Source: Candidatus Acidulodesulfobacterium acidiphilum (GTDB lineage Bacteria; SZUA-79; Acidulodesulfobacterales; Acidulodesulfobacteraceae). Taken from it: 64,000 bases of DNA. The notes under the pieces were generated by a model. It was not told the origin of the DNA. It worked only from the letters and a program-made list of their open reading frames with translations, and made no database searches. The position numbers were made by a program, and so were the translations under genes. This document shows, one piece after another, positions 1 through 64,000 of this stretch; the stretch's first letter is position 1, and every line of letters starts with the position of its first letter. Where the stretch lies: the NCBI GenBank assembly GCA_008534395.1, contig SHMQ01000001.1, positions 1 to 64,000 of the forward strand. Reading direction: 5' to 3'.

Positions 1-209
1 ATTTATATTTTATTGAATATCGATTGGCATTATCAATATTAATCGACATCCGGAACGGTTAATTTTAAATTTTGCGAAGCGGTTGCGTTATTTGCTATCA
101 TTATATTAACTTAATGCGGCCGCTTCCGCCGTCTTATTTATCAAATTAATATAGTAATGCAATTTAATTCGATATTTATTATATTATATCCTTTAAGGCA
201 CGCTAAATT

Positions 210-238
210 TTAACAATTTTTTTTATTTTACATACTAT
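210..238 (+). promoter_or_regulatory. Sigma70-type promoter of the two-component operon
   Basis: A -35 box TTAACA (210-215) and a -10 box TACTAT (233-238) are separated by 17 bp. Initiation would fall near 245, only about 5 nt before the ATG at 250, and no Shine-Dalgarno sequence precedes that ATG. The transcript would be nearly leaderless. The upstream 200 bases hold no gene that I can see, only a loose GC-rich inverted repeat (about 75-87 with 116-134). Confidence 0.55.
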
Positions 239-249
239 CATTAAATATT

Positions 250-954
250 ATGACAAAAGTTATAATGATTGAGGACGACAAAGAAATCGCCGAACTCTTA
301 AAAGAATATCTTTACAAATTTAATATAGAGCTGGTAAACTTTGAAACGGCGGAAGGCGGACTTAACGCTTTAAAAGAGAACGCAGACGGCTTTGACCTTT
401 TAATTCTAGACCTAACGTTACCGGACTCCGACGGATTGGAAGTATGCAAATCTGTTTCTCAATTATATGCCCTTCCGATAATTATTTCTTCGGCAAGGGG
501 CGATTATTCCGACATAGTAACGGGACTTGAAATAGGCGCCGACGATTATGTCGCAAAACCATACAATCCGCGAGAACTTGTAGCGAGGATCAGGGCGTTA
601 ACCAGAAGAAAAGCGTCTAATAAAAGCAATGTTGCCGGCAATAATGAGGTTGATAACGGCGGCGGCTTTGAAATAGACGAAAACAAAATGCTTATTAAAA
701 AAAACGGAAAAACCGTCGACTTAACCTCAGCGGAATACGAACTTTTTTTACTTTTATATAAAAATAAAGGAAACGTTATTACAAGGGATTATATTTTGGA
801 AAATATTAAAACTATGAGCTATGAGAGTATAGACAGGACGGTAGACGTTTTGATAGGAAGAATAAGAAAAAAAATAGGGGACGATACGCGAAATCCAAAA
901 TACATTAAGTCCATAAGGGGTTACGGATATAAATTTTACTCCGATGAAAATTAA
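250..954 (+). CDS. OmpR/PhoB-family response regulator
   Basis: DNA-binding response regulator, 234 residues, probably acting in the cytoplasm as the target of the kinase encoded just downstream. The receiver domain (about 1-120) shows the acidic pair E8-D9-D10, the phosphoacceptor D54 in ILDLTLP, a Ser in ISSARGD and the conserved Lys in AKPYNP. After a Gly/Asn-rich linker, a winged-helix domain (about 140-232) carries the family signatures LTSAEYELF, RTVDVLIGRIRKK and IRGYGYKF. It overlaps the kinase start by 11 nt, so the two are translationally coupled. The signal sensed is not evident, although the pair sits beside fxsA and the Ehr operon. Confidence 0.93.
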   Translation: MTKVIMIEDDKEIAELLKEYLYKFNIELVNFETAEGGLNALKENADGFDLLILDLTLPDSDGLEVCKSVSQLYALPIIISSARGDYSDIVTGLEIGADDYVAKPYNPRELVARIRALTRRKASNKSNVAGNNEVDNGGGFEIDENKMLIKKNGKTVDLTSAEYELFLLLYKNKGNVITRDYILENIKTMSYESIDRTVDVLIGRIRKKIGDDTRNPKYIKSIRGYGYKFYSDEN

Positions 955-2188
955 CAGGCACTCCGTATTGTTTAAAATAAATATAGTTTTTATTCTGTCT
1001 TTCGCGGTACTGCTGTTTTTCTATTTATTTGCGCATAAAATAATAAACCGCGTCGAAACTTTCAAATTTCTTAGAAAAGCAGTGTTTCTGGTTAAAAAAA
1101 ATAAATTGAAAGACGCCGAAATGTTTGGCATTAATTTATTAAAAAATAAAAAAAATATCGATAAGATTTTAAAAAACGGCAAAATTATATTAAGAAGAAA
1201 CCCTCCCCGCCTTAATTATACGCTTAATTTACTTAGCTCAGGCGGAAATAAGTATTTATATTTCAAGTCTAAAACGGGAACAACTAATCTTTTATTACAA
1301 AGAATTTCGGGCATAAACGAAAGGCAGAACGTTTTATTAGCCGCATGGATAGGTTTAAACGTTATACTGATTCTTTTATATATCAGTATATTCCGCTCTA
1401 TAAGGCCTCTTAAAAAATTAAGGGACAATATAGAAGAATTTAAAAATGGAAATATATACGTCGATTTAGGCGGTTATGCATCAAGAAAAGACGAGATAGG
1501 ATTTTTAGCGAAAGAATTTAAAGAAGCTGTAGATAATCTTAAAAAAACCATGAATACTAGAGTTTGGTTTATTAGAAACATAGCCCATGAATTAAAAACG
1601 CCTATTACTAAAGGAAAAATTGCCCTCGAATTATTAAAAGACGAAGACGAAAATAAAAAAAGAATATTTTCGGACATATTTAACAGGCTTGAAATGCTTA
1701 TAAACGAACTTTTCGCCGCGGAAAAAATAGCGGCGGGAAGCGAAATTTTAAATATGAACGCCTGCAGTTTAAAAGATGTAATCGACAGGGCAACCGAACT
1801 GCTTTTCGTAAAAAACGACGGCATTATAAGCGTTATTTCCGATAATACGAATTATACGGTTAAAGCGGATTGCGAACTGCTTAGCATAGCTATAAAAAAT
1901 TTATTGGATAATGCGGTTAAATTTAAAACTAACGAGGAATCGGCCGTCACCGTAAACATAGAAAAAGGCGTTTTGAACATAATAAACGAAGGAGCAAAAC
2001 CTTCTATTTCAGAAGACGCTATGTTTGAGCCTTTTGCAAAAGATATTAACGCAAAAAATAAAGACGGCTTCGGACTCGGTTTGTATATAACAAAACAAAT
2101 AATAGAAAAACATGGATTAAAAATTATATACGAATATACGGGCGGCAAAAATATTTTTAAAATAGATTTAAATAAAATTCAAATTTGA
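944..2188 (+). CDS. Sensor histidine kinase
   Basis: Membrane-bound histidine kinase, 414 residues, partner of the preceding response regulator. A first membrane segment lies at about 10-28 and a second at about 132-153, enclosing a periplasmic sensor region of roughly 100 residues rich in Lys and Asn. A HAMP-like stretch follows (about 150-205). The dimerisation box IRNIAHELKTPITKGK has the phosphorylated His near residue 215, and the ATPase domain shows the N box (LLDNAVKFKT) and G box (GFGLGLYITKQI). It is shorter than many kinases of this class and has no PAS domain. The ligand cannot be told from sequence. Confidence 0.92.
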   Translation: MKINRHSVLFKINIVFILSFAVLLFFYLFAHKIINRVETFKFLRKAVFLVKKNKLKDAEMFGINLLKNKKNIDKILKNGKIILRRNPPRLNYTLNLLSSGGNKYLYFKSKTGTTNLLLQRISGINERQNVLLAAWIGLNVILILLYISIFRSIRPLKKLRDNIEEFKNGNIYVDLGGYASRKDEIGFLAKEFKEAVDNLKKTMNTRVWFIRNIAHELKTPITKGKIALELLKDEDENKKRIFSDIFNRLEMLINELFAAEKIAAGSEILNMNACSLKDVIDRATELLFVKNDGIISVISDNTNYTVKADCELLSIAIKNLLDNAVKFKTNEESAVTVNIEKGVLNIINEGAKPSISEDAMFEPFAKDINAKNKDGFGLGLYITKQIIEKHGLKIIYEYTGGKNIFKIDLNKIQI

Positions 2189-2213
2189 TTATTATTTAAA
2201 TTCGTTGTATATT
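2185..2213 (+). promoter_or_regulatory. Promoter of fxsA giving a leaderless transcript
   Basis: TTGATT (2185-2190), a 17-bp spacer and TATATT (2208-2213) lie immediately after, and partly overlap, the kinase stop codon. The ATG of fxsA starts at 2220, seven bases past the end of the -10 box, which is where transcription should begin. There is no Shine-Dalgarno sequence. Confidence 0.5.
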
Positions 2214-2219
2214 AAATAA

Positions 2220-2741
2220 ATGGGGTTATTTGGAAAAATTTTTTTTGCAATAGTTATAGATATATTTTTAGAAATTTACGTATTTATTGAAATAGCCGAA
2301 AGATTGGGCTATGCCGAAACAGCCGGCCTTTTGATATTATTTAGTATAGCCGGTTACGTAATAACTAAAAGAATTAAATATGCCGCTTTTCAAAATGCGC
2401 TATCCGATTTTTCAAAAGGAAAAATTTTAAATAAAAATTTTATTAAATCGGCGGCTTACTTTATCGCCGGAGTGCTGTTTTTTATTCCCGGATTTATAAC
2501 CGACTGCATAGCGGTTCTTTTTTTGATTCCGTTTTTAAATTATTTTCTAATATATCTGATATTTAAATACTTCAAAAATAAATTGAAAGGCAATTTTACT
2601 TATTATTATCATAACGTACATAACGAAGCCGAAGACGGCATGGATGTATTTACGACGGAAGCCGGAGAGGCTGAAGATCTCGACGCTGATGAAAAACCGC
2701 ATAAGACTAATTTAATCTCCCTGCCTTTTAAAAAACACTAA
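2220..2741 (+). CDS. fxsA: FxsA-family inner-membrane protein
   Basis: Small membrane protein of the FxsA (UPF0716) family, 173 residues. In Escherichia coli, overproduced FxsA relieves exclusion of phage T7 by the F plasmid; its normal role is unknown. Hydrophobic segments lie at about 5-24, 30-48, 80-98 and 103-120, with the family-like motif FIPGFITDCIAVLFLIP. The C-terminal 45 residues are acidic and hydrophilic. No ribosome-binding site precedes the ATG, but a promoter is placed to start transcription at that ATG. It converges on the Ehr operon, with 63 nt between the stops and no obvious terminator. Confidence 0.82.
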   Translation: MGLFGKIFFAIVIDIFLEIYVFIEIAERLGYAETAGLLILFSIAGYVITKRIKYAAFQNALSDFSKGKILNKNFIKSAAYFIAGVLFFIPGFITDCIAVLFLIPFLNYFLIYLIFKYFKNKLKGNFTYYYHNVHNEAEDGMDVFTTEAGEAEDLDADEKPHKTNLISLPFKKH

Positions 2742-2804
2742 AATAAATAAAATATTGCTTTTTTATCGTTTCGTTTTGAAACTGTCCCTCCTGCATTATA
2801 AATT

Positions 2805-4907
2805 TTACAAGGGTATCATAACGATTATAAAAAAAGCCGCGATAAAGACGAAGAATATATAAAATATGTACAAATTTAAAGAACCGTTCTGCATAAGTTC
2901 GGTCGTTACGGAACTGATTTTTTCGAACAGTTTTATCAGGGGCAGATATAGATAATATTCGATAAGCGGAAATATATAAGAGCCGTAACCGCTTGAATTA
3001 TGATAATAAGACGAGTAAGGAAAAGGGTTTTTAAGTTCGTGAGGATGTTTTGATGTTTCGCTTTGAACATGTACCCTGCTTCTTTTTTTATAAACAAGAT
3101 TAAACATAATTCTTAAAGCATTGGAAAAACCCAGCGCCGATACCTGCGCATGCGGATTTATTAAATTTTTGCTTCCGCCGCCTGTCCATGCGTAATCCAC
3201 GAAACGCTGCTTGGGTTTTACTATAGTTTTATATAAAATATAAAGGATTAATATAAACGCGATAGATACGAAAAACAGGTAAACAGGGCTTGACGCAGAA
3301 AACGAGCTGTAATAAGGTATAAATATATAATTTTTTAATATTTTACCGCTAATATTAATGTGATATATAGACTGCGATACTTTTGACAGAACCGGAGTAT
3401 ATAAAAACATAAAGCCCGCCAACGATATGCCGATAAGCGCCGGTATTAAAAGGGCTATATTCATAGAAAACGGAACTTCTTTCGCTTGTTTTGCTTCCTT
3501 TGACTTCGGCAAACCGAGAAACGTAAGTCCGTATAATTTTACGTAAGTCGAAACAGCAACGGCCATACTTAAAGCCATTATGGCTCCTACCGTAAAAATA
3601 AGTATCCTTGGAAGAACGGAACTTATATGAAAACCTAAAAAAACAACCTCGAGATTGAGCCATTCGGAAACGAACCCGTTAAGCGGCGGAATTCCGGCGG
3701 CGGATAAAATCCCTATAAATATAAGCACTCCGGTCAAAGGCATGCCTTTTAAAATTCCTCCGAATTTATCGATATCGTGGCTTCCCGTTTCATATTCTAT
3801 ATTTCCCGAACCCATAAATAAAAGGCTTTTAAAAAACGCATGATTTATTAGAGCATATAGCGAGGCGACGAGAGCAAGCGCTGAGAGACCGGCCAAACCG
3901 AAATAATTATAATAAAGCGATGCGCCTATTCCGGTTAATATCAAACCCATATTATCGACGGTAGAATATGACAACAGCACTTTAATATCATGCGTCTGAG
4001 ACATATATAAAACGCCGAAAAACATCGTTGACGCCGCAATAATCAATACGATTGAACCAAGCATTAACGCAGTGTTTAGCGGATGAAGAACATAAAGTCC
4101 AAACCTGATGACCCCGTAAACTCCGCAGGACGTCAACACGCCGCTTAAAACTCCGGACACTCCTGAAGGCGACGCGGGATGAGCCTCAGGCAGCCATATA
4201 TGAAGTGGAACTATGCCCATTTTTGCCCCGAAACCGAATAAAAACAACAGAAAAACTATTTCTTTTACATAAGCCGGCATCGTTAAACTTTTAAGCGTTT
4301 CGAAATTAAAACTATTTGCATGCAAATATAAAATTATTAAACCGACTATTATAAGCATTGCGCCTATTTCCATTATGACCGCCATTAAAAAAGCTGCCCT
4401 CTTGGTTCCCTTGACATAATGTTTGGTCATTACAAGAAAATAGGAAGATACCGCCATAATTTCCCAAAAAATTATGAATATAAAGCCGTTAAAAGAAATA
4501 ATGACGTAATAAACGCTGATAAGCATTATGCCGAACAGGAACGAAAAAAGCGGCGTATTTATCTCTCGCCCTATCTTTTCGATATATTTTATCTGGTAGA
4601 GGGCTATATAAAAAAATACCGAAAAAATAAACAGTATAAAAAAATCGCTTAGCGGGTCGAATTTTAATATTATTCTGCCTGCCGGAAAAAATCTTCCAAT
4701 CTGAAACGACAGGTTTAAAAGATTTCCCGCTTCCATAAACGAAATTACCGAATATAAAACAGCCGTAAAGGAAGCCGCCATATATAGAATGTTTGAAAAA
4801 ACGAAGGGTATGGATTTAAATCTATCCCCCGAAATCAAACCTATCATCGAAACAATAACGCCGGATAACGAAAAAAGTAAAAATAGATAATAATAATTAT
4901 ACATCAT
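2805..4907 (-). CDS. Proton-pumping antiporter-like subunit (HyfB/NuoL-like) of the Ehr complex
   Basis: Last gene of the six-gene complex and its largest membrane subunit, 700 residues with about 14-16 membrane segments. It belongs to the Mrp-antiporter/NuoL-NuoM family. The charged residues that carry protons in this family are present: Glu in IIFWEIMAVSS, Lys in FGAKMGIVPLHIWLPEAHP, and Lys in NHAFFKSLLFMGSG. The C-terminal part (about 540-700) adds a soluble loop and a final membrane helix, as in HyfB. It overlaps the preceding gene by 4 nt (ATGA), so translation is coupled. The pump module looks functional even though the catalytic subunit is altered. Confidence 0.88.
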   Translation of the reverse strand: MMYNYYYLFLLFSLSGVIVSMIGLISGDRFKSIPFVFSNILYMAASFTAVLYSVISFMEAGNLLNLSFQIGRFFPAGRIILKFDPLSDFFILFIFSVFFYIALYQIKYIEKIGREINTPLFSFLFGIMLISVYYVIISFNGFIFIIFWEIMAVSSYFLVMTKHYVKGTKRAAFLMAVIMEIGAMLIIVGLIILYLHANSFNFETLKSLTMPAYVKEIVFLLFLFGFGAKMGIVPLHIWLPEAHPASPSGVSGVLSGVLTSCGVYGVIRFGLYVLHPLNTALMLGSIVLIIAASTMFFGVLYMSQTHDIKVLLSYSTVDNMGLILTGIGASLYYNYFGLAGLSALALVASLYALINHAFFKSLLFMGSGNIEYETGSHDIDKFGGILKGMPLTGVLIFIGILSAAGIPPLNGFVSEWLNLEVVFLGFHISSVLPRILIFTVGAIMALSMAVAVSTYVKLYGLTFLGLPKSKEAKQAKEVPFSMNIALLIPALIGISLAGFMFLYTPVLSKVSQSIYHINISGKILKNYIFIPYYSSFSASSPVYLFFVSIAFILILYILYKTIVKPKQRFVDYAWTGGGSKNLINPHAQVSALGFSNALRIMFNLVYKKRSRVHVQSETSKHPHELKNPFPYSSYYHNSSGYGSYIFPLIEYYLYLPLIKLFEKISSVTTELMQNGSLNLYIFYIFFVFIAAFFIIVMIPL

Positions 4908-5716
4908 TTTAAACCGCCATTTTTTATTAACAGCAAAACGTTTAATATTTCAAAAGGATTTGGCGGACAGTGCGGCAGCATAATTACGTTTTCGTTATCG
5001 AGTAAAGCAAGCAGGTTTGAATCCTCCGCCCCCTTTGCCGTTTCGTTCTCGAAAATGCCGCCGAAAATAGCGCATGAACCTGCCAAAACGATAAACCTCG
5101 GTTTCGGAATATTATCTAAAACATTTAAAAATACCTCCTTCATTCGTTCCGTAAAAGTTCCGGTCGCAAGCAAAACATCGGCAAACCTTGGACTTGGCGT
5201 AATAAATATTCCTAACCTGTGCATATTGTAATACGGATTGTTTAACGCGTTTATTTCCGATTCGCACGCCCCGCAAGAACCCGTATCTATATGTTTAACA
5301 AATAACGATTTTTTAAAAATTTTTTTATCGGCCGTATAATTTCGCGGACGTATATTGAAATCTAATCCTGCTGCATAACTTATTGCGCCGATACCTCCTG
5401 AGCCGTTAACATCGATACAAACGTCTATGCACAATCCGCAAAAAATACACCTTTCCGCATCGATAACTTTTAACGGCGCACATTCCTTTATTTCTTCTTC
5501 ACCGGATAAATTACTCAGGTTTATTGCTTTCGTCGGACAAACAAGTTCGCACTCCCTGCATTTCCGTTCCCGCTCGTTGTCTTTTTTTGTCAAATTTAAA
5601 CATTTCCGTTCATTTATTTTTATCGATGAGATAAACCCGTCGTAAAAATCGTTTTCTTTAGGAAATTTAACCGATTTTATTCCGAATTTTAATCCGTTAT
5701 AAGTCCAGAAAGCCAT
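4904..5716 (-). CDS. Fused ferredoxin/small subunit (HyfH-HyfI, NuoI-NuoB-like)
   Basis: Peripheral electron-transfer subunit, 270 residues, combining a two-cluster ferredoxin domain (about 35-105) with a NuoB/HyfI-type small subunit (about 135-265). The second ferredoxin motif is canonical (CIFCGLCIDVC, C90-C100). The first is odd: C53, C56 and C60-Pro follow the usual pattern, but the cysteine expected three residues before C53 is absent and the nearest one is C39. The small-subunit ligands for the proximal [4Fe-4S] cluster are intact: C148 and C151 in DTGSCGACESEI, C215 and C250 (HCPPNP). HyfH and HyfI are separate proteins in E. coli, so the fusion is compact. Electrons can evidently still pass through the arm to the large subunit. 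Confidence 0.88.
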   Translation of the reverse strand: MAFWTYNGLKFGIKSVKFPKENDFYDGFISSIKINERKCLNLTKKDNERERKCRECELVCPTKAINLSNLSGEEEIKECAPLKVIDAERCIFCGLCIDVCIDVNGSGGIGAISYAAGLDFNIRPRNYTADKKIFKKSLFVKHIDTGSCGACESEINALNNPYYNMHRLGIFITPSPRFADVLLATGTFTERMKEVFLNVLDNIPKPRFIVLAGSCAIFGGIFENETAKGAEDSNLLALLDNENVIMLPHCPPNPFEILNVLLLIKNGGLK

Positions 5717-5786
5717 TATGCTTTAATCCTTATATTATAATTCATTATTATATTGATTTTTTTAACTTTATTGTTTTTGTTCCGCT

Positions 5787-6959
5787 TCATTTATCCAATG
5801 CCGCAACGGAAAAATTATAACTCGTCTCGTTTATGTTAAAATCCATCATCATCGTATTTTTTGTACCGCAGGCAAACAATTTATAATTATTTTCAAACGG
5901 ATATTTTATGCTTATTTTTTTAAAAATAGTACCGTCAAAATCTTTTATATAACAAAAAATTGCTCCTTCGGACGATTCCGCGTATCCAAAACCGTGCTTT
6001 GACTTTTCGTCTTTAAAATATCGGTTTTCCAAATCCTTCGACTCTTCAAATTCTTCCCGCTTCGATAAATAATCCGCCGTGTAACGAAATCCGTTTCGTT
6101 TAAGCATATCGCGACAGTATTCAAGTATATTTAAAGACTGCCCTATTTCTTCAATTCTGACCATATATCTCGAAAAAGCATCTCCGTCTTCAAATACGAC
6201 GGGTTTAACGTTTATTTTACCGTATAAAAGATACGGCCTGTTTATTCTTAAATCTGATGAAATACCTGCGCTTTTTGCTGCAACTCCTTTTGCGCAGAAC
6301 CGCTTTGCCGTTTTTAAATCTATTTTTCCGGTAGTCTTCAATCTGTCTATGTGGGATTTTGTTTCCATATTTTTTTTAATTATTTCCTGAACTTTATTTA
6401 CGATTAATCTTACGGAATTAAAAATATTTTCGATATCTTCGAGCGATAAATTTACTCTGATTCCGCCTATTTCGTTAATGCCCATAAAATAACGGGATTT
6501 TAAATACTTATGAGACAACTGTTTTAACGCCTCCGCATGATAGGCATATAAAGCGGAAGGAACCTGAATATAGGTGGACTCGGCTATTTCCGATAAATTT
6601 TCTATATGGTTTCTGATTCTTTCAAATTCTGCAAAAAACATTCGCAGAATTTTAATATTATTATGTATTTTATCCTTAAGCCCTAAGAAATCTTCAACGC
6701 CGAGGCAGCAGCTCAGGGATGCGGAAAAAGCGTGAAGTCCCGATATTCTCTCTATAAGCAAAATCTGTTCGTATAAATTTCTTTTTCCGGCAAGAATGGT
6801 TTTAACATTTCTTGTCTTATAACCTGCCGTAATTTCTAAATTATGAAGCTCTTCCCCCGACGACAGAAAATTAAATAAAATAGACTCGGAAACGCCTTTT
6901 CTTACCGGACCCCAGATAAACTCGTAATCTCCCAAAAATTTATATTTGCCGTGATTCAT
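5787..6959 (-). CDS. Large subunit of Ehr complex (HyfG/NuoD-like) lacking NiFe ligands
   Basis: Homologue of the catalytic large subunit of group-4 [NiFe] hydrogenases and NuoD, 390 residues, without the NuoC-like N-terminal domain found in E. coli HyfG. In hydrogenases two CxxC pairs bind the NiFe centre. Here the first pair is replaced by S73 and H76 (ERISGLHAFSAS), and the C-terminal DPCxxC pair is replaced by the Cys-free tail MMDFNINETSYNF. The protein therefore cannot hold a normal NiFe site. This combination defines energy-converting hydrogenase-related (Ehr) complexes, whose substrate is unknown. The frame is intact and the fold motifs are kept, so it is probably functional and not a decaying gene. 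Confidence 0.87.
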   Translation of the reverse strand: MNHGKYKFLGDYEFIWGPVRKGVSESILFNFLSSGEELHNLEITAGYKTRNVKTILAGKRNLYEQILLIERISGLHAFSASLSCCLGVEDFLGLKDKIHNNIKILRMFFAEFERIRNHIENLSEIAESTYIQVPSALYAYHAEALKQLSHKYLKSRYFMGINEIGGIRVNLSLEDIENIFNSVRLIVNKVQEIIKKNMETKSHIDRLKTTGKIDLKTAKRFCAKGVAAKSAGISSDLRINRPYLLYGKINVKPVVFEDGDAFSRYMVRIEEIGQSLNILEYCRDMLKRNGFRYTADYLSKREEFEESKDLENRYFKDEKSKHGFGYAESSEGAIFCYIKDFDGTIFKKISIKYPFENNYKLFACGTKNTMMMDFNINETSYNFSVAALDK

Positions 6960-6979
6960 AACTTTTGTAAATTTTTATT

Positions 6980-8473
6980 TTATTTTATTTTAAAATTTAT
7001 GATATGGACTATCCCAATTAATAAATTATGCAGACCGCTTGGAATATAAAATCCTAAAATTAACGATGCCGCGAGCGGCAGTAACATAGGCACATATGAA
7101 AACGGCGAAAAATCGCCTCTTTCCTCGTTAAAATTTTCGTCCGCTTTACCGAAAACCATTGAACCAGATTTCGTGAGTAAGCTTATAAAAGCAGCTAATA
7201 AAAAACCTATTAATATAACAGCTATCAAGTAATAACCGTCTTTTAAACTCTGAAGTATAATTAAAAATTCGCTTATAAAGATTACCGACGGAGGAACTCC
7301 GATCAACGCAACGGAACCTATAGAAAACAAAAAAGCGGTTTTCGGCATAATATGAAAAACTCCCTTGATTTTTTTAATATTTTTAGTCTTGAACTTATGT
7401 AAAAAATTCCCGGCGCCGAAATACATTGTAGATTTTGTCAGGGTGTGTCCCAACATCTGTAAAAGCGCCCCAAACGTTCCAAATATTCCGCCAAGACCGA
7501 AACCTAAAGTAATTATTCCCATATGCTCTATGCTGGAATAAGCAAAAAGCCTTTTTGAACTGTTTTGGTAAATTATTCCCATTACTCCTATAAAAATTGA
7601 GAATATGCCTACAGCAATAAGTATAACCTCGGGATAACCGAACCCTAAGCTTTTTCCGGCAATACCGAAATATCTAATAATACCGTATAGGGCTACGTTT
7701 TCTAAGGATGCCGATAGCATAGCCGATACGGGAGAAGGTGCTTCCGAATAGGCGTCGGGAACCCATGTATGCATAGGAGCAAGTCCTACTTTTGTCCCTA
7801 ATCCTATTACTATTAATACAAAAGCTATACGCACTATACCTTCGTTAAGATAAACGGCATTTGAACCAAGAACCGTCCAGTCTAAAGATGAAACTATGTT
7901 TGCGCTTCCAGGAATGTTTCCTGAAAGGTAGAATAAGATTGTGCCTAGAAGAGCAAGCGATATTCCGGAAGACACTACTAAAATATATTTCCATGCAGCT
8001 TCTATAGATTTTTCGGTAACCTCGGATATTACCAAAAAGGAGCTTGTAATAGTCGTAAGTTCGATATCTATAAGGTAAACCGCCATATTATTAATCATAG
8101 GGGCAACCAGCATAGTCAACGCAAAAAGATTAAAAAAAAGTTCATACCTAAAAAATTCATTTTCGGTCATCTTTTCATTATTTATAGCGAGCCTCATATA
8201 TGAAATACTGTAAATAGACGAAAGAAAATAAACTATACTTACAAGCAGAATTAAATAAGCGGAAAATTTGTCTATTGCTATCGCATTATTAAACAAAAAA
8301 ATCGGTTTAAAATTTAACACAAAATAAAGAATAATAAACGCGCCTATAATATCTAAAGAAGATGCTAAAAGACTTATGTATTCCGCAAATCTTTTATTTT
8401 TTAAAATATAAGAACTTAAAGATGCGACTATCGGAATTATCAAAACTATAACTATAAAAAGTTTCATATTCAT
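6980..8473 (-). CDS. Antiporter-like membrane subunit (HyfF/NuoN-M-like) of the Ehr complex
   Basis: Second antiporter-like membrane subunit of the complex, 497 residues with about 13-14 membrane segments. Family charges are retained: Glu in YLIDIELTTITSSF, Lys in LGTKVGLAPMHTWVPDAY, and Lys in LGHTLTKSTMYFGAGN. It starts 6 nt after the HyfE-like gene and is followed 20 nt later by the large-subunit gene. With the HyfB-like protein it gives the complex two potential ion-translocating half channels, against three in complex I. Confidence 0.88.
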   Translation of the reverse strand: MNMKLFIVIVLIIPIVASLSSYILKNKRFAEYISLLASSLDIIGAFIILYFVLNFKPIFLFNNAIAIDKFSAYLILLVSIVYFLSSIYSISYMRLAINNEKMTENEFFRYELFFNLFALTMLVAPMINNMAVYLIDIELTTITSSFLVISEVTEKSIEAAWKYILVVSSGISLALLGTILFYLSGNIPGSANIVSSLDWTVLGSNAVYLNEGIVRIAFVLIVIGLGTKVGLAPMHTWVPDAYSEAPSPVSAMLSASLENVALYGIIRYFGIAGKSLGFGYPEVILIAVGIFSIFIGVMGIIYQNSSKRLFAYSSIEHMGIITLGFGLGGIFGTFGALLQMLGHTLTKSTMYFGAGNFLHKFKTKNIKKIKGVFHIMPKTAFLFSIGSVALIGVPPSVIFISEFLIILQSLKDGYYLIAVILIGFLLAAFISLLTKSGSMVFGKADENFNEERGDFSPFSYVPMLLPLAASLILGFYIPSGLHNLLIGIVHIINFKIK

Positions 8474-8479
8474 ATGATT

Positions 8480-9154
8480 TTAACCTACCAGTCTGTTTAA
8501 CATAGAAGTGGAAAATGATCCCGTCCGCATCTTCATAAACATCGAAAGAATCAGCATTGCCGTTACCGTTACCAGAATATCGAATAAAACTACCAGCTCT
8601 ACTATTATCGGAAGAGTTGGAACTACGACGACCGATAAAAGAAATATTCCATTTTCTATAACAAGAAGTCCCAAAATATGCGTTATCGTAGTAAATCTCG
8701 AGATAATCATAAAAAATCCTACAAATATTAAACTTAAAGCAATTGAAGCAACATTTACGACTATTTTAGAAGAAAACGGGGAAATCAATCTGTATATCAA
8801 AAAATAGGCAAAAACCGTTAAAACAACGCCTGAAATAATTGAAAACGGTATTTTAAGGGTCAATTTTACTTCTTCTTTAATGTTAAATTTTTTTATCATT
8901 TTTAAAAGAATGTAAGGAACAAATATAGTTCTTACGAAAAGCGTTAAAAAAGCGACAAGATACAAATCTACGCTTTGGGCTTCTATTCCCAGAATCAGGG
9001 TAAGGACGAATATTAAAAATGACTGGAAACCGTAAGCGTGTATATAAAACGAAATCCATCTAGAACTCAGCATTACGAACGAGGACAAAAGAACCATCGA
9101 TACCAGAAGGTCTTCGATAACGTAAATGTAAAGCGGCATTGAGTATCCAAGCAT
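8480..9154 (-). CDS. HyfE-like membrane subunit (NuoK-related) of the Ehr complex
   Basis: Integral membrane protein of 224 residues with about seven hydrophobic segments, the size and profile of HyfE from hydrogenase-4 type complexes. The C-terminal half resembles NuoK (LLVIENGIFLLSVVV), with the Glu that contributes to the ion path. It sits 3 nt after the HyfC-like gene and 6 nt before the HyfF-like gene, within one transcription unit. Assignment rests on size, membrane pattern, the short motif and gene order. Confidence 0.8.
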   Translation of the reverse strand: MLGYSMPLYIYVIEDLLVSMVLLSSFVMLSSRWISFYIHAYGFQSFLIFVLTLILGIEAQSVDLYLVAFLTLFVRTIFVPYILLKMIKKFNIKEEVKLTLKIPFSIISGVVLTVFAYFLIYRLISPFSSKIVVNVASIALSLIFVGFFMIISRFTTITHILGLLVIENGIFLLSVVVVPTLPIIVELVVLFDILVTVTAMLILSMFMKMRTGSFSTSMLNRLVG

Positions 9155-9157
9155 TTT

Positions 9158-10129
9158 TTAAAACCCCTTGTATTGAAAAGTCATTATGGCAAGCACGCTT
9201 AAAACAAACGCGGCTCCGAAATATTCTTGATACCTGAAAAACCTTAATCTTGAAATTGCCGTATCTATCACTGCGGCGATTACCCCGATTGCAAGCATTT
9301 TTATAACAAGGGTTGCTATAGCTATAATAAGAGAGACCGGCGTATGATTTACAGCTAAACCCCATGGAAAAACCAGAACGTTCAAAAAAATAACTAAAAG
9401 TAAAAACTGCTTCATGTATCCCGCCCATTTTAATAATGCCAGATACGGCCCCGAGTATTGTAAAATCCTAGCTTCCTCAATCATACTCATCTCGGCATGG
9501 GTAGAAGCGTTAATAGGCCTCCTGTCCGTATCGGCTAAAAATAACAGGAAAAAGGCGGCAATTATCATAAAATGCGGCGAACTGAAATAAAGAGGCAGGG
9601 ACGCAGTTATAGTATGAAGCATAACATAAGGAAGAGTCGATTTTGCGATTAAAGCAACGCCTACAAAAACAAGAATTAAGGTAGGTTCGGAAAGAATGGC
9701 AAGAAGGGTGGCGCGCGAAGAACCTAACCCGCCATAGCTTGTGCCGAGGTCAAGGGACGCAATATTTATAAAAAATGATGAAAGAGAAAACAGAAACGCT
9801 CCGCCCAGCATATCGCCCATAAACCCGAGAGGAAGCGGATATGCCGTTAAAACAGGAATCAGAAGGGTTATGAGTATCATCGAAATAAAAGAAACAAACG
9901 GAGCCGACCTAAAGACAAACGATGCATCCTTCGGTATTAAAATTTCTTTATGAAAAAGTTTATAGAGGTCGTAATATGGCTGAAAAACCGACGGTCCGGT
10001 CTTGCCTTCTATGATTTCTTCCGCTTTCGATATAAACCCTGCGATAAATGGAGAACTTAATATAACCGTTAGAACCTGAAAGACTTGAAAAACGGTCGAA
10101 TTTAGGCATAAATTTAGATAGCCGCTCAT
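9158..10129 (-). CDS. HyfC/NuoH-like membrane anchor subunit of the Ehr complex
   Basis: First gene of the operon, 323 residues with about eight membrane helices. NuoH/HyfC proteins join the soluble arm to the membrane pump. The family signature TGPSVFQPYYDLYKLFHKE (about 40-58) is clear, and the acidic loop ADTDRRPINASTHAEMSM followed by SGPYLALLKWAGY near residues 195-235 matches the conserved loop that contacts the large subunit. A purine-rich AGGAG lies about 17 nt before the ATG, rather far for a ribosome-binding site. The 176-nt gap upstream probably carries the operon promoter, but I found no convincing -35/-10 pair. Confidence 0.87.
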   Translation of the reverse strand: MSGYLNLCLNSTVFQVFQVLTVILSSPFIAGFISKAEEIIEGKTGPSVFQPYYDLYKLFHKEILIPKDASFVFRSAPFVSFISMILITLLIPVLTAYPLPLGFMGDMLGGAFLFSLSSFFINIASLDLGTSYGGLGSSRATLLAILSEPTLILVFVGVALIAKSTLPYVMLHTITASLPLYFSSPHFMIIAAFFLLFLADTDRRPINASTHAEMSMIEEARILQYSGPYLALLKWAGYMKQFLLLVIFLNVLVFPWGLAVNHTPVSLIIAIATLVIKMLAIGVIAAVIDTAISRLRFFRYQEYFGAAFVLSVLAIMTFQYKGF

Positions 10130-10305
10130 TATAATAAGCCGATACTCCTTTTTCTACATTACGTTTAATCAATAAATCGGCAACGCTTATAATACTGCGT
10201 CAACCAATATGCGATGTAGGAGTTATTAGCTTGTATTTATACAAAGCGGTTAGGCAAACCCCATTGCCGTATTTTTTATAATTTTGGCATATTACGAAAA
10301 AATTG

Positions 10306-10758
10306 TCAAGAAATTATTTTTTTATTTTTAAGATATTTTATTATGTTTAAATAAACATTACAAATATCTTCGAAGACCGTCGTCGCCAGTTTTATATCTT
10401 TTACGATTTCCTCTTCATTAAGAGGATATTCATGCGATAAACCGTTCCTTAATTCCCTATAATCATTCCATTTATCTGCGCTGTCTATTATTTCTAATTT
10501 TTCCATTTTATCAAGAATGTCTATAAAAGACATATTTCTTTTATATTCTCCTAAACTCGCCAAAACTTCCTTAAAAAGCTTTTCGCCCATTAAGTCCTGA
10601 ATTTTAATAAAACGAAAAATAAAAGAATCTATAACGCGCCTTTTGTTATCGTCGTCAAAAAATTGCGGCATTAACGCATTCCAAGATTTTATTTCTTTAT
10701 AATCGCTTTCGGCTCTTTTTATATTAATATCAATAATTTCAAGCGTTTCTTCTAACAT
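10306..10758 (-). CDS. hepT: HepT-like HEPN toxin (HI0074 family)
   Basis: HEPN-domain protein, 150 residues, mostly helical. It carries the catalytic RX4HXY motif as RNGLSHEY (R104, H109, Y111), typical of HepT toxins that act as RNases. In the characterised HepT-MntA systems the partner nucleotidyltransferase neutralises the toxin by AMPylating the Tyr of this motif. The gene overlaps its partner by 7 nt and is translated second. The residues needed for toxicity and for neutralisation are both visible, so this is probably a working toxin-antitoxin module, although such pairs are often domesticated. Confidence 0.82.
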   Translation of the reverse strand: MLEETLEIIDINIKRAESDYKEIKSWNALMPQFFDDDNKRRVIDSFIFRFIKIQDLMGEKLFKEVLASLGEYKRNMSFIDILDKMEKLEIIDSADKWNDYRELRNGLSHEYPLNEEEIVKDIKLATTVFEDICNVYLNIIKYLKNKKIIS

Positions 10759-11048
10759 AGTAAAATTCCCTCGTTCTTAGCCGTTTCCTGAATAGGCTTA
10801 AATTGAGAAGAAGGAGTTTTTACTATTAAATCCACTTTTCTGTCTGCCGCAAGCCTGCGAAAGCTTGTTAAAAACTTAAGTTCTGCAAGTTTTTCGATAT
10901 CTTTATCAGTTTCAATTAATATATCTATATCTCCGCCCTTCTTATCGTCGTATATTCTGCTTCCGAAAAGATAAACTTTAGCATTATTGCCGAAGTATTT
11001 TTTTGCCTGTTCTATCAATACCCTTTTTTCTAAATCGGAAAGTCTCAT
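10752..11048 (-). CDS. mntA: MntA-like minimal nucleotidyltransferase antitoxin
   Basis: Minimal nucleotidyltransferase, 98 residues. The GS...DxD motif is seen in LFGSRIYDDKKGGDIDILIE, where the two Asp residues should bind metal; a further Asp lies in RKVDLIVKT. It precedes and overlaps the HepT-like gene by 7 nt, the antitoxin-first order common for this pair. Function as an antitoxin by AMPylation is inferred from the family and the partner's intact RX4HXY motif. About 150 nt of AT-rich, gene-free DNA lies upstream. Confidence 0.82.
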   Translation of the reverse strand: MRLSDLEKRVLIEQAKKYFGNNAKVYLFGSRIYDDKKGGDIDILIETDKDIEKLAELKFLTSFRRLAADRKVDLIVKTPSSQFKPIQETAKNEGILLC

Positions 11049-11205
11049 TGTTTTTTGATATATTTACTGTGAAAAATATTAATTTATTTGTATTTTATCA
11101 TAAAATCTAATATTTTTAACAAAATTTGTTTTGACATGATGAATTTGATTAAAGAATAAAATAGTCGTATGTATTTAGAAAATAAAGAGGATTCTAATAA
11201 AAAAA

Positions 11206-11934
11206 CTATATTGCCGTATTGGATATTGCATTATTCTGCAATTCCGTGATTTTTGCAACCGCCTTTTTAGAAAGGTTATAAAGTTTGTCGAGAACTTCAA
11301 ATTCTATAGGCGTTTTTTCGGCGCATCCCTGAATTTCGATAATTTTTTGGCTGCCCGTCATTATAAAATTAAAATCCAGATCGGCGGTCGAGTCTTCCGA
11401 ATAATCTAAATCTACCAGAATTTCTCCGTTTACTATGCCTATGCTTATTGCGGCGACGGAGTCGTAAAACGGCATTTTTTCAATTTTTTCTTGTTTTATG
11501 AGATTTAAAAACGCTAAGTATGCGGCTACGTAAGCGCCGGTTATGGAAGCCGTTCTCGTTCCGCCGTCGGCGTTTATAACGTCGCAGTCTATAAGAATAG
11601 TTATGCCGGGAAAATATGAAAAATTAATAACCGACCTAAGCGACCTGCCGATTAATCTCTGTATCTCCTGCGCCCGCCCGTTTACTTTTCCTTTTGACGA
11701 ATCCCTCGGTATTCTGCTTTGCGCAGACCTTGGGAGCATCGAATATTCCGCCGTAAGCCATCCTTCTTCTTTGTCTTTTAAAAACGGCGGCACCTTATAA
11801 TCTACGGATGCGGTGCATATTACTTTAGTATCTCCCGCTTCAACGAGACAAGAACCTTCGGCATATTTCATATAACCCGGAGTTATAAGCATAGGTCTCA
11901 TTTCGTCGACAGCTCTATTATTGTTTCTTAACAT
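11206..11934 (-). CDS. rph: Ribonuclease PH
   Basis: Phosphorolytic 3'-5' exoribonuclease that trims tRNA 3' ends, 242 residues, the usual length. Typical motifs are seen: EGSCLVEAGDTKVICTASVD, GWLTAEYSMLPRS, GRAQEIQRLIGRSLR, DCDVINADGGTRTASITGA and DLDYSEDSTADLDFNF. It is the last gene of the long minus-strand cluster and follows the UGA-containing TusA-like gene by only 6 nt, so the two are probably co-transcribed. Confidence 0.96.
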   Translation of the reverse strand: MLRNNNRAVDEMRPMLITPGYMKYAEGSCLVEAGDTKVICTASVDYKVPPFLKDKEEGWLTAEYSMLPRSAQSRIPRDSSKGKVNGRAQEIQRLIGRSLRSVINFSYFPGITILIDCDVINADGGTRTASITGAYVAAYLAFLNLIKQEKIEKMPFYDSVAAISIGIVNGEILVDLDYSEDSTADLDFNFIMTGSQKIIEIQGCAEKTPIEFEVLDKLYNLSKKAVAKITELQNNAISNTAI

Positions 11935-11940
11935 TTTTAT

Positions 11941-12198
11941 TTATTCCCAGTTTTTATTTTTTATGAAAAATACATAAAGGTCTTTTAAGTTTACCGCATT
12001 TAGCAACTGCACGCCCATTAAAGAACATAATGCGGGTATATCGTTTAACAAAGAATCCTTATCCGAAATTACGGTTAAGATATCGTTTTGTTTCAAAGTT
12101 TTAAGTTTACGGACGACCGCCCATACCGGAGGGCCTCAGCAAAGCCCTCTGATGTCGAGTACGTTAATGCCGTAATTTAATAGTTGTTTGTTCTCCAT
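11941..12198 (-). CDS. TusA-family selenoprotein (in-frame UGA at the catalytic Cys)
   Basis: Reading through one TGA (codon 21, positions 12136-12138) gives an 85-residue protein that ends at TAA 11941-11943. It starts MENKQLLNYGINVLDIRGLC-U-GPPVWAVVRKL and continues through DILTVISDKDSLLNDIPAL, CSLMGVQLLNAV and LKDLYVFFIKN. This follows the whole TusA/SirA fold, including the helix motif DIPxxCxxM. Sec aligns with the catalytic Cys of the TusA CPxP motif (GLRCPEP against GLCUGPP) and is preceded by a Cys. TusA proteins relay persulfide sulfur for tRNA thiolation or sulfur oxidation; SirA-like selenoproteins have been described. A SECIS-like hairpin follows the UGA. Similarity on both sides of the UGA and a clean frame argue against a pseudogene. 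It lies between nusB and rph. No sel genes are in the window. Confidence 0.85.
12108..12125 (-). promoter_or_regulatory. Candidate bacterial SECIS element
   Basis: In the mRNA, 10 nt after the UGA, UAUGGGC (12125-12119) pairs with GUCCGUA (12114-12108) around the tetraloop GGUC (12118-12115). The seven pairs include two G-U wobbles. The first loop G is 18 nt from the UGA. Bacterial SECIS elements need a short stem, an apical loop with G in its first two positions and roughly this distance; E. coli fdhF uses a loop containing GGUC. The hairpin is inside the coding region, as bacterial elements are. Confidence 0.75.
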
Positions 12199-12247
12199 TT
12201 TTACCCCTTTCTAATTTGATTAGTTAAGTTTTATCTGCCGAATTAAC

Positions 12248-12709
12248 TTATTTAACCTTTATCGCCGCATCTAAAATACCGTTAATAAATGCAGGAGATT
12301 CGTCGTTTCCAAATTTTTTTGCGATTTCTACCGCCTCGTTAATAACGACGTTTTTGGGAGTTTCAGGCGCAAAAATAATCTCGTAAATAGAAAGCCTCAA
12401 TAAATTTCTGTCCACGCGCGACATTCTTTCTATACTCCAGTTTTTGGAAATATTTTTTATTACTTCGTCGATTTTTTTTAAATTTATCAGCGTTCCCTTA
12501 ACTATTGAAGAAAAAAAATCTAATATTTCCGCTGTATCTTTCTTTTTATTTAAATCTTCTTTTGTTTTTATAAATCCGTCTCTCTTTAGGCTTTCCACCG
12601 CAAAATCGTTATAAAATCTGTTTATTTTATAATCCAAGTTGCTTATATCGCCGTCTTCTTCGTATAAAAACTGCAACGCCAGCTCTCTTGCTTTTCTTCT
12701 TTTGGTCAT
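12248..12709 (-). CDS. nusB: Transcription antitermination factor NusB
   Basis: RNA-binding antitermination factor that works with NusE/S10 at boxA sites in rRNA operons. I place the start at the ATG 12707-12709 (MTKRRKARELALQFLYEEDG), which is the conserved NusB N-terminus and gives 153 residues. A longer frame upstream would run into ribH and adds nothing conserved. C-terminal motifs WSIERMSRVDRNLLRLSIYE and NVVINEAVEIAKKFG are typical. It follows ribH by 16 nt, the common ribH-nusB arrangement. A Lys-rich insertion lies around residues 50-75. Confidence 0.93.
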   Translation of the reverse strand: MTKRRKARELALQFLYEEDGDISNLDYKINRFYNDFAVESLKRDGFIKTKEDLNKKKDTAEILDFFSSIVKGTLINLKKIDEVIKNISKNWSIERMSRVDRNLLRLSIYEIIFAPETPKNVVINEAVEIAKKFGNDESPAFINGILDAAIKVK

Positions 12710-12725
12710 ATACGGCTTTTTATTT

Positions 12726-13211
12726 TCAGCTCTTCTTAATTTTTGCGTAAAGACTTGCCATTTCGACCGCAGACATTGCGGCATCGAAACCTTTATTGCC
12801 CATCTTAGTTCCTGCGCGCGATATAGCCTGTTCTATTGATTCCGCAGTTATAATTCCGTAACTTACCGGAACGTTATAATGAATCGAAAGTTCGGAAATT
12901 AATTTCGTAACTTGATTAGATAAAAGGTCAAAGTGAGTGGTCTCGCCTCTTATTAACGTTCCCAAGCATATTACGGCGTCATATTTTTTTGTTTCCAGCA
13001 GCATTTTTACAGCCATAGGAATTTCAAACGCTCCGGGGACTTTTACTACGGAAACGTTATCATCCACAGCGCCAGCTCTTTTAAGATAATCTAAGGCTCC
13101 GGACAAAAGTTTGCCGTTAATAAAATCGTTAAATCTCGATATAACTATGCCGAATTTAAAACCGGCGGCTTTCAGCTCTCCTTCAATCAAATTAAAACCG
13201 TGCATTCCCAT
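12726..13211 (-). CDS. ribH: 6,7-dimethyl-8-ribityllumazine synthase
   Basis: Condenses 5-amino-6-ribitylaminouracil with 3,4-dihydroxybutanone 4-phosphate to form lumazine, the step before riboflavin. At 161 residues it has the standard length. Visible signatures are ISRFND, VPGAFEIPMAVK, CLGTLIRGETTHFDLL (with the catalytic His) and NKGFDAAMSAVEMA. It lies 43 nt after ribBA and 16 nt before nusB. Confidence 0.96.
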   Translation of the reverse strand: MGMHGFNLIEGELKAAGFKFGIVISRFNDFINGKLLSGALDYLKRAGAVDDNVSVVKVPGAFEIPMAVKMLLETKKYDAVICLGTLIRGETTHFDLLSNQVTKLISELSIHYNVPVSYGIITAESIEQAISRAGTKMGNKGFDAAMSAVEMASLYAKIKKS

Positions 13212-13254
13212 TGCATACTCCCTTAAATTAAATAATTAAATTATAATTATGGTT

Positions 13255-14460
13255 TTACTTAATTTTCAGCAGATGTCCCATTTTTTCTTTTTTAGTTTCC
13301 AAATAATGTTTATTGGTTTCGTTAGGACATATCTCTATGGGGACCCTTTCGACTACACTTAGTCCGTATCCTTCAAGCCCTATTATTTTTTTAGGATTAT
13401 TAGTCATAAGCCTCATTTTCCCTACTCCTATATCGACCAAAATTTGAGCGCCTACGCCGTATTCCCTTAAATCGGCTTTAAATCCTAATTTTTCGTTTGC
13501 TTCTACCGTATCGTAGCCTTCGTCTTGAAGGTTATACGCCTTTAATTTATTTACCAAGCCGATTCCCCTGCCTTCCTGCATTAGATAAAGTATTACGCCT
13601 TTGCCTTCCTCGTCTATCATTTTCATAGCCGCCTTTAACTGGTCTCCGCAGTCGCACCTCATAGATCCGAAAATATCTCCGGTAAGACACTGCGAATGGA
13701 CTCTCACCAAAACGGGTTCATTCTTGTTAATTTCTCCCTTAACTAAAGCAACATGTTCTTCAAAGTCTATATCGTTAGAATAAGCTATAATTTTAAAATC
13801 CCCTGCAAATTCGGTAGGAATTTTAGATTCGACAAGCCGCTTAACGTGTTTTTCATGTTTAAGCCTGTAATTTATCAAATCTTTAATAGTTAAAATTTTA
13901 ATATCGAATTTTTTTGAAAACTCTATTAAATCAGGCATCCTCGCCATAGTTCCGTTGTCGTGCATTATTTCGCATATAACTCCGTATGGCTTTAAACCTG
14001 CTATTCTGGCTATATCTATAGAGCCTTCCGTCTGTCCGGTTCTTGTTAATACGCCGCCGTTTTTACCCCTAAGAGGGAAAATATGGCCGGGTCTTACCAG
14101 GTCTGAGGGTTTTGCGTCGTCCTTTATAGCCGTTAATATAGTTTTCGCCCTGTCGTGCGCAGAGATGCCGGTCGTAACTCCCTCTTTAGCCTCAATAGAA
14201 ACAGTAAACGCCGTAGTAAATTTTGACTCGTTATTAACCACCATAGGCGGGAGATCTAAACTGTCGGCTTTTTCTTCGGTAAGCGTAAGGCATATTAAGC
14301 CTCTGGCATATTTCGTCATAAAGTTTATAATTTCAGGGGTGGTATGCTCTGCCGCTACTACTAAATCTCCTTCATTTTCCCTGTCCTCGTCGTCGACGAG
14401 TATAATCATTTTACCTTCTTTTATATCTGCAGCCGCCTCTTCTACGGTAGCTAAACTCAT
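13255..14460 (-). CDS. ribBA: Bifunctional DHBP synthase / GTP cyclohydrolase II
   Basis: Fusion of RibB (about 1-200) and RibA (about 205-401), which supply both precursors of the riboflavin ring system. RibB motifs: [55 protein letters not shown]. RibA has the zinc site [15 protein letters not shown] and the catalytic stretch [18 protein letters not shown]. Both halves look complete, so the fusion should be bifunctional. It lies between ribE and ribH. A purine-rich GGAG stands about 10 nt before the ATG. Confidence 0.96.
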
Positions 14461-14526
14461 AATCGGTCATCTCCTTTTTTTAATGCAATCCACAATACTA
14501 TAATTAATATATATGCGCTATAATTT

Positions 14527-15228
14527 TTAAATAAACCCGTTTTCGGTTAAAAATTCCATCGTCACGCCCCCCGCTTTGCCGTAGCCGTTTCTTTCTTTGA
14601 CCGCATTACCTTCGCCGCCGCGGATAAGTTTCGACGCTCCTAAATCGTTTAAACGGCTGACGACCGTTCTTTCTATTATATCGGATTCGATATTTACGTA
14701 ATCGCCGGTAGTTTTATAATTAAGATTAGTTTCTCTATATGTTAACGGAATAATGCTGACTAAAAATGTATCGCTTTTAACTTCGTTAACCGTAAGGCTG
14801 ATTCCGTCAATAGACGCCGAACCTTTTGCGATTATGTATTTTTCTAAATTATCGTCTATCGAATGCGTTATTTTTATGCCGATTATTATAGAGTTGCCGA
14901 ATTTTTTAGTTTCGGTTATTTTCCCTATGCCGTCTATGTGTCCTAGAACAAAATGTCCCGAGATATCCGAATTAACCGAAAGAGCCGGTTCTATATTTAC
15001 GGCTTCGTTAATTTTCAAATATTTTAACGCGGACGCATTAAACGTCGCAGGCGTATAATCGAAAGATAAAACCGGATAAGCTATTTTTTTCACAGTAAGG
15101 CAGACTCCGTTAACCGAAATACTCTGCCCTATATATGCGCTTTTTCCGGCGCCTTTTACGGCTATCGAAATAACGCCTCCGCTTATAGATTTAACTTTCC
15201 CAAGCTCTTTTATTATACCGGTAAACAT
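14527..15228 (-). CDS. ribE: Riboflavin synthase alpha chain
   Basis: Dismutates two lumazine molecules to riboflavin. The internal duplication typical of the family is visible: an N-terminal barrel starting MFTGIIKELG with SVNGVCLTV, and a second barrel with HFVLGHIDGIGKI and ASIDGISLTVN. At 233 residues it is slightly longer than most because of a hydrophilic C-terminal tail after NIESDIIERTV. Order is ribD-ribE-ribBA-ribH. No FMN riboswitch is seen before this gene or elsewhere in the cluster. Confidence 0.95.
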   Translation of the reverse strand: MFTGIIKELGKVKSISGGVISIAVKGAGKSAYIGQSISVNGVCLTVKKIAYPVLSFDYTPATFNASALKYLKINEAVNIEPALSVNSDISGHFVLGHIDGIGKITETKKFGNSIIIGIKITHSIDDNLEKYIIAKGSASIDGISLTVNEVKSDTFLVSIIPLTYRETNLNYKTTGDYVNIESDIIERTVVSRLNDLGASKLIRGGEGNAVKERNGYGKAGGVTMEFLTENGFI

Positions 15229-15287
15229 AAAATATACATTATCCTAAAATTTAATATATTTATACTTCTACGCTAAAATATAGCGGT

Positions 15288-16466
15288 CTAAGCAAATTCG
15301 GGATAATACGATAAAAATACATCGTCTTTAATTTTTTTTACGGTTAAATCTGAAAAATTAATTTTTTCGTTAAATTCAAAATTTATCAGTCCAAACAAAT
15401 CTAACCCGTTTTTTCTTCCTAAAATATAAGGAGTAACATTAAAAATTAATTTATCGCAAAATTTTTCTTTTATCAGCGAACTAAAAAGTTCCGGACCGGC
15501 TTCTGCTAATATTCCGGTTATTTTTAATTCACCGCATTTTTTAAACACATATTCCAAGTTTAATAATTTTTTACCTTCTTTAATATTATAATATACATCT
15601 GCTATAATTGCACCTTTTTCTTCTAATTGCTTTTTTCTTTTCACCTTTGCTTCATCGTAATCATTTGAAGCAAAAATTAAAACATCGCCGTGACTTTTAA
15701 AAATTTTTGAGTTCGGAGGAGTATTTAAATAAGAATCTAAAACTATTTTAGTCCATCTTTTTTTTAGAAATTTTTCTTTCATATCGGATTTATTTATTCT
15801 AACGTCTAACGAAGGGTCGTCTTTTATTAGGGTTTTTGCCGATATCATCACGGCATCGTTGATAAACCTGATATAATGAGTATATTCTAAAGATTTAGGC
15901 GACGAGATATATACTTTTTCTGTATCGGTTTTATAGCCCAAATTTCCGTCTAAAGTAACGGCCTCTTTAACGGTTATAAAAGGCATACCCGTAGTTATGT
16001 ATTTAAAAAAAATTTCGTTAATCCGATTAGCTTCTTTTGAGAGAACGCCGTCTTTTACTTCAATACCGTTATTTAGTAAATATTCCAATCCTTTTCCCGA
16101 TACCAAAGGGTTTGGGTCCTTAATCGCCGATACTACTCTTTTTATTCCGGACTCTTTAATTTTATGCACGCACGGAGGAGTTTTTCCGAAATGGCTGCAC
16201 GGTTCTAACGTTACGTATATAGTACCGCCTTCGGCATCTTTTCCCGCATTATTTAAAGCTATAACTTCCGCATGGGGCTGACCCGCTTTTTCGTGAAATC
16301 CTTCGCCGACTATAATACCGTTTTTAACTACTACGGCTCCGACGGCTGGATTGGGAGAAGTTAATCCTTGTCCTTTTTTTGCAAGATTTAAAGCTCTGGC
16401 TATAAAATATTCGTCTTTGTCGTATGTATGTTTATTAAGATTTTTTTTTGATGAGTTCGGAGACAT
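15288..16466 (-). CDS. ribD: Riboflavin biosynthesis deaminase/reductase
   Basis: Bifunctional pyrimidine deaminase and reductase, 392 residues. The deaminase zinc site is HAEVIAL with PCSHFGKTPPC (about 30-150); the C-terminal reductase domain (about 160-390) has VTVKEAVTLDGNL and ILAEAGPELFSSLI. The only ATG lies 32 nt inside nrdR, an unusually long overlap; the conserved domain begins near YFIARALNLAKKGQG, so a later non-ATG start cannot be excluded. Transcribed with nrdR and the remaining rib genes. Confidence 0.94.
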   Translation of the reverse strand: MSPNSSKKNLNKHTYDKDEYFIARALNLAKKGQGLTSPNPAVGAVVVKNGIIVGEGFHEKAGQPHAEVIALNNAGKDAEGGTIYVTLEPCSHFGKTPPCVHKIKESGIKRVVSAIKDPNPLVSGKGLEYLLNNGIEVKDGVLSKEANRINEIFFKYITTGMPFITVKEAVTLDGNLGYKTDTEKVYISSPKSLEYTHYIRFINDAVMISAKTLIKDDPSLDVRINKSDMKEKFLKKRWTKIVLDSYLNTPPNSKIFKSHGDVLIFASNDYDEAKVKRKKQLEEKGAIIADVYYNIKEGKKLLNLEYVFKKCGELKITGILAEAGPELFSSLIKEKFCDKLIFNVTPYILGRKNGLDLFGLINFEFNEKINFSDLTVKKIKDDVFLSYYPEFA

Positions 16467-16893
16467 TTTCGTATAACTCGTTTATATCTTTAAAGGAAAG
16501 ATAGACGGAAGCAAACCGGACGTAACTTATTGCATCCAAATTTTTTAATTTATTTAAGACATGCTTTCCTATTTCTTCGCTTTTTATCTCTTTTAAATTA
16601 GTTTCCTCGAACCATTTCTCTATTGAAATTACTATTTCTTCTATGTTGTAGTACGGAACGGGCCTTTTCTCGCATGCTTTTATTAAACCGTTGAGAACTT
16701 TTTGCCTGTCGAACGATTCTCTTCTTCCGTCTTTTTTAATTATTAAAGGAGATGAAGAAATAACGGTTTCTAAAGTCGTAAACCTTTTTCCGCAGACGTT
16801 ACACTGCCTTTTTCGTTTAGTAGATCTACCGTCTTTCGATATTCTCGAATCTACGACTTTGTCGTCGTCGTTAAGGCAAAAAGGGCATTTCAT
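16435..16893 (-). CDS. nrdR: Transcriptional repressor NrdR
   Basis: ATP/dATP-sensing repressor of ribonucleotide reductase genes, 152 residues. The N-terminal zinc ribbon (CPFC, then [10 protein letters not shown]) and the ATP-cone ([20 protein letters not shown]) are clear. It overlaps glyA by 4 nt (ATGA) and runs 32 nt into ribD. The glyA-nrdR-ribD neighbourhood is common in bacteria. No ribonucleotide reductase gene lies in this window. Confidence 0.96.
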
Positions 16894-18140
16894 AATAATG
16901 TTTCATACAGAGGGAACTTGGCGCATAAAGCATGTACTTCTTGTTTTATGTCGTTTTTGACTGTTTCGTCGCCGGGATTTTTTAAAACTTCTACTATAAA
17001 TTCGCCTATTTTTACCATCTCGTTTTCCTTCATGCCTCTTGTCGTAACCGCCGGAGTACCTATCCTTATTCCGCTTGTAACGAAAGGAGATCTTTCGTCG
17101 AACGGAATCTTGTTTTTATTTACTGTTATACCTACTTCGTCTAGTAATGCCTCCGCCTGTTTGCCGGTCATTTCCGATTTTCTGAAATCTACAAGCATCA
17201 AGTGATTATCCGTACCGCCGGATATCAAGGAAAAACCGTTACTTTGAAGCGTATTGGCAAGAGCCGCGGCATTAAACACGACCTGCCTCTGATAATTTTT
17301 AAAATTTTCGCTTAACGCTTCTTTGAAAGCCACGGCTTTTGCGGCAATTACATGCTCGAGCGGACCGCCCTGAATTCCTGGAAATATTGCCGAGTTAAGC
17401 TCCTTTTCGTATTTAGCCTTTGCAAGTATAATTCCTCCTCTGGGACCCCTTAGCGTCTTATGCGTCGTAGTAGTTACAAAATCGGCATAAGGTACTGGGT
17501 TTGGATGAAGATCCGCCGCTACCAATCCGGCTATATGCGCCATGTCCACCATAAGATAGCAACCAACCTCATCTGCTATATCCTTGAATTTTTTAAAATC
17601 TATAATTCTAGGATATGCGCTTGCGCCGGCAATTATCATTTTAGGTTTATTTTCTATGGCTATTTTTCTTAATTCTTCGTAGTCTATAGTCTCCGTAGAT
17701 TTATTTACTCCGTAAGGAATAATATTGAAATATTTGCCTGAAAAATTTACGGGACTTCCGTGAGTTAAATGTCCTCCGTGGGATAAATCCATTCCGAGAA
17801 CGGTATCGCCGGGTTTTAAAAAAGCGTAAAATATGGCCATATTTGCCTGAGATCCGGAATGAGGCTGAACGTTTGCATATTCGGCGTTAAATATTTTTTT
17901 AATCCTGTCTATTGCAAGCTGTTCTATATCGTCTATATAGCCGCATCCGCCGTAATATCTTTTTTTTGGATATCCTTCCGCATATTTGTTCGTTAAAACG
18001 GAACCCTGCGCCTGCATAACCGCAGGAGATACAAAATTTTCGGAAGCTATCAATTCTATTGAGTTTCTTTGTCTGTTGACCTCTTTTTTTATAAACTCGT
18101 AAACTTCGATATCTGTTTCTTCAAGATTTTTAAAATCCAA
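16890..18140 (-). CDS. glyA: Serine hydroxymethyltransferase
   Basis: PLP enzyme converting serine and tetrahydrofolate to glycine and methylene-THF, 416 residues, full length. Signatures: [30 protein letters not shown], the PLP lysine in [14 protein letters not shown], and [13 protein letters not shown]. It follows rpiB by 25 nt and overlaps nrdR by 4 nt. Confidence 0.97.
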
Positions 18141-18165
18141 TTTATTTTCACCTTTTTAAATATTT

Positions 18166-18615
18166 TTATATATTTAGTTTCTCTATAGAACTTATTTTAT
18201 TAATTCTGTTTTCATGCCTGCCTCCTTCATATTTTGCAGACATAAACCTGTCTATAAATCTTAATGCTTCCGTGGGAGTAGTAGTCCTTCCGCCCATCGT
18301 TATTATATTAGCGTTGTTATGCTCTTTCGCAACCTGCGAAGTATATTCGTCGTATACTAACGCCGCCCTGATCCCGTCAACTTTATTTGCCGTTATTTCC
18401 ATTCCTATTCCGGTACCGCATACTAATATTCCAAAAGAATTTGCATCTTTATCTTCTTTGACTTTTTCGGCTACTTTCAGCGCATAATCCGGATAATCCA
18501 CGCTCTTTAAAGAATCCGTCCCAATATCGAGATACTTTACGCCTTTTTTTTCAAGCGCATCTTTTATAGATTCTTTTAATTCAAAACCGGCATGATCAGA
18601 ACCTAAATATATCAT
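18166..18615 (-). CDS. rpiB: Ribose-5-phosphate isomerase B
   Basis: Interconverts ribose 5-phosphate and ribulose 5-phosphate, linking the pentose phosphate pathway to the downstream rib genes, whose substrate is ribulose 5-phosphate. It has 149 residues. RpiB/LacAB motifs are seen: LGSDHAGFELKE near the N-terminus, VDYPDYALKVAEKV, and the catalytic Cys in GILVCGTGIGMEI. It starts 7 nt after fabF ends. Confidence 0.95.
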   Translation of the reverse strand: MIYLGSDHAGFELKESIKDALEKKGVKYLDIGTDSLKSVDYPDYALKVAEKVKEDKDANSFGILVCGTGIGMEITANKVDGIRAALVYDEYTSQVAKEHNNANIITMGGRTTTPTEALRFIDRFMSAKYEGGRHENRINKISSIEKLNI

Positions 18616-18622
18616 GTATGTA

Positions 18623-19879
18623 TCAACCCTCCCATTTTTTAAAGACTAACGTAGCGTTAGTGCCGCCGAAGCCGAAAGAATTCGATATGGCAAACTTTAT
18701 GTCCCCTTTTTGAGCCGTGTTAGGGACGTAATCCAGATCGCATTCTTCATCCCTTTCTTCAAGATTAATAGTCGGCGGTATAATTCCCGTTTTAACGGTC
18801 AACACTGTAGCAACCGCCTCTATTCCTCCTGCGGCTCCTAATGAGTGCCCTATCATAGATTTAATAGAACTTATTTTAAGTTTATACGCTTTATCTCCAA
18901 AAAGCTGTTTTATAGCTTTGGTTTCATTTAAATCGTTATAATAAGTCGACGTCCCGTGGGCATTTACGTAATCCAAGTCGGCTGGATTTATCCCTCCGTC
19001 TTCAATCGCATTTTTCATGCTGTAATACGCGCCTTTAGCTTCGGGATCCGGCGTAGATAAATGATATGCGTCCGAAGACACTCCGTATCCTACTATCTCG
19101 GCATATATTTTTGCTCCTCTTTCAAGCGCGGAATTCATTTCTTCCAAAATTAATATGCCTGCGCCTTCGCTGACTACGAAACCGTCCCTTTGTTTATCAA
19201 ACGGCCTTGAAGCCTTATCGGGTTCGTCGTTCCTTGTGGAAAGAGCTTTCATAGCGTTAAAACCCGAAATACACAGAGGCGATATAGTCGATTCGGCTCC
19301 TCCGGCTATCATTGCGTCGGCATCGCCTCTTGCAATAATTTTATAAGCGTCTCCGATAGAATTTGTACCGGTTGAACAAGCCGATACCGTACTTGCGTTA
19401 GGCCCTTTTGCTCCGGTCATTATAGAAACCTGCCCCGGAGCAAGATTTATCAAAAGCATCGGTATAAAAAACGGGGAAATCTTTTTGGGTCCGCTCTCTA
19501 AAAGCATAGTGTGATATTTTTCTATAGTCATAAGACCGCCTATGCCGGCTCCAATCCAAACGCCTATCTTGTGGGCGTTAGCATCGTTAATTTGAAGCCC
19601 CGACATATCTAAAGCCATCTTAGACGCTGCTACGGCATAGTGTATGAACTGATCCATCTTTTTAACTTCTTTTTTTTCTATAAATTTTTCCGGATCAAAT
19701 CCTTTAACTTCGCCGGCTATTTTTGTCGTATAGCCTTCGGTATCAAATCTTGTAATGCGTCCTACGCCGCTTTCTCCTTTGATCATTCTTTCCCATGAAG
19801 TTTCTGCGTCGTTGCCGAGCGCCGTAATCATGGAATATCCTGTTACGACGACCCTTCTTTTGCAATTAATTTTTTCCAT
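18623..19879 (-). CDS. fabF: 3-oxoacyl-ACP synthase II
   Basis: Elongating ketoacyl-ACP synthase of type II fatty acid synthesis, 418 residues. The catalytic Cys lies in STVSACSTGTNSIGDA, with the two active-site His residues in VNAHGTSTYYND and SMIGHSLGAAGGIE, and the Gly-rich C-terminus SFGFGGTNATLVF. It follows acpP, the common acpP-fabF pairing. Confidence 0.97.
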   Translation of the reverse strand: MEKINCKRRVVVTGYSMITALGNDAETSWERMIKGESGVGRITRFDTEGYTTKIAGEVKGFDPEKFIEKKEVKKMDQFIHYAVAASKMALDMSGLQINDANAHKIGVWIGAGIGGLMTIEKYHTMLLESGPKKISPFFIPMLLINLAPGQVSIMTGAKGPNASTVSACSTGTNSIGDAYKIIARGDADAMIAGGAESTISPLCISGFNAMKALSTRNDEPDKASRPFDKQRDGFVVSEGAGILILEEMNSALERGAKIYAEIVGYGVSSDAYHLSTPDPEAKGAYYSMKNAIEDGGINPADLDYVNAHGTSTYYNDLNETKAIKQLFGDKAYKLKISSIKSMIGHSLGAAGGIEAVATVLTVKTGIIPPTINLEERDEECDLDYVPNTAQKGDIKFAISNSFGFGGTNATLVFKKWEG

Positions 19880-19915
19880 AATAAGAATAATTTAGTACAT
19901 TGTAAATAAATTATA

Positions 19916-20149
19916 TTATTTTGTATGTTCGTCGATATATGAAACGGCATCCTGAACCGTTTTAATTTTTTCGGCATCTTCGTCGGATATTTCTATTCCG
20001 AATTCTTCCTCGAAAGCCATAACTAATTCGACGGTATCTAAAGAATCTGCTCCGAGATCCTCAACGAAAGAAGCTTCGTTTGTAACTTCATCGGGCGTAA
20101 CTCCCAACTGCTCGACGATAATCTCTTTAACCTTGCTCTCCACTGACAT
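19916..20149 (-). CDS. acpP: Acyl carrier protein
   Basis: Acidic four-helix carrier, 77 residues. The phosphopantetheine attachment Ser is S36 in [14 protein letters not shown] strong GGAGG-type ribosome-binding site lies 7-9 nt before the ATG, consistent with its high expression. It is separated from fabG by 101 nt that contain two GGGGACAG-type palindromes. Confidence 0.97.
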
Positions 20150-20183
20150 TTATTTTCACCTCCTCCTTGTTATATATTATATA

Positions 20184-20216
20184 TTATGGGGACAGAATTC
20201 AATTCTGTCCCCATAA
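20184..20216. repeat. GGGGACAG-type perfect palindrome (REP-like)
   Basis: The 16-base arm TTATGGGGACAGAATT is followed by one C and its exact reverse complement. Copies or relics lie at 20228-20247 and 32849-32878, and half-site relics at about 2778-2787 and 49210-49233. Palindromes with GGGGACAG/CTGTCCCC ends are typical of REP elements mobilised by REP-associated tyrosine transposases. No such transposase gene is in the window. Confidence 0.8.
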
Positions 20217-20227
20217 CAACTTGAAAA

Positions 20228-20247
20228 CAGAATTCAATTCTGCCCCT
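20228..20247. repeat. Degenerate second copy of the GGGGACAG-type palindrome
   Basis: The core CAGAATTCAATTCTG (20228-20242) is palindromic and identical to the core of the copy 12 bases away. One flank keeps GCCCC while the other has decayed to AAAA. The two copies may once have formed a bimeric REP pair. Confidence 0.65.
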
Positions 20248-20250
20248 GCA

Positions 20251-21003
20251 TTACATATACATCCCGCCGTTGACGTTTAAAACTGTGCCGGTAATATAGG
20301 CTGAAAGTTCCGAACACAGGAAGAGAACGGCGTTTGCTATCTCCTCCGGTTCGGCTATTTTGTTTAAAGGAATACTTTTTTTAATAGCATCTTTTACGTC
20401 TTCAGGCAATTTATCCGTCATTACCGTCCTTATAAATCCGGGGGCTATCGCATTTGCGAGTATTCCTCTCGCCGCATATTCTTTTGCTATAGATTTTGTA
20501 AAAGCTATAATTCCTGCTTTAGAAGCGGCATAGTTAGCCTGTCCCGTATTGCCTATTTCTCCTATAACCGAGGCTATGCTTATTATTCTTCCTGACTTTG
20601 CCTTAAACATATGTTTTAATACATTTTTGGTAATATAGAACATACCGTTAAGATTAACGTTTATAACGTCTAACCAGTCTTCGTCGCTCATCCTTATAAG
20701 CAGGCCGTCTTTAACTATTCCTGCATTATTGACGAGAATATCTATTTTAGATTCTTTAGCTATAATCGCATTAACAGTATCGGAAATTTTTTCTGAATTT
20801 TTAACGTTTGAAGTATAAAAATCAAAATTTTCCGATATTTTTTTTATTTCATCCTTAACGGTTTCAAATCTTTTATCGTCTATGTCGATTATTATAACTC
20901 TTGCGCCTGCATTAAGCAAAACCTTAGATATAGACAGTCCTATTCCGGAAGAACCTCCCGTCACAACGGAAACTTTGCCTTTCAGGTCTATTTTAACGGA
21001 CAT
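20251..21003 (-). CDS. fabG: 3-oxoacyl-ACP reductase
   Basis: NADPH-dependent short-chain reductase of fatty acid synthesis, 250 residues. Cofactor motif VTGGSSGIGLSIS at residues 13-25, NNAG motif in LVNNAGIVKDGLL, catalytic Ser in ISIASVIGEIG, Tyr and Lys in YAASKAGIIAFTK. It starts 28 nt after fabD ends. Confidence 0.95.
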   Translation of the reverse strand: MSVKIDLKGKVSVVTGGSSGIGLSISKVLLNAGARVIIIDIDDKRFETVKDEIKKISENFDFYTSNVKNSEKISDTVNAIIAKESKIDILVNNAGIVKDGLLIRMSDEDWLDVINVNLNGMFYITKNVLKHMFKAKSGRIISIASVIGEIGNTGQANYAASKAGIIAFTKSIAKEYAARGILANAIAPGFIRTVMTDKLPEDVKDAIKKSIPLNKIAEPEEIANAVLFLCSELSAYITGTVLNVNGGMYM

Positions 21004-21030
21004 AAAACGCTCCTATATTTAATGAATTTA

Positions 21031-22011
21031 TCAATTTTCTAATTTTATTTTCTCGAATTCTTTAAGCGAATCCACGGAATTAATTGAGACTGCGTCTACA
21101 TTTTTATCTATTCTTTTAATTAATCCGCTTAATACGTTTGACGGTCCAATTTCTATAAATTTAGTAACTCCGGATATTTTCTCCATATTTATCACTAAAT
21201 CTTTCCACATAACCGGCGACGTTATCTGCTCTAAAAGCAGTTTGACGGCATCGTCTTTTTTAAAATAATTAAGCGACGTTGCGTTAGAAAATATTTCAAA
21301 ACCGGCATCGTTAAAACGGTTTGCGTCTATAAACAATGAAAGGTTTTCCTTTGCTTTAGCCATAAAAGGCGTATGAAACGGAGCGCTTACTGGAATCATA
21401 ACTATTTTTTTTGCTCCTTTTTCCTTAAGCAGCGCACAAGTTTCGTCTATAAAAGACGAAATTCCGGATATTACCGTCTGAACCGAAGAATTTAAGTTTG
21501 CTATAAAAACTCCTTCTTCATTTTTTGAAGTATTTATTTCTTTTATAACGTTTTTTATTATGCCGTCGTCAAGGCCTATAACTGCCGCCATTTTGCCGAA
21601 ACCTACCGGACAAGCCGTCTGCATAAACAATCCTCTTTTCTTGACTATTAAGAGAGCGTAATCAAAATCGATGCTTCCGGCAGAAACATTTGCGGTATAT
21701 TCTCCCAAGCTATGTCCTGATACGCATTTCGGCTTTAAGCCGAATTCTTTTTCTATCACTCTAAGTATAGCAATGCTTACGGTCAAAAGTGCAGGTTGCG
21801 TATTTTCCGTCAAGTTCAACTCGCTTTCGTTGCCGCCGAGAATTAAATCTTTCATATCCTGCTTTAAGATGTCCGAAGATTCTTCCAAGATATGGCGAGC
21901 TTCGTTAAAATTTTCAAAAAAATCTCTCCCCATCCCTATATGCTGAGAACCTTGACCGGGAAAAACAAAAGCAATATTTGAATTTAAATTTAAAGATTTT
22001 TCTATTTCCAT
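21031..22011 (-). CDS. fabD: Malonyl-CoA:ACP transacylase
   Basis: Loads malonyl groups onto acyl carrier protein, 326 residues. The nucleophile Ser is in CVSGHSLGEYTA, the N-terminal signature is FVFPGQGSQHIGMG, and the active-site His lies in VSAPFHTPFM. It lies 25 nt after fabK and 28 nt before fabG, within the fab operon. Confidence 0.96.
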   Translation of the reverse strand: MEIEKSLNLNSNIAFVFPGQGSQHIGMGRDFFENFNEARHILEESSDILKQDMKDLILGGNESELNLTENTQPALLTVSIAILRVIEKEFGLKPKCVSGHSLGEYTANVSAGSIDFDYALLIVKKRGLFMQTACPVGFGKMAAVIGLDDGIIKNVIKEINTSKNEEGVFIANLNSSVQTVISGISSFIDETCALLKEKGAKKIVMIPVSAPFHTPFMAKAKENLSLFIDANRFNDAGFEIFSNATSLNYFKKDDAVKLLLEQITSPVMWKDLVINMEKISGVTKFIEIGPSNVLSGLIKRIDKNVDAVSINSVDSLKEFEKIKLEN

Positions 22012-22035
22012 AAATTTTATATAAACAAAATATAA

Positions 22036-22983
22036 TTAATTCGCTACAAACTTTCCTGCGTTTTTAAAAAACGCTTCCGTCTGCGAAACAATTTCATCGA
22101 TAACTTCTTTGACCGTTTTTTCTTCTTTTATAAGGCCTGCTATCTGCCCGCTCATTAAAGAACCCATTTCCGCATCTCCGTCAACCGACGCCGCTTTTAA
22201 TTTTCCTGTTCCAAGTTTTTCGTATTCTTCGATAGGCGCGCATTTTTCTTCAAGCTCAAGAAACATTTTTGCAAGCTTGTTTTTTAAAACTCTGACGGGA
22301 TGGCCGGTCGGTCTTCCCGTAACGACGGTATCTCTGTCTGACGCTTTTATAACGGAATTTTTCCAGTTCTGATGTATATGACACTCCTTAGTCGCAAGAA
22401 ACCTCGTTCCCATTTGAATGCCGCTTGCGCCGAGACATAACGCCGCCGCAAAACCCCTGTAATCGGCAATGCCGCCTGCGGCTATTACCGGAATATTAAC
22501 GGCATCGGCAACCTGCGGAACCAAAGCCATAGTAGTAATTTCTCCTATATGTCCTCCCGATTCCGTGCCTTCCGCAATTACGGCATCCGCTCCGGCTTTT
22601 TCCATTCTTTTTGCAAGAGCCGTAGAAGGTATAACGGGTATAACCTTTATTCCGGCATCATGAAACTTTTTTATGTAAGGGCCCGCATTGCCCGCCCCTG
22701 TCGTAACTATCGCGACTTTTTCTTTTATTACCGCATCTATAAGCTCTTCGATATAGCTTAAATACAATATAAGATTTACTCCGAACGGTTTGTCCGTGTT
22801 TTCTTTTGCTTTTCTTATTTCCTGCACGACAAGTTCCGGCGGCATCTGTCCGGCGCCTATAATACCCAAACCTCCCGCATTTGAAACGGCCGCGGCAAGC
22901 CTGTGGTTTGACGCCCATGCCATACCGCCCTGAAATACCGGATATTTTATTCCAAGAATATCGCAGATAGGAGATTTTATCAT
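22036..22983 (-). CDS. fabK: Enoyl-ACP reductase II (FMN-dependent)
   Basis: TIM-barrel flavoprotein of the FabK/nitronate monooxygenase family, 315 residues. Motifs: KYPVFQGGMAWASN at the N-terminus, GVNLIL, EGTESGGHIG with the family His, PVIAAGGIADYRGFAAAL and GIQMGTRFLAT for FMN binding. Nitronate monooxygenases share the fold, but the place between fabH and fabD argues for the last step of fatty acid elongation. No FabI-type reductase is in the window. Confidence 0.92.
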   Translation of the reverse strand: MIKSPICDILGIKYPVFQGGMAWASNHRLAAAVSNAGGLGIIGAGQMPPELVVQEIRKAKENTDKPFGVNLILYLSYIEELIDAVIKEKVAIVTTGAGNAGPYIKKFHDAGIKVIPVIPSTALAKRMEKAGADAVIAEGTESGGHIGEITTMALVPQVADAVNIPVIAAGGIADYRGFAAALCLGASGIQMGTRFLATKECHIHQNWKNSVIKASDRDTVVTGRPTGHPVRVLKNKLAKMFLELEEKCAPIEEYEKLGTGKLKAASVDGDAEMGSLMSGQIAGLIKEEKTVKEVIDEIVSQTEAFFKNAGKFVAN

Positions 22984-22989
22984 TTTATT

Positions 22990-23973
22990 CTACCACCTTA
23001 TTATAGAAGAAGCCCAGGTTAAACCTGCGCCTATAGCATCTATAAGCACTATGTCGTTTTCTTTAATTCTGCCCGACGAATAAGCTTCGTCGAGAGCAAT
23101 CGGTATCGACCCGCTTGAAGTATTTCCGTATTTTTCCACGTTAACGAAAACTCTTTCCATGGGAAATTTTAATTTCTTTGCCGTAGCTTCTATAATTCTG
23201 ATGTTGGCCTGGTGCGGAACGAATAAATCTATATCTTCCGGTTTAAGTCCGTTAAAATCTATGGCTTCCTGGGCTATATCTTTAAGATAATTTACGGCAT
23301 ATCTGAACAGTTCGGAACCTTTCATTTTTATATAATGCTCGCGGCCGTTGACGCTTTCGTGACTGGCCGGCATCAAAGAGCCGCCGGCTTTAAGCATTAA
23401 AATATCGTCGTGTCCGCCTTCGGAATGCATATGTGTAGAAAGAATACCGCGGTTATTTTGAATATTTGCCGTCAACACCGCAGCGCCCCCCCCGTCTCCG
23501 AATAAAACGCAGGTCGATCTGTCTTCGTAATCCGTAATTCTTGAAAGCAGATCGGCTCCTATAACTAAAACATTTTTATATTTTCCGGATTTAATAAAAC
23601 TGTCGGCTACGGACAACGAATATATAAAACCGCTGCATCCAGCACTGATATCAAAAGCAGCCGCATTCTTAAGTCCCAATTTGTCCTGTACTATGCAGGC
23701 AGTCGACGGGAAAATCATATCAGGGGTGATAGTTCCGACAAGCACAAGCTCAATATCTTCCGGTTTTAAACCTGAAACATCTAAGGCTTTTTTTGCGGAA
23801 GCCGCCGCTATGTCGGAGGTCGTCAAACCTTTTTCCGCAATTCTCCTTTCTTTTATGCCCGTCCTGGACATAATCCATTCGTCGGACGTGTCCACTATAT
23901 TGCACAGTTCTTCGTTCGTCAACACTTTTTTAGGAACGAAAGAGCCGATACCGGTTATTTTTGAATAAATCAA
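22990..23973 (-). CDS. fabH: 3-oxoacyl-ACP synthase III
   Basis: Initiates fatty acid synthesis by condensing acyl-CoA with malonyl-ACP, 327 residues. The catalytic Cys is in DISAGCSGFIYSL, with His in FVPHQANIRI and Asn in KYGNTSSGSIP. The start is TTG at 23971-23973, which gives the conserved N-terminus IYSKITGIGSFVP; a GGAG lies 11 nt upstream. It lies 23 nt after plsX and 6 nt before fabK. Confidence 0.96.
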   Translation of the reverse strand: MIYSKITGIGSFVPKKVLTNEELCNIVDTSDEWIMSRTGIKERRIAEKGLTTSDIAAASAKKALDVSGLKPEDIELVLVGTITPDMIFPSTACIVQDKLGLKNAAAFDISAGCSGFIYSLSVADSFIKSGKYKNVLVIGADLLSRITDYEDRSTCVLFGDGGGAAVLTANIQNNRGILSTHMHSEGGHDDILMLKAGGSLMPASHESVNGREHYIKMKGSELFRYAVNYLKDIAQEAIDFNGLKPEDIDLFVPHQANIRIIEATAKKLKFPMERVFVNVEKYGNTSSGSIPIALDEAYSSGRIKENDIVLIDAIGAGLTWASSIIRW

Positions 23974-23996
23974 CTTAAATTAAACTCCATAATTAG

Positions 23997-25010
23997 TTAA
24001 TTTGGGATATTTTGGGCATTTGCTTCTATTTTATTGCTTATATTATGTATTATGCCTTTTTCGACGAAATGCTTTGCTACCAATATTGCGCTCGTTAAAG
24101 CTTTTGAACTTGCTCCGCCGTGAGCGATAAAAGCGGCTCCGTTAACGCCGAGTAACGGCGCTCCGCCGTATTCGTTATGGTCCACGAGCTTTTTAAATTT
24201 TTTTAAAGATTTTCTTGCCATAAAAAAACCGCACTTTGCCATAAAACTTTTATTTATCTCTTCCCTTAAAAGATTAAAAATCGTCTCCGCCAATGTTTCC
24301 GCCGCTTTCAATATAACGTTTCCCGTAAAACCGTCGCAAACGACGACGTCAACTTTGCCGTTAAACACTTCCCTTCCTTCCACGTAGCCGTAAAAATTTA
24401 AATCGGTATTTTTAATTATAGCAAATGCTTCCCTCGTCAGATCGTTACCTTTAGATGCTTCTTCGCCGTTGCTTAACAATCCTACCTTTGGATTGTCTAT
24501 TCCTTTCATAAACGAAGCATATTCCGAACCCATTATGGCAAATTCCGCAAGATGATAAGGTTTAACGTCAACGTTAGCCCCTGCGTCTATTAAAACGGTA
24601 TATCCTCCGACTGCAGGCATAATCGTTGCAATCGCAGGTCTGTCTATTCCGTTAATTCTTTTAAAAACAAACATGGCTATAGCCAGAGATGCACCGCTGT
24701 TTCCTGCGCTTATAATTGCATCTGCTTCATTCTTTTTTACTAATTCGTAAGCGATACGCATTGAAGAATTTTTTTTATTTCTTACTATAGCCGAAGGCGA
24801 ATCTTCCATCGTTATGCGTTCAGGCGCATGAACTATTTTAATTCTGGAGCCGTTATAGTTATTTTTTTTAATAGCATCCTTTAAAACGGTTTCATCGCCG
24901 GTTATAGTTATTTCTATATCCTTATTGGACTCAACTGCGGCTATAGCTCCCATAACTTCAGGTTCCGGAGCCTTATCGGAACCGAAACCGTCCAAAGCTA
25001 TTCTAATCAT
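23997..25010 (-). CDS. plsX: Phosphate acyltransferase PlsX
   Basis: Makes acyl-phosphate from acyl-ACP for phospholipid synthesis, 337 residues. Typical features are the N-terminal IALDGFGSDKAP, IISAGNSGASLA, LIDAGANVDVKP and VVCDGFTGNVILK. It lies in the widespread rpmF-plsX-fabH order. The acylglycerol acyltransferase gene plsC is at the far end of the window. Confidence 0.96.
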   Translation of the reverse strand: MIRIALDGFGSDKAPEPEVMGAIAAVESNKDIEITITGDETVLKDAIKKNNYNGSRIKIVHAPERITMEDSPSAIVRNKKNSSMRIAYELVKKNEADAIISAGNSGASLAIAMFVFKRINGIDRPAIATIMPAVGGYTVLIDAGANVDVKPYHLAEFAIMGSEYASFMKGIDNPKVGLLSNGEEASKGNDLTREAFAIIKNTDLNFYGYVEGREVFNGKVDVVVCDGFTGNVILKAAETLAETIFNLLREEINKSFMAKCGFFMARKSLKKFKKLVDHNEYGGAPLLGVNGAAFIAHGGASSKALTSAILVAKHFVEKGIIHNISNKIEANAQNIPN

Positions 25011-25046
25011 TAACAGTCTCCAAGTTTGCGCATGGTATCCGCTTAT

Positions 25047-25238
25047 TTAAGATTTTTCCTGCGCTTTTTCTGCTACTATTTTTCTACCTTTGTAAGTTTT
25101 ACAGCTGGGACACATCCTGTGCGGAAGAAGCGGTTCGCCGCAATTAGGACATTTTGAATAATTAACGGGCGTAAGGCTGTCGTGCGTCCTTCTTTTATCC
25201 CTTCTGCATTTTGAATGTCTTTTCTTTGGATTTGCCAT
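25047..25238 (-). CDS. rpmF: 50S ribosomal protein L32
   Basis: Short basic ribosomal protein, 63 residues, starting MANPKKRHSKCRRDKRRTH. It has a zinc-ribbon pair CPNC and CPSC, so this is the zinc-binding form. AGGAG lies 9 nt before the ATG. It heads the long collinear minus-strand cluster; the YceD-type gene often found before rpmF is absent here. Confidence 0.96.
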   Translation of the reverse strand: MANPKKRHSKCRRDKRRTHDSLTPVNYSKCPNCGEPLLPHRMCPSCKTYKGRKIVAEKAQEKS

Positions 25239-25321
25239 TTGAAATTCTCCTGTTTATCTTATATAAAAAAATTATAAAAATCTATGCTATATTATTAAAT
25301 TAAAATTATAAAAAGTCAATT

Positions 25322-27823
25322 TCATTTTTCTAACGCTATTAAAATATTATCGTCGGACGCCTTAAAATCCGCTTGATCGGAAAATATTAACCGCTCGGCC
25401 CTGACTGCCGACCTTATATCGCCGGAAATATCGTTTATGATTTCTATATAGTCCTGATTTAACGCCTGAATTAAGATTTTATGAACTTTATGATTCTGGT
25501 GAAGATTTAAATTAGTGCGCAATTTCCTTGAAGCATCAAGAATATTCAGCAATACAGCCGAGTATTTTAAAGAATCTTTAAAAATTAAATCGTTTCTAAA
25601 TTCCGGCCAAAAAGATTTATGTATGCTTTTATCTTTTTCATATCTTTTATAGAACGACAGATAGAGTTCCTCGGTTATAAACGGCATGAAAGGCGCAAAC
25701 ATTTTAACGGCATTTAAAGAAATAAAATACATAATATTCAGCACGGTTTTTTTTCTTTCGGAGCTTTCTTCGCTTTCGTCCCAAAACACGTTTTTTATAA
25801 TTTCAAGATAATTATCGCAGTATGAATTATAGAAAAAATCTTGAAGCGTTCTCATGCACAGAGAATATTCATAAGACTCCATATAATTGCCGCAAGATTT
25901 CAGCGTGTTTTCGAATTCCGTCAATATCCATTCGTCTATGCGGCTAAGTTTAAGGTCTTTTACATTTTTTTCGTAAGGATTAAAATCGGATTCTACGTTC
26001 GTTATCAAAAATCTTGCGGCGTTCCATATTTTAATGGTCAATCTTCTGCCGTTTGCAACGTCTTCTTCGCTGAAACGAAGATCCTGTCCTAAATTTGCCT
26101 TAGATGCCCAGTATCTTAGGGCGTCTGCCGAGTACTTGCCGGTTATTTCTTCGGGGCTTACAAAATTTCCCAAGCTTTTAGACATCTTCTTGCCGTTTTT
26201 GTCCAAACCCCATCCGCTTATCATTACGTCTTTAAAAGGTATGTCTCCCGTATGATAAACGGATTTTACAACCGTATAAAAAAGCCATGTGCGGATAATT
26301 TCCTGCGCCTGCGGACGCAGCCCCATAGGATAAATAGTATTATAAAGTTTTTTGCTCTCGGCGTCTTCGTATGACCACAATGAGTTTATAAGAGGCGTAA
26401 GCGAGGACGTCATCCAAGTATCCATAACGTCGTTTTCGGGAATCAATTTGCTTCCGCCGCATTTTTTGCATTTCATGTTTACCGGCATAATTACTGCGGG
26501 ATCCACGGGAAGTTCTTTTTCTGATGCGACGACGACTTCTCCGCATTCCGCACAGTACCAGACCGGAAACGGAACTCCGTAAAATCTCTGCCTCGAAATA
26601 TTCCAGTCCCATTTAAGATTATTAATCCATTCGTCGTATCTGGTTTTCATAAACTGAGGATGCCAGGACATCCTGTTGCCTGCGTCTATAAATTTTTCTT
26701 TATTTTCTAAAATTTTTATAAACCACTGTTCTGCTAAAATAAATTCGACCGGAGTCGAACATCTGTCGTGAACTCCGACGTTATGATTCAGAGGCTTTTC
26801 CAACTTTATCAGCGACATTTTTCTTAAATCTTCAACTATGCCTTTTTTAGCGTCCCTGACGTTTAATCCTTTATAGCCGCCGGATAATTCGTTTAATCTT
26901 CCCGACCTGTCTATTATAATTGCCGTGTCTAAACTATGTTCTTTCCATTTCTTAACGTCTTCCGCATCGCCCCACGTACAGACCATCATAAGACCCGAAC
27001 CGTAAGACATATCTACGGACTCGTCATATTTAACCGGAACGTTTTTATTGTATAACGGAGTTTTGACGCTCATTCCTTCCAAAAAACGATATCTTTCGTC
27101 CGCCGGATTAGCGTAAACGGCGACGCATCCTCCGAGCAGTTCGGGACGTGTCGTAGATATAATAAGGCCTTTACCTTCGTCTGATTTAAATTCTATATCG
27201 TACAGTACGCCTGTAAATTCTTCCATGACTACATCTGCCTGAGCAAGAGAAGTCCTGCACTGCGGACACCAAAGTATAGGTTCGTTGCGCCGCTCGATAA
27301 GACCTTTGCCGTAAAGGTCTAGAAACGATTTCTGAGCGGTCTTTCTGCATCTTTCGTCTATCGTGGAATACGATAAACTATAGTCGGCGCTTATTCCGAC
27401 CGATCTCCATAGCGATTTATATATATCTATTCCTATTTTTGTTTCTTTAAGGCACAAATCTATAAATTCTTCTCTCGTAATTTTAGATTTATTGATTTTA
27501 TATTTTTTTTCTACGTAACGTTCGGTCGGAAGACCGTTGTCGTCGAAACCCATAGGATAGAAAACGTTATAACCCTTCATCCTTTTATATCTTATAATAA
27601 ATTCCGCCTGCGAGTAACTCATTACGTGTCCGACATGCAGATGCGCCGACGAAACATAAGGAGGCGGAGTATCGACCGAATAAATATCTTTTCCTTTATC
27701 TTCCAAAGAAAATTTATAAATATCGTTGTCTTCCCAATATTTAGATATTTTTTCCTCTACCGACTTGTAATCGTAATTTTTAGGAAAATCCTTGAAATCT
27801 ATAAAATCGTTCTTTTCTTGCAT
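25322..27823 (-). CDS. valS: Valyl-tRNA synthetase, archaeal type
   Basis: Charges tRNA-Val, 833 residues. The class I HIGH motif appears as HLHVGH, embedded in VDTPPPYVSSAHLHVGHV, followed by VFYPMGFDDNGLPTERYVEK; the KMSKS loop is KKMSKSLGN. This N-terminal context matches archaeal ValRS, also known in Rickettsia and some other bacteria, and differs from the usual bacterial PPPNVTGSLHMGHA type. Two CxxC pairs (CPQC; CAEC/CKKC) suggest zinc knuckles. The canonical C-terminal coiled coil is short or missing, consistent with the length. It is divergent from dnaX, with 72 nt between the starts. Confidence 0.93.
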   Translation of the reverse strand: MQEKNDFIDFKDFPKNYDYKSVEEKISKYWEDNDIYKFSLEDKGKDIYSVDTPPPYVSSAHLHVGHVMSYSQAEFIIRYKRMKGYNVFYPMGFDDNGLPTERYVEKKYKINKSKITREEFIDLCLKETKIGIDIYKSLWRSVGISADYSLSYSTIDERCRKTAQKSFLDLYGKGLIERRNEPILWCPQCRTSLAQADVVMEEFTGVLYDIEFKSDEGKGLIISTTRPELLGGCVAVYANPADERYRFLEGMSVKTPLYNKNVPVKYDESVDMSYGSGLMMVCTWGDAEDVKKWKEHSLDTAIIIDRSGRLNELSGGYKGLNVRDAKKGIVEDLRKMSLIKLEKPLNHNVGVHDRCSTPVEFILAEQWFIKILENKEKFIDAGNRMSWHPQFMKTRYDEWINNLKWDWNISRQRFYGVPFPVWYCAECGEVVVASEKELPVDPAVIMPVNMKCKKCGGSKLIPENDVMDTWMTSSLTPLINSLWSYEDAESKKLYNTIYPMGLRPQAQEIIRTWLFYTVVKSVYHTGDIPFKDVMISGWGLDKNGKKMSKSLGNFVSPEEITGKYSADALRYWASKANLGQDLRFSEEDVANGRRLTIKIWNAARFLITNVESDFNPYEKNVKDLKLSRIDEWILTEFENTLKSCGNYMESYEYSLCMRTLQDFFYNSYCDNYLEIIKNVFWDESEESSERKKTVLNIMYFISLNAVKMFAPFMPFITEELYLSFYKRYEKDKSIHKSFWPEFRNDLIFKDSLKYSAVLLNILDASRKLRTNLNLHQNHKVHKILIQALNQDYIEIINDISGDIRSAVRAERLIFSDQADFKASDDNILIALEK

Positions 27824-27882
27824 TGTTTTTCAAGTTTAGCAATTTTTTATTAAAAAATCAACTTTAGAAAACAAAAAAATGA

Positions 27883-27888
27883 TATAAT
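27883..27888 (+). promoter_or_regulatory. -10 box of dnaX
   Basis: A consensus TATAAT ends 7 nt before the dnaX ATG at 27896, so transcription would start at or next to the start codon. No good -35 match and no ribosome-binding site are visible. This resembles the leaderless arrangement before fxsA and the glyoxalase gene. Confidence 0.4.
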
Positions 27889-27895
27889 AATTAAA

Positions 27896-29488
27896 ATGTA
27901 CCAGGTGCTTGCACGAAAATATAGACCAAGGATTTTTGACGAGATAATAGGGCAGGATGCAATCGTTCAAACTTTGAAAAATGCGGTAATAAACGATAGG
28001 CTTTCCCACGCATATATATTTACGGGAACCAGGGGCGTAGGCAAAACATCCATTGCAAGAATACTCGCAAAATCCATTAACTGCGAAAACGGTCCGACTG
28101 TAAATCCTTGCGGCGTATGTTCGGCCTGCGTCCAAATTCAGAACGGAAGTTCTGTGGACGTTATAGAAATAGACGGTGCATCGAATACCGGAGTCGATTC
28201 GGTAAGAGAGTTAAAAGAAAACATAATATATTCGCCGCAAAGTTTAAGATTTAAAATCTATATAATAGACGAAGTCCATATGTTATCCAACAGCGCGTTT
28301 AACGCTCTGTTAAAAACTCTGGAAGAACCTCCCACTCACGCAAAATTTATCTTCGCCACTACCGAAATCCATAAAGTTCCGGAAACTATTTTATCGCGGT
28401 GCCAGAGATTTAACTTTAAACGGATACCGACGAAAATAATATTCGAAAAATTGAAAGAAATAGCTAAAGCAGAAAATATCAACGCAACAGATGAAAATTT
28501 TATGATTATAGCATCTCTTGCCGACGGTTCTCTGAGAGATTCTCTTTCAATTTTCGATACCGTTATATCTTATTTTGGAAACAATATTGAAGAAGATATT
28601 TCAGGCGTGCTTGGACTTACGTCTAAATCTATAACTTCACAACTTATATCTTCTATATTCAATAAAGATTATGAAGGCGCGCTGAAAGCGGTAAAGGAAA
28701 TTTACGAATCGGGATCAGACTTAAGGCAGTTCATGAAACAAGCGGCGCATTATATAAGAAACATAATAATCGTAAAATTACGATATAAAGACCTTATATA
28801 CGACTTAACCGACGAAGAAATTAAAACGATAGAGCCGCTTGCGGAGCAAAAATCCCTTGAAGAGCTTTTAGATATGCTCGACGTAATGATAAACGCCGAC
28901 GTTAAATTTCAAAGGATTTCTTCGCCTTTATTAATGATGGAATTGACGATTTTCAGGCTGTTTAACGTTCCCGATAAAAAAAACGTGACCGAACTTATTT
29001 TAAAAATCGACGAATTAAAAAATAAAACTAAACATAATTACGGAACGGCAGAATCGATAAAACCTCATACATCTATAGAAATAAAGCCTGCCGAAAAACA
29101 AAATATAATTATAAATAACCGGTTGAACGAAGGAAAATACGTCCAGGCGAAACCGGTTGAACGCACAACTTACAATGAACAGGTTGAATATGCGAAACCT
29201 GTTGAACATGCCGAAACTTTTGAACGGAACGAGCTGAAAAAAGATTCGGGACAGCTTTTGGAACATGAAAAACTATTCGAACATTTTTCAAAAATGGATG
29301 AAAAGTTGAATGAAAAAGAAAAAACAACAAAACCAAAAAATTTTCAAACGGCTTCGCCGATAACGGAAGAACGTCTTCAAAAAGATTTTCAAAAAGACTT
29401 CGCCGAAAAAACAATAACGGACGATAAAATAATCGAAAGCATAAAAGAAGTATTCGGCGATAGTATTAAAAGAATAGATAAAATATAA
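27896..29488 (+). CDS. dnaX: DNA polymerase III tau/gamma subunit
   Basis: Clamp-loader ATPase, 530 residues. N-terminal MYQVLARKYRPRIFDEIIGQD is the family start. Walker A is GTRGVGKTSIARILAK, the zinc module is a CGVCSAC cluster, Walker B is IYIIDEVHML, and the sensor is FATTEIHKVPETI followed by SRCQRF. Domain III ends near residue 370. The remaining 160 residues are charged and contain degenerate short repeats (KPVE, YAKPVEHAE, LEHEKLFEH), unlike the long tau C-terminus of E. coli. It begins the dnaX-ybaB-recR unit. Confidence 0.96.
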   Translation: MYQVLARKYRPRIFDEIIGQDAIVQTLKNAVINDRLSHAYIFTGTRGVGKTSIARILAKSINCENGPTVNPCGVCSACVQIQNGSSVDVIEIDGASNTGVDSVRELKENIIYSPQSLRFKIYIIDEVHMLSNSAFNALLKTLEEPPTHAKFIFATTEIHKVPETILSRCQRFNFKRIPTKIIFEKLKEIAKAENINATDENFMIIASLADGSLRDSLSIFDTVISYFGNNIEEDISGVLGLTSKSITSQLISSIFNKDYEGALKAVKEIYESGSDLRQFMKQAAHYIRNIIIVKLRYKDLIYDLTDEEIKTIEPLAEQKSLEELLDMLDVMINADVKFQRISSPLLMMELTIFRLFNVPDKKNVTELILKIDELKNKTKHNYGTAESIKPHTSIEIKPAEKQNIIINNRLNEGKYVQAKPVERTTYNEQVEYAKPVEHAETFERNELKKDSGQLLEHEKLFEHFSKMDEKLNEKEKTTKPKNFQTASPITEERLQKDFQKDFAEKTITDDKIIESIKEVFGDSIKRIDKI

Positions 29489-29515
29489 CGCATATTAAAA
29501 GCCTATTGAAAAGTT

Positions 29516-29538
29516 AAACGTTTGCAAACGTTTGCAAA
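29516..29538. promoter_or_regulatory. Perfect palindrome resembling a LacI/PurR-type operator
   Basis: Two overlapping perfect palindromes, AAACGTTTGCAAACGTTT (29516-29533) and TTTGCAAACGTTTGCAAA (29521-29538), lie between dnaX and ybaB. The half sites GCAAACG/CGTTTGC resemble operators of LacI-family repressors, PurR in particular. No such regulator is in the window. A simple terminator is less likely because T-tracts do not follow on the plus strand. Confidence 0.4.
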
Positions 29539-29603
29539 AAAATAAAAAATTAAATAAAATATAAAGATATATTTAAAAAATCAATATAATGGAGGCTAAT
29601 AAA

Positions 29604-29918
29604 ATGTCGAAAAATATCGCCGGAATGTTAAAGCAGGCGCAGAAACTTCAATCCGATATGCTTAAAATGCAGGAAGAATTGGGCTCTAAAATAGTAGAAG
29701 CAAGCGCAGGCGGAGGAATGGTTACCGCAAAGGTAAACGGAAAACAGGAACTGCTTGAAATAAATATAGATAAAACAGTCGTAAATCCCGATGACGTCGA
29801 AATGCTTCAGGACCTTATAGTAGCTTCTATAAACGAAGCTCTTAACAAGTCTAAAGATATGGTAACCGGAGAAATGTCCAAATTAACGGGCGGGCTTAAT
29901 ATGCCCGGTCTTTTTTAA
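29604..29918 (+). CDS. ybaB: Nucleoid-associated protein YbaB/EbfC family
   Basis: Small DNA-binding dimer, 104 residues, sharing the conserved dnaX-ybaB-recR order. I place the start at ATG 29604-29606 (MSKNIAGMLKQAQKLQ), the conserved N-terminus. An upstream in-frame ATG at 29589 overlaps the GGAGG ribosome-binding site and so is unlikely to be used. Typical motifs are the N-terminal coiled coil, GGGMVTAKVNGKQELLEI and DLIVASINEALNKS. Confidence 0.94.
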   Translation: MSKNIAGMLKQAQKLQSDMLKMQEELGSKIVEASAGGGMVTAKVNGKQELLEINIDKTVVNPDDVEMLQDLIVASINEALNKSKDMVTGEMSKLTGGLNMPGLF

Positions 29919-29929
29919 CAGGCCGCTTA

Positions 29930-30535
29930 ATGTCTTTAAACCATTCGGATTACGTCAAAGATATAGTATTCGCATTTAAAAAACTCCCCGGCATAGGAGA
30001 AAGATCTGCAAGAAGACTTGCATTTTACTTATTGTCACAGAACGAATCCGTAGCCTACGGTCTTGCGGATGCAATAAAAAATGCCAAACAAAACATAAAA
30101 TTATGCCAAAAATGTTTTAATTTAAGCTCCGACGATATCTGCCATATATGCGGCAACCCGTCCAGAAACGGAAAACAGCTGTGTATAGTAGAAAATCCGG
30201 AAATAATATACGTATTTGAAAAAAGCGGAAATTATAACGGTTATTATCATGTCCTGCACGGTTTAATAAATCCTCTTGAAGGTATAACGCCGTCGGATTT
30301 AAAGCTAAAAGAGCTTGCAAGCAGGGTAGAAAACGGCGGTTTTGAAGAAATTATTCTTGCGCTTAATCCAAATTCCAACGGAGAAGCTACCTCTATTTAT
30401 ATTCATAAAATTTTATCGCCTTATAACGTCCGCATTTCCGCTTTGGCAAGAGGAATACCGATAGGCTCCGATTTGGAATACGTAGATAAAGACACGCTGT
30501 CGGAAGCTCTTAATTACAGAAAAAAATTCGATTAA
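29930..30535 (+). CDS. recR: Recombination protein RecR
   Basis: Recombinational repair protein that acts with RecO/RecF, 201 residues. Helix-hairpin-helix region KLPGIGERSARRLAFYLL, C4 zinc finger CQKCFNLSSDDICHICGNP, and a Toprim domain with NPNSNGEATSIY. It follows ybaB by 11 nt. Confidence 0.96.
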   Translation: MSLNHSDYVKDIVFAFKKLPGIGERSARRLAFYLLSQNESVAYGLADAIKNAKQNIKLCQKCFNLSSDDICHICGNPSRNGKQLCIVENPEIIYVFEKSGNYNGYYHVLHGLINPLEGITPSDLKLKELASRVENGGFEEIILALNPNSNGEATSIYIHKILSPYNVRISALARGIPIGSDLEYVDKDTLSEALNYRKKFD

Positions 30536-30536
30536 G

Positions 30537-32837
30537 ATGAACAATAAGGTTTTACTTATATCGGTTGACAACCTCAGATACGACTGCGTTAGCTATATTA
30601 AAAACAGACCTCATCTGAAACAATTTTACGTCGAAAATTTAGTAGATACGCCCACGTTAGACGAAATCGCCGAAAACTCCACGGTTTTTACCGATTGTTT
30701 TTCCACCTCGAGCTATACGACTGCGGCGCATGCCTCTTTATTTACCGGATTGTTACAGCCCAAGCACGGTTTAAGGCCTTTTTTTTATAAAAAAATGAGG
30801 ACAGACTGCGCGACTCTAGCGGAAATTTACAAAAATAGCGGCTATAAAACCATATTTTATTCAGACGTTATAGAACTTTTTCAGCCTTTGGGGCTTACCA
30901 AGGGATTCGATTTTATATATGCAAACGATATTAATCTGCTTTTTAAACAAATTTCGGCTTTAGAAAACGAAAAGGTATTCTGTTTCATACATCTTTTCGA
31001 CATTCACGAACCTTATATTTTTTCGCAAAATTATAACGAAAATCATTATAACGACGACTATTTTGCATTCATAAATAAAATGTCCTCTTTATACAAAATA
31101 CCCGTTCAGAATAATAATCCTTTCACTCTCTGGAATAATTTTTCCGGAAAAGTAAATTACGGGGTGCAAATTATGCTTCCCCCATACATTTACGGGGTCA
31201 ATAAATTCGACAAAGGGCGCTTCAGGCTTATATACGGTTTTTTAAAAAATGCCGGATATTTTAACGATGAAAATATATATTCTATTTTTGCCGACCACGG
31301 AGAAGGCAGAATAGTTTTCTACGATATGCCGGTTTTCGGCCATATGGGCGAACTTTTCGACGAAGTCATAAAAATACCGCTGATACTGCATGCGCCGCAA
31401 TTAGAAAAAGGAGTAAATAATAAATTAGCTTCTATAGTAGATTTATTTCCGACCTTGATCTCTTTATCCGGTTTAAAGGTCATTCTCGACGATAAAAGCG
31501 CCCCATCAGGTTCAAATTTAATCGAAACGGACGGATTATCTTTACTTGGAGAAAAAGAAAGAGAATACTGCTATTCGGAATTTTGCACGCAAAATATGTA
31601 CAACGAAATAATGCAATTTTCCGCCGGCGTTTATGACAGAAGCAAAAACGGCGCCTCTTTTAAAGACAAGTATTTCCTGTCTCAACGCTCGATAAGGACT
31701 AAAGACCGTAAATATTTATTCATTCCGGATAATATTTTGCAGTCGGAAGCAAAAAAAATCTTAGAAAACATTAATCTTTCCGATGAAGACTTTATAATAG
31801 AAATGTTTAACTCAGTTATGAGAAAAAGGGTCGGCAAACCAGAATACCTGTTTCTCCTCAATTCGCTTAAATCGAAACAGACTACCAGACAAAACATTTA
31901 TCAAAGCATGATAACTTCGGAAATTTATAACAGGCCTAAAAATTATTATTTCGACCTTATAAACGACCCGCTTGAAGAAAATTTCAATGCATTAAATACT
32001 TCTCTATCTGATTCCATAAAATATATCGAAATATTAAACGAAATAGAAAGCCATTCATTTATAAGCGAAAACTTATTCGACGATAAAAGCGCAACCGGCA
32101 AAAACGGCGCACGCATTATATTTAACCAGCCGGAATCCGATAAAAACATAGCGGCTGAATCTCTTGCGCTTCTTGAACAAAAAATTTCGCTCGGTATAGA
32201 AATTATTAAAGAAGCGGAAGACAGATATGGAGATAAAATCGGCATAGCATTCACGGGCGGTAAAGATTCAACCGTTTTATTAGACTTGATAAGACGCTCG
32301 AAAAATGGGAAAATACCTTTTAAGGTTATTACCATAGATACGTCGGCAGAATTCCCCGAAATTAAAGAATTTATGGAAAAATTAAAATCCGCATGGAACT
32401 TTGAAATTGTAAAATACTCAAACAATGAAGCACTTCGGCAAAAATATCCTATAGCTAAAGATAAAACCGACTGCTGCAACACCCTTAAAACTATTCCTCT
32501 TAAGGAGTCTATTAAAGATCTTCATCTTAAAGCTATGTTTACCGGAATAAGAAGGGATGAAAACGAAGCCAGGGCAAACGAATCCTATTTTTCTAAAAGA
32601 AAAGACCCCCACCATTTCAGAATTCATCCTTTGCTTCATTTTACGGAAAAAGATATATGGGATTATATCAAGTTTAATAATCTTCCGTACTGCAATCTCT
32701 ACGAACAGGGTTACAGATCTATAGACTGCGCGCCCTGCACTCATAAAACCTCGGAAAAAGATGCCGCCGAACGCTCCGGGCGCTCGCAAGATAAAGAAGC
32801 CGCCATGGACAAACTGCGTCAGCTTGGATATTTCTGA
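30537..32837 (+). CDS. Sulfatase/phosphatase-fold hydrolase fused to PAPS-reductase-type domain
   Basis: A 766-residue two-domain protein starting 1 nt after recR. Residues about 1-480 have the alkaline-phosphatase/sulfatase fold: metal Asp in ISVDNLRYD (D11), the motif TTAAHASLFTG with T61 where sulfatases carry the formylglycine Cys, ADHGEG, and GHMGELFDEVIKIPL. A Thr nucleophile is typical of phosphate-transfer enzymes such as LtaS, not of sulfatases. Residues about 535-766 are an adenylyl-sulfate/PAPS reductase-like domain with the PP-loop AFTGGKDST (about 571-580), a CC pair (about 645-646) and CAPC (about 731-734). The CC/CxxC pattern binds [4Fe-4S] in APS reductases. The C-terminal ECGLH nucleophile is absent. 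Substrate and function are unknown. Confidence 0.8.
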   Translation: MNNKVLLISVDNLRYDCVSYIKNRPHLKQFYVENLVDTPTLDEIAENSTVFTDCFSTSSYTTAAHASLFTGLLQPKHGLRPFFYKKMRTDCATLAEIYKNSGYKTIFYSDVIELFQPLGLTKGFDFIYANDINLLFKQISALENEKVFCFIHLFDIHEPYIFSQNYNENHYNDDYFAFINKMSSLYKIPVQNNNPFTLWNNFSGKVNYGVQIMLPPYIYGVNKFDKGRFRLIYGFLKNAGYFNDENIYSIFADHGEGRIVFYDMPVFGHMGELFDEVIKIPLILHAPQLEKGVNNKLASIVDLFPTLISLSGLKVILDDKSAPSGSNLIETDGLSLLGEKEREYCYSEFCTQNMYNEIMQFSAGVYDRSKNGASFKDKYFLSQRSIRTKDRKYLFIPDNILQSEAKKILENINLSDEDFIIEMFNSVMRKRVGKPEYLFLLNSLKSKQTTRQNIYQSMITSEIYNRPKNYYFDLINDPLEENFNALNTSLSDSIKYIEILNEIESHSFISENLFDDKSATGKNGARIIFNQPESDKNIAAESLALLEQKISLGIEIIKEAEDRYGDKIGIAFTGGKDSTVLLDLIRRSKNGKIPFKVITIDTSAEFPEIKEFMEKLKSAWNFEIVKYSNNEALRQKYPIAKDKTDCCNTLKTIPLKESIKDLHLKAMFTGIRRDENEARANESYFSKRKDPHHFRIHPLLHFTEKDIWDYIKFNNLPYCNLYEQGYRSIDCAPCTHKTSEKDAAERSGRSQDKEAAMDKLRQLGYF

Positions 32838-32848
32838 TTAAATTTGTG

Positions 32849-32878
32849 ACGGTGACAGAATTGAATTCCGGTCGCCGT
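32849..32878. repeat. Degenerate GGGGACAG-type palindrome after the fusion gene
   Basis: ACGGTGACAGAATT and AATTCCGGTCGCCGT form an imperfect stem around one G. The core GACAGAATT matches the palindromes at 20184-20247. It lies 11 nt after the stop codon and may also act as a weak terminator, being followed by an AT-rich stretch. Confidence 0.6.
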
Positions 32879-32908
32879 ATTTACAATTTTTCGACACCTT
32901 TTTTCGCA

Positions 32909-32937
32909 TTGACATATTTTAAAAAAACTAATAAAAT
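32909..32937 (+). promoter_or_regulatory. Sigma70-type promoter of the ffh operon
   Basis: A consensus -35 TTGACA (32909-32914), 17-bp spacer and TAAAAT -10 (32932-32937). The leader to ffh would be about 100 nt and contains the near-palindrome TCTTAATTATTAATTAAGA around 32962-32980. Confidence 0.65.
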
Positions 32938-33044
32938 AATAGTTTTCAATTATAAAATCTTTCTTAATTATTAATTAAGATATTGAATAAGCTAAAAGCC
33001 TGTTCGGTATTTTTAAAAAATTATTTAAATTATAAATTAGCGCA

Positions 33045-34421
33045 ATGTTTGACGGACTTAGTTCAAAACTCGAAAAAGTTTTTAAAAACCTTAAAGGTTA
33101 CGGAAAGCTGTCTGAAAAAAATATAGAAGACAGTCTTAAGGAAGTCAGGCTTTCTTTGCTTGAAGCCGACGTAAACTACCTTATAGTAAAAGAGTTTATA
33201 GAATCCGTAAAAAATAAAGCCGTAGGCGAAAAAGTAGCCGACAGCCTGACCCCTGCCCAACAGATTATTAAAATAATAAGGGACGAATTAGTTGAACTGC
33301 TGGGAAACAACGAGCCTTTAAATATTAAGACAAAGCCTCCCGTCATCATAATGCTTATCGGGCTTCAGGGTTCTGGTAAAACTACTACTGCGGGAAAACT
33401 CGCGCTTTATCTTCACAGAATGAAACGCAGCGTATATCTAGTTCCCGCGGATATTTACAGACCGGCCGCTATACTTCAGCTTAAGAAAATCGGCGCAAGC
33501 ATAAATATTCCGGTTTACGAAACGCCGGAAGAAAACGGTAAAATCCTGCAAAAGCCCGACGAAATAGTTAAAAGCGCTATAGAAATAGCCGAAAAACATG
33601 CTTATGATACCATAATCGTCGATACTGCAGGACGACTTGAAATAGATGAACCGTTAATGAACGAACTTAAACTTCTCAAAAATAAATTTAATCCAAACGA
33701 AATATTATTCGTAGCAGACTCTATGCTGGGGCAGAGCGCGGTTACGGTAGCAAAAACTTTCAACGAAGCTCTTGATATATCAGGGGTCGTCCTGACGAAA
33801 GTTGACGGCGACGCAAGAGGCGGAGCGGCTCTTTCTATTAAAAAAACCGTCGCCAAACCGATTAAATTCATAGGCGTAGGCGAAAAACTCAGCGATTTCG
33901 AAGTCTTTTACGGCGACAGGATAGCCGACAGGATACTCGGCATGGGCGACATATTAAGCCTTATAGAAAAAGCCCAGGAGTCTATTGACGAAAAATCTGC
34001 TAAATCTATAGAAGAATCTCTTAACAAAAAAGATTTTACGGTTAAAGATTTTGCCGAACAGCTTAAAATGATGTCAAAAATAGGCGGGATTACTCAGATT
34101 GCAGGCATGATACCCGGCTTTTCAAAAATAAAAGATAAATTTAATTCTGAAGCGGCTGAAAAAGAGATAGTTAAAATTAAGGCTATTATTAATTCTATGA
34201 CGGAAAAAGAAAGGCTGAACCCCGACATATTAAACGGCGGAAGGCGCAAAAGAATCGCTTTAGGAAGCGGCACCACCGTCAACGATGTTAATATCTTTAT
34301 AAATAAATTCGAAGAAGTAAAAAAGATTATGAAGTCTTTCAAAAAGAACAAATTGGGTTCTTTAAAAAATATAAATAATATTAAAAACATGTTTAACAAA
34401 GGAGATTTCAAGTGGCGGTAA
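33045..34421 (+). CDS. ffh: Signal recognition particle protein Ffh
   Basis: SRP GTPase delivering membrane proteins to the translocon, 458 residues. N domain, then G domain with P-loop GLQGSGKTTTAGKLA, DTAGRL and the closing TKVDGDARGG, then a C-terminal M domain (about 300-458) that is shorter in Met than most but keeps GMIPGFSKI and SMTEKERLNPDIL. It overlaps rpsP by 10 nt. Confidence 0.97.
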   Translation: MFDGLSSKLEKVFKNLKGYGKLSEKNIEDSLKEVRLSLLEADVNYLIVKEFIESVKNKAVGEKVADSLTPAQQIIKIIRDELVELLGNNEPLNIKTKPPVIIMLIGLQGSGKTTTAGKLALYLHRMKRSVYLVPADIYRPAAILQLKKIGASINIPVYETPEENGKILQKPDEIVKSAIEIAEKHAYDTIIVDTAGRLEIDEPLMNELKLLKNKFNPNEILFVADSMLGQSAVTVAKTFNEALDISGVVLTKVDGDARGGAALSIKKTVAKPIKFIGVGEKLSDFEVFYGDRIADRILGMGDILSLIEKAQESIDEKSAKSIEESLNKKDFTVKDFAEQLKMMSKIGGITQIAGMIPGFSKIKDKFNSEAAEKEIVKIKAIINSMTEKERLNPDILNGGRRKRIALGSGTTVNDVNIFINKFEEVKKIMKSFKKNKLGSLKNINNIKNMFNKGDFKWR

Positions 34422-34654
34422 AAATCAGATTATCTAGAATCGGTTCTCACAAAAAACCTTTTTACAGAATCGTGGCGGCTTCCGGAGAAAAAGCCGTGCA
34501 GAAAAAATTTATAGAAATACTGGGGACTTATAATCCGTGCGCCGATAAAGGCGTCCAGTTTAATATCGATAAGGACAAATTCGACAAGTGGGTAAGTTTG
34601 GGGGCAAAACCCAGCGATACCGTTATGGCGTTAGTAAAAAAACAGGCTAAATGA
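34412..34654 (+). CDS. rpsP: 30S ribosomal protein S16
   Basis: Ribosomal protein of 80 residues, starting AVKIRLSRIGSHKKPFYRIV. The start is GTG at 34412, inside the end of ffh, with GGAG 7 nt upstream. Its stop overlaps the rimM start (ATGA). The KH-domain gene often found between rpsP and rimM is missing here. Confidence 0.96.
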   Translation: MAVKIRLSRIGSHKKPFYRIVAASGEKAVQKKFIEILGTYNPCADKGVQFNIDKDKFDKWVSLGAKPSDTVMALVKKQAK

Positions 34655-35154
34655 ATCCCGTTTATATAGATATAGGGGAATTTATAAAACCGCACGGTAT
34701 CTTAGGCGAACTTTTATTTAATCTATACAACCCCTTGTCTAACGTTATGGATTCTGAATGCGAACTTTTTATTAAAGAAAACGGCGCATATAAAAAATTA
34801 GAAATCGAAAAAATCAGACGGGCAAACAAAGGTTATCTCATTAAATTAAACGGCGCAGATTCTATTGAATCTGCGGAAAAGTTTAAAAAGACTTCCGTTT
34901 ATATTAATAAAGCCGATATTAAATTGGATAAAGACGAATTTTTAATTTCAGATTTAATCGGTTTAAACTGCTATAACGAAAAAAAAATTAACATAGGGTC
35001 GGTTTCGGAAATTTACGGAGGAGAAACAGACGTTATGGAAATAAAGTCCAGCGCTGCAGTTTACCTGATTCCTATGACGGCTGAAAATATCGAAACTATA
35101 GATATTAAAAATTCAAAAATATCGGTTAAAAACGAAAATAATTATAGAATATAA
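34651..35154 (+). CDS. rimM: 16S rRNA processing protein RimM
   Basis: Late assembly factor for the 30S head domain, 167 residues. N-terminal DIGEFIKPHGILGELLFNLYNP is the RimM signature; the C-terminal PRC-barrel part includes LIGLNCYNEKKINIGSV. It overlaps rpsP by 4 nt and lies 4 nt before trmD. Confidence 0.93.
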   Translation: MNPVYIDIGEFIKPHGILGELLFNLYNPLSNVMDSECELFIKENGAYKKLEIEKIRRANKGYLIKLNGADSIESAEKFKKTSVYINKADIKLDKDEFLISDLIGLNCYNEKKINIGSVSEIYGGETDVMEIKSSAAVYLIPMTAENIETIDIKNSKISVKNENNYRI

Positions 35155-35158
35155 AAAC

Positions 35159-35860
35159 ATGAAGAAGGTAATAGACGTTATATCTATAATGCCGGAATAT
35201 TTTGATTCGTTTTTAAAAAACGGTCTTATAGGAAAGGCTTTAAAATCCGGATTAATGGAAATAAATATTATTAATCCCAGAGACTTTTCAAGCGGTAAAT
35301 ATAAAAGGGTGGACGATAAAATATACGGCGGGGGGGCAGGTCAGCTGTTAATGGCGGAACCTATTATTAAAGCCTTCGAATATTCCGTAAAAAATTTTAA
35401 AAAAAATTATAAAACCGGAAAAAAAGTTGTAGTTATAATGTCTCCATCCGGAAAATTGCTCGACTCGGATACCGCTTCGGAAATGTCCGATTTTGACCAT
35501 ATTATAATAATTTGCGGAAGATATGAAGGCATAGATGCAAGGGTAGCCGATTTAACGGGAGGAATAGAAATATCGATAGGCAGTTATATACTGTCCGGCG
35601 GCGAAATCGCTTCGATAGTTTTCATAGAATCGGTAAGCAGATATTTTAAAGGTTTTTTGGGCAATCAAGAATCGCTTAAAGAGGAAAGCCTTTCCGGCGA
35701 TTTTAAAAAAATATTAGAATATCCCCAATATACTAAACCAAAAACGTTTAGAAATTTATCCGTTCCAGAAATACTTCTCAGCGGAAATCATAAGCTGATT
35801 GAAAAGTGGAGAATGGAAAAAGCATTAAAAAAAACGGAGCAAATAAGAAAAATTAATTAA
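35159..35860 (+). CDS. trmD: tRNA (guanine-N1)-methyltransferase
   Basis: Makes m1G37 in tRNAs reading CNN codons, 233 residues. Trefoil-knot motifs: VIDVISIMPEYFDSF at the start, KRVDDKIYGGGAGQLL, IIICGRYEGIDARV, and IGSYILSGGEIAS. The catalytic Asp region is DKIYGGGAGQ. Part of rpsP-rimM-trmD-rplS. Confidence 0.97.
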   Translation: MKKVIDVISIMPEYFDSFLKNGLIGKALKSGLMEINIINPRDFSSGKYKRVDDKIYGGGAGQLLMAEPIIKAFEYSVKNFKKNYKTGKKVVVIMSPSGKLLDSDTASEMSDFDHIIIICGRYEGIDARVADLTGGIEISIGSYILSGGEIASIVFIESVSRYFKGFLGNQESLKEESLSGDFKKILEYPQYTKPKTFRNLSVPEILLSGNHKLIEKWRMEKALKKTEQIRKIN

Positions 35861-35886
35861 TAATATAAACAAAAGGAGAGACTTAA

Positions 35887-36246
35887 ATGAATATCGTAGA
35901 AAAAATCGAAAATGCGTCGTTAAGAACGGATGTTCCTCAATTTAAATCGGGAGATACCGTCAAAGTATATCAAAAAATAAAAGAGGGCGACAAAGAAAGA
36001 ATTCAGGTTTATGAAGGAGTGGTTATTGCGAGAAAAGGAAGCGGTATCAGGTCGGCTTTTACAGTAAGAAAAATTTCTTACGGCGTCGGAGTCGAAAAAA
36101 CTTTTTTGATTAATTCTCCGCTAATCGATAAAATTGAACTTCTTTATCAGGGAAAGGTAAGGAGGGCAAAATTATACTACTTAAGAAAGAAAAAAGGGAA
36201 GGAAGCTAAAATAGAAAGGCTCGATATGGTTCAGCAGCAGCAGTAA
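35887..36246 (+). CDS. rplS: 50S ribosomal protein L19
   Basis: Ribosomal protein at the subunit interface, 119 residues. Signatures: [52 protein letters not shown] and [27 protein letters not shown] lies 7 nt before the ATG. Last of the rpsP-rplS group. Confidence 0.97.
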
Positions 36247-36309
36247 GTTAAAATGAAAGCTGAATTACGTTTTAGGGTTATTTAATTAACTTTTTTTAAA
36301 TATTGATGA

Positions 36310-36345
36310 TATACTTATAATATTAAACGAATTATCGTAAGTATA
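36310..36345. repeat. Inverted repeat upstream of the phasin-like gene
   Basis: TATACTTA (36310-36317) and TAAGTATA (36338-36345) are separated by 20 nt, within an AT-rich 127-nt gap. TATAAT-like hexamers overlap both arms. It could be a regulator site for the gene at 36374, but AT content makes chance matches likely. Confidence 0.25.
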
Positions 36346-36373
36346 ATTATAATTAATATTTAATGGAGGTTTT

Positions 36374-36772
36374 ATGGAATCGCAAAAAACGGCTGTCGAT
36401 AAGTTTACCGAATTTATAGGATCGGTACTTGGAGTGACCGAGGATAGATTTCAGAAGATTTTAGACGAATTTATAGTCAGCCATAATTTCGGCAAAAAAG
36501 AATCTGAAGTTTTTTCCCAAAAAATGAAAGACATATACGATACAAATAAAAAAAAATTGATGTCTATAGTAGACGAATCCGTAAAAAAAGCCCTTAGCAA
36601 AGCCGATATAGCCAGAAGTTCCGAAGTAAAAGGATTAGAAGAAAAGATCAATATGCTTGAAGAAAAAATTAATAAACGGTCCGGCGCAAATTCTAAACAT
36701 AAAGATACTTCTCGTTCAGCTAAAACTAAAAGCATCGGCAACAGTATTAAAAATAATAAAAAAAATAATTAA
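36374..36772 (+). CDS. Small Lys-rich coiled-coil protein (phasin-like)
   Basis: Unrecognised 132-residue protein. Residues 1-75 are predicted helical with FTEFIGSVLGVTEDRFQKIL and DESVKKALSKADIARS, a short coiled coil follows (EVKGLEEKINMLEEKINK, about 78-96), and the last 35 residues are basic, rich in Ser, Lys and Asn. This layout is reminiscent of phasins and PhaF-type granule or nucleoid proteins, but no family motif is decisive. TGGAGG lies 7 nt before the ATG. It sits 127 nt after rplS. Confidence 0.6.
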   Translation: MESQKTAVDKFTEFIGSVLGVTEDRFQKILDEFIVSHNFGKKESEVFSQKMKDIYDTNKKKLMSIVDESVKKALSKADIARSSEVKGLEEKINMLEEKINKRSGANSKHKDTSRSAKTKSIGNSIKNNKKNN

Positions 36773-36781
36773 TTATGCTAT

Positions 36782-37060
36782 ATGACTTTAAAATCTTATA
36801 GGGTTATTATAAAAGGAATCGTTCAGGGCGTAAATTTTAGAAATTTTACAAAACTTGAAGCCGAAAGAATCGGCATAAAGGGTTATGTAATGAATACTCA
36901 TGACGGTCATGTAGAGGCATTTTTTGAGGGCGAGGAAGAAAAAATTAAGGAAATTATTGCTTCCGTGCATGTCGGTCCGCCATCGTCGAGAGTCAAAGAA
37001 GTTAAACTATATGAACAGGACGGGCTTTCTAATTTCAAAGATTTTAAAATATTAAGATAA
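36782..37060 (+). CDS. acyP: Acylphosphatase
   Basis: Hydrolyses acyl phosphates, 92 residues. The motif IVQGVNFRNFTKLEAERIG carries the phosphate-binding loop and Arg, and GYVMNTHDGHVEAFFEG the catalytic Asn. It starts 9 nt after the phasin-like gene and ends 3 nt from the convergent rsmI stop, leaving no room for a terminator. Confidence 0.93.
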   Translation: MTLKSYRVIIKGIVQGVNFRNFTKLEAERIGIKGYVMNTHDGHVEAFFEGEEEKIKEIIASVHVGPPSSRVKEVKLYEQDGLSNFKDFKILR

Positions 37061-37063
37061 TTC

Positions 37064-37756
37064 TTAGTCTGCTTCCTCTATAGGCGACGGATCGACGATA
37101 ACCGTCAACTCGCCCTTTGTTAATTCAGGCCTGTTTTTAATTTCTTCCGTTATAGTTTTTACGTCTTTTGTTTCTATAAATTCATAAATTTTAGTTAGCT
37201 CTTTTGCGTAGCATATTTTAACGTTGCCCATTATTTCGTTTATATCTGCAAGCAGTTTTTCGACGCTTCTGCCTGGTTCAAAAAGTATAAAAACCCTTTT
37301 TTCATCCTTTAATTTTGCAAGTAATTTTTTTCTTTTTCCCTCTTTTTTAGGTAAAAAACCGATAAAAGTAAATTCCGAAGTATTCAATCCCGATGCCGAT
37401 ATTGCGGTTAATACGCTGGAAGGGCCGGGAATAGGAACTACTTTTATTCCTTTTTCGATACACAAGCGGACTAAATAAGAACCGGGGTCGGATATTAAAG
37501 GCGTCCCGGCTTCGCTGACTAAAACGTAATCTCTCCCTTTCATTATACCGCCGGCGATAGCGTCGGCAGCCGATTTTTTATTATATTCGTGATATGGAAT
37601 TAAGCGTGTTTTAATATGATATTTAGAAGTTAATATCCTCGTTTTTCTGGTATCTTCGCAGGCTATAAAGTCCGCTTCCCTCATTACTTTTAACGCTCTT
37701 ATAGTAATATCTTCGAGGTTTCCGATGGGCGTCGCCACGACGTATAATACGCTCAT
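37064..37756 (-). CDS. rsmI: 16S rRNA 2'-O-ribose C1402 methyltransferase
   Basis: SAM-dependent tetrapyrrole-methylase-fold enzyme, 230 residues. Motifs: LYVVATPIGNLEDITIRA, CEDTRKTRIL, VLVSEAGTPLISDPG and VPIPGPSSVLTAIS. It is shorter than E. coli RsmI and lacks a long C-terminal domain, common in this family. It follows nadE by 4 nt. Confidence 0.95.
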   Translation of the reverse strand: MSVLYVVATPIGNLEDITIRALKVMREADFIACEDTRKTRILTSKYHIKTRLIPYHEYNKKSAADAIAGGIMKGRDYVLVSEAGTPLISDPGSYLVRLCIEKGIKVVPIPGPSSVLTAISASGLNTSEFTFIGFLPKKEGKRKKLLAKLKDEKRVFILFEPGRSVEKLLADINEIMGNVKICYAKELTKIYEFIETKDVKTITEEIKNRPELTKGELTVIVDPSPIEEAD

Positions 37757-37760
37757 AAAA

Positions 37761-38642
37761 CTATGCCCAATCCCTTAAATATCTAAAATCAATATTTATG
37801 GTCCGTTCAGAAACCTTTGCTATTAAAGGCATACGTCTTTTATACTGCGATTTTTTTATTCTTTCATATATGTTGTTTACGATATTTTCTTCAAATCCTA
37901 AAGAAATTACTACTTCGGGTTTATACATTTTATCTATTAAGAGATACATTATATCGTCCGCAGTTTTATATGTAAAACCCAGCTCCGATTCATCCGACTG
38001 CCCTTCCCACAAATCGGCAGACGGCGGTTTATTTATAATATTTTTTGGGATGCCGAGATGCTCCGCAAGCTGATAAATCTGAGTTTTATAAATATCTCCT
38101 ATTGGATTTAAAGCTGAAGCCATATCGCCGTATAAAGTTCCGTAGCCCAGAAGCAGTTCCGATTTATTGCTTGTCCCAAGGACTAACGAATTTAACTTAT
38201 ATGAATAATCATACAGAATAGACATCCTTTCTCTGGCCATTTTATTGCCTTTTCTAAGTTTTAAGGCGATATCGCCTGCAGCATCGGCATTTTCGCTTTT
38301 CTCGGTCTCTTTAGACTCGTTCTTAAAATATTCGTTAATCTGGTTAGATATATCTAAAACGTAATATTTAATGCCTAGCGTATTTACAACTTTTAAAGCA
38401 TCCTCGATACTTGACTTGGAACTGCTTTCATAAGGCATTATTAGAGCCGTTACGTTATCTTTTCCAAGCGCGCTTACAGCCAAAAAACAAGACACAGCCG
38501 AATCTATACCTCCCGACAAGCCCAAAACTACGCTTTTTAACCCCGCCTTTAAAACCTCGCTTTTTATAAAATTACCGAGATGTTTATAAAATAAAGGAAA
38601 ATTTAATTCGTCTATTTTTGGCAGTTCAATTTTATGATTCAT
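37761..38642 (-). CDS. nadE: NAD+ synthetase (ammonia-transferring domain)
   Basis: Amidates nicotinic acid adenine dinucleotide to NAD+, 293 residues. The PP-loop ATPase motif is LGLSGGIDSAVSCFLAV; NKSELLLGYGTLYGDMASALNPIGD and PPSADLWEGQSDE are NadE signatures. The protein has only the synthetase domain, and a separate glutaminase-type nitrilase gene lies 10 nt upstream. The two probably work as a split glutamine-dependent enzyme. Confidence 0.94.
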   Translation of the reverse strand: MNHKIELPKIDELNFPLFYKHLGNFIKSEVLKAGLKSVVLGLSGGIDSAVSCFLAVSALGKDNVTALIMPYESSSKSSIEDALKVVNTLGIKYYVLDISNQINEYFKNESKETEKSENADAAGDIALKLRKGNKMARERMSILYDYSYKLNSLVLGTSNKSELLLGYGTLYGDMASALNPIGDIYKTQIYQLAEHLGIPKNIINKPPSADLWEGQSDESELGFTYKTADDIMYLLIDKMYKPEVVISLGFEENIVNNIYERIKKSQYKRRMPLIAKVSERTINIDFRYLRDWA

Positions 38643-38652
38643 ATAAATCTTT

Positions 38653-39543
38653 TCACTTAACTTTATTATTATCTATTATACTTTCTAATTCTTTAAGGGT
38701 CAGATTTAAATTTTCGTCGCGTAAAAGAGGCGTTTTAAATCTTTCGTTATTAAGCAGATTTAAATTTAATTCCGCTATAATTTCTCCTGTTTCTATATAA
38801 TCTATTTTGCTTTCGATATCGCCCGAAGGGTTTATTGCACATGAACCGCCGGAAAATCCTATGCCGTCTTCAAAACCGACTCTGTTTACGTATATAACGT
38901 AACATTTATAATAGAAAGCAATAACGGAAAGAAGTTCCTCCCACATATTAGTCGAATTAAATTTGTTAAGTCCCGAGGTTATACCTCTCGCCGGAGAAGC
39001 GGAATTGATAATAATTATATGAGCGCCTTTGTTAGCGGCGATATAAGACGACGAAAGATGCCAGGCATCTTCGCATGTCAAGACTGAAATTTTAACGCCG
39101 TTTAAATCGAAAACGCCGAAACCGTCTCCCTGTTTAAAATATCTCAATTCTTCAAACATGCCGTACGTGGGCAGATAAACCTTTCTGTGAATATTAATAA
39201 GTTTTCCGTTAGAAACGCAAAAAGTCGAATTATAAAAATTAAAATCTGCGTCTTTTTCTACGAAACCTGCGATAACGGCAATATTAAGTTCTCTCGATAC
39301 TTCATAAAGAGGTTGGAAGACGGCGGCTTCATCGGAATTAATATCGACGCCTAAATCGTAAACGGAGTCTTTTAAAAAGTAGCCCGTGAGAGAAAGTTCC
39401 GGAAAAACCACTATTTCCGCCCCTTTGTTTTTTGCTGAGGAAATAATATTAATATGGTTTTCTATATTTTTTTCTAAATCCCCCATTTTGGGGTCTGTCT
39501 GCGCTAAGCAGACGTTTATCCGGTTATTGCTTTTATTTATCAT
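38653..39543 (-). CDS. Nitrilase-family glutaminase partner of NadE
   Basis: Carbon-nitrogen hydrolase, 296 residues. The Glu-Lys-Cys triad is visible: Glu in VVFPELSLTGYF, Lys in IHRKVYLPTYGMFEE, Cys in VLTCEDAWH. This is the domain normally fused to the N-terminus of glutamine-dependent NAD+ synthetases, here a separate gene just before nadE in a different frame. It overlaps yraN by 4 nt. A generic amidase role is possible, but position favours ammonia supply to NadE. Confidence 0.87.
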   Translation of the reverse strand: MINKSNNRINVCLAQTDPKMGDLEKNIENHINIISSAKNKGAEIVVFPELSLTGYFLKDSVYDLGVDINSDEAAVFQPLYEVSRELNIAVIAGFVEKDADFNFYNSTFCVSNGKLINIHRKVYLPTYGMFEELRYFKQGDGFGVFDLNGVKISVLTCEDAWHLSSSYIAANKGAHIIIINSASPARGITSGLNKFNSTNMWEELLSVIAFYYKCYVIYVNRVGFEDGIGFSGGSCAINPSGDIESKIDYIETGEIIAELNLNLLNNERFKTPLLRDENLNLTLKELESIIDNNKVK

Positions 39544-39953
39544 TCGAGAATATTTTCAAAAAAAATTAATTTAATCGAACCGCGTTCGATATATTCAATA
39601 GAAATTATGCCATAGTAAATTGTTTTATTGTAGTTTTTTATATTAGACGCAGACGACTGCATTAAAAAAAAATCAGATACTTCAATAATAGTTGAAAGTT
39701 TTCGTTTGTTCACCGCTTCGTAAGGTTTACCGAATCGGTTTTTAAACCTTGTCTTTACTTCTATAAAATTTAAATTGCCGCTTTCGTTTTCGGCAATAAT
39801 GTCTATTTCGCGTCTGCCTTTTTTAAAATTTTTTTTAATAATTCTGTATCCTATTTTTTCTAAAAACTCTGCCGCAACCGCTTCTCCTTCGTCTCCCTTA
39901 GCTTTATTTAACGACTTGTCGTTCATCTTTTTATCGTTTATATTTAGATTCAT
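39540..39953 (-). CDS. yraN: YraN-family (UPF0102) endonuclease-like protein
   Basis: Protein of 137 residues with a restriction-endonuclease-like fold; function unresolved. Signatures: KGDEGEAVAAEFLEKIGY, REIDIIAENESGNLNFIEVKTR (catalytic-type D..E-V-K) and EAVNKRKLSTI. The conserved part begins near residue 17, so the start could be the ATG at codon 1 or codon 10. It overlaps the glutaminase start by 4 nt. Confidence 0.9.
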   Translation of the reverse strand: MNLNINDKKMNDKSLNKAKGDEGEAVAAEFLEKIGYRIIKKNFKKGRREIDIIAENESGNLNFIEVKTRFKNRFGKPYEAVNKRKLSTIIEVSDFFLMQSSASNIKNYNKTIYYGIISIEYIERGSIKLIFFENILE

Positions 39954-40060
39954 TTTATCCGTTAATTAATTTACATATTGATATAATTAATATATCACAT
40001 ATGCCATATGGCTATTATATAATAATAATCATCTTTATATATACTAAATCTTATTAAATA

Positions 40061-40624
40061 TTAAAATTTAAAAGTTTTCCTGTGAATTTTCGTTAATCCG
40101 TATTTTCTAATATTTTTTTTATGTTCGACGGTTGCGTATCCTTTGTGTTTTTTAAAGCCGTATTCCGGATATTTTTCATCGACGTCCGCCATTAGTCCGT
40201 CCCTAAAAACTTTAGCTATTACCGATGCGCAGGAAACTACTTTTACCCTGTCGTCGCCTTTTATTACAGGTATTACTTTTAATCCGGAAATATCCGATAA
40301 ACCTTTCGGCACTATAGGACCGTCTATAATTACGACGTCGGGCTTTACCGATAAACCGTCAAAAGCTCTTTCCATAGAAAGCATAGCCGCCTTAAAAATA
40401 TTAATTTTATCTATTTCCAAATTAGAAGCGATGCCTATAGAATAAGATACGGCGGAACTTAAAATAATATTATAGAACTCTTTTCTTTTTGGCTCGGTTA
40501 ACTGTTTGGAATCTTTTATACCGGTAGGAATTTTATTTTTATCTATTATAACCGCCGCCGATACTACCGGCCCTGCAAGGCAGCCTCTGCCGGCTTCGTC
40601 TATTCCGCATATTTTTAACGGCAT
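40061..40624 (-). CDS. rnhB: Ribonuclease HII
   Basis: Removes ribonucleotides from DNA, 187 residues from the ATG at 40622-40624. That start gives MPLKICGIDEAGRGCLAGPVV with the catalytic Asp-Glu; a longer frame upstream lies inside gltX and is not conserved. Further motifs: DSKQLTEPKR, VIIDGPIVPKGL, and ASVIAKVFRD with Asp. It overlaps the gltX end by 10 nt. Confidence 0.94.
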   Translation of the reverse strand: MPLKICGIDEAGRGCLAGPVVSAAVIIDKNKIPTGIKDSKQLTEPKRKEFYNIILSSAVSYSIGIASNLEIDKINIFKAAMLSMERAFDGLSVKPDVVIIDGPIVPKGLSDISGLKVIPVIKGDDRVKVVSCASVIAKVFRDGLMADVDEKYPEYGFKKHKGYATVEHKKNIRKYGLTKIHRKTFKF

Positions 40625-42063
40625 AAAAAAGCCTCTATTCTTTCTGCGCATCTTTCTTTTCCCAGCGAAAATATCATTTCGTATATAGGAGGACTGACTT
40701 TTTCTCCTGTAAAAGCAAGTCTTATTATCATGGCTTTTTCTTTCATAGTCCATCCGTTCTGCGAAAAAAAATCGTTAAATGCATTTTTTATTAATTCTAT
40801 TGAGACTTTCAAATCTTCCAAATTTTTTGCGTCTGTAAAAATCTTATCGTCCAAACTTATTATAAAACCCTTAAAAGACGACAAAAAATCCACATCGTTT
40901 TGATTAAAATTAAATTCGTTAATAACGCCCGTATTATATTCAACGGTTTTATTTAAGAAAAAATCTAATTTCCGTCTTAACTCGACGAGAGTTTTGGAGC
41001 GGGATTTAAGGGAATCAACAAGGGCAGCCGTTTTTATGTCTTCGTTAAGCAAGGTTTGAGAGTCTTCCGATATATCGTTTATAAGTTTTATTAAGGTAAA
41101 CGGGTCTTTCGATTTTATATAATGGGAATTGAGCCATAATAATTTTTCGGTATTAAAAATAGCGGCGGATTTGCTTATGTTTTTTAAATCGAAAAATTTT
41201 ATAATTTCATCCATAGAAAGAATTTCGTCGTTACCATGAGACCAGCCGAGCCTAATGAGATAATTAACTAAAGCTTCAGGTAAAAATCCTTCCTTTTTGT
41301 ACTGGATGACGGAGGTAGCGCCGTGCCTTTTAGAAAGCCTTTTGCCGTCAGGACCGAGTATCATGGAAACATGAGCAAATTCCGGCGCTTTAAAGCCTAA
41401 AGCATTATACAGCATTATCTGTTTAGGCGTATTACTTACATGGTCGTCGCCTCTAAGCACGTGCGTTATTCCAGACAAAGCATCGTCTATGACTACGGCA
41501 AAGTTATATGTAGGAATTCCGTCTTCCCTGACTATTACGAAATCGTCTATTTCTTTGTTTTCTATGCTTATAACCTGATTTCTTATTAAGTCTTTGAAAA
41601 ACGTGGCGGACCCTGCTTCTCTGCCCACTTTAAACCTTATAACGTGCGGCGTTTTTAGCATTTCGGCATCAGGCTTTAATTCACGGCATCTGCCGACGTA
41701 CATAGGTTTTTTGTTTTCGGCTATAAGTTTATTTCTGTCTTCTTCTAAAAGCTCTTTTGAGCAAAAACAATAATAAGCCTTTCCTTCTTTTAAAAGTTTT
41801 TCTACGTAAGAATTATAGATATTAAGACGTTCGGATTGATGCAATATTTCTTCGTCAGATATAATAGACATCCATTTAAGGCTTTCTATTATATCTTCTT
41901 CAAATATTTTTTCGGAACGTTCAAAATCAGTGTCTTCAATTCTTAAAACAAATTTTCCGCCGTTATGTTTGGCATAAACATAGTTAAAAAGAGCCGTCCT
42001 TGCTCCGCCTATATGCAGATAGCCCGTAGGACTCGGAGCAAATCTTGTTTTTATTGTATCCAT
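40615..42063 (-). CDS. gltX: Glutamyl-tRNA synthetase
   Basis: Class I synthetase, 482 residues. N-terminal TRFAPSPTGYLHIGGARTALFN carries the HIGH motif; the KMSKS equivalent is DGKRLSKRHGATSV. The C-terminal anticodon-binding region looks complete. Whether it is discriminating cannot be told; no glnS or gat genes are in the window, although a tRNA-Gln is. Confidence 0.96.
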   Translation of the reverse strand: MDTIKTRFAPSPTGYLHIGGARTALFNYVYAKHNGGKFVLRIEDTDFERSEKIFEEDIIESLKWMSIISDEEILHQSERLNIYNSYVEKLLKEGKAYYCFCSKELLEEDRNKLIAENKKPMYVGRCRELKPDAEMLKTPHVIRFKVGREAGSATFFKDLIRNQVISIENKEIDDFVIVREDGIPTYNFAVVIDDALSGITHVLRGDDHVSNTPKQIMLYNALGFKAPEFAHVSMILGPDGKRLSKRHGATSVIQYKKEGFLPEALVNYLIRLGWSHGNDEILSMDEIIKFFDLKNISKSAAIFNTEKLLWLNSHYIKSKDPFTLIKLINDISEDSQTLLNEDIKTAALVDSLKSRSKTLVELRRKLDFFLNKTVEYNTGVINEFNFNQNDVDFLSSFKGFIISLDDKIFTDAKNLEDLKVSIELIKNAFNDFFSQNGWTMKEKAMIIRLAFTGEKVSPPIYEMIFSLGKERCAERIEAFLCR

Positions 42064-42092
42064 AATAAATATTAAGGAGTTTATAAAAATAT

Positions 42093-42914
42093 TTAATATA
42101 TAACGATAGAAGAATATCCGACTACGCTTGAATAATCGCCGGTAACTTCTCCTGAATTGGTATATCCTATAATTTTTGCTTTGGTTCGTCCGGCCATTTT
42201 GGCGACGTTAATCATTATGGATGCGGGGATAAAACCGCACATCGTAATATCGTTTAACCTTACTTTTTCGTACAAACCCCGTGAATTTAAATCCAGTATT
42301 TCTTTTATCGCGATATCGTCCTTATATTTTGCCGACTCGGCCGGTTCGTAATGAGTCATATCGGAACTTGCTACTATTAAAACATCGTCCATTAAATCTA
42401 ATTTTTTTAAAGCGTTATATATAGCTTTTGAAGCGTTAACAACGTCATTGTATCTGATAAACGAAATAACTATAGGAACTATAGAAAAATCTTTTTTTAA
42501 ATTGTATATGAGCGGAATCTGAACTTCAACGGAATGTTCTTTTAAATGAGCCTGTTCGTCGGCAATGAAAGGACTGTCTGCGCCGTCGATAATAGCATCG
42601 GCAAGTTTTGAATTAATCGGAACGGAGAAATCTCTAAAATCATATTTTCCTTTATTCATTACCGAATAGTCAGCTCCCATACCAGTATGGTTCGGACCTA
42701 TAATAATTATATTGTTTTTTATATCGATGCTCGAATATCCTTCGTAAGCAATTTTTCCTGAATATACGTAACCGGCGTGCGGCGATATAATCCCGAATGC
42801 ATCTATTTTTTTGCCGGCAGCCGGTATAACCGCTTTAAAGGAATCTATGAAATTATTTATGTTATTTAATCCTTCCGGATAAAAATAACCCATTACCGCA
42901 GCTTTTCTTATCAA
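42093..42914 (-). CDS. amrB: AmmeMemoRadiSam system protein B (MEMO1 family)
   Basis: MEMO-family protein, 273 residues, structurally like class III extradiol dioxygenases; role unknown. Motifs: GIISPHAGYVYSGKIAYEGY, IIIGPNHTGMG, EHSVEVQIPLIY, and ASSDMTHYEP. The start is TTG at 42912-42914, giving IRKAAVMGYFYPEG as in the family, with AGGACGG 8-14 nt upstream; the next ATG is seven codons in and would cut conserved residues. Its radical-SAM partner lies at 58660-59712. The 190-nt gap upstream holds an 8-bp inverted repeat (GAGCATAT, 42953 and 43047) and no gene. Confidence 0.92.
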   Translation of the reverse strand: MIRKAAVMGYFYPEGLNNINNFIDSFKAVIPAAGKKIDAFGIISPHAGYVYSGKIAYEGYSSIDIKNNIIIIGPNHTGMGADYSVMNKGKYDFRDFSVPINSKLADAIIDGADSPFIADEQAHLKEHSVEVQIPLIYNLKKDFSIVPIVISFIRYNDVVNASKAIYNALKKLDLMDDVLIVASSDMTHYEPAESAKYKDDIAIKEILDLNSRGLYEKVRLNDITMCGFIPASIMINVAKMAGRTKAKIIGYTNSGEVTGDYSSVVGYSSIVIY

Positions 42915-43106
42915 TTTAAAGCACCGTCCTAAGTTAATCGAATTTTAATTGCGAGCATATTTTTTGCGGCTAAATGTAAATATAATATTGTTTCTAATCT
43001 TCTAATTAATACATAACAACCTTTGGCTTTTATAAGCGCATTCGAAGATATGCTCTCAATGACATTTACTAAGTTATATATAATATTATATCACTAACTT
43101 TTTATT

Positions 43107-45008
43107 TTACGACTCTACATAAATCAAAGTTTCATCCGGATTTACGCTGTCCCCTTCTTTTATGTAAATCTCTTTAACCGTTCCGTCTATAGGAGTATGT
43201 ATTTCGTTTTCCATCTTCATCGCTTCTACTATTAAAACGGTATCGCCTGCCTTAACCGAGTCCCCTGCTTTAACCATAACTTTCGTAATTCTTCCCGGCA
43301 TAGGCGCATAAACGTCTCCTTCTCTTTTCGGCGACGGCCTTTTCGACCTTGCTATGCTCTCTCCGACTATTTCGCCGCCTGCGCTTGGAACTATTTCGGT
43401 AAGCGATTCTATGACGACTTCTTCCAAAGTTCCGTCCACGTTTAAAAAGAATGGTCTTTTTTGGTCGGATTTATGTCCGGCTCCGGCAATTTTAATTTTA
43501 TAGCTTTCGCCGTGAACGGTAACGATAAATTCGCTTGGAGCTAGTCCCCCGTCTTTTGCAAGAATAGAAGAATCCGAAACTTCAGGCGTTATATTATTAC
43601 CTTCGGATAAATTTTTTAGAGCATCCGTATCAGTGGGTTTTGAATAGTCGGGAAGACTGCCTTCTTTTTTTGCTTTAAAAAATTCTAAAGCTATATTCGG
43701 AAACAATACGTAAGACAAGAAATCCTCTTCGCTTATATCGAACTCTTTTATATCTTTATATTCCTTCGACATTTCCGGTTCTAATAAATCTGCCGGCCTT
43801 ACGGTTACTACTTCTTCGTTTCCCAACACCTTTTTCTGTATCTCCGGATTAATTTCAGCGGGCGGTTTCCCGTAATAGCCTTTTAGGTAGTTTTTAGTTT
43901 CGCTTGTGACAACTTTATATTTTTCTCCGGTTATTACGTTAAGAGCGGCCTGCGTTCCTACAATCTGCGAGGAAGGAGTTACCAGCGGAGGATAACCGAA
44001 ATCTTCCCTGACCTGAGGTACTTCATAAAGCACCTCCTCCATTTTATCGAGCGCATTCTGTTCCTTAAGCTGGCTAGCTAAATTTGACATCATTCCGCCG
44101 GGAACCTGAGTAACGATAACATCGGTGTTAATATTTGTATATTCGCTTTCTAAAGAAGCGTATCTTTTCCTGACGATTCTAAAATAATCTGCAACTTCTT
44201 TTAGTTTTTCAAAATCAAGGTCAACGTCATAACCCATCTCTAATAAAGTAAAAGCTATCGACTCGGTAGGAGGATGCGAAGTTCCGCAAGACATAGAAGA
44301 TATTGCCGTATCTATAATATCCGCTCCCGCTTCTACTGCTTTAAGAAGCGACATTGAAGCAAAACCTATAGTGGAATGGGAATGAACGTGAATGGGCAGA
44401 CTTATTTTTTTCTTTATCATAGATACCAAGTTATAAGCGTTTGCCGGAGAAAGCAATCCCGCCATATCTTTTATACATATAGTATCAGCTCCCATGTTTT
44501 CAAGCTCTATCGCCATCTGCGTAAAAAGTTCGTTTGTATGAACGGGGCTAGTAGTATAGCATATTGTAGCTTCTACTATCTTTTTTTTCTTTTTTACGAT
44601 TTCTACCGCTTTTTTTATGTTTCTAAAATCGTTAAGGGAATCGAAAATTCTAAATACGTCTATGCCGTTATCGGCGCTTAAAGAAACAAATCTTTCTACC
44701 ACGTCGTCGGCATAATGCCTGTATCCGACTAAATTCTGACCTCTCAAAAGCATCTGCAGCCTCGAATTTTTATATGCCTTCCTGACTCTTTTAAGTCTTT
44801 CCCACGGGTCTTCTTTTAAAAACCTAAGGCATGAATCAAAAGTAGCTCCTCCCCACACTTCTAAGGACCAGAACCCTATATTGTCCAAAACGTTAGCTAT
44901 CCCCAGTATATCGGGCGTTATCATTCTTGTAGCCAAAAGAGACTGGTGCGCATCTCTTAAAACTGTTTCCATAACGCCTATTTTTCTTATGTAAGTTTTT
45001 TCTTCCAT
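43107..45008 (-). CDS. pycB: Pyruvate carboxylase subunit B (carboxyltransferase plus biotin carrier)
   Basis: Carboxyltransferase of a two-subunit pyruvate carboxylase (OadA-like), 633 residues. The catalytic TIM barrel starts VMETVLRDAHQSLLATRM; the C-terminal biotinyl domain has VEAMKMENE with the biotinylated Lys at about 598. The linker between them (about 460-560) is Pro/Ser-rich. It lies 28 nt after the biotin carboxylase gene. Sodium-pump subunits of oxaloacetate decarboxylase are absent, favouring anaplerotic pyruvate carboxylation. AAGGAAGG precedes the ATG. Confidence 0.93.
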   Translation of the reverse strand: MEEKTYIRKIGVMETVLRDAHQSLLATRMITPDILGIANVLDNIGFWSLEVWGGATFDSCLRFLKEDPWERLKRVRKAYKNSRLQMLLRGQNLVGYRHYADDVVERFVSLSADNGIDVFRIFDSLNDFRNIKKAVEIVKKKKKIVEATICYTTSPVHTNELFTQMAIELENMGADTICIKDMAGLLSPANAYNLVSMIKKKISLPIHVHSHSTIGFASMSLLKAVEAGADIIDTAISSMSCGTSHPPTESIAFTLLEMGYDVDLDFEKLKEVADYFRIVRKRYASLESEYTNINTDVIVTQVPGGMMSNLASQLKEQNALDKMEEVLYEVPQVREDFGYPPLVTPSSQIVGTQAALNVITGEKYKVVTSETKNYLKGYYGKPPAEINPEIQKKVLGNEEVVTVRPADLLEPEMSKEYKDIKEFDISEEDFLSYVLFPNIALEFFKAKKEGSLPDYSKPTDTDALKNLSEGNNITPEVSDSSILAKDGGLAPSEFIVTVHGESYKIKIAGAGHKSDQKRPFFLNVDGTLEEVVIESLTEIVPSAGGEIVGESIARSKRPSPKREGDVYAPMPGRITKVMVKAGDSVKAGDTVLIVEAMKMENEIHTPIDGTVKEIYIKEGDSVNPDETLIYVES

Positions 45009-45036
45009 ATATTAATACCTTCCTTTTAAATTCCTG

Positions 45037-46461
45037 TTAAATTCCATAATAAGCCGCAATAGCAGCCGATATTGCAAGTATTCTGTCGAAAGGATCTTTC
45101 TGCAGTTTATAATCCCTTAAATAAAGTCTTTCGTCTATGAAGTGCGTATCGAAATTTCCTTTTAAAAAATCATCGTCCTGAACTATCCTTAGCTGAAAAG
45201 GTATAGTAGTTTTAACGCCTTTAATAACATATTCGTCTAAAGCTCTTTGCGCTCTCCGCACGGTTTCTTCCCATGTCCTGCCGCTTACCGTCAGTTTTGC
45301 AATCATAGAATCGTAAAAAGGCTGGATTACATAATCTTTATAAACCGCGCCGTCTATTCTTACTCCAATTCCGCCCGGAGAATAATAAGCCGTGACTTTT
45401 CCTGTGCTCGGAACAAAATCTTTTCTGGGATTTTCTGCGTTGATGCGGCATTCTATGGCATAACCCCTCATAGAAACGTCTTCCTGCTTAATGTCGAGTT
45501 CTTTGCCCATAGCTATCTGAATCTGTTCGCCGACTATATCGACTCCCGTAACTATTTCGGTGACGCTGTGCTCAACCTGTATTCTGGTGTTCATTTCCAT
45601 AAAATAGTAATTACCGTTTTTATCGACGATATATTCTATTGTTCCGGCATTGCGGTAGTTACAGGCTCGCGCGGCTTTTATAGACGATTCGCCCATTTTT
45701 CTGCGGGTTTCTTCGGTAAGTATAAGGGACGGAGCTATTTCTATCAGTTTTTGATGCCTTCTCTGTATGGAACAGTCTCTTTCGCCGAGATGTATAATAT
45801 TGCCGTAATTATCCGCCAGTATTTGAAACTCGATATGGTGGGGTTTTTCTATATATTTTTCTATGAATACTTCCGGATTGCCGAACGCTTTTTCGGCCTC
45901 TGAACGAGATAAAGAAAAATTTTTAACAAGCTCGCCGTCGTTAAAACATATCCTGATTCCTTTTCCGCCGCCGCCGGCCGAGGCTTTTATCATGACGGGA
46001 TAACCTATCTTGTTTGCGACTGCAACCGCCTCTTCTTCCGATTCTACGCCGCCTTCCGATCCTTCTACTACAGGCACTCCGACCGATTTCATAAGCCTTT
46101 TGGATTCTATCTTATCACCCATCATCGCTATAGTTTTAGATGAAGGGCCTATGAATATTACCCCCCGTTTTTCGCAGACTTCCGGAAATTTTGGATTTTC
46201 CGATAAAAATCCGTATCCAGGATGTATGGCATCGGCGCCTGTATTAATAGCTAAATCTACTATCCTGTTAATATTCAAATAACCCGATATAGGTCCAGGT
46301 CCGACTAAGTAAGCTTCATCCGCCTTTTTTACGTGAAGAGCCTGACCGTCTGCTTCCGAATAAATAGCAACGGTTTTAATTCCAAGCTCTTTGCAAGCCC
46401 TGATGATTCTGGAAGCGATTTCTCCCCTGTTGGCTATCAATACTTTTTTAAACTGTTTCAT
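45037..46461 (-). CDS. pycA: Biotin carboxylase subunit (pyruvate carboxylase subunit A)
   Basis: ATP-dependent biotin carboxylase, 474 residues. Motifs: VLIANRGEIASRIIRACKEL, the ATP-grasp loop KASAGGGGKGIRI, FIEKPHHIEFQI, and EMNTRIQVEHSVTE. The fold is shared with AccC of acetyl-CoA carboxylase, but the next gene is the pyruvate carboxyltransferase, so PycA is the better name. It could serve both enzymes; no other acc genes are in the window. Confidence 0.92.
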   Translation of the reverse strand: MKQFKKVLIANRGEIASRIIRACKELGIKTVAIYSEADGQALHVKKADEAYLVGPGPISGYLNINRIVDLAINTGADAIHPGYGFLSENPKFPEVCEKRGVIFIGPSSKTIAMMGDKIESKRLMKSVGVPVVEGSEGGVESEEEAVAVANKIGYPVMIKASAGGGGKGIRICFNDGELVKNFSLSRSEAEKAFGNPEVFIEKYIEKPHHIEFQILADNYGNIIHLGERDCSIQRRHQKLIEIAPSLILTEETRRKMGESSIKAARACNYRNAGTIEYIVDKNGNYYFMEMNTRIQVEHSVTEIVTGVDIVGEQIQIAMGKELDIKQEDVSMRGYAIECRINAENPRKDFVPSTGKVTAYYSPGGIGVRIDGAVYKDYVIQPFYDSMIAKLTVSGRTWEETVRRAQRALDEYVIKGVKTTIPFQLRIVQDDDFLKGNFDTHFIDERLYLRDYKLQKDPFDRILAISAAIAAYYGI

Positions 46462-46659
46462 AAAATTTTTATAGACTTATCTTCTTATATTACTTATATT
46501 ATCAGAAATATTTTAATTAGAAAAACGATTAAGGCTGAGTTCGCGGAAGCGGTTTGTATTATATAAGAAATCAGTTAAATTTTTACAAACAGCGGTCGAT
46601 GATTAATTTTAAACCATTATTTTAAAAAAGTCAAACTAATTAGGGATTTAATATGTATT

Positions 46660-47415
46660 TTAGAGAATTTTACTGCCCTGCAAAATAGAACCGTTCAGTT
46701 CTTTTTTATAATTTCTCCAGTGAGGAATAAATTTATCCATAATTTCTTTAAATCTTTTATTATGATTTATCTCGATAAGATGCGTCAGTTCATGAACTAC
46801 AATGTATTCTATACAATAAACAGGTTTTTTAATCAGTTCTAAATTTATCCATATTCTTTTTGCTTTAATATTGCAGGTGCCCCATTTAGTCTTCATGCGT
46901 TTTATTCTTATCTCATTAGCAGAAACTCCCATTATTTCCTGCCATTTATTAAATATGCCGAAAAGTTCTTTTGCTAATTCTTCCCTCTGCCAGCGTAAAA
47001 AAACTTTTTTCTTTTCCTCTAAATCTGCATTTTTTTTTACGTAAAAATCTATATTTTTATTATTATTTATAATTATATAAGGTTTTCCGCTATATTCGAT
47101 AACGTTAAGCAAATATATTTCTCCTTTAAAATAATGGCTTTCTCCAGAAACATATTCCCTCGGAGTTTCCCTCGGCCTCTCTTTAAAGCTGTTTACGTGT
47201 TTTTCAATCCACGACAATTTTGATATTATAAAAACGCGGACGGACCGGTCGTCCATTCTCCTAGGCACCGAAACCCTTATCTTTCCGTCAGGCGGAAGAA
47301 TGTTTAAATGAAGATTTTTAATATCTTTTTTTAAAACGGTTATACTAAAACCGCTTATTATTATTTCCGATTTTATAACCGTTTTATCGCGCTTTTTTTT
47401 AAAAAATTTAAACAT
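46660..47415 (-). CDS. YgjP-like zinc metallopeptidase-fold protein
   Basis: YgjP/DUF45-family protein, 251 residues. The zinc motif is VVHELTHLIEINHNKRF (HExxH with a third His), preceded by the family stretch RMKTKWGTCNIKAKRIWIN. Family members are annotated as metal-dependent hydrolases; E. coli YgjP has been reported as a UTP pyrophosphatase. The N-terminal 30 residues are strongly basic. The gene stands alone between pycA (198-nt gap with nothing recognisable) and hisS. Confidence 0.85.
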   Translation of the reverse strand: MFKFFKKKRDKTVIKSEIIISGFSITVLKKDIKNLHLNILPPDGKIRVSVPRRMDDRSVRVFIISKLSWIEKHVNSFKERPRETPREYVSGESHYFKGEIYLLNVIEYSGKPYIIINNNKNIDFYVKKNADLEEKKKVFLRWQREELAKELFGIFNKWQEIMGVSANEIRIKRMKTKWGTCNIKAKRIWINLELIKKPVYCIEYIVVHELTHLIEINHNKRFKEIMDKFIPHWRNYKKELNGSILQGSKIL

Positions 47416-47487
47416 AATCTATTGACAATTCTTTTTTATATCGGCTTTTATTAAAAAAATCGGATATGAAAAGATTAAATATTCGGA

Positions 47488-48849
47488 TTAAAGTAAAATT
47501 TTAGCCAAATTTTCAATCGTCGATAATATTTCTTCTCTGGTTTTGAGATTTTTTAAGGTAAGTTTTTGTTCCGCGGCTTCTCTTTCGCCTATTATGGCTA
47601 TATATTCTATTTTTTTCTTATCGGCGTATTTTATCTCTTTACTTATGTTCGGTTCGGACGAAACGCAAATTTCGGCGCTTATTCCTTTTGAACGCAAAAA
47701 TTTGGCTGCTTTGTACGCAAAAGGCTTCTCTTGTTCGGTTAAATAAACTATATACAATTTCACGGGCGAAGAAATGGACTGAATGAGGTCTGCATTTTTT
47801 TGGATTATGATGTCTATTATTCTTTCTACGCCGAACGATATTCCGCACGCGCCTTCAGGACGGGCGCCGTAAAGTTCTACGAGATTATCGTATCTGCCGC
47901 CTGCGGCAAAACTTCCTATGGCGACGTCTTTCGATTTTATCTCGAAAATAGGACCTGTATAATATCCTAACCCCCTGACTAAAAGCGGGTCAAATTTTAT
48001 TACCTCGTCATCGGTTTCAGCGGCAGGTGCTCCGCCGGTTCCTGCTTTACGCCCGTTTTCTATAACGGAATTAAGCTCTTCTATTCCTTCGACGGCTCTT
48101 TGTTTAATGGATTCTTCTTTTATTTCTGCTATAAGACGCTCTTTTAAAATAGATAATTTTTTTGCGTTATCGGTTGCCGGGTCTAAATCGATAATGCGCA
48201 TAAACGAACGATAATTTTCTTCGCTTATGCCGTTCTCTTTAAATTCTTTTATTACTCCGGCTTCTCCTACTTTCGCCGTTTTATCTAAAGCTCTCAGCGC
48301 CGCGTCTTTTTTGATTTCGTCTATGCCCGCAGCGTTGATAATACCGTCGAGTATTTTTCTGTTATTTATAATTATTTCATAATCTCCCATGCCTAATTTT
48401 TCAAGAGTAAAAACGGCTAAATCTATAAGTTCGCTCTCAACGTTCATGGAATATGAGCCTATTATATCGGCATCGGCCTGATAAAATTCCCTGTATCTTC
48501 CAGCCTGGGTATTTTCGTACCTGTAAACTTTGCCTATTATGTATCTTTTAAAAGGTTTTGTTAACTTTTCTGCATTAGTAGCATAATAGCGCCCTAAAGG
48601 AGAAGTAAATTCAAATCTTAACCCAAGTTTACGTTTTGCCTTATCTTCAAAAACATAAATTTCTTTTTCTACTTCGCTTCCGCATTTTCGGGAAAGAAGC
48701 TCGAAATATTCAAAAACGGGAGAATCTATTTCTACGAAGCCGTAAAGGACAAAACATTCCCGTATAGTTTCGATAACATTTCTTCTTAAAACCATCTCTT
48801 CGGGAAGAAAATCCTTCGTTCCTTTAGGCGGCTGGACTAATTTGCTCAT
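47488..48849 (-). CDS. hisS: Histidyl-tRNA synthetase
   Basis: Class II synthetase, 453 residues. Motifs: QPPKGTKDFLPEEM, motif 2 RYIIGKVYRYENTQAGRYREFYQ-type region with QADADIIG, the His-binding LVRGLGYYTGPIFE, and motif 3 AAGGRYDNLVELYG with GISFGVERI. A C-terminal anticodon-binding domain is present. It follows the DsrE-family gene by 9 nt. Confidence 0.96.
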   Translation of the reverse strand: MSKLVQPPKGTKDFLPEEMVLRRNVIETIRECFVLYGFVEIDSPVFEYFELLSRKCGSEVEKEIYVFEDKAKRKLGLRFEFTSPLGRYYATNAEKLTKPFKRYIIGKVYRYENTQAGRYREFYQADADIIGSYSMNVESELIDLAVFTLEKLGMGDYEIIINNRKILDGIINAAGIDEIKKDAALRALDKTAKVGEAGVIKEFKENGISEENYRSFMRIIDLDPATDNAKKLSILKERLIAEIKEESIKQRAVEGIEELNSVIENGRKAGTGGAPAAETDDEVIKFDPLLVRGLGYYTGPIFEIKSKDVAIGSFAAGGRYDNLVELYGARPEGACGISFGVERIIDIIIQKNADLIQSISSPVKLYIVYLTEQEKPFAYKAAKFLRSKGISAEICVSSEPNISKEIKYADKKKIEYIAIIGEREAAEQKLTLKNLKTREEILSTIENLAKILL

Positions 48850-48858
48850 ATCTTCATA

Positions 48859-49188
48859 TTAAAGCGCTATATACACGCATCCTTCTTTTGAAAGTTTTCC
48901 TATTTTTTCCACGCCTGCAGGAACTATTTTTGCGTAATCCGGTATGTCGCTGTCTTTGAGTTCAAACATATTCATAGCGTTGCGGCAGACGTAAATATTT
49001 ACTTTGTCGTTCAAAACGGCTCTTAACTGCTCTTTAAGCTGAGAATGATGCAGGAGTGCGACTACCGCCGGACCTATGGCTACCACGTTTATTTCTTCCG
49101 TTTCACTTATAGCGCTTGTATTTTTAATGACGCTCATTAAAAGACCCGGGTTAATAGTTCCGTTTGAAACCTGAATAACGTATTTCAT
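48859..49188 (-). CDS. DsrE-family protein
   Basis: DsrE/DsrF-like protein, 109 residues. It matches the fold of sulfur-transfer and sulfur-binding proteins: N-terminal KYVIQVSNGT, a central VVAIGPAVVALL, and the single interior Cys in VNIYVCRNAMNMF, the position where DsrE-type proteins carry an active Cys. A strong AGGAGGT lies 7 nt before the ATG. It sits between tpiA and hisS, with no other sulfur genes adjacent. A link to the TusA-like selenoprotein elsewhere in the window is possible but unproven. Confidence 0.82.
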   Translation of the reverse strand: MKYVIQVSNGTINPGLLMSVIKNTSAISETEEINVVAIGPAVVALLHHSQLKEQLRAVLNDKVNIYVCRNAMNMFELKDSDIPDYAKIVPAGVEKIGKLSKEGCVYIAL

Positions 49189-49209
49189 AATTTACCTCCT
49201 TTTTTTAGT

Positions 49210-49233
49210 TGGGACAGTTTTAAAATATGCCCC
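49210..49233. repeat. GGGACAG-type half-palindrome relic
   Basis: TGGGACAG and TGCCCCA flank the AT-rich centre TTTTAAAATA. The ends match the GGGGACAG palindromes at 20184 and 32849 but the arms have diverged. A single half site AAACTGTCCC lies at about 2778-2787. Confidence 0.4.
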
Positions 49234-49236
49234 ATT

Positions 49237-50025
49237 TTAATTAATATTAGCCGAAAACCTAAATATATTATAAAAACTTTGAGGATCTAAACTTGCTCCG
49301 CCTACCAAAACGCCGTCTATATACGGCTTCTCCATAAGCTCTTTAATGTTTTTTTCGGTTACGCTGCCGCCGTATATAACCCTTATTTCGCCGATAGAAT
49401 AACCAGACTTCAAATAATCGTAAATAAAACGGTGCATAGATTCGCCGTCCTCTGCTTTTATAGGCATTCCAGTGCCTATAGCCCATACCGGTTCATATGC
49501 TACTATTAAAGATTTTATATCGGTTCCTTTAATATATTTAAGCGCATTCAAAAGCTGATTTTCGACAAATTTTTCTTGGCCGCCATTTTTTCTTACGTCT
49601 AAGTTTTCTCCCACGCACAATATAGGGGTTAATCTTCCGTCTTTATATACCGATTCTATTTTTTTGCCGATTAATTCGTCATTTTCGTTAAATATATTTC
49701 TTCTTTCGCTATGGCCTATGATAGTATATTCGCATCCGCACGACGCCAGCATATCTATGGAAATTTCGCCGGTATATGCGCCGCTTTTTTCAAAATAAAC
49801 ATTTTGAGACGATAGTTTTATAAAATCATTGCAAGTTTTAATGATTTTATAAGTTTCGGCAAGAGATGTAAAAGGCGGAGCAAATATAAGGTCGGAATCT
49901 AAACCGCTTAAATTAGACCTGCTTTTCAATCCGTTAACGAGGTCAAGAAAAACGGCAAAATACTTCTTAATATCTTCATCCGTTTTGTTCATTTTAAAAT
50001 TTGCGGCAATTATCTGCTTTCTCAT
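49237..50025 (-). CDS. tpiA: Triosephosphate isomerase
   Basis: Glycolytic and gluconeogenic isomerase, 262 residues. Motifs: IIAANFKMNKT, IGHSERRNIFNE with the electrophilic His, VAYEPVWAIGTGMP with the catalytic Glu, and IYGGSVTEKNI. GGGGA precedes the ATG. The 174-nt gap upstream shows nothing recognisable. Confidence 0.97.
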   Translation of the reverse strand: MRKQIIAANFKMNKTDEDIKKYFAVFLDLVNGLKSRSNLSGLDSDLIFAPPFTSLAETYKIIKTCNDFIKLSSQNVYFEKSGAYTGEISIDMLASCGCEYTIIGHSERRNIFNENDELIGKKIESVYKDGRLTPILCVGENLDVRKNGGQEKFVENQLLNALKYIKGTDIKSLIVAYEPVWAIGTGMPIKAEDGESMHRFIYDYLKSGYSIGEIRVIYGGSVTEKNIKELMEKPYIDGVLVGGASLDPQSFYNIFRFSANIN

Positions 50026-50199
50026 AATATCCCCTAAATAATATTATTCGATAGTTTAAATTGTAAATTAATTGAAATTACGGCTTATAAAATAATAGAT
50101 CGTAGTTTCTTTATTAATCGGGATTAAGTTAGATCAATTAGAAAAGACTGCCCAGCTATCGTTCCGACGACTTCACATATAATTATAGAATGATTTTGC

Positions 50200-52998
50200 T
50201 TAACGCATAATATCGGAAACTACGCTATGGCATCTTTCGCAAACATCAGGATAATCTTTATAAGTTCCGACCGCGGCATCATACTTCCAGCACCTTGCGC
50301 ATTTTTCGCCTTCTGCTTTTTCGACTTCCGCTTCCGTTATATCGGCTTCGGAAGATTCCTTTTTTTGAAGAGCTATACCCGATACTATAAACAGGTCTTT
50401 CAATTCGTCGCCGTTGATTTTACTCAGTATGCCATAGTCTTCATTGCTTGCCTTTAAAACAATCTTAGCCTCTAAAGAACTTCCTATAACTTTTTTATCC
50501 CTTGCTTTTTCTAATGCGGATAAAACTATATTTCTTATTTCTATTAATTTATCGAATTTTTCTTCGATATCAAAATTTTGTAAATTTTCGTCGGGTTCGT
50601 CAAAATTTTCAAAAAATAAGCTTTCAGGTTTTAAAGACCTTTTAAAATATCCCCAGGTTTCAGAAGCCGTAAACGGTATAATAGGCGCAAGGAATTTAAT
50701 AAACGCGTTTAAGGCATAATTCAATACGGTTTGAACGGAACGCCTTTTTAGCGAATCTTTCCCTTCGACGTACAGCATATCTTTTACTATATCTAAATAA
50801 AAAGAGGAAAATTCTATAAGAAATTTATAAATACCCTGATAAACGAGATGAAAATCGTAATTTTCGTAATACCTTAAAATATCCTGCGAAATAAGGGTAA
50901 TCCTGTGCAGCGCGTATTTATCCAATTCCGATAAATTTTCGTATTTTACTGAATTCTCCGTTTCTTGAAAATCGTATATATTGCCCAGCATAAAACGCAA
51001 GGTGTTCCTTATCTTTCTGTATCCTTCGGAAAGCCTGAGTATTATTTCCTGCGATATTCTCATATCGTTTTTGTAATCCTCGGACGCCGCCCATAATCTC
51101 AAAATATCGGCTCCGTATTTATTGATTATTTCATCGGGGCTGATGACGTTTCCAAGGGACTTAGACATTTTTTTCCCTGAACTGTCAACGACGAAACCGT
51201 GAGTCAAAACCGTTTTATAGGGAGCTCCGTCGTCGGTCCCCACCCCTATTAAAAGGCTTGAATGAAACCATCCCCTGTGCTGGTCCGACCCCTCAAGATA
51301 TAAATCTGCCGGAAATCCGACGGTTTTAATCTCTTCGTCGTTTTTAAGAACGCAGTAATAACTGACGCCGCTGTCAAACCATACATCCAATATATCTTCT
51401 TCTTTTTCAAAATCTTTTGAACCGCATTTTTCGCATTTAACTTCTTTTTCGCTTAAATTTATAAAATATTCGGCGGGCTTGTCAAACCATACGTCTGCGC
51501 CGTATTTATCGAATTCTCCGGCTATTTTAAGCGTAAGGTCGTAATCTATATATGCTTCGCCGCAATTTTTGCAATAAAATGCAGTTATAGGCACGCCCCA
51601 CGACCTCTGCCTCGAAACGCACCAGTCGGGTCTTGTTTCAAGCATGCCCGAAATTCTGTCTATGCCCCACTTCGGTATCCACTTTACTTTTTCTATCTCT
51701 TCCAACGATCTTTTTCTTAAATTATTTATTTCCATAGAAACAAACCACTGCTTGGTAGATCTTAAAATTACCGGTTTTTTGCATCTCCAGCAATGGGGAT
51801 AGGAATGATCTATTTTTTCTTCCAGAACTAACGCTCCGACTTCCTTAAGTTTTTCTACGACATGAGGGTTGGACTCAAATACGTGCATTCCCGCAAACGT
51901 TTCTACCTCGGATAAAAACCTGCCTTCGTTGTTTATAGGAGCATAAGCCGGGAGGTTATACTTAAGTCCTACGGCATAATCGTCGTCGCCGTGGCCTGGC
52001 GCTGTATGCACTAAGCCGGTTCCGGCGTCTTTTTTAACGTGCGTACCTAGTATAAGCAGTGAATCTCTGTCTATAAAAGGATGTCTGGCTTTTTTATTTT
52101 CAAGATTTTTGCCGTTTGTTTTAGCTATAATTTTAAAATCGCCGTATCCGAATTTTTTCATTAATTCTTCGGCAAGGCTTTCCTCTAGAATGAAAATTTC
52201 ATCGCCTTTATCGACGAAAACATATTCAAAATCGGGGTGCACGGATATCGCAAGATTAGAAGGCAATGTCCAAGGCGTGGTAGTCCATATTACCGCAAAA
52301 ACGTCTTTGCCGCCGGTTTTAAAGCTGCCTAATATTTCGGAAATATCGGAATTAATCCTGAACTTTACGAAAATAGACGGCGAAGATTTTTCGGCATATT
52401 CTACTTCGGCTTCCGCAAGAGCGGTTTTGCAGGACGAACACCAGTATATAGGTTTGTTTGCTCTGTAAAGCCCGCCGTTTTTTATGAAATCGGCAAGTTT
52501 TCTAACCGTATTGGCTTCATAGGCATAATTCATAGTCAGGTAAGGGTCGTCGTATCTTCCTATGCTTCCAAGCCTTTTAAATTCCTGCTTCTGAATATCG
52601 ACAAACTTTGCCGCATACTCTCTGCAAAGTTTTCTCTTTTCGCTTTTCGAGATAGAGTCTTTAGATTTTAAAGTCTTATCTACGTTATGTTCTATGGGCA
52701 GTCCGTGACAGTCCCAACCCGGAATAAAAGGAGTACGGTAGCCGGACATCAGTTTAAACCTGACTATAATATCCTTTAATATTTTATTTAAAGCGGTTCC
52801 AAGATGAATGTGCCCGTTTGCGTAAGGAGGTCCGTCATGAAGGATAAAAGTTTTATGCCTGCTTTTCGTTTTCTCCGTTATGTTTCTATAAAGTCCGCTT
52901 TCCTCCCATTCTTTAAGGAATTTTTCTTCCGTAGCTTTTAAATTAGCCTTCATCGGAAAATCGGTTTTCGGCAAATTCAGCGTGTCTTTATATTCCAT
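50200..52998 (-). CDS. ileS: Isoleucyl-tRNA synthetase
   Basis: Class I synthetase, 932 residues from the ATG at 52996-52998 (MEYKDTLNLPKTDFPMKANL, the conserved N-terminus). A longer frame upstream passes through two strong hairpins and is not conserved. HIGH motif in HDGPPYANGHIHLGTALN, editing domain with TTTPWTLPSN, KMSKS in GKKMSKSLGN, and the C-terminal zinc site CARCWKYD with CERC. This is the ordinary bacterial type, unlike the archaeal-type ValRS. Confidence 0.96.
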   Translation of the reverse strand: MEYKDTLNLPKTDFPMKANLKATEEKFLKEWEESGLYRNITEKTKSRHKTFILHDGPPYANGHIHLGTALNKILKDIIVRFKLMSGYRTPFIPGWDCHGLPIEHNVDKTLKSKDSISKSEKRKLCREYAAKFVDIQKQEFKRLGSIGRYDDPYLTMNYAYEANTVRKLADFIKNGGLYRANKPIYWCSSCKTALAEAEVEYAEKSSPSIFVKFRINSDISEILGSFKTGGKDVFAVIWTTTPWTLPSNLAISVHPDFEYVFVDKGDEIFILEESLAEELMKKFGYGDFKIIAKTNGKNLENKKARHPFIDRDSLLILGTHVKKDAGTGLVHTAPGHGDDDYAVGLKYNLPAYAPINNEGRFLSEVETFAGMHVFESNPHVVEKLKEVGALVLEEKIDHSYPHCWRCKKPVILRSTKQWFVSMEINNLRKRSLEEIEKVKWIPKWGIDRISGMLETRPDWCVSRQRSWGVPITAFYCKNCGEAYIDYDLTLKIAGEFDKYGADVWFDKPAEYFINLSEKEVKCEKCGSKDFEKEEDILDVWFDSGVSYYCVLKNDEEIKTVGFPADLYLEGSDQHRGWFHSSLLIGVGTDDGAPYKTVLTHGFVVDSSGKKMSKSLGNVISPDEIINKYGADILRLWAASEDYKNDMRISQEIILRLSEGYRKIRNTLRFMLGNIYDFQETENSVKYENLSELDKYALHRITLISQDILRYYENYDFHLVYQGIYKFLIEFSSFYLDIVKDMLYVEGKDSLKRRSVQTVLNYALNAFIKFLAPIIPFTASETWGYFKRSLKPESLFFENFDEPDENLQNFDIEEKFDKLIEIRNIVLSALEKARDKKVIGSSLEAKIVLKASNEDYGILSKINGDELKDLFIVSGIALQKKESSEADITEAEVEKAEGEKCARCWKYDAAVGTYKDYPDVCERCHSVVSDIMR

Positions 52999-53030
52999 AA
53001 TAGTAATAGTCCCTATAATCTGTCCATTTC

Positions 53031-53087
53031 CGTCCGCATCAAAGACATGCTTTGATAAACGCGGACGTAAATATCGCGAAAGCGATA
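53031..53087 (-). other. Two strong hairpins in the ileS leader
   Basis: Hairpin one pairs CGTCCGC and ATCAAAG (53031-53044) with CTTTGAT and GCGGACG (53050-53067), with loop ACATG and a 4-nt bulge. Hairpin two pairs TATCGC with GCGATA (53072-53087) around GAAA as written on the plus strand. They lie between the hydroxyacid dehydrogenase stop and the ileS ATG. No T-tract follows, so they are not standard terminators, and no T-box sequence is present. Confidence 0.6.
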
Positions 53088-53098
53088 ATGACAGCAAA

Positions 53099-54094
53099 TT
53101 AAATTTCAGTTATTAAGTCTTTATTTACGCAGTTGATTAAATCTCCGTTATCTATCCAACCTTTTATATTTTGGGCGCATATGCGAGAAATATCCGCAAT
53201 AGATTCAAAAGTCGCTCCGCCTATATGAGGAGTAGCTATAACGTTAAAATGAAAAATTTCGTCGCTTATATGAACAGGCTCTTTCCAGAATACGTCAAGA
53301 CCGGCCCCTTTAATTTTTCCGCTTTTCAGCCCTTTTATCAAAGAATCTTTATTTATTAATCCCGCCCTTCCGACGTTTACTATGCATGCACCTGTTTTCA
53401 TGAAGCCTACCGTTTCGTCGTTGATTAAATTTTCCGTATTTTTTTCAAGCGGAACTGCAAGTACTATATAATCTGCCGACGGTACAACTTTTTTAAAATC
53501 TTCGTCTACGGTACCTGCAAACTTAATACCGAGTTTTTCCGCATAGCCGGCTTCAGGCTTGCTGTGCTTCAAACCATAAATTTCAGGATTAAAAGGTTTT
53601 AAAATCTTTATTAATTCCTGCCCTATACCGCCCAATCCGACTATTGCAAATTTCTTGTTGGTAATACTGCCGCCTATAGGACGATTTGCAATAGCGTGAT
53701 TTATAGAATCGACGCATCCGTTGTAATCCCTTGCTAAGGCTAAAATAAAAAACAGCGATAATTCTGCGACCGAAACGGCGTTAAAAGTACCGGCAGTCGG
53801 CACGTTAAACACTAAAACGCCTTTCTTTGATGCATAATTTATATCGACGTTTTCGTATCCTATGCCGAACTGCTGGATAATTTTTATATTTGGAAAAGAT
53901 AAAACGTCTTCTCCGATAGGAATTCCCGCATTAACTATTAAAGTCAAATTTTCTGAGTCTTTAGCGTCGCCGGACTTCTTAATCCAGCTTAAAAAATCTT
54001 CTTTATTTGAATAATGCCGCACATTATGTTCCGCAAGGAAAGGCTTTAAAATATCGTACATTTCCCTTGACCTTAATATTACGGCAATATTCAT
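53099..54094 (-). CDS. D-isomer-specific 2-hydroxyacid dehydrogenase
   Basis: NAD-dependent 2-hydroxyacid dehydrogenase family, 331 residues. The Rossmann motif is IVGLGGIGQEL (about 152-162); the catalytic Arg lies in VNVGRAGLINKD, Glu in DVFWKEPV and His in TPHIGGATFE. There is no ACT or other C-terminal domain, so it is not full-length SerA of the E. coli type. It could be a phosphoglycerate, glycerate, lactate or glyoxylate-type dehydrogenase; the substrate cannot be assigned. Confidence 0.88.
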   Translation of the reverse strand: MNIAVILRSREMYDILKPFLAEHNVRHYSNKEDFLSWIKKSGDAKDSENLTLIVNAGIPIGEDVLSFPNIKIIQQFGIGYENVDINYASKKGVLVFNVPTAGTFNAVSVAELSLFFILALARDYNGCVDSINHAIANRPIGGSITNKKFAIVGLGGIGQELIKILKPFNPEIYGLKHSKPEAGYAEKLGIKFAGTVDEDFKKVVPSADYIVLAVPLEKNTENLINDETVGFMKTGACIVNVGRAGLINKDSLIKGLKSGKIKGAGLDVFWKEPVHISDEIFHFNVIATPHIGGATFESIADISRICAQNIKGWIDNGDLINCVNKDLITEI

Positions 54095-54149
54095 AATAAT
54101 TTGATTTTTTAAGCTATTCTAAATTAAAGTAATTTTGTATTATTTTAAA

Positions 54150-54524
54150 CTAATTTTTTGCAGATTTATTTTTTTTATTTAATTTTTCCGACACTTTTAC
54201 GGCGGCTCTCAAAGTTTTAACCGTCGGTTGAGCGGTGCTTCCTTTCAAAGAACCTTCGCCTTTACATAATTGTAATTTTTTATCGTAAGTATATTTATCC
54301 GGGCAAATATATATGTGCTGTTTACCTTCGAATTTATTAACTTTAGTTTGCGGAAGCGCATTATATCCTTTTAGACTTCCTTTACCAACGCAAAGCTGAA
54401 GTTTAGGATTAAACGAATATCCGAGCGGACAGTAGTAATGTCTTGCATATGATATTCCAGAAAAAAAAGATATTGCAAAAATAGAAAACAATGCCGCAAT
54501 AGCTGATAACTTAAAACTTTTCAT
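54150..54524 (-). CDS. Small secreted protein with two Cys-containing repeats
   Basis: Unrecognised 124-residue protein. An N-terminal signal peptide (about 1-27, ending SYARH) indicates export. Two tandem units of about 40 residues follow: YYCPLGYSFNPKLQLCVGKG then SLKG, and YICPDKYTYDKKLQLCKGEG then SLKG, each followed by a TxxPxxK segment. Each unit has two Cys 13 residues apart that could form a disulfide loop. The C-terminus is Lys/Asn-rich. GGGGG lies 8 nt before the ATG. No known domain is recognised. Confidence 0.72.
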   Translation of the reverse strand: MKSFKLSAIAALFSIFAISFFSGISYARHYYCPLGYSFNPKLQLCVGKGSLKGYNALPQTKVNKFEGKQHIYICPDKYTYDKKLQLCKGEGSLKGSTAQPTVKTLRAAVKVSEKLNKKNKSAKN

Positions 54525-54641
54525 AAATTTACCCCCGTTTAAATTTAATTTTAATTATTATAACACTTAAGGTTTTATTTGTGAAGATTTTTATAAATGC
54601 CTCAAGAAATGCCGCATTGAAAGAAATTGCAGGAAATTGCG

Positions 54642-54670
54642 TTGAAAATAAAAAGTATATAAATTATAAT
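54642..54670 (+). promoter_or_regulatory. Promoter giving a leaderless glyoxalase transcript
   Basis: TTGAAA (54642-54647), 17-bp spacer and consensus TATAAT (54665-54670). The ATG chosen for the glyoxalase gene is at 54677, seven bases past the -10 box, matching the expected transcription start. No Shine-Dalgarno sequence is present. This supports the downstream ATG over an in-frame ATG at 54581. Confidence 0.6.
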
Positions 54671-54676
54671 AATAAT

Positions 54677-55063
54677 ATGAAATTAATACATTCCGCCATA
54701 AGAACTCGCGATCTCAATAAATCGCTAGATTTTTACGTTAAAGTTTTTGGATTTGCCGTTAGGGAAAAAAGATATATAGAGGCACATAAAACCACTTTAG
54801 TTTTTCTCAAAAGCCGGAATGCTGACTTTGAAATAGAACTTATCGCCGACGACAATCCGAAACCTCTTAACGATTGTGAAAATTCTTTTGCTCATCTCGC
54901 TTTTCAATCCGAAAACATAGACGAAGACGCAAAAAAAATAAAAGAAGCCGGCGTAACCTTTTCCAGAGAACCTTTTCTTTCTATGGACAAAAGCATGAAA
55001 ATCGCCTTTCTCAACGATCCCGACGGAATTATTATAGAAATAATAGAATATCTGAAGAAATAA
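54677..55063 (+). CDS. gloA: Lactoylglutathione lyase-like (glyoxalase I family) protein
   Basis: Vicinal-oxygen-chelate protein, 128 residues from the ATG at 54677 (KLIHSAIRTRDLNKSLDFY). The metal ligands typical of glyoxalase I are present: His5, Glu in FEIELIADD, His in NSFAHLAFQ and Glu in GIIIEIIEYL. Length and motif spacing match GloA, which isomerises the hemithioacetal of methylglyoxal and glutathione, though another thiol may be used. A longer frame from 54581 adds 32 unconserved residues and overlaps the promoter. Confidence 0.85.
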   Translation: MKLIHSAIRTRDLNKSLDFYVKVFGFAVREKRYIEAHKTTLVFLKSRNADFEIELIADDNPKPLNDCENSFAHLAFQSENIDEDAKKIKEAGVTFSREPFLSMDKSMKIAFLNDPDGIIIEIIEYLKK

Positions 55064-55071
55064 AGCGGATT

Positions 55072-55092
55072 TGCGGAATATAATATCCCGCA
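55072..55092. terminator. Possible bidirectional terminator hairpin
   Basis: TGCGG (55072-55076) pairs with CCGCA (55088-55092) around an AT-rich centre that can extend the stem. It lies in the 36-nt gap between the convergent glyoxalase and phosphoribosyltransferase genes. Flanking T-tracts are weak. Confidence 0.4.
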
Positions 55093-55099
55093 TAATTTA

Positions 55100-55729
55100 T
55101 TAATTATAGCCGATACGCCCCATTATTTCCAAAGCCTCTTCATCTGAAACATCGTACCAATTCTCATAAACCTGGGCAACGGCATGAAAATCGTACGGCA
55201 TCTCTAGAACTACCGTTTCATCGGCTAATTTACTTATCTGCACGGCAATATCCCTGCCCGCAACCGGAACGGCTACTACTATCTTTTTAACCCGCTGTTT
55301 TTTGCACAACATTATCGCCGCTCTGATTGTTGAACCTCCGGCAATTCCATCGTCTATAAGAATAACCGTTTTATCGGCAAGATTAGGGAGCGGTTTCCCT
55401 TTTCTTAAAACAAGAATCCTTCTTTTGATTTCATTTTTTTGGGCGGATATTATGCCGTTTATTTCTTTTTCGGAAAGATACCATGACGACTGTCTGTTTA
55501 TATAAATACTTCCGTCTTCCGCCACTGCGCCGAAACCGGCTTCGGTATTATCGGGAAAAGGCAGTTTTCTCACGATGATAATCGAAAATTCCGCATTTAA
55601 ATATTTTGCAACTTCAAAAGCAACCTCAATTCCCCCTTTCGGAAGGGCAATTACGGTTACATCTTCGCCTTTATATTTTCCTAATGCTAGAGCAAGTTTT
55701 TCTCCAGCTTCTTTTCTATTTTTAAACAT
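55100..55729 (-). CDS. Phosphoribosyltransferase-family protein
   Basis: Type I phosphoribosyltransferase fold, 209 residues. The PRPP-binding motif is VILIDDGIAGGSTIRAAI (about 120-137), and VIALPKGGIEVAFEVAKYL and IIVRKLPFP are typical of the predicted phosphoribosyltransferases often found beside hydrolase or erythromycin-esterase genes. No such partner is adjacent, and the substrate is unknown. No clear ribosome-binding site precedes the ATG. Confidence 0.85.
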   Translation of the reverse strand: MFKNRKEAGEKLALALGKYKGEDVTVIALPKGGIEVAFEVAKYLNAEFSIIIVRKLPFPDNTEAGFGAVAEDGSIYINRQSSWYLSEKEINGIISAQKNEIKRRILVLRKGKPLPNLADKTVILIDDGIAGGSTIRAAIMLCKKQRVKKIVVAVPVAGRDIAVQISKLADETVVLEMPYDFHAVAQVYENWYDVSDEEALEIMGRIGYN

Positions 55730-56084
55730 TTAAAAAGGATAGTTTATTAAATGCTTCTCTTAATTTAATAATATCCGGTTTATCAAAAAAGTCAAATTAG
55801 ATTTCACTTAGTTACACGGAATTTTAAATTGCCTGCAATAAATCTATGAATAAATTTTATTATGAGATAATCATACGAGATAATACAATTATATAATAAT
55901 TTGGAGTTGCGTTTATAAACGATATAAATAAGCATATTGTTGTTCTGCCCTTTTTTATTTAATATGTTTTTGCCTTAAGCGGACAAAAAAATGTTTCATA
56001 TGGTATAATTAAAACAAAGATAGAACATCAAGCATAACTATATTATTAATTTTAGGTTGTAAGGATTAAAAGGGGGTAAATAAA
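55730..56084. other. 355-nt divergent intergenic region
   Basis: No gene is visible. It contains two tandem 13-bp units sharing GAGATAAT (55861-55886), which may be a regulator site, and an extended -10 promoter TGGTATAAT (56001-56009) directed at the BCAM0308-type gene. A ribosome-binding site GGGGG lies at about 56070-56075. Confidence 0.5.
56001..56009 (+). promoter_or_regulatory. Extended -10 promoter of the BCAM0308-type gene
   Basis: TGG followed by TATAAT (56004-56009) forms an extended -10 element with no good -35 box. The resulting leader is about 70 nt and ends in a GGGGG ribosome-binding site. Confidence 0.45.
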
Positions 56085-56612
56085 ATGACGGATGAAAAGA
56101 GATGGAATCCTGCGAATATAAAAAAACATTCGGCAAGCGACGAATCCGATGCCTATAAAAACAATTTGTCTTATAAAAATATGTCCGTATGCAAAAGTTG
56201 TCATAATATTTATCATAATAAAAGATGGGTAAAAGACGAAGAACTTTATAAATCTGCCTTAAAGAAGAAAGAAAATATAAATTATACTATTTGCCCGGCA
56301 TGTTTAAAAATAAAAACAAAATTTTACAATGGAGTCGTCGAATTAAGCGGCGGTTTTTTATTCGAACATAAAAGCGATATTTTAAATCTTATAAATAATA
56401 CTGCAGAAAAAGCGGATTATATAGACCCTTTGGAAAAAATCGAAAATATTGAAGAAAACGAAAAAGAAAAAACTATTACAATATATACTACAAGCGAAGA
56501 CCTTGCCCAAAGAATCGGAAGGAACATAGAAAAAGCATATAAAGGCGAAGTAGATTATTCATTTTCCGAAAGAGATTTATTGTTAAGGGTTTACTGGAAA
56601 AGAGAGTCATAA
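56085..56612 (+). CDS. BCAM0308-family zinc-ribbon protein
   Basis: Protein of 175 residues resembling the BCAM0308 family, whose function is unknown. Two Cys pairs, CKSC (about 36-39) and CPAC (about 71-74), flank a basic stretch and should form a zinc ribbon. The second half has the alternating pattern KTITIYTTSEDLAQRIGRNIEKAY and ends SERDLLLRVYWKRES, characteristic of the family. It is transcribed alone. Confidence 0.75.
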   Translation: MTDEKRWNPANIKKHSASDESDAYKNNLSYKNMSVCKSCHNIYHNKRWVKDEELYKSALKKKENINYTICPACLKIKTKFYNGVVELSGGFLFEHKSDILNLINNTAEKADYIDPLEKIENIEENEKEKTITIYTTSEDLAQRIGRNIEKAYKGEVDYSFSERDLLLRVYWKRES

Positions 56613-56624
56613 AAATAATTTATT

Positions 56625-56806
56625 TTACTGATTTTTTCGTTCATATGCTTCTATTCCCGAAAAATAATTAATTGCTTTGCATGAGTCCTGTTGACTAAAG
56701 ACCTGTAAAGAAATATCCACACTTAACCCTTCGCTTATATCTTTAGACCTAAACTCAGAATTTATTTCAATGTTAATTTTTTCAAAAATTATTTTGTCAA
56801 AACTTA
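56625..56806 (-). pseudogene. Start-less open frame after the HEPN gene
   Basis: A 59-codon open frame follows the HEPN gene stop in another frame and ends at TAA 56625-56627. It reads SFDKIIFEKINIEINSEF, then RSKDISEGLSVDISLQVF and SCKAINYFSGIEAYERK. Codon use looks coding-like, but there is no ATG, GTG or TTG start in its first part. It may be the remnant of a third gene in the HEPN/MNT cassette or a frameshifted end. No family is recognised with confidence. Confidence 0.35.
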
Positions 56807-56808
56807 TT

Positions 56809-57195
56809 CTATTTTATATTTATTTTTTTTAAAGCAAATAATTTTACATATTCGGCTATGGCAATAGCTTCTTCTGCATCTTTCTTAGACGGTTCTATAA
56901 TATCATCATATCTAACTATAACCGCATAATTTGTTATATCGTCTATATTTAATCTTTCAAGTTCGCTAAAAGCATTATCTATATTTTTGCAGGCTTGTAA
57001 TAATTCCGATATATCATGCGTTTTATTAATTTCTTTATTGTTATAAACCAAGTAAGTTTTTAAAAATTTTTCAACCGCCTGTTGACAGTGAAAACAAATT
57101 CCTTCTGCGGATGCTTCATTGCTATTATATAATATTTTAGCATCTTTTAAATCGTTTTCAGCTTTTTTTAATAAAACGACAACGGATTCTTTCAT
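56809..57195 (-). CDS. HEPN-domain protein
   Basis: All-helical HEPN-domain protein, 128 residues. The family pattern is seen in SAEGICFHCQQAVEKFLKTYL followed by THDISELLQACKNID and VRYDD. It lacks the RX4HXY RNase motif, so it belongs to the non-catalytic or substrate-binding type. It overlaps its nucleotidyltransferase partner by 4 nt and is translated second. Such pairs are candidates for toxin-antitoxin or nucleotidyl-transfer modules. Confidence 0.85.
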   Translation of the reverse strand: MKESVVVLLKKAENDLKDAKILYNSNEASAEGICFHCQQAVEKFLKTYLVYNNKEINKTHDISELLQACKNIDNAFSELERLNIDDITNYAVIVRYDDIIEPSKKDAEEAIAIAEYVKLFALKKINIK

Positions 57196-57527
57196 ATATT
57201 TACGCCTTCTTTATTAACGTAATACGATAAAAATCCTGTATCGTTTTTTTGATTTTTATATATATCTTTAGATTTAATAACAATATCGTTCGATATGTTA
57301 TTAACAGCCATTCTTCTACGAATATTGCGCAAAATCATTTTCATATCTTCTTTAAATATATTTTTATCAATTACTACAAAAAAATCCCAATCACTGCCTT
57401 CTTTATAATCCCCTCTTGCCCTTGAACCGAATAAAATTATCCTCTCCACCTCATAGCCGGCTTTTTCGACTTCTTCCATAATTATTTTTTTTGCGATTTC
57501 AAGGTTTTTATCTAATGCCTTTTCCAT
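57192..57527 (-). CDS. Minimal nucleotidyltransferase (MNT) domain protein
   Basis: Nucleotidyltransferase-fold protein, 111 residues. The active-site motif is ILFGSRARGDYKEGSDWDFFV (read with Gly-Ser and the two Asp of SDWD), and a further Asp lies near SNDIVIKS. It precedes and overlaps the HEPN gene. The motif is complete, so nucleotidyl transfer is plausible. About 190 nt upstream are gene-free and include a GC-rich hairpin (about 57588-57607). Confidence 0.86.
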   Translation of the reverse strand: MEKALDKNLEIAKKIIMEEVEKAGYEVERIILFGSRARGDYKEGSDWDFFVVIDKNIFKEDMKMILRNIRRRMAVNNISNDIVIKSKDIYKNQKNDTGFLSYYVNKEGVNI

Positions 57528-57719
57528 AATTTTATTATAGCATATTTTAATTTATGAAATATTTGTTGGGTCTTGAAGCCGCTTACGGACTCCGCCGCGC
57601 GGAATCGGCTCACTTTTCAATAAAGGCGATAAGAGGGTAGATTAATTTATTTTATAATATTTTAAACCTAAACATAATAAATCTTTTTATGTTGTCATTT
57701 ATAAGTTTTACTTATTTTT

Positions 57720-58244
57720 TTAAAACCTCATCATCTCTTCTAACTTTATCCCGTTAAGCACATATACAAATACCGTCCCGACGTAAGCTCCAGTCTTTGC
57801 TATTATTCTGTATCCGTAATAATTAGCGGTCGCTTTGCCGTATTGTCTTGCCTGTTGGATAGTATTATTGATAACAGGTTTAATACCTTTTGGCAAATTA
57901 TCCCAGCCAGCCATATTGGTGTTTTTAACCTCTGCGATATTACCGCCGCATATCTTGTAATTTTCGACAGCCCAATATGCAGGTTTCGGAAAGCCCTGCG
58001 TGCGTCTTATAATGCTTATGAGTTTACAGCCCGACATAGTCGTAGTTAAAGGCAAAGCGTTATAGGTATAAGCTCCGCTGACATAAGTATAAGGACTGCC
58101 GGTATTATACACCCGCATCGCAAGTTTATTAAAATTATGGTCGGACTGGTTGTAGGGCGGGCTTAGGACGGAAAAAGCGCAAACAGAGTTTGCGGAAAAT
58201 ATGACAAGCGAAAGTATTAATATTTTTATTTGCTTTTTAATCAT
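57720..58244 (-). CDS. Secreted protein of unknown function
   Basis: Unrecognised 174-residue protein. A signal peptide (about 1-23, ending NSVCAFS) indicates export; a Cys just before the cleavage region could allow lipidation, but the lipobox is poor. The mature part is rich in Tyr, Asn and Ala, with two Cys (TTMSGCKL and YKICGGN) that could pair. The context, next to a HEPN/MNT pair and a tRNA gene, suggests accessory DNA. No clear ribosome-binding site is visible. Confidence 0.6.
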   Translation of the reverse strand: MIKKQIKILILSLVIFSANSVCAFSVLSPPYNQSDHNFNKLAMRVYNTGSPYTYVSGAYTYNALPLTTTMSGCKLISIIRRTQGFPKPAYWAVENYKICGGNIAEVKNTNMAGWDNLPKGIKPVINNTIQQARQYGKATANYYGYRIIAKTGAYVGTVFVYVLNGIKLEEMMRF

Positions 58245-58480
58245 ATCTATCCTATTCCTATATTAATATATGCGATTGTCGGTCGGACTGACTTATATTA
58301 CTTTACCAATAATATATAATATCAAATTTTTAATTAAAAGAACTAATTTTTTGAAAAAATAAAACGATTATCTTTTCCGTATTGAATATCTTGCCGTAAA
58401 GAATATTAAAATCGGTTGATTTAGAAATTACGTCAAGGTAGGATATTGTCTGAAATGCCTTATTTACTGCGGTTTTTAAA

Positions 58481-58554
58481 TGGCTGGGGGAGAAGGATTC
58501 GAACCTCCGTAATGGGAGTCAGAGTCCCAGGTCCTGCCGCTAGACGATCCCCCA
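58481..58554 (-). tRNA. tRNA-Gln (anticodon CUG)
   Basis: A complete cloverleaf of 74 nt including encoded CCA. The acceptor stem TGGGGGA pairs with TCCCCCA; the anticodon stem TGGGA/TCCCA encloses the loop CTCTGAC, giving anticodon CTG, which reads CAG; the T loop is TTCGAAT. The U1-A72 pair is a tRNA-Gln trait. The surrounding 236 nt (58245-58480) and 105 nt (58555-58659) hold nothing else recognisable. Confidence 0.95.
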
Positions 58555-58659
58555 ATTTAAATTTCTTGGAATGAATAGCTGAATAATATTTACAAAATAG
58601 ATTATATAATATTGCGGTACTTTAATTCAAGAAAATTTTATATTAAAGATAATTTTATA

Positions 58660-59712
58660 TTAAAATACGCCGTAAATTTTATATCCGCAGAATTTGCATT
58701 TTCCTTCGCCCGCTTCGTCGGCCGCTTTAATCACGTTATTTTCCAGAATATTATAACCCTGCCTCTTTATTAAAAGTTTTCCGCAGGAAGGACAGGACGT
58801 ATCTTCATAGCCGTTCAAACGTATATTTCCGGCATAAATATAACTCAATCCTGCCGACTTACCGATATTATAGGCATTTATTATCGTTTCTTCCTCGGTT
58901 ACGCGTCCGTCCTGCATCTTGTATAAAGGGAAAAACCGCGAAATATGCCACGGCAGATTTTTATCTACCGAAACTATAAAATCCGCTATTTTTTTAATTT
59001 CTTCATCATTGTTATTGTATTCGTCTATTAAAAGGGTAGTCAGCTCTAAATGCACGCCGTTTTTATGAAACAGTTTTACCGATTCAAGCACCGGCTCAAG
59101 TCTTCCGCCGCATATTCTCCTGTAGCTCGTATCGTTAAAAAATTTAATATCGACGTTTGCGGCATCTAAAAGTCCTTTTGCCGCATTTATGGATTCTTCC
59201 GTATAATATCCGTTGGTAACGAAAATATTTTTTAATCCTTTTTTATGAGCTATCTCCATGACGTCTAAACTATAATCGAAAAAAACAGCGGGGTCGGTAT
59301 AGGTGTATGAAATCGATTTGCAGTTTGCTTTTAATGCATTTTCTACGACGTCTTCGGGCGGCGTTTTTTCCAGGCTTTTAAAATATTCAAGATACTGCTC
59401 AAAATTTTCGTCCCTGTATGTTTGAGATATGTCTGCGTTCTGACAGCCTAAACACCTGAAGTTGCATCCTGGGGAAGCGATTGAATAAGAACCCGTTCCC
59501 GGCATAAAATGAAAAAGCGGTTTTTTTTCTACCGGGTCTACGCTCTTTGCTACTAAGATACCGTAATTTATAGTGTATAGAACGCCGCCTATGTTTGCGA
59601 TTGTTTTGCAAACGCCCGTCATGCCTTTTTTAATTTTACATTTATGGGCGCATATAAGACATTGCACAAAATCGTCGGATTCCAATTTATGGTAAAGCCT
59701 GATAGCGTTCAT
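58660..59712 (-). CDS. amrS: AmmeMemoRadiSam system radical SAM enzyme
   Basis: Radical SAM protein, 350 residues. The N-terminal CLICAHKCKIKKGMTGVC is an added Cys-rich motif of this family, and the SAM cluster is CNFRCLGC (a variant CxxxCxxC). GTGSYSIASPGC, SYTYTDPAVFFDY and NIFVTNGYYTEE are typical. A C-terminal zinc ribbon uses CPSC and CKFC. The MEMO-type partner amrB lies 16 kb away, and the third member (AMMECR1) is not in the window. The role of the system is unknown. Confidence 0.92.
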   Translation of the reverse strand: MNAIRLYHKLESDDFVQCLICAHKCKIKKGMTGVCKTIANIGGVLYTINYGILVAKSVDPVEKKPLFHFMPGTGSYSIASPGCNFRCLGCQNADISQTYRDENFEQYLEYFKSLEKTPPEDVVENALKANCKSISYTYTDPAVFFDYSLDVMEIAHKKGLKNIFVTNGYYTEESINAAKGLLDAANVDIKFFNDTSYRRICGGRLEPVLESVKLFHKNGVHLELTTLLIDEYNNNDEEIKKIADFIVSVDKNLPWHISRFFPLYKMQDGRVTEEETIINAYNIGKSAGLSYIYAGNIRLNGYEDTSCPSCGKLLIKRQGYNILENNVIKAADEAGEGKCKFCGYKIYGVF

Positions 59713-59931
59713 TTTTAATTAATTATCAATTAATTTATAATTTAATTTTAACCGATTACTATTATATCATAGCGTCTTAAACTAATTATCCTATATTAAT
59801 TATACATCAAATTTTTAAATTATTTCCTAGATATATATTTTAAAATTGCATTTTATTTTTTATTTATGTAAAATTAATTTCAAGTTTAAATTTTTAAAAA
59901 TAAAATTTGTTAAAAGATTAAAGGTGCAAAT

Positions 59932-60762
59932 ATGCTTAATAAAAATAAAAAGGATATGGAAAAAACTATCAAAAAAAAGGATAAAACAAATTATCTCATT
60001 AAAACGGTTTTAAACTCTTTAGATTTATTAGAAGCATTTAAAGGAGATAAGTCCGAACTCGGAGTAAGCGAACTGAGTAAAATCCTAAAACTCCACAAAA
60101 ATAAAATTTTCAGGCTCCTTGCTACTTTAGAATATATGGGCTATATAGAACAGGACCCGTTCACCGAAAATTACCGTTTAGGTCTTAAAAGCTTAGAGTT
60201 AGGCCAGTCGTTCATTAATCACCTTAGACTTTTGAGCATAGCAAAACCGGTAATGAAAGAATTGGTCGATAAAATAAAAGAATCTGCTTACGTAGGGGTA
60301 ATAAGGGAAAAAAATCTTATTTATCTCGATATAGTAGAAGCAGATCAGGTTTTAAGGGTAGCATCAAGGGTAGGCAATATGCTTCCAGTTTACGCTTCGG
60401 CTATAGGCAAATGTCAAATAGCTTTTGAGTCGAGAGAAAATATAGAAAAAATTTTACCCGAAAAACTTAAAGCTTTTACTAAAAATACTATAACCGATAA
60501 AGAAAAACTGTTCAAAGAATTAGAAAAAGTAAAGGTTCAAGGTTACGCCATAGACAACGAAGAGCTTGACGAAGGCATTATCTGCATCGGCGCTCCCCTG
60601 AGAGATTATACCACCCATATAATAGGCGGAATATCTATTTCCGCTCCGGTAATAAGAACTACGCCCGAAAAACTAAAAAATATGTTTATTCCGCTGACCA
60701 TAGAAGCAAGCAATAAGATTTCCGAAAAATTAGGTTACGAAATAGGTAAAAAATACGTTTAA
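59932..60762 (+). CDS. IclR-family transcriptional regulator
   Basis: IclR-type regulator, 276 residues. The N-terminal winged helix (about 25-85) shows LGVSELSKILKLHKNKIFRLLATL and YRLGLKSLELG; the effector-binding domain follows with YVGVIREKNLIYLDIVE, LPVYASAIGKCQIAF and EGIICIGAPLRDY. A Lys-rich N-terminal extension precedes the DNA-binding domain. AAAGGTG lies 8 nt before the ATG. No metabolic target gene is adjacent, so its effector and regulon are unknown. Confidence 0.92.
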   Translation: MLNKNKKDMEKTIKKKDKTNYLIKTVLNSLDLLEAFKGDKSELGVSELSKILKLHKNKIFRLLATLEYMGYIEQDPFTENYRLGLKSLELGQSFINHLRLLSIAKPVMKELVDKIKESAYVGVIREKNLIYLDIVEADQVLRVASRVGNMLPVYASAIGKCQIAFESRENIEKILPEKLKAFTKNTITDKEKLFKELEKVKVQGYAIDNEELDEGIICIGAPLRDYTTHIIGGISISAPVIRTTPEKLKNMFIPLTIEASNKISEKLGYEIGKKYV

Positions 60763-60805
60763 TTTATAAATCCTTTTATTTTAATTTTATAATCCGTTAT
60801 GCAAT

Positions 60806-60834
60806 TTGAATTTTAGTCAGATTAGGTTTATAAT
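60806..60834 (+). promoter_or_regulatory. Promoter of the 86-residue protein gene
   Basis: TTGAAT (60806-60811), 17-bp spacer and consensus TATAAT (60829-60834). Transcription would start near 60841, giving a 38-nt leader that ends in AAGGAGGT. Confidence 0.6.
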
Positions 60835-60878
60835 ATTTATATAAGTATAATTAAACGTATCGAAATAAGGAGGTTAAA

Positions 60879-61139
60879 ATGCTTTCAAAAGACGAAAAAT
60901 CTTTCTGGGAAAAAAGGTCTGAATTCAGGCATAAAATAGTCGATGGAATTTACGACAGAATTCCGGTCGACGTCGTAGAGCATCTCGGCAATGCAAATAA
61001 AGAATTTATATTTGCTATCGAAGGAGTTTTCAACGGTTTCGTCAAAAGAATTGACGACAGAATCGCAAAAACAAAAGAGCGCAGAACCAACGCAGAAAAG
61101 AGCGTAACTAAAGAAGAAAACGGCAAAGACAACGATTAA
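60879..61139 (+). CDS. Small charged protein of unknown function
   Basis: Unrecognised 86-residue soluble protein, mostly helical and highly charged, beginning LSKDEKSFWEKRSEFRHKIV. The sequence DGIYDRIPVDVVEHLGNANKE and FAIEGVFNGFVKRIDDRI precede a hydrophilic, Lys/Glu-rich tail. A perfect AAGGAGGT lies 6 nt before the ATG and a good promoter lies upstream, so expression is likely. It resembles small helical proteins found near polyhydroxyalkanoate or stress genes, but I cannot place it. Confidence 0.7.
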   Translation: MLSKDEKSFWEKRSEFRHKIVDGIYDRIPVDVVEHLGNANKEFIFAIEGVFNGFVKRIDDRIAKTKERRTNAEKSVTKEENGKDND

Positions 61140-61148
61140 TAATAAAAA

Positions 61149-61197
61149 CGGCAATACGTTTTAATTTTTTCATATATATAATAAAAACGTATTGCCG
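61149..61197 (-). terminator. Rho-independent terminator of the 22-residue peptide gene
   Basis: A perfect 14-bp stem pairs CGGCAATACGTTTT (61149-61162) with AAAACGTATTGCCG (61184-61197) around a 21-nt AT-rich loop. On the minus strand the stem is followed by TTTTTATTA, as expected for a terminator of the minus-strand gene at 61241-61309. On the plus strand no T-tract follows. Confidence 0.8.
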
Positions 61198-61240
61198 GTA
61201 TCCGCCGTACGGCTTAAAAGCAAAAATCGCAAAAGTTATG

Positions 61241-61309
61241 TTATTTGCTTTTTGATTTTGCAGGTTTGCTTTTAGATGTAGAAGCGGCTTTTTTGGATGC
61301 GCATGCCAT
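61241..61309 (-). CDS. 22-residue Lys/Ser/Ala-rich peptide
   Basis: A short frame encodes MACASKKAASTSK followed by SKPAKSKSK and a TAA stop. It has a near-perfect ribosome-binding site, GGAGGTGA, 6 nt before the ATG, and its own strong terminator downstream. Composition resembles the basic tails of histone-H1-like or nucleoid proteins, and the net charge is about +7. It lies convergent to the 86-residue protein gene and downstream of rnj. No homologue is recognised; expression is inferred from the translation and termination signals. Confidence 0.6.
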   Translation of the reverse strand: MACASKKAASTSKSKPAKSKSK

Positions 61310-61352
61310 TTTTTATCACCTCCGTAAGTTATCTATTTATTAAACGGAATAT

Positions 61353-61379
61353 TTAATAATTATCTTTAATAATTATTAA
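61353..61379. repeat. 11-bp inverted repeat upstream of the small peptide gene
   Basis: TTAATAATTAT and ATAATTATTAA are separated by 5 nt. The element lies between the rnj stop and the peptide gene and could be an operator for the peptide gene or a weak rnj terminator; no T-tract follows on the minus strand. Low sequence complexity weakens the case. Confidence 0.4.
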
Positions 61380-61431
61380 CTTTTAAATAGATTATACCAC
61401 ATTAAAATGGAAATATTTAATCCGAAACAAA

Positions 61432-63102
61432 TTAAATCTCTGTAATCATAGGGAAGATAAAAGGATGCCTGTCGATATTTTTATTTAAATATTTTTTCAA
61501 GGCCTTTCTAATATCGTCTTTAACTTTTACCCAATCGACGTTTTCTTTTTCTCTTTTTTGATTTTCTTCTATAACGTTCATGACTAATTTATGAAGAATT
61601 TCGTTTAATTCCTTAAAGTAGTCTTCAAAAACGAAACCTTTGGAAACGATATCAGGACCGGAAATTATATTGGACGTTTTGGAATCCACTACAAGCTGTA
61701 CTATAATCATTCCGTTTTCGGAAAGATGCGCCCGCTCTTTAAGAGTATGTGCGCCGACGTCGCCGATTCCTTTGCCGTCCACGAAAATTCTGCCGGAATA
61801 AACATCTGCGCCTCTCATACATTCAGATCCTTCATTAAATTCAAGACTGTTTCCGTTTTCGAGGACAAAAACATTCGATGGCGAAATCCCTGAATTTACG
61901 GCAAGTTTTTTATGCTGATAAAGATGTTTTAATTCTCCGTGTACCGGAATAAAATATTTAGGTTTCACTATATTTATCATAAATTTAAGTTCTTCTTTGC
62001 TGGCATGCCCGGATACATGTATCTCCGATATGTTTTCGTAATAAACTTCGGCTCCTCTTTTATAAAGATTATTTATTATTTTGGATATAGCTTTTTCGTT
62101 TCCGGGAATAAACTTAGAAGACATTAAAACAAGGTCGTTAGGCTTAATTTTAACATACTTATGGTCGTCGACCGAAATTCTGGACAGCGCAGACATTGCT
62201 TCGCCTTGCGTTCCGGTCGTCAGTATTAAAAGTTCTTCCGGCTTGTAATAGCCGATAGTTTCTTCGTCTATTAAAATATCTTCGGGAATGCTTAAATAGC
62301 CCAATTTTCTGGCTACCTTCGTGTACGTCATAAGGCTTCTTCCGCTGAATATAACCTTTTTATTAAACTCGGCGGCAAGCGAAAGCAGTTCCGAAATTCT
62401 GTGAATATTGGAGGCAAAAAGAGCTACTATAATTCTGGTTTCGTTATCCCTGAAAATATTTCTGAAAGTTTTTTTTATATCGTTTTCCGATATCGTAAAT
62501 CCCTCTTTTTCTATATTGGTAGAATCCGAAAATAATGCTAAAACGCCTCTATCCCCGTAATATGCAAGCCTGTTAATATCCGTTGCGGCATCTTTTTCGA
62601 GCGTCTGGTCTAATTTAAAATCACCCGTATGTATAATGGTTCCTACAGGAGTTTTTATTGCAAGGCTTGCTCCGTCTATTATAGAATGCGCTACCCTTAT
62701 AAATTCTATTTCAAAATCGCCGAGAGTAATCGTATTTCCGGTTTTGACGGTGAAAAGAGATACTTTAAAAGGCAGGTCGTGTTCTTTTAGTTTTTCTTCA
62801 AGTATTCCAAGAGTAAAGGGCGTGCCGAATATCGGAATGTTAAACTCCCTTAACACATACGGTATGGCGCCTATATGGTCTTCGTGCCCGTGGGTAAGAA
62901 CGATTCCTCTAATTTTTTTCTTTTTTTCGGGGTCGTATAAATATCTTATGTCGGGAATTACCATGTCTATTCCCAGCATGTAATCCTCCGGAAACATAAT
63001 TCCGGAATCTACTATTATAATGTCTTTTTCGGTCTCGTAAACCATCATATTGAGACCTATTTCGCCGAGTCCGCCGAGAGGTATTACTTTTAACTTAGGC
63101 AT
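61432..63102 (-). CDS. rnj: Ribonuclease J
   Basis: Metallo-beta-lactamase/beta-CASP ribonuclease with 5'-3' exonuclease and endonuclease activity in mRNA and rRNA maturation, 556 residues. Zinc motif LTHGHEDHIGAIPY, HTGDFKLDQT, the beta-CASP region with FSDSTNIEKEGFT and TTGTQGEAMSALSRI, and VHGELKHLYQHKKLA. A C-terminal domain follows from about residue 450. It starts 34 nt after plsC in the same direction; no ribosome-binding site is clear. Confidence 0.96.
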   Translation of the reverse strand: MPKLKVIPLGGLGEIGLNMMVYETEKDIIIVDSGIMFPEDYMLGIDMVIPDIRYLYDPEKKKKIRGIVLTHGHEDHIGAIPYVLREFNIPIFGTPFTLGILEEKLKEHDLPFKVSLFTVKTGNTITLGDFEIEFIRVAHSIIDGASLAIKTPVGTIIHTGDFKLDQTLEKDAATDINRLAYYGDRGVLALFSDSTNIEKEGFTISENDIKKTFRNIFRDNETRIIVALFASNIHRISELLSLAAEFNKKVIFSGRSLMTYTKVARKLGYLSIPEDILIDEETIGYYKPEELLILTTGTQGEAMSALSRISVDDHKYVKIKPNDLVLMSSKFIPGNEKAISKIINNLYKRGAEVYYENISEIHVSGHASKEELKFMINIVKPKYFIPVHGELKHLYQHKKLAVNSGISPSNVFVLENGNSLEFNEGSECMRGADVYSGRIFVDGKGIGDVGAHTLKERAHLSENGMIIVQLVVDSKTSNIISGPDIVSKGFVFEDYFKELNEILHKLVMNVIEENQKREKENVDWVKVKDDIRKALKKYLNKNIDRHPFIFPMITEI

Positions 63103-63136
63103 TTATTTTTATATTTTTATTTTTTTTATTAGTTAA

Positions 63137-63931
63137 TTAATTTACAACGTCGTTAATTTTATCATCTGATGCTTTTTTATTCAAGACCTCTAGTATTTCG
63201 TCTTCTATCGTTTTGATTATATCGTCTTCTTTGCCGGACGTAAAATTCTTTTTCTTTTCGGATGCTTCAATAGGCTTTAAAATATGAAGTTCGACTTTTT
63301 GTCCGGGATGGATTGTAAGGCTGTTTTTCCTTAAAATATTTACCGTACCTTTAATAACGACTGGAAGAACGGTCGGATTGCCCTGTTTCAAAAACATATT
63401 GAGCCCGCCTTTTTTAAAACTTAAAAGTTTTCCGTCCAAAGACCTTGTACCTTCGGGAAAAATGAGTATGGAGGTTTTGTTTTTAATGAGTTCGGTAGAT
63501 TTTTTAACGCTTTTTAGCGCTCTTCTTAAATTTTCCCTGTCTATAGCAATATATCCGAGTCTTTTCATAGCCCAACCGAGGAAAGGTATTTTAAAAAGCG
63601 ATGCTTTTGCAATAAATTTAAAATTTAAATCGAGCGAAGCTAGTAAAACGAATATGTCGAAATAACTCTGGTGGTTAGGCGTAATAATATAAGATTTCTG
63701 CGAAGATATATTTTCGGCGCCTGTGACGTCAACCTTTATCATGCAGGCTTTTAATATAACTTTTGCCCATAATTTTGCAATACTCTGTGAGGTATCTTCG
63801 CTAAAAGACGAAACTATAACGGCTAATATCCCTGAAATCATCGTGAGCATGGTTATAACTGCCCAAAAATATAAACTTAAAAGAAAATCCGTTATCATGC
63901 TCTTTCGTATAAAAACTAAATAACCCTCCAT
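63137..63931 (-). CDS. plsC: 1-acyl-sn-glycerol-3-phosphate acyltransferase
   Basis: Makes phosphatidic acid from lysophosphatidic acid at the membrane, 264 residues. An N-terminal membrane segment (about 14-42) is followed by the catalytic NHQSYFD (NHx4D), a FKFIAKASLFKIPFLGW region and the acyl-acceptor motif FPEGTRS. The first ATG (63931) directly contains GGAGGG; a second ATG at 63898 would start just before the membrane helix, so the exact start is uncertain. The 69 nt beyond it to the window edge hold nothing recognisable. Confidence 0.92.
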   Translation of the reverse strand: MEGYLVFIRKSMITDFLLSLYFWAVITMLTMISGILAVIVSSFSEDTSQSIAKLWAKVILKACMIKVDVTGAENISSQKSYIITPNHQSYFDIFVLLASLDLNFKFIAKASLFKIPFLGWAMKRLGYIAIDRENLRRALKSVKKSTELIKNKTSILIFPEGTRSLDGKLLSFKKGGLNMFLKQGNPTVLPVVIKGTVNILRKNSLTIHPGQKVELHILKPIEASEKKKNFTSGKEDDIIKTIEDEILEVLNKKASDDKINDVVN

Positions 63932-64000
63932 TTGTACTAAAGATAGGTTTATTGTTAGAATAATGCTTCATGAATTTCGGTTGCGACAAGCTCCCCGCTT

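Follow-up and report, generated by a model that had tools for sequence, protein, structure and literature searches.

The question raised by this locus is whether a short reading frame carrying a single internal TGA encodes a selenoprotein of the TusA family and, if so, what selenium would do in such a protein. The gene, here called tusA-Sec, lies on the reverse strand at positions 11941-12198 of the window, the 64,000-nucleotide stretch of DNA that was analysed; its ATG is at 12196-12198, its TAA at 11941-11943, and a Shine-Dalgarno-like AAAGGGG can be read just upstream of the ATG (12204-12210). Only one of its 85 codons, codon 21 at 12136-12138, is an in-frame TGA, and the translation with TGA as U is MENKQLLNYGINVLDIRGLCUGPPVWAVVRKLKTLKQNDILTVISDKDSLLNDIPALCSLMGVQLLNAVNLKDLYVFFIKNKNWE*. 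The Pfam TusA model (PF01206) matches residues 13-80 of the product (E 1.5e-12; 47.6 bits, compared with a cut-off of 28.6) with codon 21 read as either Cys or Sec. This match spans both sides of the TGA, in agreement with an earlier sequence-only reading in which one TGA splits an otherwise complete 85-residue TusA protein with family similarity before and after it. When the parts of the window otherwise free of genes were scanned for frames interrupted by just one TGA, tusA-Sec was the sole credible hit; the other one was serine-rich and unconvincing. Because a Sec codon resembles a stop, gene finders are expected to cut tusA-Sec short or to overlook it.

The predicted structure places the product within the TusA fold. 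An AlphaFold2 model from a 22-row alignment has a pLDDT of 88, and its best solved match in Foldseek is E. coli TusA in the IscS-TusA complex (TM 0.79/0.87). The profile alignment sets U21 against the Cys of the TusA motif GLRCPEP, where the sequence-only reading had placed the TGA; in E. coli TusA, this Cys accepts the sulfur from IscS. The fold, length, and nucleophile position are shared with the TusA/SirA family (PF01206; E. coli TusA, PDB 3LVJ and 1DCJ), as are the LDxxGL before the active site and the DIP-x-x-C after it. In contrast to the LDxxGLxCPxP of canonical TusA, however, tusA-Sec has LDIRGLC-U-GPP, in which Sec replaces Cys and an extra Cys20 (codon TGC at 12139-12141), invariant in 22 of 22 aligned orthologues, stands just before the nucleophile. 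The CPxP motif is not kept but becomes UGPP, the nucleophile position being Sec, the last Pro retained, and the first Pro changed to Gly; the protein is therefore a TusA variant rather than a canonical member. It scores 47 bits with the NCBIfam TusA equivalog NF001423, whose curated cut-off is 78. The YedF models NF008242 and TIGR03527 give 27.4 (cut-off 79) and 14 bits (cut-off 110), respectively, through the TusA domain only.

The internal TGA is conserved in the lineage. A protein-query search of 41 genomes yielded a long match with exactly one internal TGA in 23 of 25 family members. An alignment-query search of 30 genomes of the Ca. Acidulodesulfobacterales/SZUA-79 family, which was identified from named records (mostly environmental MAGs, including Ca. 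Acididesulfobacter diazotrophicus), found tusA-Sec in 27 of them, spanning six genera; each copy has one TGA, and its codon position never varies. No variation is seen across the 22 aligned sequences in the segment D15-I-R-G-L-C-U-G22, and Cys58 is invariant alongside the CU pair. The gene order ribH-nusB-tusA-Sec is found in 27/27, with rph next in 25/27, which supports the operon-like placement between nusB and rph proposed earlier. In the window, all three neighbours are on the reverse strand: ribH (6,7-dimethyl-8-ribityllumazine synthase) at 12726-13211, nusB at 12248-12784, whose 5′ end overlaps ribH so that a later start is likely, and rph (RNase PH) at 11206-11934, which starts 6 nt past the tusA-Sec stop. 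Farther along the same strand, adjacent small nucleotidyltransferase (MNT) and HEPN-like substrate-binding genes at 10306-11048 are likely an MNT/HEPN toxin-antitoxin pair, and genes at 6980-10129 resemble hydrogenase-4/formate hydrogenlyase-type membrane subunits.

Three of the 30 family genomes do not have tusA-Sec. Two of these are also without nusB, and the locus is therefore probably absent from those MAGs. In the third, G011, nusB runs straight into rph; this is a clean loss of the gene with no decay, and because that relative has lost it, tusA-Sec is dispensable there. The internal stop and the loss in G011 could be taken to favour a pseudogene or a sequencing error, with the TGA as a plain nonsense mutation. 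This explanation was rejected as extremely improbable, since the identical TGA, with no other internal stop, occurs in 27 separately assembled genomes, G011 shows a clean deletion rather than decay, and coding selection continues downstream together with the covarying SECIS hairpin described below. The median dN/dS past the TGA is 0.11, with a range of 0.05-0.33 (62 codons, 137 unsaturated pairs). Moreover, a search for random stops and frameshifts in the relatives, the outcome that the sequence-only reading had set against itself, found no decayed copy among the 30 family genomes, only copies with one TGA at codon 21.

The same reading had described a hairpin with a GGUC loop 10 nt downstream of the UGA. 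It lies where it was placed, at 12108-12125 (reverse strand), with a 7-bp stem formed by 12119-12125 and 12108-12114 and an apical GGUC loop at 12115-12118. The UGA is 10 nt from the stem and 17 nt from the loop, so that the loop begins at the 18th nucleotide. The hairpin folds with an MFE of -7.6 kcal/mol (z -2.65), and the window sequence is within all four published limits of the bSECIS model (7 bp, GGUC, 17 nt, and -7.6 kcal/mol). Of four other orthologues folded, the energy limit is reached by L039 (-10.4) and missed by L030 (-7.4), L036 (-7.0), and L031 (-5.3). In the alignment, columns 14-20 pair with columns 25-31 around an invariant GGUC loop, standard pairs form in 95.5% of the stem cells, and in three pairs both bases differ among sequences (A-U to U-A, U-A to C-G, and G-C to U-G or U-A). 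The stem covariation is 0.351, compared with 0.165 in shuffled alignments, and none of 500 shuffles was as high for pairing or covariation; 21 cells carry double changes versus 9.3 in the shuffles, and slid controls collapse. RNAalifold recovers the same hairpin unaided. When sequences are folded singly, the MFE structure is often a competing one, sometimes the more stable, in which the GGUC element pairs with GGCC beside the UGA. This alternative was rejected as the SECIS: it shows no covariation, and 13 of the 22 rows break one of its pairs. In addition, all 26 sequences encode Val28 by GTC, and synonymous sites, free in most codons elsewhere, are constrained under the hairpin. Together with the purifying dN/dS, these fixed synonymous sites indicate that both the protein and the RNA are constrained. 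The loop of the selD hairpin in the same genome also starts with GG.

The machinery for Sec insertion was then considered, since the sequence-only reading had proposed looking for selA, selB, selC, and selD in the same genome. The first, second, and fourth of these are present, and selC was not found there, though it occurs widely in the family. SelB is encoded by a 652-aa ORF on a contig other than that of selA and selD, which are both on contig C4; SelD has its own Sec, with an in-frame TGA in an HGUGCK loop. On C4, selD (L059:10581-11648) is followed by an ASKHA/DUF4445-like gene at 11679-12947, and selA lies approximately 4 kb upstream of selD with Mla-like transport genes between them. 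A tRNA-Sec above the Rfam cut-off is found in 25 of the 30 family genomes, with the anticodon UCA in those checked. None above the cut-off was found in the 70-contig assembly of the organism itself, where the inspected sub-cut-off matches proved to be tRNA-Leu, -Ser, -Trp, and -Arg genes. Four further MAGs of the family (G002, G007, G015, and G024), including the nearest relative, are also without selC, and its absence across these MAGs may be a recurrent assembly problem. In two relatives, tRNA-Sec is about 130-140 nt from a tRNA-Ser(GGA), and contig C64 of the organism's assembly (L146) starts at base 1 inside tRNA-Ser(GGA); its selC therefore probably lies in the gap at this contig break. 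The other flank of tRNA-Sec in the relatives maps to contig C22, which does not lead to a tRNA-Sec, and synteny is therefore broken on that side.

These genes also bear on whether the TGA could be read as another amino acid, such as Trp, by a changed code, or could end a 20-aa leader peptide by regulatory termination. The frame would indeed be open with any residue at the TGA. Two orthologues, however, terminate on TGA, which is therefore still a stop; the group possesses SelA, SelB, SelD, and tRNA-Sec; the codon occupies the position of the TusA Cys; and coding selection continues downstream. Both proposals were thus rejected, and we give them almost no chance. Collectively, we conclude, with a probability of about 0.9, that tusA-Sec encodes a genuine selenoprotein, a TusA in which the sulfur-accepting Cys is replaced by Sec. 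The earlier proposal of a TusA-family selenoprotein with Sec at the catalytic Cys thereby gains the support of orthologues, covariation, sel genes, and synteny, and from the same comparative evidence Sec insertion at codon 21 appears close to certain. In the proposed mechanism, SelB would recode the UGA while bound to the GGUC hairpin that lies 17 nt past it, and Sec-tRNA would be supplied by SelA from the selenophosphate made by SelD.

The nearest relatives of this selenoprotein are GLCC-type TusA paralogues (L040 and L044-L046), which show 41-45% identity and share an SDK..NDIPA.C block. They contain no TGA and have a vicinal Cys-Cys (GLCCSAP or GMCCSVP) where tusA-Sec has Cys-Sec; a comparison of homologues for U or C, as suggested earlier, thus finds U in the orthologues and Cys in the nearest paralogues. 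From the Cys-Cys of the motifs DITGLCCSAP and DITGMCCSVP, a vicinal di-Cys TusA can be suggested as the ancestor of the Sec form. In the tree of these short sequences, resolution is mostly poor, too poor to prove the direction, and a single branch splits the Sec from the GLCC forms (75/100). Paralogues with DITG[LM]CCSxP (e.g., L046:1486-1734) were seen in only four of the genomes searched, all of this family, and one is carried by G011, the genome without tusA-Sec. In each of the three GLCC-type loci read, the paralogue has a TetR-type regulator as its neighbour, and in two a nitroreductase-like gene adjoins it as well. The organism's own genome has canonical CPxP TusA genes, one of them between iscU-like and cysteine-desulfurase genes, and the Sec form is therefore an addition rather than the only TusA. 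A third TusA-like protein in this genome, with RGVSCCMPP (L154:3225-3482, contig C36), is encoded downstream of an ArsR-type regulator.

The sequence-only reading had also stated that SirA-like selenoproteins exist, a statement that did not hold up. A catalogue of May 2026 lists 119 prokaryotic selenoprotein families, among them rhodanese-like (forms 1-5), DsrE-like, and YeeE/YedE proteins, and has no TusA, SirA, or PF01206 entry; it cites a groundwater MAG survey as a source of further candidates (PMC13188914). SirA-like/YedF proteins appear in the selenium literature as CPxP proteins linked to SelD by gene neighbourhood and are not reported to contain Sec. TusA and SirA are not mentioned in the deep-Sep paper (PMC12013277) or in papers of 2022 (PMC9312934) and 2008 (PMC2398784), and no selenoprotein model of NCBIfam release 20 matches, the only matches being the TusA and YedF models, both below cut-off. 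The rhodanese-like, DsrE-like, and YeeE/YedE selenoproteins resemble tusA-Sec in being bacterial, predicted, and members of sulfur-handling families with Sec, but they belong to protein families other than TusA. Searches of about 620 other genomes, outside the family, gave no TGA-bearing TusA (356 in one search and the rest in further searches, part of which lacked a positive control, so that the null there shows little alone). Three outside-family matches that were inspected (L144, L145, and L155) are CPxP TusAs, and the viral contigs and plasmids searched contained no relative of tusA-Sec. We therefore regard tusA-Sec as a new selenoprotein variant of TusA, although the groundwater MAG survey may hold a prior mention.

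TusA proteins are widespread sulfur carriers that serve tRNA thiolation, the molybdenum cofactor, thiosulfate uptake, and sulfur oxidation. In the proposed reaction, a cysteine desulfurase, a rhodanese, or a DsrE-type persulfide would donate sulfane sulfur to Sec21. The invariant Cys20 would resolve the resulting perselenosulfide, the sulfur being either passed on or released as sulfide with formation of a Cys20-Sec21 selenosulfide; Sec-TusA would act in this way beside the ordinary CPxP TusA proteins of the cell. To our knowledge, perselenosulfide chemistry resolved by a vicinal Cys has not been described for the TusA family. The "persulfide or redox carrier" of the sequence-only reading is likewise an inference. 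A perselenosulfide relay or a persulfide reductase seems most likely, and a role in sulfur relay or depersulfidation, that is, sulfur handling proper as opposed to other roles, has about even odds. The specific proposal of a selenium-based relay, with a perselenosulfide on Sec21 resolved by Cys20 and evolved from a Cys-Cys TusA, is tentative, and we would place it slightly short of an even chance. The neighbours ribH, nusB, and rph give no hint of a sulfur or selenium function. MAGs of the lineage contain dsrAB, dsrD, dsrL, and dsrEFH, with sulfate reduction and possibly sulfide oxidation proposed, and sirA-like transcripts have been reported with no mention of selenoproteins (PMC6776010).

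The same selenoprotein could instead have a redox job, as a selenosulfide-dependent reductase or peroxidase of persulfides or peroxides acting through the vicinal Cys20-Sec21. The invariant CU pair and Cys58, the loss of the first Pro of CPxP in UGPP, and the availability of canonical CPxP TusA proteins as sulfur carriers are consistent with such a role, and redox roles are expected for most uncharacterised selenoproteins by the authors of the catalogue (PMC13188914). TusA, however, is a sulfur-transfer fold rather than a thioredoxin-like oxidoreductase, and the protein has no CxxU or UxxC motif, which leaves the redox job doubtful. Furthermore, by analogy with the selD-linked YedF/SirA-like proteins, the protein could serve SelD-dependent metabolism as a carrier or sensor of selenium. 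YedF (TIGR03527), which shares the TusA domain and a selenium context in the literature, is tied by gene context to Sec lyase and SelD, and A1 members score weakly with the NCBIfam YedF. Unlike YedF, which adds a DsrE-like domain and adjoins the Sec-lyase and SelD genes, tusA-Sec encodes one domain with Sec; it sits with ribH, nusB, and rph rather than with sel genes, and its YedF score is below the cut-off (27 versus 79 bits), so that a carrier or sensor role appears quite unlikely.

Sec at the sulfur-accepting position of TusA would add a family to the prokaryotic selenoproteome and exemplifies the kind of gene that standard callers can be expected to cut short or overlook. Some of these genomes also encode a Cys-Cys relative, and the two together would offer a clean Sec/Cys pair for asking what benefit selenium brings to persulfide chemistry. 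In this deep-branching lineage of acid-mine bacteria, Sec-TusA would place selenium chemistry directly in sulfur trafficking.
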